Under the pieces are notes generated by a model, which was not told the origin of the DNA, searched no databases, and was given only the letters and a program-made list of their open reading frames with translations. Source: a bacterium (GTDB lineage Bacteria; Hydrothermota; UBA3072; B12-G15). From it: DNA of 14,599 bases. Location: positions 1 through 14,599 of the forward strand of contig QNDZ01000022.1 in assembly GCA_003646055.1 (NCBI GenBank), read 5' to 3'. Below are positions 1-14,599 of this stretch, one piece after another (position 1 is the stretch's first letter; each line of letters starts with the position of its first letter). The position numbers and the translations under genes are program-made.

Positions 1-339
1 AGACCCGTAAAGTATTATCACTGGGAGTAAGGAAGGACCTCTGAATAAATGGATAAGAGGAACAAACCCGGGTATCGGGTTAAAATCTCCTGTGTAAATA
101 CTTACAACTGCAAAGGGGATATATAGGAAATAAACAAAGGAGTGTATTCCACCTCCTATCTCTATGATTGTTGATGTAATAAGAAGGGATGTTACAAAGT
201 CAGGCCTTCTGAACTTCCAGAAGAGAAAGATGAATATTCCCTCAAGCAGGAGAGAGACATAAGGAAGTCTAAAGGGAAGGGGGAATAGAAGAAGGGCTAC
301 AAATGTAATTAACGGGATAACAAACAGAAACCTCTTCAA
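1..339 (-). CDS. Membrane protein of unknown function, N-terminal fragment (cut by window edge)
   Basis: This is an open frame of 113 residues that runs off the window at base 1. It starts with TTG at 339-337, which overlaps the TGA of the upstream queT-like gene as TTGA, with AAAGGAG just ahead, so translation is probably coupled. The visible part is very hydrophobic: a short basic start (LKRF), then about three or four membrane segments joined by short loops such as KFRRPD and the acidic TGDFNP loop. It could be the membrane sensor part of a histidine kinase or diguanylate cyclase, or a transporter, but nothing in the visible part settles this and I do not assign a function. It is the third gene of the sir2-queT transcription unit. 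Confidence 0.6.
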   Translation of the reverse strand, partial: MKRFLFVIPLITFVALLLFPLPFRLPYVSLLLEGIFIFLFWKFRRPDFVTSLLITSTIIEIGGGIHSFVYFLYIPFAVVSIYTGDFNPIPGFVPLIHLFRGPSLLPVIILYGS

Positions 340-818
340 TTCCACTCCTTTCTTTTCAGGAAATAGAGAAGGGGAAGCCCGAGTCCATAGGTTGCTATTG
401 CCTCACCAATAAAGATTGAGATAACGAAAAGGAGATACGGTGGCAGATGGAATGGAAGAGACGGAGGTTCAAGCAAAACCACAAGATATGCACTCACACC
501 AAAGGCATTTATGAGCAATGGGGGTAAGGGTGCAAGGTATGGTTTACCTGTCTTTGCAGTTAGATGTGTCAAAACAGCAGCAAGAAGTGTTAAAAGACTT
601 CCAACGGTCACATCAACCAGCCCGAGCCCACCAAAGAAATTTGAAATAAAACAACCTATGAAAAGCCCCCATATGGCCTCCGGGAAGAGGAAAGGAAGAA
701 CAGTAAGTGCCTCAGCAATCCTTACCTGAAATGCATAAAAACTTATGGGAGCAAGTAAAACCGTCAGTGCAACATAAACTGCAGCTATTATTGCAATCCT
801 TGCAAACCTTTTCACCAT
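336..818 (-). CDS. queT: QueT-like queuosine precursor transporter (ECF substrate-binding subunit)
   Basis: A 160-residue integral membrane protein with about five or six hydrophobic segments. It resembles the QueT family, the substrate-binding (S) subunits of energy-coupling-factor transporters predicted to import queuosine precursors such as preQ1. Family-like features are the N-terminal stretch from ALTVLLAPISFYAFQVRIAE (residues 17-36), in which the RIAEALTVLP region matches QueT proteins, followed by PEAIWGLFIGCFISNFFGG (46-64). S subunits need a shared EcfT/EcfA module, which is not in this window. The ATG at 818 lies 7 bases inside the end of sir2 with GAGAGG upstream, so the two are translationally coupled. 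The tRNA-modifying enzyme QueA is encoded about 7 kb away, which supports a queuosine role. The exact substrate is inference. Confidence 0.8.
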   Translation of the reverse strand: MVKRFARIAIIAAVYVALTVLLAPISFYAFQVRIAEALTVLPFLFPEAIWGLFIGCFISNFFGGLGLVDVTVGSLLTLLAAVLTHLTAKTGKPYLAPLPPLLINAFGVSAYLVVLLEPPSLPFHLPPYLLFVISIFIGEAIATYGLGLPLLYFLKRKEWN

Positions 819-1537
819 TTCAACCTCTCAACAACACTGTCTATATCATCATTCAGGAATACCTCTACCCTCTCCTCTGGAAAGGCACAATCACCCTTGT
901 TTATTATTACAACCTTTCCTGATGTCAGGTATGGAAGGATGGATGCTGGTTGCACAGTGAGGGATGAACCCAGAACAAGGAACAGGTCTGCCATAACACT
1001 ATGCCTCTGGGCCTCATCTATACCCATCACAGGTTCTCCAAAGAACACAACATCTGGTTTTACTACACCACCGCAGTTGCAGTAGAGTCCTTCTGTTTCC
1101 CGAAGGGTTTTCCTCATCCACTCAAAATCATAAATCTTTCCACAGGAAAGGCATCTACCAGACCTGAAACTACCGTGCAGTTCAATCACATTCTTTGAAC
1201 CTGCCATCTGGTGCAGACCATCTATATTCTGTGTTATTACCACTTTTAGTTTCCCCTTTTTCTCAAGTTCAGCCAGAAACATATGCCCCTTTGTTGGTTT
1301 TATATCCTCGTAAATATTAAGAAACTCCCTTGCAAACTGGAAAAAGTATGATGGGTCCTCCTTGAAATAATTGATATCAAAGGTTCTGTAAGGGTCATAA
1401 AGCCCGAGTGAGTAAATGCCCTTTTCACCACGAAAATCAGGTATTCCAGCAGATGTGGATATACCAGCCCCAGTGAGTGCAACTATATATTTAGAATTAT
1501 CAATCAATTCCTGTAGTTTTTCAAGTGTTTCCTGCAT
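812..1537 (-). CDS. NAD-dependent protein deacylase, Sir2/CobB family (class U type)
   Basis: This 241-residue sirtuin removes acyl groups from lysine side chains while consuming NAD, giving nicotinamide and O-acyl-ADP-ribose; it acts in the cytoplasm. Visible motifs: GAGISTSAGIPDFRG (residues 23-37) for NAD binding, TQNIDGLH (102-109), the catalytic histidine H121 in ELHGS, four zinc cysteines C129, C132, C153 and C155, and GSS (190-192) in the second NAD loop. Length and motif spacing are complete and closely like Thermotoga Sir2, a class-U sirtuin. A textbook promoter ends only 5 bases before the ATG and there is no ribosome-binding site, so the mRNA is probably leaderless. It heads the sir2-queT-membrane protein unit. 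Its protein targets cannot be read from the sequence. Confidence 0.93.
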   Translation of the reverse strand: MQETLEKLQELIDNSKYIVALTGAGISTSAGIPDFRGEKGIYSLGLYDPYRTFDINYFKEDPSYFFQFAREFLNIYEDIKPTKGHMFLAELEKKGKLKVVITQNIDGLHQMAGSKNVIELHGSFRSGRCLSCGKIYDFEWMRKTLRETEGLYCNCGGVVKPDVVFFGEPVMGIDEAQRHSVMADLFLVLGSSLTVQPASILPYLTSGKVVIINKGDCAFPEERVEVFLNDDIDSVVERLKW

Positions 1538-1542
1538 GCCAG

Positions 1543-1571
1543 ATTATAACAACAATGAATAACTCAGTCAA
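1543..1571 (-). promoter_or_regulatory. Sigma-70 type promoter of sir2, predicted leaderless
   Basis: Read on the minus strand: TTGACT, a 17-base spacer, then TATAAT (perfect -10). Only CTGGC separates the -10 box from the sir2 ATG, which puts the expected start of transcription at or within one or two bases of the start codon. No Shine-Dalgarno sequence lies upstream. Confidence 0.8.
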
Positions 1572-1685
1572 TAGAAGTGTGCTTCCCCTTGAGTTCCCTC
1601 TTCACCCTGATAAGGTCAATTAATGCGGGCAAACGAATTGTGGATTGTGCAGATATGCCCGAGAATTTTTAAATGCGTTGTTTTA
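1572..1685. other. Spacer between sir2 promoter and leuD stop, no gene seen
   Basis: About 114 bases without a convincing reading frame. I see no stem followed by a T run, so no intrinsic terminator for leuD can be called here. Part of it may be the untranslated tail of the leuD message. Confidence 0.4.
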
Positions 1686-2192
1686 TTACCCCCTATCAGG
1701 GCAGAGTTTCCTCCTCGTGTACTCAAGGAGTCCACCAGCATCCAGTATCTCCATAACCTTATCAGGGAATCTGGGGAGAGTAAATTCACCTTTTCTGCAT
1801 CTAAGAACACCCTTCTCAAGATTAATCTCAATCTCCTCCCCATCCTCAATGGCATCCACTGCCTCTGGCAATTGAATCGGGAGCAGACCATTGTTTATAC
1901 AATTTCTGAAATAAATCCGTGAAAAGGACTTTGCAATTATTGCATCAATCCCTGCATACTTCACCGCCTTTACAGCCTGCTCTCTTGAAGAGCCCATTCC
2001 GAAGTTCTTTCCCGCAACAATGAAATCACCCTTCTTCACCTTTTTCACAAATTCCGGGTCAAGGTCCTCAAGTGCATGTGAGGCCATCTCCTCTGGTTCC
2101 ATTGCTGCATATGTGTATTTACCAGGGAAGATCACATCCGTGTTTATGTCATCACCATATTTAAACACCCTGCCTTTCAGTATCTTCTCCAT
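1686..2192 (-). CDS. leuD: 3-isopropylmalate dehydratase small subunit (LeuD/HacB type)
   Basis: A 168-residue swivel-domain subunit of the aconitase superfamily. With its large iron-sulfur partner it isomerises 2-isopropylmalate to 3-isopropylmalate in leucine synthesis. Visible motifs are GDDINTDVI (residues 13-21), the substrate-binding loop GKNFGMGSSREQA (61-73) and SRIYFRNCINNGLLP (91-105). The short form is the one usual in archaea and many thermophiles, where close relatives act on homoaconitate or citramalate-derived acids, so the substrate is not certain. The large subunit (leuC) is not next to it. The start ATG is well set by AAAGGAGG five bases upstream, and the gene has its own promoter inside the end of the rqcH-like gene. 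Confidence 0.92.
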   Translation of the reverse strand: MEKILKGRVFKYGDDINTDVIFPGKYTYAAMEPEEMASHALEDLDPEFVKKVKKGDFIVAGKNFGMGSSREQAVKAVKYAGIDAIIAKSFSRIYFRNCINNGLLPIQLPEAVDAIEDGEEIEINLEKGVLRCRKGEFTLPRFPDKVMEILDAGGLLEYTRRKLCPDRG

Positions 2193-2209
2193 GTTACCTC
2201 CTTTTGTGT

Positions 2210-2237
2210 ATTTTAGAAAATTTTATTAAGTGGTCAA
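2210..2237 (-). promoter_or_regulatory. Promoter of leuD
   Basis: On the minus strand: TTGACC, 16 bases, TAAAAT, each 5 of 6 to consensus. The -35 box contains the TGA stop codon of the upstream rqcH-like gene. The leader is short, about a dozen bases, and carries a strong AAAGGAGG ribosome-binding site, in contrast to the leaderless arrangement at sir2 and tatC. Confidence 0.65.
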
Positions 2238-3649
2238 GTGGATTCAGGTCTTTCTGGTTGAACAAAAATCACCTCCTCCCTTGTTAGTATCACCTTACCC
2301 TGCTTTCCCTTTTTTGGTTTTCTAAGATACCTCACCTCAGTGAACTGGACAGGCACAAGATTTGAGTGTTTTGCCTTACTGAACCACGCTGCAATGGATG
2401 CTGCCCTCTTTATATCCCTCTCCGGCGGTCTCTTACCCTTCTCTTTCAGCCTCAATATAACATGTGAGCCAGGTGCCTCCCTCACATGGAAAAAGAGGTC
2501 ATAGGGCTTTGCAATCCTGAATGTGATCAACTCATTACCCTTTGCATTTTTCCCAACAAGTATTTTATACCCATTCTCCGTTGTGAATTCCCTGTATGGT
2601 TTTTCTGTCTGAACCCTTCCGGGCTTTTCTGGTATTTCACCATGTTCCCTCATCTGCTCCAGCCTCTCTATCTCCCTCTCAATCCTTGCAATCATCTCAT
2701 TTTTTTTCTCTTCCCTTGCCTTTGCCTTTTTATACTTCCTGTAATAATCCCTTGCATTCTCCTGGATGGTCTTTGAAGTGTCAATATCTATCACCACATC
2801 TTCACCCATGAATCCTTTCACCTTCACAGGGTTTTCCCTCTTTAAGGCCGATGCATAGGTCATGAGGAGGTCTCCATAATACCTGTATTTCTCATAATCA
2901 ACAGGGTTTTTAAGTTCCTCTATGGATTTCCTCAACGCCTGTATTTTTCTATCAATACTCCTTAAATAATTCTCCAGTCTCTTTCTCTCCCTGTCCTCCC
3001 TTTTCAACTCAAGGAATCCCCTTACTGCATCATTCATTGACCCTGCTTTTTCAAAACCAGGGATGAAGAAAGGAGAAAATGTCAAATGGTTGAAGCAGGG
3101 TTTGAATTGCCTTTTTAGAAATTCATCAATTGCATCCTCCCCAAGTGTCTTCAGATACTTTGTGAATGAAGATGTAAGCCCCTTTATTTTCTCCTCACCG
3201 ATGATTAAATTCTTCAATTCCTCTGCTGGAGATGAAAGGATATCAGGTGCATCTATCTTAACCGGGAGTGTGTAAATCCCGCTCTTTCCCTTCATGGAAA
3301 AGACAATCTCACTCCCCTGTACAAGCAGCAGGTCTCCGTGCCGTTCAAAAAACTCTGCAATTATCCTGACTTTTCCTGTATCAATTATCACAACCCTATC
3401 AAGGTCGTGCTGTTCAATGGATATGATTTTTGTGTCAAAAAAATGGGATGAAAAAAATCCAGTTCCAGACAGGTTCCTTTCCTCTGAAATGTAAATAGAC
3501 TGGGTATCCGTTGCCATGACAATATTCAGTACGTAATCAGGAACAACAATCCTGAATATATCTCCATCCCTGAGCACATCCCTTATGGGTCTTCCTTCAA
3601 TGTGCTTCAATTCCTTTATCAGATAGTGAATGGCAATTCCTGTAATCAT
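2234..3649 (-). CDS. rqcH: NFACT-family protein (RqcH/FbpA-like, ribosome quality control)
   Basis: A 471-residue cytoplasmic protein of the NFACT family (formerly called fibronectin-binding protein A). Bacterial RqcH binds the obstructed 50S subunit with its stuck peptidyl-tRNA and directs addition of C-terminal alanine tails that mark the nascent chain for proteolysis. Domain order: an NFACT-N-like half (about 1-190), a charged helical region likely forming the coiled-coil arm (about 215-340), and the NFACT-R/DUF814 domain (about 350-462) with its signature DLFFHVREAPGSHVIL (384-399). It is shorter than the roughly 550-580 residues common in Firmicutes, mostly in the N-terminal half. Its ATG overlaps the tatC stop as ATGA. 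Tail synthesis is assumed from the family; the catalytic residues of the N-terminal domain were not recognised with certainty. Confidence 0.85.
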   Translation of the reverse strand: MITGIAIHYLIKELKHIEGRPIRDVLRDGDIFRIVVPDYVLNIVMATDTQSIYISEERNLSGTGFFSSHFFDTKIISIEQHDLDRVVIIDTGKVRIIAEFFERHGDLLLVQGSEIVFSMKGKSGIYTLPVKIDAPDILSSPAEELKNLIIGEEKIKGLTSSFTKYLKTLGEDAIDEFLKRQFKPCFNHLTFSPFFIPGFEKAGSMNDAVRGFLELKREDRERKRLENYLRSIDRKIQALRKSIEELKNPVDYEKYRYYGDLLMTYASALKRENPVKVKGFMGEDVVIDIDTSKTIQENARDYYRKYKKAKAREEKKNEMIARIEREIERLEQMREHGEIPEKPGRVQTEKPYREFTTENGYKILVGKNAKGNELITFRIAKPYDLFFHVREAPGSHVILRLKEKGKRPPERDIKRAASIAAWFSKAKHSNLVPVQFTEVRYLRKPKKGKQGKVILTREEVIFVQPERPEST

Positions 3650-4341
3650 CTTCCACCCATGAATGCGGTTAAGATACTCACAAGGTAGAGGACGAACAGG
3701 GGTATGGATACAACCAGCATGGTGATGATATCAATGGTGGGGGTTATTATTGCTGAAAACAGAAGAATCCCAACTATACCAAAACGCCACTGCTTCAGGA
3801 ACGTCACAGGCTTTATTATACCTATTCTGGCAAGAAGGAATGTTCCCAGTGGAAGGAGAAAAGATAGACCCATTCCAGCAACAATCCATATGAGGAAACT
3901 CAGGTAGTTTGATACACCTATGACTGGAACCAGTATGCTTCCCCCAAAGGAGAGAAGGGTCTTAACAATAAAGGGAAGGAATATACTGTATCCTGTGTAA
4001 ACCCCTGCAAAGAAAAGGAAGAATCCAGAGACAAGGAATGCCCTTGAATATTTCCTCTCCTCATCTGTGAGTGCAGGCACAACAAACAGCCAGACCTGAT
4101 GCATTATAAATGGAAGGGAAACAAGTATTCCCAGCATAAGGGAGAGTTTAACCCTTACAAACAGGGCCTCCTGTGGAGAGAAGAAGTAGAGCTTACCTAC
4201 CTGTTCTTTCAGAAAGAGTAGTATCCGGGGTGTGAATGGATACACAACACCTGTGAACACAATCACATACACGATGGATATTATTATCCTTCTTCTCAAT
4301 TCCTCAAGGTGTTCCCAGAGTGGCATCTCCTTTTCACTCAT
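3646..4341 (-). CDS. tatC: Sec-independent (Tat) protein translocase subunit TatC
   Basis: TatC is the membrane receptor for folded proteins carrying twin-arginine signal peptides and forms the export site with TatA/TatB. The 231-residue protein shows the N-terminal signature PLWEHLEELRRR (residues 7-18), six hydrophobic segments, SPQEALFVRVK (55-65), the first-periplasmic-loop/second-cytoplasmic region with PALTDEERKYSR (89-100), and ITPTIDIITM (199-208) followed by P214. The usual glutamate of the late LYE motif is leucine here (LYL, 218-220). No tatA lies in the window. The ATG has no ribosome-binding site and sits six bases from a -10-like box, so the message may be leaderless. The downstream rqcH-like gene overlaps it by ATGA. 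Confidence 0.95.
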   Translation of the reverse strand: MSEKEMPLWEHLEELRRRIIISIVYVIVFTGVVYPFTPRILLFLKEQVGKLYFFSPQEALFVRVKLSLMLGILVSLPFIMHQVWLFVVPALTDEERKYSRAFLVSGFFLFFAGVYTGYSIFLPFIVKTLLSFGGSILVPVIGVSNYLSFLIWIVAGMGLSFLLPLGTFLLARIGIIKPVTFLKQWRFGIVGILLFSAIITPTIDIITMLVVSIPLFVLYLVSILTAFMGGR

Positions 4342-4347
4342 AGATTC

Positions 4348-4375
4348 AGGATAATGCTTATTTTCCTTATTTCAA
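4348..4375 (-). promoter_or_regulatory. Probable promoter of tatC, predicted leaderless
   Basis: On the minus strand: TTGAAA, 16 bases, TATCCT (4 of 6), then GAATCT and the tatC ATG. The six-base gap is too short for a leader, and no Shine-Dalgarno sequence is present. It lies back to back with the promoter of the plus-strand operon starting at 4382. Confidence 0.5.
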
Positions 4376-4381
4376 GGGGGA

Positions 4382-4410
4382 TTGACACCTTAAAACATTT
4401 TTGATAATAT
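4382..4410 (+). promoter_or_regulatory. Promoter of the four-gene plus-strand operon
   Basis: TTGACA (perfect) at 4382-4387, then 17 bases, then TAATAT at 4405-4410; an overlapping GATAAT at 4403-4408 is an alternative -10. It is followed by a leader of about 12 bases containing AAGGAGG at 4418-4424 ahead of the ATG at 4429. Confidence 0.65.
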
Positions 4411-4428
4411 GCAAAAAAAGGAGGAACC

Positions 4429-5046
4429 ATGAAGAAACATCTCTTGATAGCCTTAACATATGCAGCATTCTGGGGTATTGCCGAGGCAACCCTTGGATAC
4501 ATTCTCCACTTTATTCAATTCACAACGGGTCTCAGGGACATTTCTGGATTTGTCATGTTCCCCATCGGATTATTCTTCATGCTCCTTGCATACAGGGAAA
4601 CAGGGGATGAAGCATCCATATTTTATACTGGACTCTTTGCAGGTGGGATCAAACTCATAGACCTATTCATACCTGGACTGCCAAAGGGTGCAACCATAAA
4701 TCCTGCAATGGCCATAATTATTGAGTCGGGGATTGTTTTTGCAGGTATGAGATACCTCAAACCATCCAGAATCGTATATTATCTACCCTTGCTTTCACCC
4801 ATCTGGAGGACTGTATTTGTACTTGCACTTTCAATCTCTCCGGTCTCAAAGGGAATACTGAATAAGGGGCATGTGGCGGTTCTTTACTTTATTCTGATTG
4901 AGGGTATTGTCAGCGGTTTACTATGTATCCCTGTATATAAATGGATTGATACCCTGAGAAAACCCAGGATAAAACTTCACCCAACCCTTACACTCCCTCT
5001 GATTTTATTGGCGCTCATAGTGGAGTTTATAACAAACATCCTTTGA
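4429..5046 (+). CDS. Integral membrane protein of unknown function, first gene of DUF364/XdhC operon
   Basis: A 205-residue protein I do not recognise. It has about six hydrophobic segments (roughly residues 5-28, 38-55, 63-80, 90-107, 115-137 and 145-165, plus a C-terminal anchor 185-203). Notable polar residues sit in or near the membrane: E18 in the first segment, the LIDLFIPGLPKG loop (76-87), E98, and W126-R127. The shape and size recall small transporter subunits such as ECF S components, but that is a guess. It is translated from a strong AAGGAGG site and its TGA stop overlaps the ATG of the DUF364 gene as TGATG, so it is probably co-expressed with the metal/cofactor-related genes downstream, which hints at transport of a metal, cofactor or substrate. 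Confidence 0.75.
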   Translation: MKKHLLIALTYAAFWGIAEATLGYILHFIQFTTGLRDISGFVMFPIGLFFMLLAYRETGDEASIFYTGLFAGGIKLIDLFIPGLPKGATINPAMAIIIESGIVFAGMRYLKPSRIVYYLPLLSPIWRTVFVLALSISPVSKGILNKGHVAVLYFILIEGIVSGLLCIPVYKWIDTLRKPRIKLHPTLTLPLILLALIVEFITNIL

Positions 5047-5765
5047 TGAAAATCCTTCATTCACTCATTGAAGACTGCAAGGATTCACCAGTTAAGGATG
5101 TTGTTGTTGGTATTTTCAATACACTTGTAATCGCTGAAAGGGCAGGTATAGCATCCACCCTGAGACCGGTGAGGGATGAAGGTGGTATACTGCCTGAAAC
5201 AATTTCGGGAAAAACAACAAAGGAACTTGCCCGGCTCAGCCTATCTGAAAATCCCATTGAGGCATCAATCGGGCTTGCTGTAATAAATGCATCAGTTCCT
5301 CTTCCCAAACACTCCGTAGAGATAGATGGCAGGGAGTTGTTCCTTAAAAAGGGAAAGGACAAAATCTGTGCATGTATTGGCCATTTCCCGTTCATCCAGA
5401 AACTTGAACCCATGCTGAAAAAACTCTACACCTTTGAAAAGAAACCATCTGAAGGAGACCTTCCAGAGGAGAAGATCCCTGATTTTCTCCCCCTTGCAGA
5501 CGTTGTTCTGATAACAGGTATGACCCTGACAAACCACTCATTTGAAAGTGTGATGAAACATGTAAAGAAGGGAGCCTATGTCCTGTTTATGGGTCCAACA
5601 GTCCCTGTGTCTCCTATACTTTTTGACTTTGGGATTGACGCTTTATGTGGAACACTGGTCATTGAACCTGAGATGGTGAGGGAGCAGGTGAAGATGGGTG
5701 TGAGGTATAAGGATGTTAAAGGGTTAAAAAAGGTCTGTATCGCAAAGGAAAGGATGTATGGATGA
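5046..5765 (+). CDS. DUF364/DUF4213-domain protein (putative metal-related Rossmann-like protein)
   Basis: A 239-residue soluble protein with the two-part architecture of the DUF4213 (N-terminal, about 1-85) plus DUF364 (about 100-235) family, described in family databases as putative heavy-metal chelation. Family-like stretches are IGLAVINASVP (about 76-86), CACIGHFPFIQKL (about 107-119), ITGMTLTNHSFESV (about 156-169) and FMGPTVPVSPILFDFGIDAL (about 180-199). No biochemical activity is firmly known for the family. The ATG at 5046 overlaps the previous stop (TGATG); a TTG three bases earlier is a possible alternative. Its end overlaps the XdhC-like gene by 8 bases. Its place beside xdhC suggests handling of a metal or molybdenum cofactor, as an inference. 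Confidence 0.82.
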   Translation: MKILHSLIEDCKDSPVKDVVVGIFNTLVIAERAGIASTLRPVRDEGGILPETISGKTTKELARLSLSENPIEASIGLAVINASVPLPKHSVEIDGRELFLKKGKDKICACIGHFPFIQKLEPMLKKLYTFEKKPSEGDLPEEKIPDFLPLADVVLITGMTLTNHSFESVMKHVKKGAYVLFMGPTVPVSPILFDFGIDALCGTLVIEPEMVREQVKMGVRYKDVKGLKKVCIAKERMYG

Positions 5766-6501
5766 TATAATAGAGAGAATGTTCACGCTTTCCAGTAAGG
5801 GTGAACCCTTTGTTCTGATTACTGTTGTGAAAACAGAGGGGTCGTCACCCTCAACCCCCGGTCAGATGATGATTCTTGATATGAATGGCACAACCTATGG
5901 TAGTGTTGGGGGTGGAACACTGGAGATGATTGCCCTTGAAAAGGCAAATAAACTCCTTGAGAAAAAAGGCACCCTTCTGGAAGAATACAGGCTTGATGAA
6001 AAAAGCACTGACATGGTGTGTGGAGGGAAAACCACACTCTTTTATCAATACATTGGTCCCAGAAACAGACTGTACATATTCGGAGGTGGACACATCGGCA
6101 AAGAGATTGCCAGCATAATGAGGGGAACAGGGTTTTCTGTTGTTGTTATTGACCCAAGGGAAGTGGAGATAGATGGCGCAATCCATATCAAGGAAGAGTA
6201 TAATGATTTTTTAAAAAAACACAGTATAGAGGATGGTGCCTTCATTGTTGTATGCACACCCCAGCACACATGGGACTATCAGGTGCTGAAAAACCTTGAT
6301 GGCACAAATCCTGGCTATATAGGGCTTGTTGCATCAAAGAGAAAATTCAAAACAATCTTTGACAAATTGAAAAAAGAGACCAGAAATTTCCCCTTTGATG
6401 TGCTCCATTCACCAGCAGGCCTGAATATTGGTGGAAGACTGCCAAAGGAGATAGCAATATCAATATCAGCAGAAATTCAGAAAGTAAGGTATGGTTTATG
6501 A
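5758..6501 (+). CDS. XdhC/CoxI-family protein (molybdenum hydroxylase maturation factor)
   Basis: A 247-residue XdhC-family protein. XdhC of Rhodobacter binds molybdenum cofactor, promotes its sulfuration and hands it to xanthine dehydrogenase; relatives occur in selenium-dependent hydroxylase gene sets. N-terminal XdhC_CoxI domain: VKTEGSSPSTPGQMMI (residues 24-39), GSVGGGTLE (48-56) and the conserved cysteine C88 in MVCGGK. C-terminal Rossmann domain: IFGGGHIGKE (107-116), ending in the signature SPAGLNIGGRLPKEIAISI (218-236). Start ATG follows AAAGGAAAGG and overlaps the DUF364 gene by 8 bases; the next gene overlaps by ATGA. No hydroxylase structural gene is in the window, so the client enzyme must be elsewhere or the protein has another job. 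Confidence 0.88.
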   Translation: MDDIIERMFTLSSKGEPFVLITVVKTEGSSPSTPGQMMILDMNGTTYGSVGGGTLEMIALEKANKLLEKKGTLLEEYRLDEKSTDMVCGGKTTLFYQYIGPRNRLYIFGGGHIGKEIASIMRGTGFSVVVIDPREVEIDGAIHIKEEYNDFLKKHSIEDGAFIVVCTPQHTWDYQVLKNLDGTNPGYIGLVASKRKFKTIFDKLKKETRNFPFDVLHSPAGLNIGGRLPKEIAISISAEIQKVRYGL

Positions 6502-7598
6502 TTGTTCTTATTGCAGGTGGAGGAAGACAGGGCAGGGCAATTGCCCATAAACTCATAAATTGGGAAATACCATATAAAATCATTGAAAGGGATGGGGAGA
6601 GGGTGAAGGAATTGAAAAAGGACGGATATTCTGCAATTCAGGGAGACATCCTATCTGTAAAGTGGAAGATGCCTGAATCAGTCAACATTATTGTCTCTGC
6701 ACTACCAGCACATCTTGGTGAAGAGGTTTATCATCTGTGCATTGAGAAAAGAATTGACCTTGTTGACCTCTCATACACTGATTTTGACCCCTTTACAGTG
6801 GAGGAGAAAATCAAGGAGGCGGGCATCAGGGTGTTCTTTGATACAGGGGTTGCGCCTGGATTGAGCAATCTCTTAATTGGTTTTCTCTCAAAAAAACTTG
6901 ACCGGGTGGAGAAAATCAGGGTGCTTGTTGGCGGCATCCCTGAAAAAAACATACCCCCACTTGGATACACCATCACCTGGGCACCCTCTGATCTGATTGA
7001 GGAATACACAAGGCCTGCAAGGATAAAGAGAAAAGGGAAACTTGTTACTGTTCCACCACTCACAGGGATTGAGAAGATGTACTATGAAGGCATAGGCAGG
7101 CTTGAGGCCTTTTATACTGACGGTTTGAGGTCTCTTCTCCACACTTATACTGATGTTCCTGACATGGAGGAGAAGACCATAAGGTATCCTGGTCATGCAC
7201 AGAAGATGAAGTTTCTCATGGATATGGGATTTTTTGATAAGGAGATATGCAAAGACCTGGGTATTTCACCTTACATGATGAACCTGTGTGTCTTGAAGGA
7301 AAGACTGAATACTGACATAAAAGACTTGCTTCTCATGATTGTTGAGGTGGAAGGAAGAAAAAATAAGAAAAAATCAAAATACACTGCAACACTCCTTGAT
7401 AGGGCTGACGATGAATTCTCTGCAATGGAGAGAACAACAGGTTTTTCCTGTGCTGCATTCACCAGGTTGATGGTGGAGGAAAAGATTGAACCTGGACTTT
7501 ATCCACCTGAAAAACTCCATATGTTCACAAAGAGGGTCTTATCATTACTAAAAAAAGATAGAATAATGGTGAAGATTGCAGAGGAGGAGATTAAATAA
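6498..7598 (+). CDS. Saccharopine dehydrogenase-family NAD(P)-dependent oxidoreductase
   Basis: A 366-residue protein with an N-terminal Rossmann fold beginning at residue 2 (IVLIAGGGRQGRAIA; GxGxxG at G7, G9 and G12) and an acidic residue E30 at the end of the second strand, which favours NAD. The saccharopine dehydrogenase-like core is seen at VDLSYTDFDPF (about 93-103) and FFDTGVAPGLSNLL (about 114-127). This family contains saccharopine reductases, carboxynorspermidine dehydrogenase and many uncharacterised members; the substrate cannot be read here. It is the last gene of the operon, starting inside the xdhC stop (ATGA). Related orphan members often sit in gene sets for amino acid catabolism or selenium/molybdenum enzymes, so a linked redox role is possible. 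Its 3' end overlaps the queA stop region by 8 bases. Confidence 0.88.
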   Translation: MIVLIAGGGRQGRAIAHKLINWEIPYKIIERDGERVKELKKDGYSAIQGDILSVKWKMPESVNIIVSALPAHLGEEVYHLCIEKRIDLVDLSYTDFDPFTVEEKIKEAGIRVFFDTGVAPGLSNLLIGFLSKKLDRVEKIRVLVGGIPEKNIPPLGYTITWAPSDLIEEYTRPARIKRKGKLVTVPPLTGIEKMYYEGIGRLEAFYTDGLRSLLHTYTDVPDMEEKTIRYPGHAQKMKFLMDMGFFDKEICKDLGISPYMMNLCVLKERLNTDIKDLLLMIVEVEGRKNKKKSKYTATLLDRADDEFSAMERTTGFSCAAFTRLMVEEKIEPGLYPPEKLHMFTKRVLSLLKKDRIMVKIAEEEIK

Positions 7599-8619
7599 TA
7601 AGCATGGCATCACCATAAGAATAGAATCTGTATCTCTCCTTAATTGCCTCTTCATATGCCTCAAGAACAAGTCCCCTGCCCGCAAAGGCAGAAACAAGTA
7701 TCAAAAGGGTTGATTTGGGAAGATGAAAGTTGGTGAGTATCATATCACACACCTTGAATCTGTAAGGTGGATATATATACAGGTTTGTCTCTCCTTCAAA
7801 TGGTCTCACCATTCCATTATCATCTGCAACACTCTCAAGTGACCTTATAACGGTTGTCCCAACACACAGTACCTTTCCACCCCTTTTCTTCGTATCATTC
7901 ACCATCTCAGCGGTTTTCTCTGGCACCCTGAAGTATTCAGGTTCCATCCTGTGTTTCTCTATATCCTCCACCTTTACAGGCCTGAATGTTCCCAGCCCTG
8001 CATGAAGAACAATGTATCCCAATCTGGCACCTTTTTCTTCAATTTGTTTCAAAATTTCCTCTGTAAAGTGTAGTCCTGCAGTTGGGGCTGCAACAGCACC
8101 CTTCTCTTCTGCATATACTGTCTGGTATCTCTCCCTGTCAATCTCCTCTGGGTCCCTTCTGATGTAAGGCGGAAGTGGAATCCTGCCTATTCTCTCAATC
8201 TTCTCCTCCACATCCCCACCCTCTGCAGAAAACCTTGCAATCCTGGTTCCATAAACAGGGTCTTTCCCGAGTATCTCACACCTGAGGCCTTCATCAAATG
8301 TAATCACCTCACCAACAGGTGCCTTCCTTCCTGGCCCGGCAAGGACTTCATAAATTCCCTCCTTCAGTTTCCTCAATATAAAAATCTCAACCTTTCCCCC
8401 TGTTCTCCTCTTCCCAAATAGCCTTGCTGGAATAACCCTCGTCTTATTGAGAACCACAAGGTCTCCAGAGTTTATGTACTCAAGGATATCAGGAAACCTC
8501 CTGTGATGAAATGCCTTCTTTTTTCTATCAAGGACAAAAAGCCTTGACTTACCCCGTGGAACAGGCCTCTGAGCAATTAACTCCTCTGGAAGGTGATAAT
8601 CAAATAGTGATAACTTCAT
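7591..8619 (-). CDS. queA: S-adenosylmethionine:tRNA ribosyltransferase-isomerase QueA
   Basis: QueA transfers and isomerises the ribose of S-adenosylmethionine onto preQ1 at position 34 of tRNAs with GUN anticodons, giving epoxyqueuosine. The 342-residue length is normal. Signature stretches are all present: NKTRVIPARL (58-67), PPYIRR (150-155), RYQTVYA (164-170), AAPTAGLHFT (177-186), VGTTVIRSLE (253-262), TNFHLPKSTL (296-305) and FYSYGDAM (332-339). Its ATG overlaps the mnmE stop as ATGA, making it the last gene of the rpmH operon. It meets the plus-strand oxidoreductase tail to tail with an 8-base overlap and no visible terminator. A QueT-like transporter near base 800 fits salvage of a queuosine precursor. 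Confidence 0.97.
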   Translation of the reverse strand: MKLSLFDYHLPEELIAQRPVPRGKSRLFVLDRKKKAFHHRRFPDILEYINSGDLVVLNKTRVIPARLFGKRRTGGKVEIFILRKLKEGIYEVLAGPGRKAPVGEVITFDEGLRCEILGKDPVYGTRIARFSAEGGDVEEKIERIGRIPLPPYIRRDPEEIDRERYQTVYAEEKGAVAAPTAGLHFTEEILKQIEEKGARLGYIVLHAGLGTFRPVKVEDIEKHRMEPEYFRVPEKTAEMVNDTKKRGGKVLCVGTTVIRSLESVADDNGMVRPFEGETNLYIYPPYRFKVCDMILTNFHLPKSTLLILVSAFAGRGLVLEAYEEAIKERYRFYSYGDAMLII

Positions 8620-9962
8620 TTCCCTATACAGTACTCCGAGAAGATTTTTTCAAGCACATCCTCATCAGTTATCTCTCCTGTAATCTCCTTCAGGTGTTGG
8701 GCAGCAGAATTCAACTCAAAGGATGCAAGTTCTTCAAGACCTGTCTCTTTCAGTTTTTCAATCGCCTTTTTCATGTTCCCAATGGCACTGTCTATTGAAT
8801 GGATGTATCTCTCCCTTGTGAGGAAAACCTCTCCTGAATGAACAGGGAATGCATCTTCAAGTTTCTTCTGAAGCACACTGTGTAGTTCATCCAGACCTTC
8901 ACCTGTCAGTGCTGAAACCCTTATCCCCTTTTCAAGAATATCCCTGTCCTTTATCCTGATTCCAAGGTCTATCTTGTTCAGGATTATGATACCATCTGAA
9001 AATTCTTTGATGAGTTCCCTGTCCTCATCTGTGAGTGTCTCTGATGCATCAAGCACAAGAAGAACAATATCCGCCTCCCTGGTCTTCTCCATGGCCCTCT
9101 CAACCCCAATCCTCTCCACAAAGTCTTCAGACTTCCTTATGCCTGCAGTATCAAGGAGTTTTACTGGATAACCATCAAGGTCTATCCATCCCTCAAGCAC
9201 ATCCCTTGTTGTTCCAGGAACAGAGGTCACTATTGCCTTCTCCTCCCTTAACAGTAGATTGAAAAGGCTCGACTTCCCGACATTTGGTCTTCCTGTAATT
9301 GGAACAATAGCACCCTCCCTCAAAACCCTTGATACCCTGTATGTCTTTTTCAGGTTTTCCAGTTCTTCAATTATCCCGTTGATTTTTTCAACTATTTCAT
9401 CTATGGGTGTTGGTGGTATGTCCTCTTCAGGGAAATCAAGGTTCACCTCAAGAAGAGAGGCAAGTTCTATTATCCTTTCCTTTATTTTATTAATAAAAAC
9501 AGTGAGACTTCCCCTGAGTGTCTGCTCTGCAATTTTAAGCCCCTTCTCTGTCTTTGCCCTTATCACATCAAGAACACTTTCAGCCCTTACAAGGTCTATC
9601 CTGCCATTGAGAAATGCCCTCATTGTGAACTCACCTGGTTTTGCAAGCCTGGCACCATATTTCAAAACAAGTGAAAGCACCTTCCTTGCAGCCATATACC
9701 CACCGTGGGTGGAGATTTCAACCATATCCTCACCTGTGTAGGTATGGGGTGCCCTCATTACAAAAAGGAGAACCTCATCCACAGGTTCTTCTCCTTCATA
9801 AATCCACCCGTATAGAATGCCTGATTTCCTTATATCTTCAGGGGATTTTTTACCTCTGAATATACGCGATACACAGGGAATGGCATCTCTGCCACTTACC
9901 CTTACTATTGAGATGGCCCCCTCACCAACAGGGGTGCCGATTGCCGCTATTGTGTCCTTCAT
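8616..9962 (-). CDS. mnmE: tRNA uridine-5-carboxymethylaminomethyl(34) synthesis GTPase MnmE
   Basis: MnmE (TrmE) works with MnmG to install the cmnm5 group on wobble uridine of several tRNAs, using methylenetetrahydrofolate and GTP. The 448-residue protein is complete. It shows an N-terminal folate-binding domain (1-120: DTIAAIGTPVGEGAISIVR; THGG at 85-88), a helical domain with the DFPEEDIP stretch (176-183), a G domain with P-loop GRPNVGKSS (224-232), switch region PGTTRD (249-254), DTAG (271-274) and NKID (329-332), and the invariant C-terminal CIGK (445-448) whose cysteine is needed for modification. It overlaps jag upstream and queA downstream, both by ATGA. MnmG is not in the window. 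Confidence 0.98.
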   Translation of the reverse strand: MKDTIAAIGTPVGEGAISIVRVSGRDAIPCVSRIFRGKKSPEDIRKSGILYGWIYEGEEPVDEVLLFVMRAPHTYTGEDMVEISTHGGYMAARKVLSLVLKYGARLAKPGEFTMRAFLNGRIDLVRAESVLDVIRAKTEKGLKIAEQTLRGSLTVFINKIKERIIELASLLEVNLDFPEEDIPPTPIDEIVEKINGIIEELENLKKTYRVSRVLREGAIVPITGRPNVGKSSLFNLLLREEKAIVTSVPGTTRDVLEGWIDLDGYPVKLLDTAGIRKSEDFVERIGVERAMEKTREADIVLLVLDASETLTDEDRELIKEFSDGIIILNKIDLGIRIKDRDILEKGIRVSALTGEGLDELHSVLQKKLEDAFPVHSGEVFLTRERYIHSIDSAIGNMKKAIEKLKETGLEELASFELNSAAQHLKEITGEITDEDVLEKIFSEYCIGK

Positions 9963-10558
9963 CTACGTGAAGGGGCAATAACCACCTTCTTCAGTTCCCC
10001 TTCACCAATGGTGTAGGTTCTTACCCCCTCCTTATCCTGGAGGGCAAGGTGGATAACCCTTCTCAATGATGGGGGGAGGGGTTCAAAGAAAACCTCTCTC
10101 CCTGTCCTCTTCACCTCTTCTGCAAAGGCAAGTGCCCTGGCCCTCAGGGTATGCTCCTTCTTTGCCCTGTAACCGGATACATCAATCACAACCTCAAGGG
10201 ACTTGTCATGCCTGTGGACCATCCTTGCCAGCAGGTGCTGAAGTGCTTCAAGGTTCTTTCCACCCTTACCTATGAGCACACCATCAGAATCCTTTGTAAT
10301 GATGTTCACGTAAAATGAACCGTCATCCCTCTTAATCACCTCTGCACTGCCCTCTGCACCGAACTTCTGGATAAACCCCTCAACCACCTCCTTGATTATC
10401 CTCTGGGGTTCACCCTTCCTGAAGATTTTAACCTTCACCTTTCCTTCTTCCTCAGAAAGAACCTGCCATTCTGCATCATCCCTGTTGAGGCCAAGTTTTT
10501 CCAGCCCTCTGCTTATTGCCTCTTCCATGTCCTTACCTTCAACAACAAGAATAGCCAT
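9959..10558 (-). CDS. jag: RNA-binding protein Jag/KhpB (SpoIIIJ-associated)
   Basis: A 199-residue cytoplasmic RNA-binding protein. Domains in order: Jag_N (about 1-50), KH domain with IGKGGKNLEALQHLL (96-110, the GKGG loop at 97-100) and R3H domain with R166-x3-H170 in PPSLRRVIHLAL (162-173). KhpB partners with KhpA in some bacteria to bind many RNAs and affect cell division and envelope synthesis; its fixed position after yidC suggests a link to membrane protein insertion, but the job in this organism is not known. The ATG lies just after the yidC stop, and its AGAAGGAGG ribosome-binding site is inside the last codons of yidC. Its TGA overlaps the mnmE ATG. Confidence 0.95.
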   Translation of the reverse strand: MAILVVEGKDMEEAISRGLEKLGLNRDDAEWQVLSEEEGKVKVKIFRKGEPQRIIKEVVEGFIQKFGAEGSAEVIKRDDGSFYVNIITKDSDGVLIGKGGKNLEALQHLLARMVHRHDKSLEVVIDVSGYRAKKEHTLRARALAFAEEVKRTGREVFFEPLPPSLRRVIHLALQDKEGVRTYTIGEGELKKVVIAPSRR

Positions 10559-10559
10559 A

Positions 10560-12071
10560 TCAACCTCCTTCTGCTTGTTTTTTTATGATTATCTGCTGTA
10601 TTATACTCAAAAGGTTATACACAAACCAGTAAAGAACAAGCCCTGAAGGGAGGGAGGAGAATATGAATGTAAGCACAATGGGCATTATAAATGTCATGCT
10701 CTTCTGCTCGGCACCTGGTTGCTGTGGTGAGAAGAACCTCTGCTGGAGGAACATGGTTATGCCCATGAGGATTGGAAGCACAAAGTATGGGTCTTTCAAG
10801 GAGAGGTCTTTAATCCAGAATATAAAGGGTGCTCCTTTCAGTTCTATGGTGCTGTTGAGCACAGCAAAGAGCGCAAAGAAAACAGGCATCTGGATAAACA
10901 GGGGGAGACACCCTGAAAATGGATTAACACCATGCTTCCTGTAGAGTTCCATAATCTCTGCGTTCATCCTCTGCGGGTCCTTCTTGTACTTCTTCTGTAT
11001 CTCCTGTATCTTCGGCTGAATCTCCTTCATCCCCTTCATTGACCTGAAACTCAATATACTCAAAGGAGAGAGTACTATTGCCATTATTATGGTGAAGATG
11101 ATAATCACCACACCATAGTTGTTTATAAATCTGTGTATGTAGGTGAGGACAAAATATATGAGTTTTGCAATGGGTCTTATCAATGACCATCCAAAGTATA
11201 TGGCGTTTTCAAGCCCCTTCTTCACACCTGCAAGTGTTTTGTACTCAAGTGGACCTATAAAAAGTTTGATGGGTTTATCTGTCCTGACAGATACTGCAGG
11301 ATAGCCTTCCACCTTCTCAACACTCACCTCACCTGCATAATCAGGTGGTATCACAGAGGCAAGGAAGTACTTTGTCTTGTATCCTGCCCAGTCCACAACA
11401 CCAGGGATCACCCTTCTGTCGGTCTTCTCCATGGACTTTGTCTTCACTGTATATACCTTGCCTGCAAGGGAATAAACACCACCTGCATACCTTGCCTTAT
11501 CAGGTATCTTTTCATCTGTATCAAAGATAAAAACAGAGAGGTAATATTCAGACCTTGGGAAATTCTCAACCTGTATTGTGTATCCACTGTCAGTGAATGT
11601 ATAAACCCTCTTTATCTCAAGTGTATCCACCTTTGCTGTAAAAATGACCGAATTCCCACTTATCTCCTTTTTGAATGGTATCCTTGAGAGAAGAATCCTC
11701 TCACCCTTCACTACAAGGGATGATGAGAAGAGAGGTCCCTTTTTTGGCCTCAAATACACATTGTATGGTTTGAGATATACCTCTTTTATTTCAGCACCGA
11801 TGTTTTGGAATGTCACCTTCAGGAGTTGGGTTTCAAAGGTAAATTCTTCAAGTTCTGCACCTGTTGTATCAGTTTTTTCTATTGTGGAAACAGGTATCTC
11901 TGCTGTTTTTGTTTTAACTGGTTGCTTTATCTCCTTCTCCACCTGCACAGTGCCCTTTGCCTGCTCTGGTGGAAGGTTGGCCCTCTTCTTCATGATATAC
12001 CATTGATAAAGGACTATGAGCAGTATAAGAACTGTATAACCTATGATAAGATTTATCTGTTCCTTCTTCAT
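10560..12071 (-). CDS. yidC: Membrane protein insertase YidC
   Basis: YidC inserts and folds inner-membrane proteins, alone or with SecYEG. The 503-residue length and layout are those of Gram-negative YidC: first membrane segment (about 8-26), a large periplasmic domain of beta character (about 75-285), then the conserved insertase core (about 300-498) with segments near 320-338, 389-405, 428-443 and 460-493. The core shows the cytoplasmic helical hairpin (about 343-380), NPFSGCLPLFIQMPVFFALF (383-402) and SGLVLYWFVYNLLSIIQQ (476-493). A conserved arginine sits at R343 in the hydrophilic groove region. Start ATG follows GAGGTGAT; the gene is four bases from yidD and carries the jag ribosome-binding site in its tail. 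Diderm organisation is inferred mainly from this protein. Confidence 0.97.
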   Translation of the reverse strand: MKKEQINLIIGYTVLILLIVLYQWYIMKKRANLPPEQAKGTVQVEKEIKQPVKTKTAEIPVSTIEKTDTTGAELEEFTFETQLLKVTFQNIGAEIKEVYLKPYNVYLRPKKGPLFSSSLVVKGERILLSRIPFKKEISGNSVIFTAKVDTLEIKRVYTFTDSGYTIQVENFPRSEYYLSVFIFDTDEKIPDKARYAGGVYSLAGKVYTVKTKSMEKTDRRVIPGVVDWAGYKTKYFLASVIPPDYAGEVSVEKVEGYPAVSVRTDKPIKLFIGPLEYKTLAGVKKGLENAIYFGWSLIRPIAKLIYFVLTYIHRFINNYGVVIIIFTIIMAIVLSPLSILSFRSMKGMKEIQPKIQEIQKKYKKDPQRMNAEIMELYRKHGVNPFSGCLPLFIQMPVFFALFAVLNSTIELKGAPFIFWIKDLSLKDPYFVLPILMGITMFLQQRFFSPQQPGAEQKSMTFIMPIVLTFIFSSLPSGLVLYWFVYNLLSIIQQIIIKKQAEGG

Positions 12072-12075
12072 TCCA

Positions 12076-12276
12076 TCACCTCAACGGGTCATACCCTCCC
12101 GGATGGAAGGGGTTGCATTTTAATATCCTCTTTGTGCTCAGGAAGGCACCCTTAAAAAACCCATACTTCCTGAATGCCTGGAGGGAGTATTCAGAGCAGG
12201 TGGGATAGAATCTACACTGTCCTGGCAGATACGGAGATATGAACCTCTGATAAAACCTGATTAGATAAACCATCAT
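12076..12276 (-). CDS. yidD: Membrane protein insertion efficiency factor YidD
   Basis: A 66-residue YidD protein, which sits at the inner membrane by an amphipathic N-terminal helix and aids YidC-dependent insertion. Family signatures are [24 protein letters not shown] with its paired cysteines, and the C-terminal [12 protein letters not shown] place the start at ATG 12276, where it overlaps the rnpA stop as ATGA, the pattern at most junctions of this operon. A GTG at 12285 with AGGGAG seven bases upstream would add three residues (MAG) and is a fair alternative. It lies between rnpA and yidC as in most bacteria. Confidence 0.93.
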
Positions 12277-12616
12277 CCCTGCCACAACCCCGCTCCCTGA
12301 GTGATTTTCATGAACTCCTCCAGAAGTTCCCTGAACTCTGCTTCCTGTGCCTTTTTCTTTATGTAAAATAAGTAAGTTCCCTTTTTTAAAAACCGTTTGT
12401 TCCTCCTGTAAATCTCTCTTATCCTTCTCCTTACCTTGTTTCTCTTAACCCCTCCACGAAACCCTTTTTGAACCCATATCCCTAATTTTCTCTCATCGGA
12501 GGGGATATAGTAAATATCAAAAAAAAACCTCTATGGGCATGTCCATTTTTAAGGACATCAAGATACGCCTTTCTTCCGTGAAGCCTCTCATTGCGAGGGA
12601 GCGCCTCTGGCCTCAA
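12273..12616 (-). CDS. rnpA: Ribonuclease P protein component, with -1 frame change at a T9 run
   Basis: RnpA is the protein subunit that helps RNase P RNA cleave tRNA 5' leaders. The protein is recognisable only across two frames. From the TTG at 12616, which overlaps the rpmH stop as TTGA, the first frame reads 33 codons including [20 protein letters not shown], meets nine T (complement of 12519-12527) and stops at TAG 12484-12482. The -1 frame continues the protein for 81 residues, [17 protein letters not shown] onward, with the family's basic RNR-like helix [15 protein letters not shown], and ends at TGA 12275. The joined product is about 114 residues, normal for RnpA. A GTG at 12634 inside rpmH is an alternative start. 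The split may be real recoding, RNA polymerase slippage or a homopolymer error. Confidence 0.8.
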
Positions 12617-12750
12617 CTCACTGATATTCTCCACCTTCCCTTTGCCCTTCTCCTCTTTAAGACCTTCCTTCCTGCCTTTGTTGACATCCTCTTTCTAAAG
12701 CCGTGAGTTCTCCTCCTCCTCAGAACATGAGGCTGGTAGGTTCTCTTCAT
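12613..12750 (-). CDS. rpmH: Large ribosomal subunit protein bL34
   Basis: A 45-residue, strongly basic ribosomal protein of the 50S subunit. It begins [20 protein letters not shown] and continues with the typical [19 protein letters not shown] stretch; length and sequence are normal for bL34. Its ATG at 12750 is preceded by AAAAAAGGAGGAGA, a very strong ribosome-binding site fitting a highly expressed gene. It is the first gene of the rpmH-rnpA-yidD-yidC-jag-mnmE-queA operon, and its TGA overlaps the rnpA TTG. dnaA, often found upstream of rpmH, is replaced here by a divergent lipoprotein gene. Confidence 0.98.
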
Positions 12751-12785
12751 AGGTTCTCCTCCTTTTTTCTGATTTCAGTTTATAC

Positions 12786-12814
12786 ATAAATAACCCAAAA
12801 TCAACGGTTGTCAA
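12786..12814 (-). promoter_or_regulatory. Probable promoter of the rpmH operon
   Basis: On the minus strand a perfect TTGACA (complement of 12809-12814) is followed after 17 bases by the weak -10 ATTTAT. A better TATAAA lies at 12784-12779 but is 24 bases from TTGACA, so the exact -10 is unclear. The leader carries the strong rpmH ribosome-binding site. Confidence 0.45.
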
Positions 12815-12853
12815 CATGGAGGGAAATGAGAATTTAATCAACAATTAAAAAAC

Positions 12854-12881
12854 TTGACATTAAAATCATATTTACTAATAT
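12854..12881 (+). promoter_or_regulatory. Promoter of the lipoprotein gene, predicted leaderless
   Basis: TTGACA (perfect) at 12854-12859, 16 bases, TAATAT at 12876-12881, then AGAAAT and the ATG at 12888. There is no ribosome-binding site. A small inverted repeat, TTTAAT-CAACA-ATTAAA at 12833-12849, lies just upstream and may be an AT-rich upstream element or operator. Confidence 0.55.
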
Positions 12882-12887
12882 AGAAAT

Positions 12888-13883
12888 ATGAGGAAAAGTG
12901 GTCTTCTGACTTTAGTTACAATTTTATTTATCGTTGGGTGTTCTTCAAATATAAACCTAACCAACAAAGCCCCAGCGCCTAAATTCTTAAGAGTTTATCC
13001 TTATATTGATTTTAATTTAAATCCAGAAGATTTTTTACCTCAGAACCCAGTTGTTTTTGTAAGTCCAGCTGAACTAACACACTCTCCCAGTATAAATATC
13101 ACTTCCTTTTTATTAAAAAAAATAATTGAAAGTATGTTAGAATTTAAAGGATACCAAATTACAAACGATTCCCTAAAAGCTAATATGATTGTTGACTTCT
13201 TCTGGACCATTTCTAAAGAACAAGTTTATGTGCCGCCACGCTTAGATACTTACTATCGTTGGATACCTCCATCTACTTATAAATTGAACTTTGACTCAAA
13301 AACTCAATATTACAACTTTGGTTCTTCCAGTGGATATTCAAGTACAACAGGGAACGCAGAGCTAACAACCCCTGGGTATCTTAAAAAAGAGTATGCTTAT
13401 AGGCCTGGTTATACCACAACTGTCGCAAAACCCTTCCTCTTTTTAGGGATAAGAAAAAAAACTTCAAAGAATGTTCCTTTATTTACCTTTATTGGATTTA
13501 CCAAAACAACTTTTACATCTCCTCTAATTCCTCTCCAAAGTATAGTCTTTAAGATAGGAGAAAAAATCCCGGACAGGGGTTTTAAATATTATAAAAGTCT
13601 TTTAGATACATTAAAAATCCAATTCATGATTTTATCTGGTAATGGTGAAGAGATCTTTCCAGTGGTAACAAGATTGGACAAAAACTATTCTGGACTTAAG
13701 ATATATGATTTTTTGATCGAAGTTAACGGCATATCTTTGAAAGATAAAACTTACAGTGAAGTCTTGAGCATCATGAATAAATTATACACTCAATCTGATA
13801 CTGTTTTATTAAAAGTTTTCCATATCAACGGTAAACTTGAAACCGTTACCCTTAAAAGAATATCTACCCATTATTACCATTAG
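12888..13883 (+). CDS. Predicted lipoprotein with C-terminal PDZ-like region, function unknown
   Basis: A 331-residue protein with a lipoprotein signal peptide: basic MRK, hydrophobic core 5-16 and lipobox IVGC with lipidated cysteine C18, so it is anchored in the inner or outer membrane. Residues 50-110 look like a mixed alpha/beta domain (VVFVSP ... ANMIVDFFW); 110-180 is rich in Tyr, Ser, Thr and Pro (YVPPRLDTYYRWIPP); 244-325 resembles a PDZ domain, with SGLKIYDFLIEVNGISL (268-284) matching the GLxxGDxIxxVNG strand and a final KLETVTLKRI. I know no named family for the whole. Sampled lines are 23-28% GC against 42-55% in mnmE, TTA leucine codons are frequent and the stop is TAG, all unlike neighbours, suggesting acquisition. 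The signal peptide fixes the ATG as start. Confidence 0.85.
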   Translation: MRKSGLLTLVTILFIVGCSSNINLTNKAPAPKFLRVYPYIDFNLNPEDFLPQNPVVFVSPAELTHSPSINITSFLLKKIIESMLEFKGYQITNDSLKANMIVDFFWTISKEQVYVPPRLDTYYRWIPPSTYKLNFDSKTQYYNFGSSSGYSSTTGNAELTTPGYLKKEYAYRPGYTTTVAKPFLFLGIRKKTSKNVPLFTFIGFTKTTFTSPLIPLQSIVFKIGEKIPDRGFKYYKSLLDTLKIQFMILSGNGEEIFPVVTRLDKNYSGLKIYDFLIEVNGISLKDKTYSEVLSIMNKLYTQSDTVLLKVFHINGKLETVTLKRISTHYYH

Positions 13884-13897
13884 TTAAAAAACGTCTA

Positions 13898-14407
13898 TCA
13901 TGGTATCTCAAACATGTCAAGCCATGGGAGCTTATAGGTGAATATGGTGAAGAGAAAGACAGAAATCACAAGCATGGTTATGATTGAAACCCCTGCACCC
14001 CTTCTGAATCCAATCCTTTCCATATCCTTCTCAATGGTAGAGACAACAAGCCCGGATGAATATGTGATGAGAACCGCCCATATCAGTTCAGGAAGGAGTG
14101 AATTTATCCTTCCATAAACAGCAGGAACAATGTACCACAGGAGAAAAACAACCCATGGCACAACAACCATTGAAAGTACCCGCGAATACCAGAAGCCATT
14201 CTGCTTAAACCCTTTTTTACCCTTCAAATACCAGTACTCAAATATTGCAAGAAGCCCATAACCCCAGAACGCCATTTTCAAGTGCTGGAAAACAGACTCA
14301 TTGATTCCACAAAAGGGTTTCAGCACACCAAACCCCGTCAACTCATAACCAAAATGAAAAAGGGTAAAGGAAAGCAAAAAGAAAAAGGCCTTCAAAAACA
14401 CGTTCAT
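13898..14407 (-). CDS. DUF6512-like integral membrane protein
   Basis: A 169-residue protein with about five membrane segments. It resembles the uncharacterised DUF6512 family, shown by FHFGYELTG (near residue 20) and CGINESVFQHLKMAFWGY (near residues 34-51), the latter being the family hallmark (NES-x-x-x-HLK). No activity is known. I choose ATG 14407 because GGAGG lies five bases upstream; GTG 14413 would sit directly against that site. The gene is alone, behind a strong promoter overlapped by palindromes of the DtxR-family type, so it may be repressed when a metal such as iron or manganese is plentiful. That would make a role in metal supply plausible, but it is inference. It converges on the lipoprotein gene with only 14 bases between stops and no terminator. 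Confidence 0.8.
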   Translation of the reverse strand: MNVFLKAFFFLLSFTLFHFGYELTGFGVLKPFCGINESVFQHLKMAFWGYGLLAIFEYWYLKGKKGFKQNGFWYSRVLSMVVVPWVVFLLWYIVPAVYGRINSLLPELIWAVLITYSSGLVVSTIEKDMERIGFRRGAGVSIITMLVISVFLFTIFTYKLPWLDMFEIP

Positions 14408-14425
14408 ACCCACCTCCCTTTAAAA

Positions 14426-14457
14426 GTTAGGTTTGCCTAACATTATACAGGCAAACC
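14426..14457. promoter_or_regulatory. Nested palindromic operator, DtxR/MntR/IdeR-like
   Basis: Two inverted repeats share sequence. The first, GTTAGG-TTTG-CCTAAC (14426-14441), is a perfect 6-4-6 palindrome placed just downstream of the -10 box, over the expected transcription start. The second has 9-base arms, GGTTTGCCT (14430-14438) and AGGCAAACC (14449-14457), around the -10 box. TTAGG...CCTAA half-sites are typical of metal-dependent repressors of the DtxR family. The regulator is not in the window. Confidence 0.6.
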
Positions 14458-14469
14458 ATTTCCTGTCAA
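14442..14469 (-). promoter_or_regulatory. Consensus promoter of the DUF6512-like gene
   Basis: On the minus strand: TTGACA, 16 bases, TATAAT, both hexamers perfect. The expected start is near 14435 inside the palindrome, giving a leader of under 30 bases with GGGAGG. A promoter this strong with an operator over it points to control by a repressor. Confidence 0.8.
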
Positions 14470-14599
14470 GAGAGGCTTTTACCGGGGACGTTGCATGTAA
14501 ACATGTATTTATAAAACCGCACATTTTCCCATATGTTTCAATATACTGATAATAATCATGTTATACACTTGTCAGAATAGGATATTTTTGCACATTTCC
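14470..14599. other. Non-coding AT-rich end of window, no gene seen
   Basis: About 130 bases upstream of the DUF6512-like promoter with no convincing reading frame. It holds a single near-match to a DnaA box (TTATACACT at 14561) and a partial palindrome around 14547-14559, neither enough for a call. Confidence 0.35.

Follow-up and report, generated by a model that had tools for sequence, protein, structure and literature searches.

The window analysed here, a stretch of 14,599 nucleotides with a GC content of 42%, is contig 22 of a 1.87 Mb genome assembly in 277 contigs that is 80.6% complete. On its minus strand stand four genes that we take from their translations to be rpmH, rnpA, yidD and yidC, in that order and followed by more genes. 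The features on which the argument depends are listed below in the order in which the minus strand is read.

12613..12750, minus strand: rpmH (ribosomal protein L34), the upstream partner of rnpA, from its translation
12482..12616, minus strand: rnpA frame A, the N-terminal part, from TTG 12616-12614 to TAG 12484-12482, 44 aa
12539..12558, minus strand: small hairpin AUGUCC/GGACAU, 11 nt upstream of the T run (z -1.99; 9 of 200 shuffles equally good)
12273..12530, minus strand: rnpA frame B (-1), the C-terminal RnpA core with the RNR motif, PF00825 positions 28-106
12519..12527, minus strand: T9 run, the junction of frames A and B
12518..12524, minus strand: U UUU UUG heptamer (T TTT TTG), a candidate -1 ribosomal slip site that is in phase with frame A
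12474..12510, minus strand: possible hairpin CUAUAUCCC/GGGAUAUGG, 7 nt past the slip site, weakly supported
12076..12285, minus strand: presumably a yidD-like gene, directly after rnpA and overlapping its end

The original prediction that rnpA lies in two frames meeting at a run of nine T is confirmed on the minus strand (T9 at 12527-12519), as are the reading of the tract as GGT TTT TTT TTG in frame A, with its in-phase U UUU UUG (T TTT TTG, 12524-12518), and the 44-residue fragment expected when nothing slips, which becomes 50 residues when counted from an alternative frame A start at GTG 12634. A single -1 shift joins 33 and 81 residues into 114 from the TTG start (120 from GTG), the length that had been foreseen. 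The foreseen junction FFFD is right for an extra U in the mRNA, which gives G-F-F-F-D, and wrong for both tRNAs slipping together, which gives G-F-F-L-D. Frame B is open from just past TAG 12533-12531 to TGA 12275-12273, and inspection of its start codons found no ATG, GTG or TTG ahead of ATG 12311, so that a separate start of the C-terminal half at a regular codon was rejected. The broader claim that this half has no usable start of its own is true of the regular codons only, as the rare start candidates in frame B include ATT 12515 and ATC 12506. At the other end of the gene, the TGA stop of rpmH and the TTG start of rnpA share bases in the TTGA at 12613-12616, an overlap that suggests translational coupling.

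The frame break in related sequences

Searches of 5.8 billion proteins were run with the C-terminal half of RnpA, the N-terminal half and the two halves joined by X; they depend on five-residue words in common and on set limits of length, and they returned in total four clusters with 26 member sequences, one contig being listed per cluster. The C-half query brought up just P0001 (80 aa, 97%) and P0002 (77 aa, 85%), whose listed starts lie just past the run; both are consistent with the break, and start-site or contig-edge effects may also account for them. The N-half query found P0005 and P0006, each of 67 aa and with 10 and 11 member sequences, respectively. Both proceed in frame A beyond the junction as far as the window's next frame-A stop (RETR*), so that frame A has 67 residues in them versus 50 in the window when counted from the same start. 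The X-joined query gave the same four proteins (6 candidates scored, 4 under threshold). No intact RnpA relative of the lineage was returned by any of the three queries, of which the C-half and joined ones could return full-length proteins and the N-half one could not. Thus, continuous-frame relatives, the case against a real frame change named at the outset, were absent from the protein matches.

A nearly unique joint DNA (4 sequences) can be written for the P0005 tail and the frame B of P0001, with the first two frame B residues taken from the window, P0001 beginning with M where I was used. Hence the tails of P0005 and P0006 correspond to an RnpA C-terminal half read in frame A. Direct evidence of the break comes from three sequences, namely the window and, at the protein level, P0005 and P0006. 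The comparison with related rnpA genes that had been proposed therefore bears out the frame change in these two relatives; as for the T run itself, the junction codons allowed for P0005 by the protein data are TTY TTY [T/C]TG, for which an uninterrupted run is not required.

That the break recurs in further sequences of the database argues against a homopolymer error and favours recoding, and the frame break is probably real rather than an assembly slip. A one-base sequencing or assembly error in the homopolymer would suit a fragmented assembly of 277 contigs and 80.6% completeness, homopolymers being the usual sites of such errors, but we regard it as very unlikely, since the break is also present in database sequences distinct from the window, and no intact one was found. 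Moreover, the window has 11 further A/T runs of at least seven bases, 10 of them inside long ORFs that are all unbroken, and the unbroken frames around four other A9 runs of the genome are likewise contrary to error. The 1.87 Mb genome has A/T runs of at least nine bases at 11 distinct places, and the frame change has to fall within about 50 bases; thus a T9 at the frame change is beyond chance.

Further relatives were sought by alignment. A genus-level RnpA alignment against genome contigs gave 35 pattern stretches and no relative, and a search with an order-level alignment brought up 6 relatives at 33-40% identity, from two candidate division WOR-3, one TA06, two Stahlbacteria and one Zixiibacteriota assembly. 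Viral contigs yielded 142 pattern stretches and no relative, and the congener G001 (75% complete) had no match for rnpA, rpmH or yidC.

The pattern of differences indicates which frame is kept. P0005 and P0006 differ at 1 of 38 residues up to the junction and at 10 of 29 past it in frame A (Fisher P 0.0006). In frame B, P0006 has at least 3 differences from P0001, compared with a mean of 6.7 over 3000 simulations that had an equal number of frame-A changes (P 0.014; BLOSUM P 0.002), this being one pair of relatives. Since the changes in P0006 leave frame B near the RnpA of P0001, frame B is the frame kept past the run. It is also RnpA-like in both P0001 (97%) and P0002 (85%), with an intact KRNKVRRR core. 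The two marks of conserved recoding, a frame change that diverged relatives retain and selection on the new frame, are found here at the protein level, with three sequences as direct evidence.

The two halves fit together as one RnpA. Frame B alone matches the PF00825 family profile at 55.1 bits (cut-off 22.3) over positions 28-106 and contains the RnpA core KRNKVRR. The N-terminal half on its own is only weakly recognised as RnpA: neither that of the window nor P0005 has a Pfam match, P0006 reaches 12.8 bits against Pfam RnpA (E 0.13), and the hhalign probability of the N-half is 2.3. A model of the relatives' RnpA was built from the 35 of 38 loci that passed a motif filter (L018, L019 and L031 dropped; 34 distinct sequences). 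Against it, the X-joined halves score 110.8 bits, up from 90.4 without the N-half (+20.4), and none of 500 shuffled N-halves reached the joined score (shuffle maximum 95.4 bits). The joined halves align without net gap, 114 residues to 114 model positions, which is the length expected from either one extra base or a single -1 slip. We infer that full-length RnpA would be made as a single chain.

A split RnpA is another way to read the locus, with the C-terminal part started at a rare codon (ATT 12515 or ATC 12506) and working together with the N-terminal fragment. The listed starts of P0001 and P0002 are the residues matching these two codons, and an AGAGG lies 12 nt upstream of ATT 12515. We nevertheless think it highly improbable, as the cut would fall inside the RnpA fold and the frame-A tails are poorly conserved and of unequal length, 50 versus 67 residues from the same start, which makes the N-terminal fragment look unlike a shaped protein. 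It is equally hard to credit phase variation, in which cells would alternate between T9 and other run lengths in their DNA: a run this long is considered easily mutated (PMC1088944), but turning off a needed gene would be costly, and no in-frame version was present among the protein matches.

RNase P across the phylum

A PF00825 match was found in 128 of the 147 genomes of the phylum, and among these matches the one in the present genome (G000) is the sole one noticed to be broken inside a contig. In G069, G084 and G128 the match begins late in the profile at a contig end (checked for G069, by coordinates for G084 and G128) and is uninformative. The match in G057 runs from profile position 23 in a 115-residue open frame, that in G133 ends at position 71 in a 104-residue open frame, and those in G034, G038 and G058 each contain one TGA.

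Two families, f10 (G015, G040, G044, G048 and G146) and f27 (G054, G071, G072 and G073), with loci L070-L086, have no PF00825 match and no match to RF00010, the class A RNase P RNA model, in any of their 9 genomes. The RNA search used the class A model alone, which also detected the B. subtilis control. All 9 genomes have a match to PF08745, which we take to be the protein-only RNase P family (HARP). In addition, rpmH was found in 8 of the 9, and at all 8 loci a YidD-like frame comes next with no RnpA between. RnpA had been called universally needed in bacteria, and these two families contradict that claim. It looks as if a protein-only enzyme replaced RNase P in f10 and f27, perhaps twice.

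This replacement gives some room to the idea that the window's gene is a decaying pseudogene or that RnpA is dispensable in its host, an idea that we consider extremely unlikely. RNase P RNA is kept in the present genome (226.8 bits), and PF08745 was not found in this assembly, which lacks a fifth of the genome at 80.6% completeness; both points speak against a dispensable RnpA. Against a pseudogene stand the RnpA-like frame B of P0001 and P0002, with its intact core, and the phylum members missing rnpA, which have nothing of it between rpmH and yidD. Thus, judged from gene content, rnpA loss looks clean where it occurred, and the window's rnpA looks kept.

Probable slippage by polymerase or ribosome

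Three options had been put forward for the T run: a ribosomal frameshift, RNA polymerase slippage and an error. The shared break makes error less credible and recoding more so; of the two kinds of slippage, that by the polymerase is a slightly better fit, and we rank it first and ribosomal slippage second. On balance, we favour a reading in which the break is real and shared by the lineage, which probably belongs to phylum WOR-3, the gene is functional and RNA polymerase slipping on T9 restores the frame. Slippage would add an extra U to part of the rnpA transcripts, and these would be read unbroken into the 114-residue RnpA with the junction G-F-F-F-D, while faithful transcripts would give a fragment, of 44-50 residues here and 67 in relatives.

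We infer a slip by the polymerase. Polymerase slippage in vivo is described as efficient at nine A or T (PMC5009743), and single-base insertions are reported to predominate in A/T runs and to increase with run length (PMC5574713). Since a single-base insertion is the direction that rnpA needs, this supports polymerase slippage. Selection against runs is reported to be evident from nine bases, in a large proportion of genomes (PMC1088944). The sign expected of a slippage gene, an A/T run of at least nine bases at the frame change, is present as T9 12527-12519, and the run is longer than the heptamer requires, which we count for polymerase slippage. With the window's codon usage, the chance of GGT TTT TTT TTG given G-F-F-L is 0.013, and rnpA is the sole case among the 11 run places with a recognised protein split at the run. 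A scan of the minus strand found no terminator-like hairpin at the T run. On the other side, four other A9 runs (L042, L044, L047 and L051, all with A on the sense strand) are found inside long frames that have no break; hence A9 runs are tolerated in ordinary genes, which counts against the slippage reading of T9.

Some other runs in the genome have features of their own. At L051, near position 1500 (G000:C210:1758-1766), the sense-strand A9 lies in the overlap of frames that we take to be RuvX-like and MltG-like; the second frame opens at the A9, and slippage could fuse both. L049 (1458-2742; G000:C165:2157-2166) has an A10 near the start of a 428-codon open frame, presumably resembling a sugar nucleotidyltransferase, with no ATG before the A10 and a TTG present. 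The T15 of L052 (1500-1515; G000:C224) is at an apparent contig end and is probably where assembly stopped.

A programmed -1 ribosomal frameshift is the main rival, but it seems to us doubtful. Here the tRNAs on U UUU UUG would slip back by one base, perhaps aided by downstream RNA structure, and leave the junction G-F-F-L-D. The slippery heptamer T TTT TTG (12524-12518) is in phase, and in-frame copies of it number 0 in the 2625 codons of seven other ORFs of the window. Compared with synonymous recodings, the downstream stretch folds somewhat better over 45 nt (z -2.05, matched by 4% of them) and 90 nt (z -2.2, matched by 2.1%) but is unremarkable over 60 nt (z -1.44, matched by 8.8%), these values being uncorrected for the use of three lengths. 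A 9-bp stem can start 7 nt past the slip site, but an equally long stem occurs in 23% of synonymous recodings, and the stem is not what minimum-free-energy folding of 88 nt gives. Comparison with dinucleotide shuffles yields z values of -1.64 over 88 nt, -1.65 over 131 nt and +0.66 over 38 nt. The stem-loop was rejected as proof of ribosomal frameshifting, being too weak against both recodings and shuffles. An AGAGG lies 3 nt from the heptamer, and by the spacing that dnaX-like stimulators keep this is too near. In E. coli, 39 heptamer motifs of this kind (61%) without and 55 (86%) with IS911 stimulators are reported to exceed twice the background, but U_UUG is among four tetramers given as just 1.8- to 3.6-fold above background, a figure for the tetramer and not for the heptamer (PMC4066793).

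If slippage at T9 is obligatory, it could act as a gain control, by which the state of the polymerase or the ribosome, reflecting for example UTP supply or growth temperature, would set RnpA, and thus tRNA processing, well below the L34 made from the same message; this extension is speculative and, in our judgement, rather unlikely.

Comparison with known systems

If slippage does restore the frame, a core RNase P subunit would be made only in this way, and the lineage would offer a direct test of slippage tolerated versus slippage used. The case is also a warning that genes of this sort may be annotated as absent or broken, the searched database having given just two kinds of pieces. The +1 frameshift of prfB resembles rnpA in that a shift is required for an essential product, whereas direction, site and gene differ. 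Another comparison is the heptamer-type -1 frameshifting known from E. coli dnaX and from IS elements. With it rnpA shares an in-phase X XXY YYZ (PMC4066793), but rnpA has U UUU UUG, no well-supported stimulator and a T run longer than needed.

Closer to the favoured reading are cases of polymerase slippage. In Thermus thermophilus dnaX, slippage is likewise described at nine identical A/T bases within a coding gene (PMC5009743, PMC1088944), but the longer dnaX product needs no frame change and it is the shorter one that arises by slippage, whereas rnpA would need slippage for its full length. In Citrobacter rodentium tssM1, polymerase slippage at A11 is reported to restore a full-length protein from an interrupted gene; this differs in that the run is of A and not T, the gene serves secretion, and both forms and their ratio are needed (PMC4256274).

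The frameshifted genes of Blochmannia and Buchnera are also similar. They are needed genes, such as dnaX, dnaG and pth, in which a poly-A/T run carries an indel; some breaks are common to several species, the genes are otherwise undecayed, and rescue by slippage is thought likely (PMC3017870). Other genes are affected in those symbionts, however, and their genomes are AT-extreme and abound in long runs, with 114-153 coding polyA tracts of at least nine bases in three Blochmannia genomes (PMC3017870), compared with 11 places in the present genome and a window GC of 42%. With so few long runs, a mutational overload of the symbiont type is a poor explanation here. Judged by titles and abstract openings, within a scope outside which most subscription journals fall, none of the papers found deals with a frame change in rnpA, and rnpA is unmentioned in PMC3711429 and in the first 300,000 characters of PMC5009743. 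In summary, frame breaks located at runs, with possible rescue by slippage, are already known from other systems, and what stands out here is the gene, rnpA, and its setting in a genome with few long runs.
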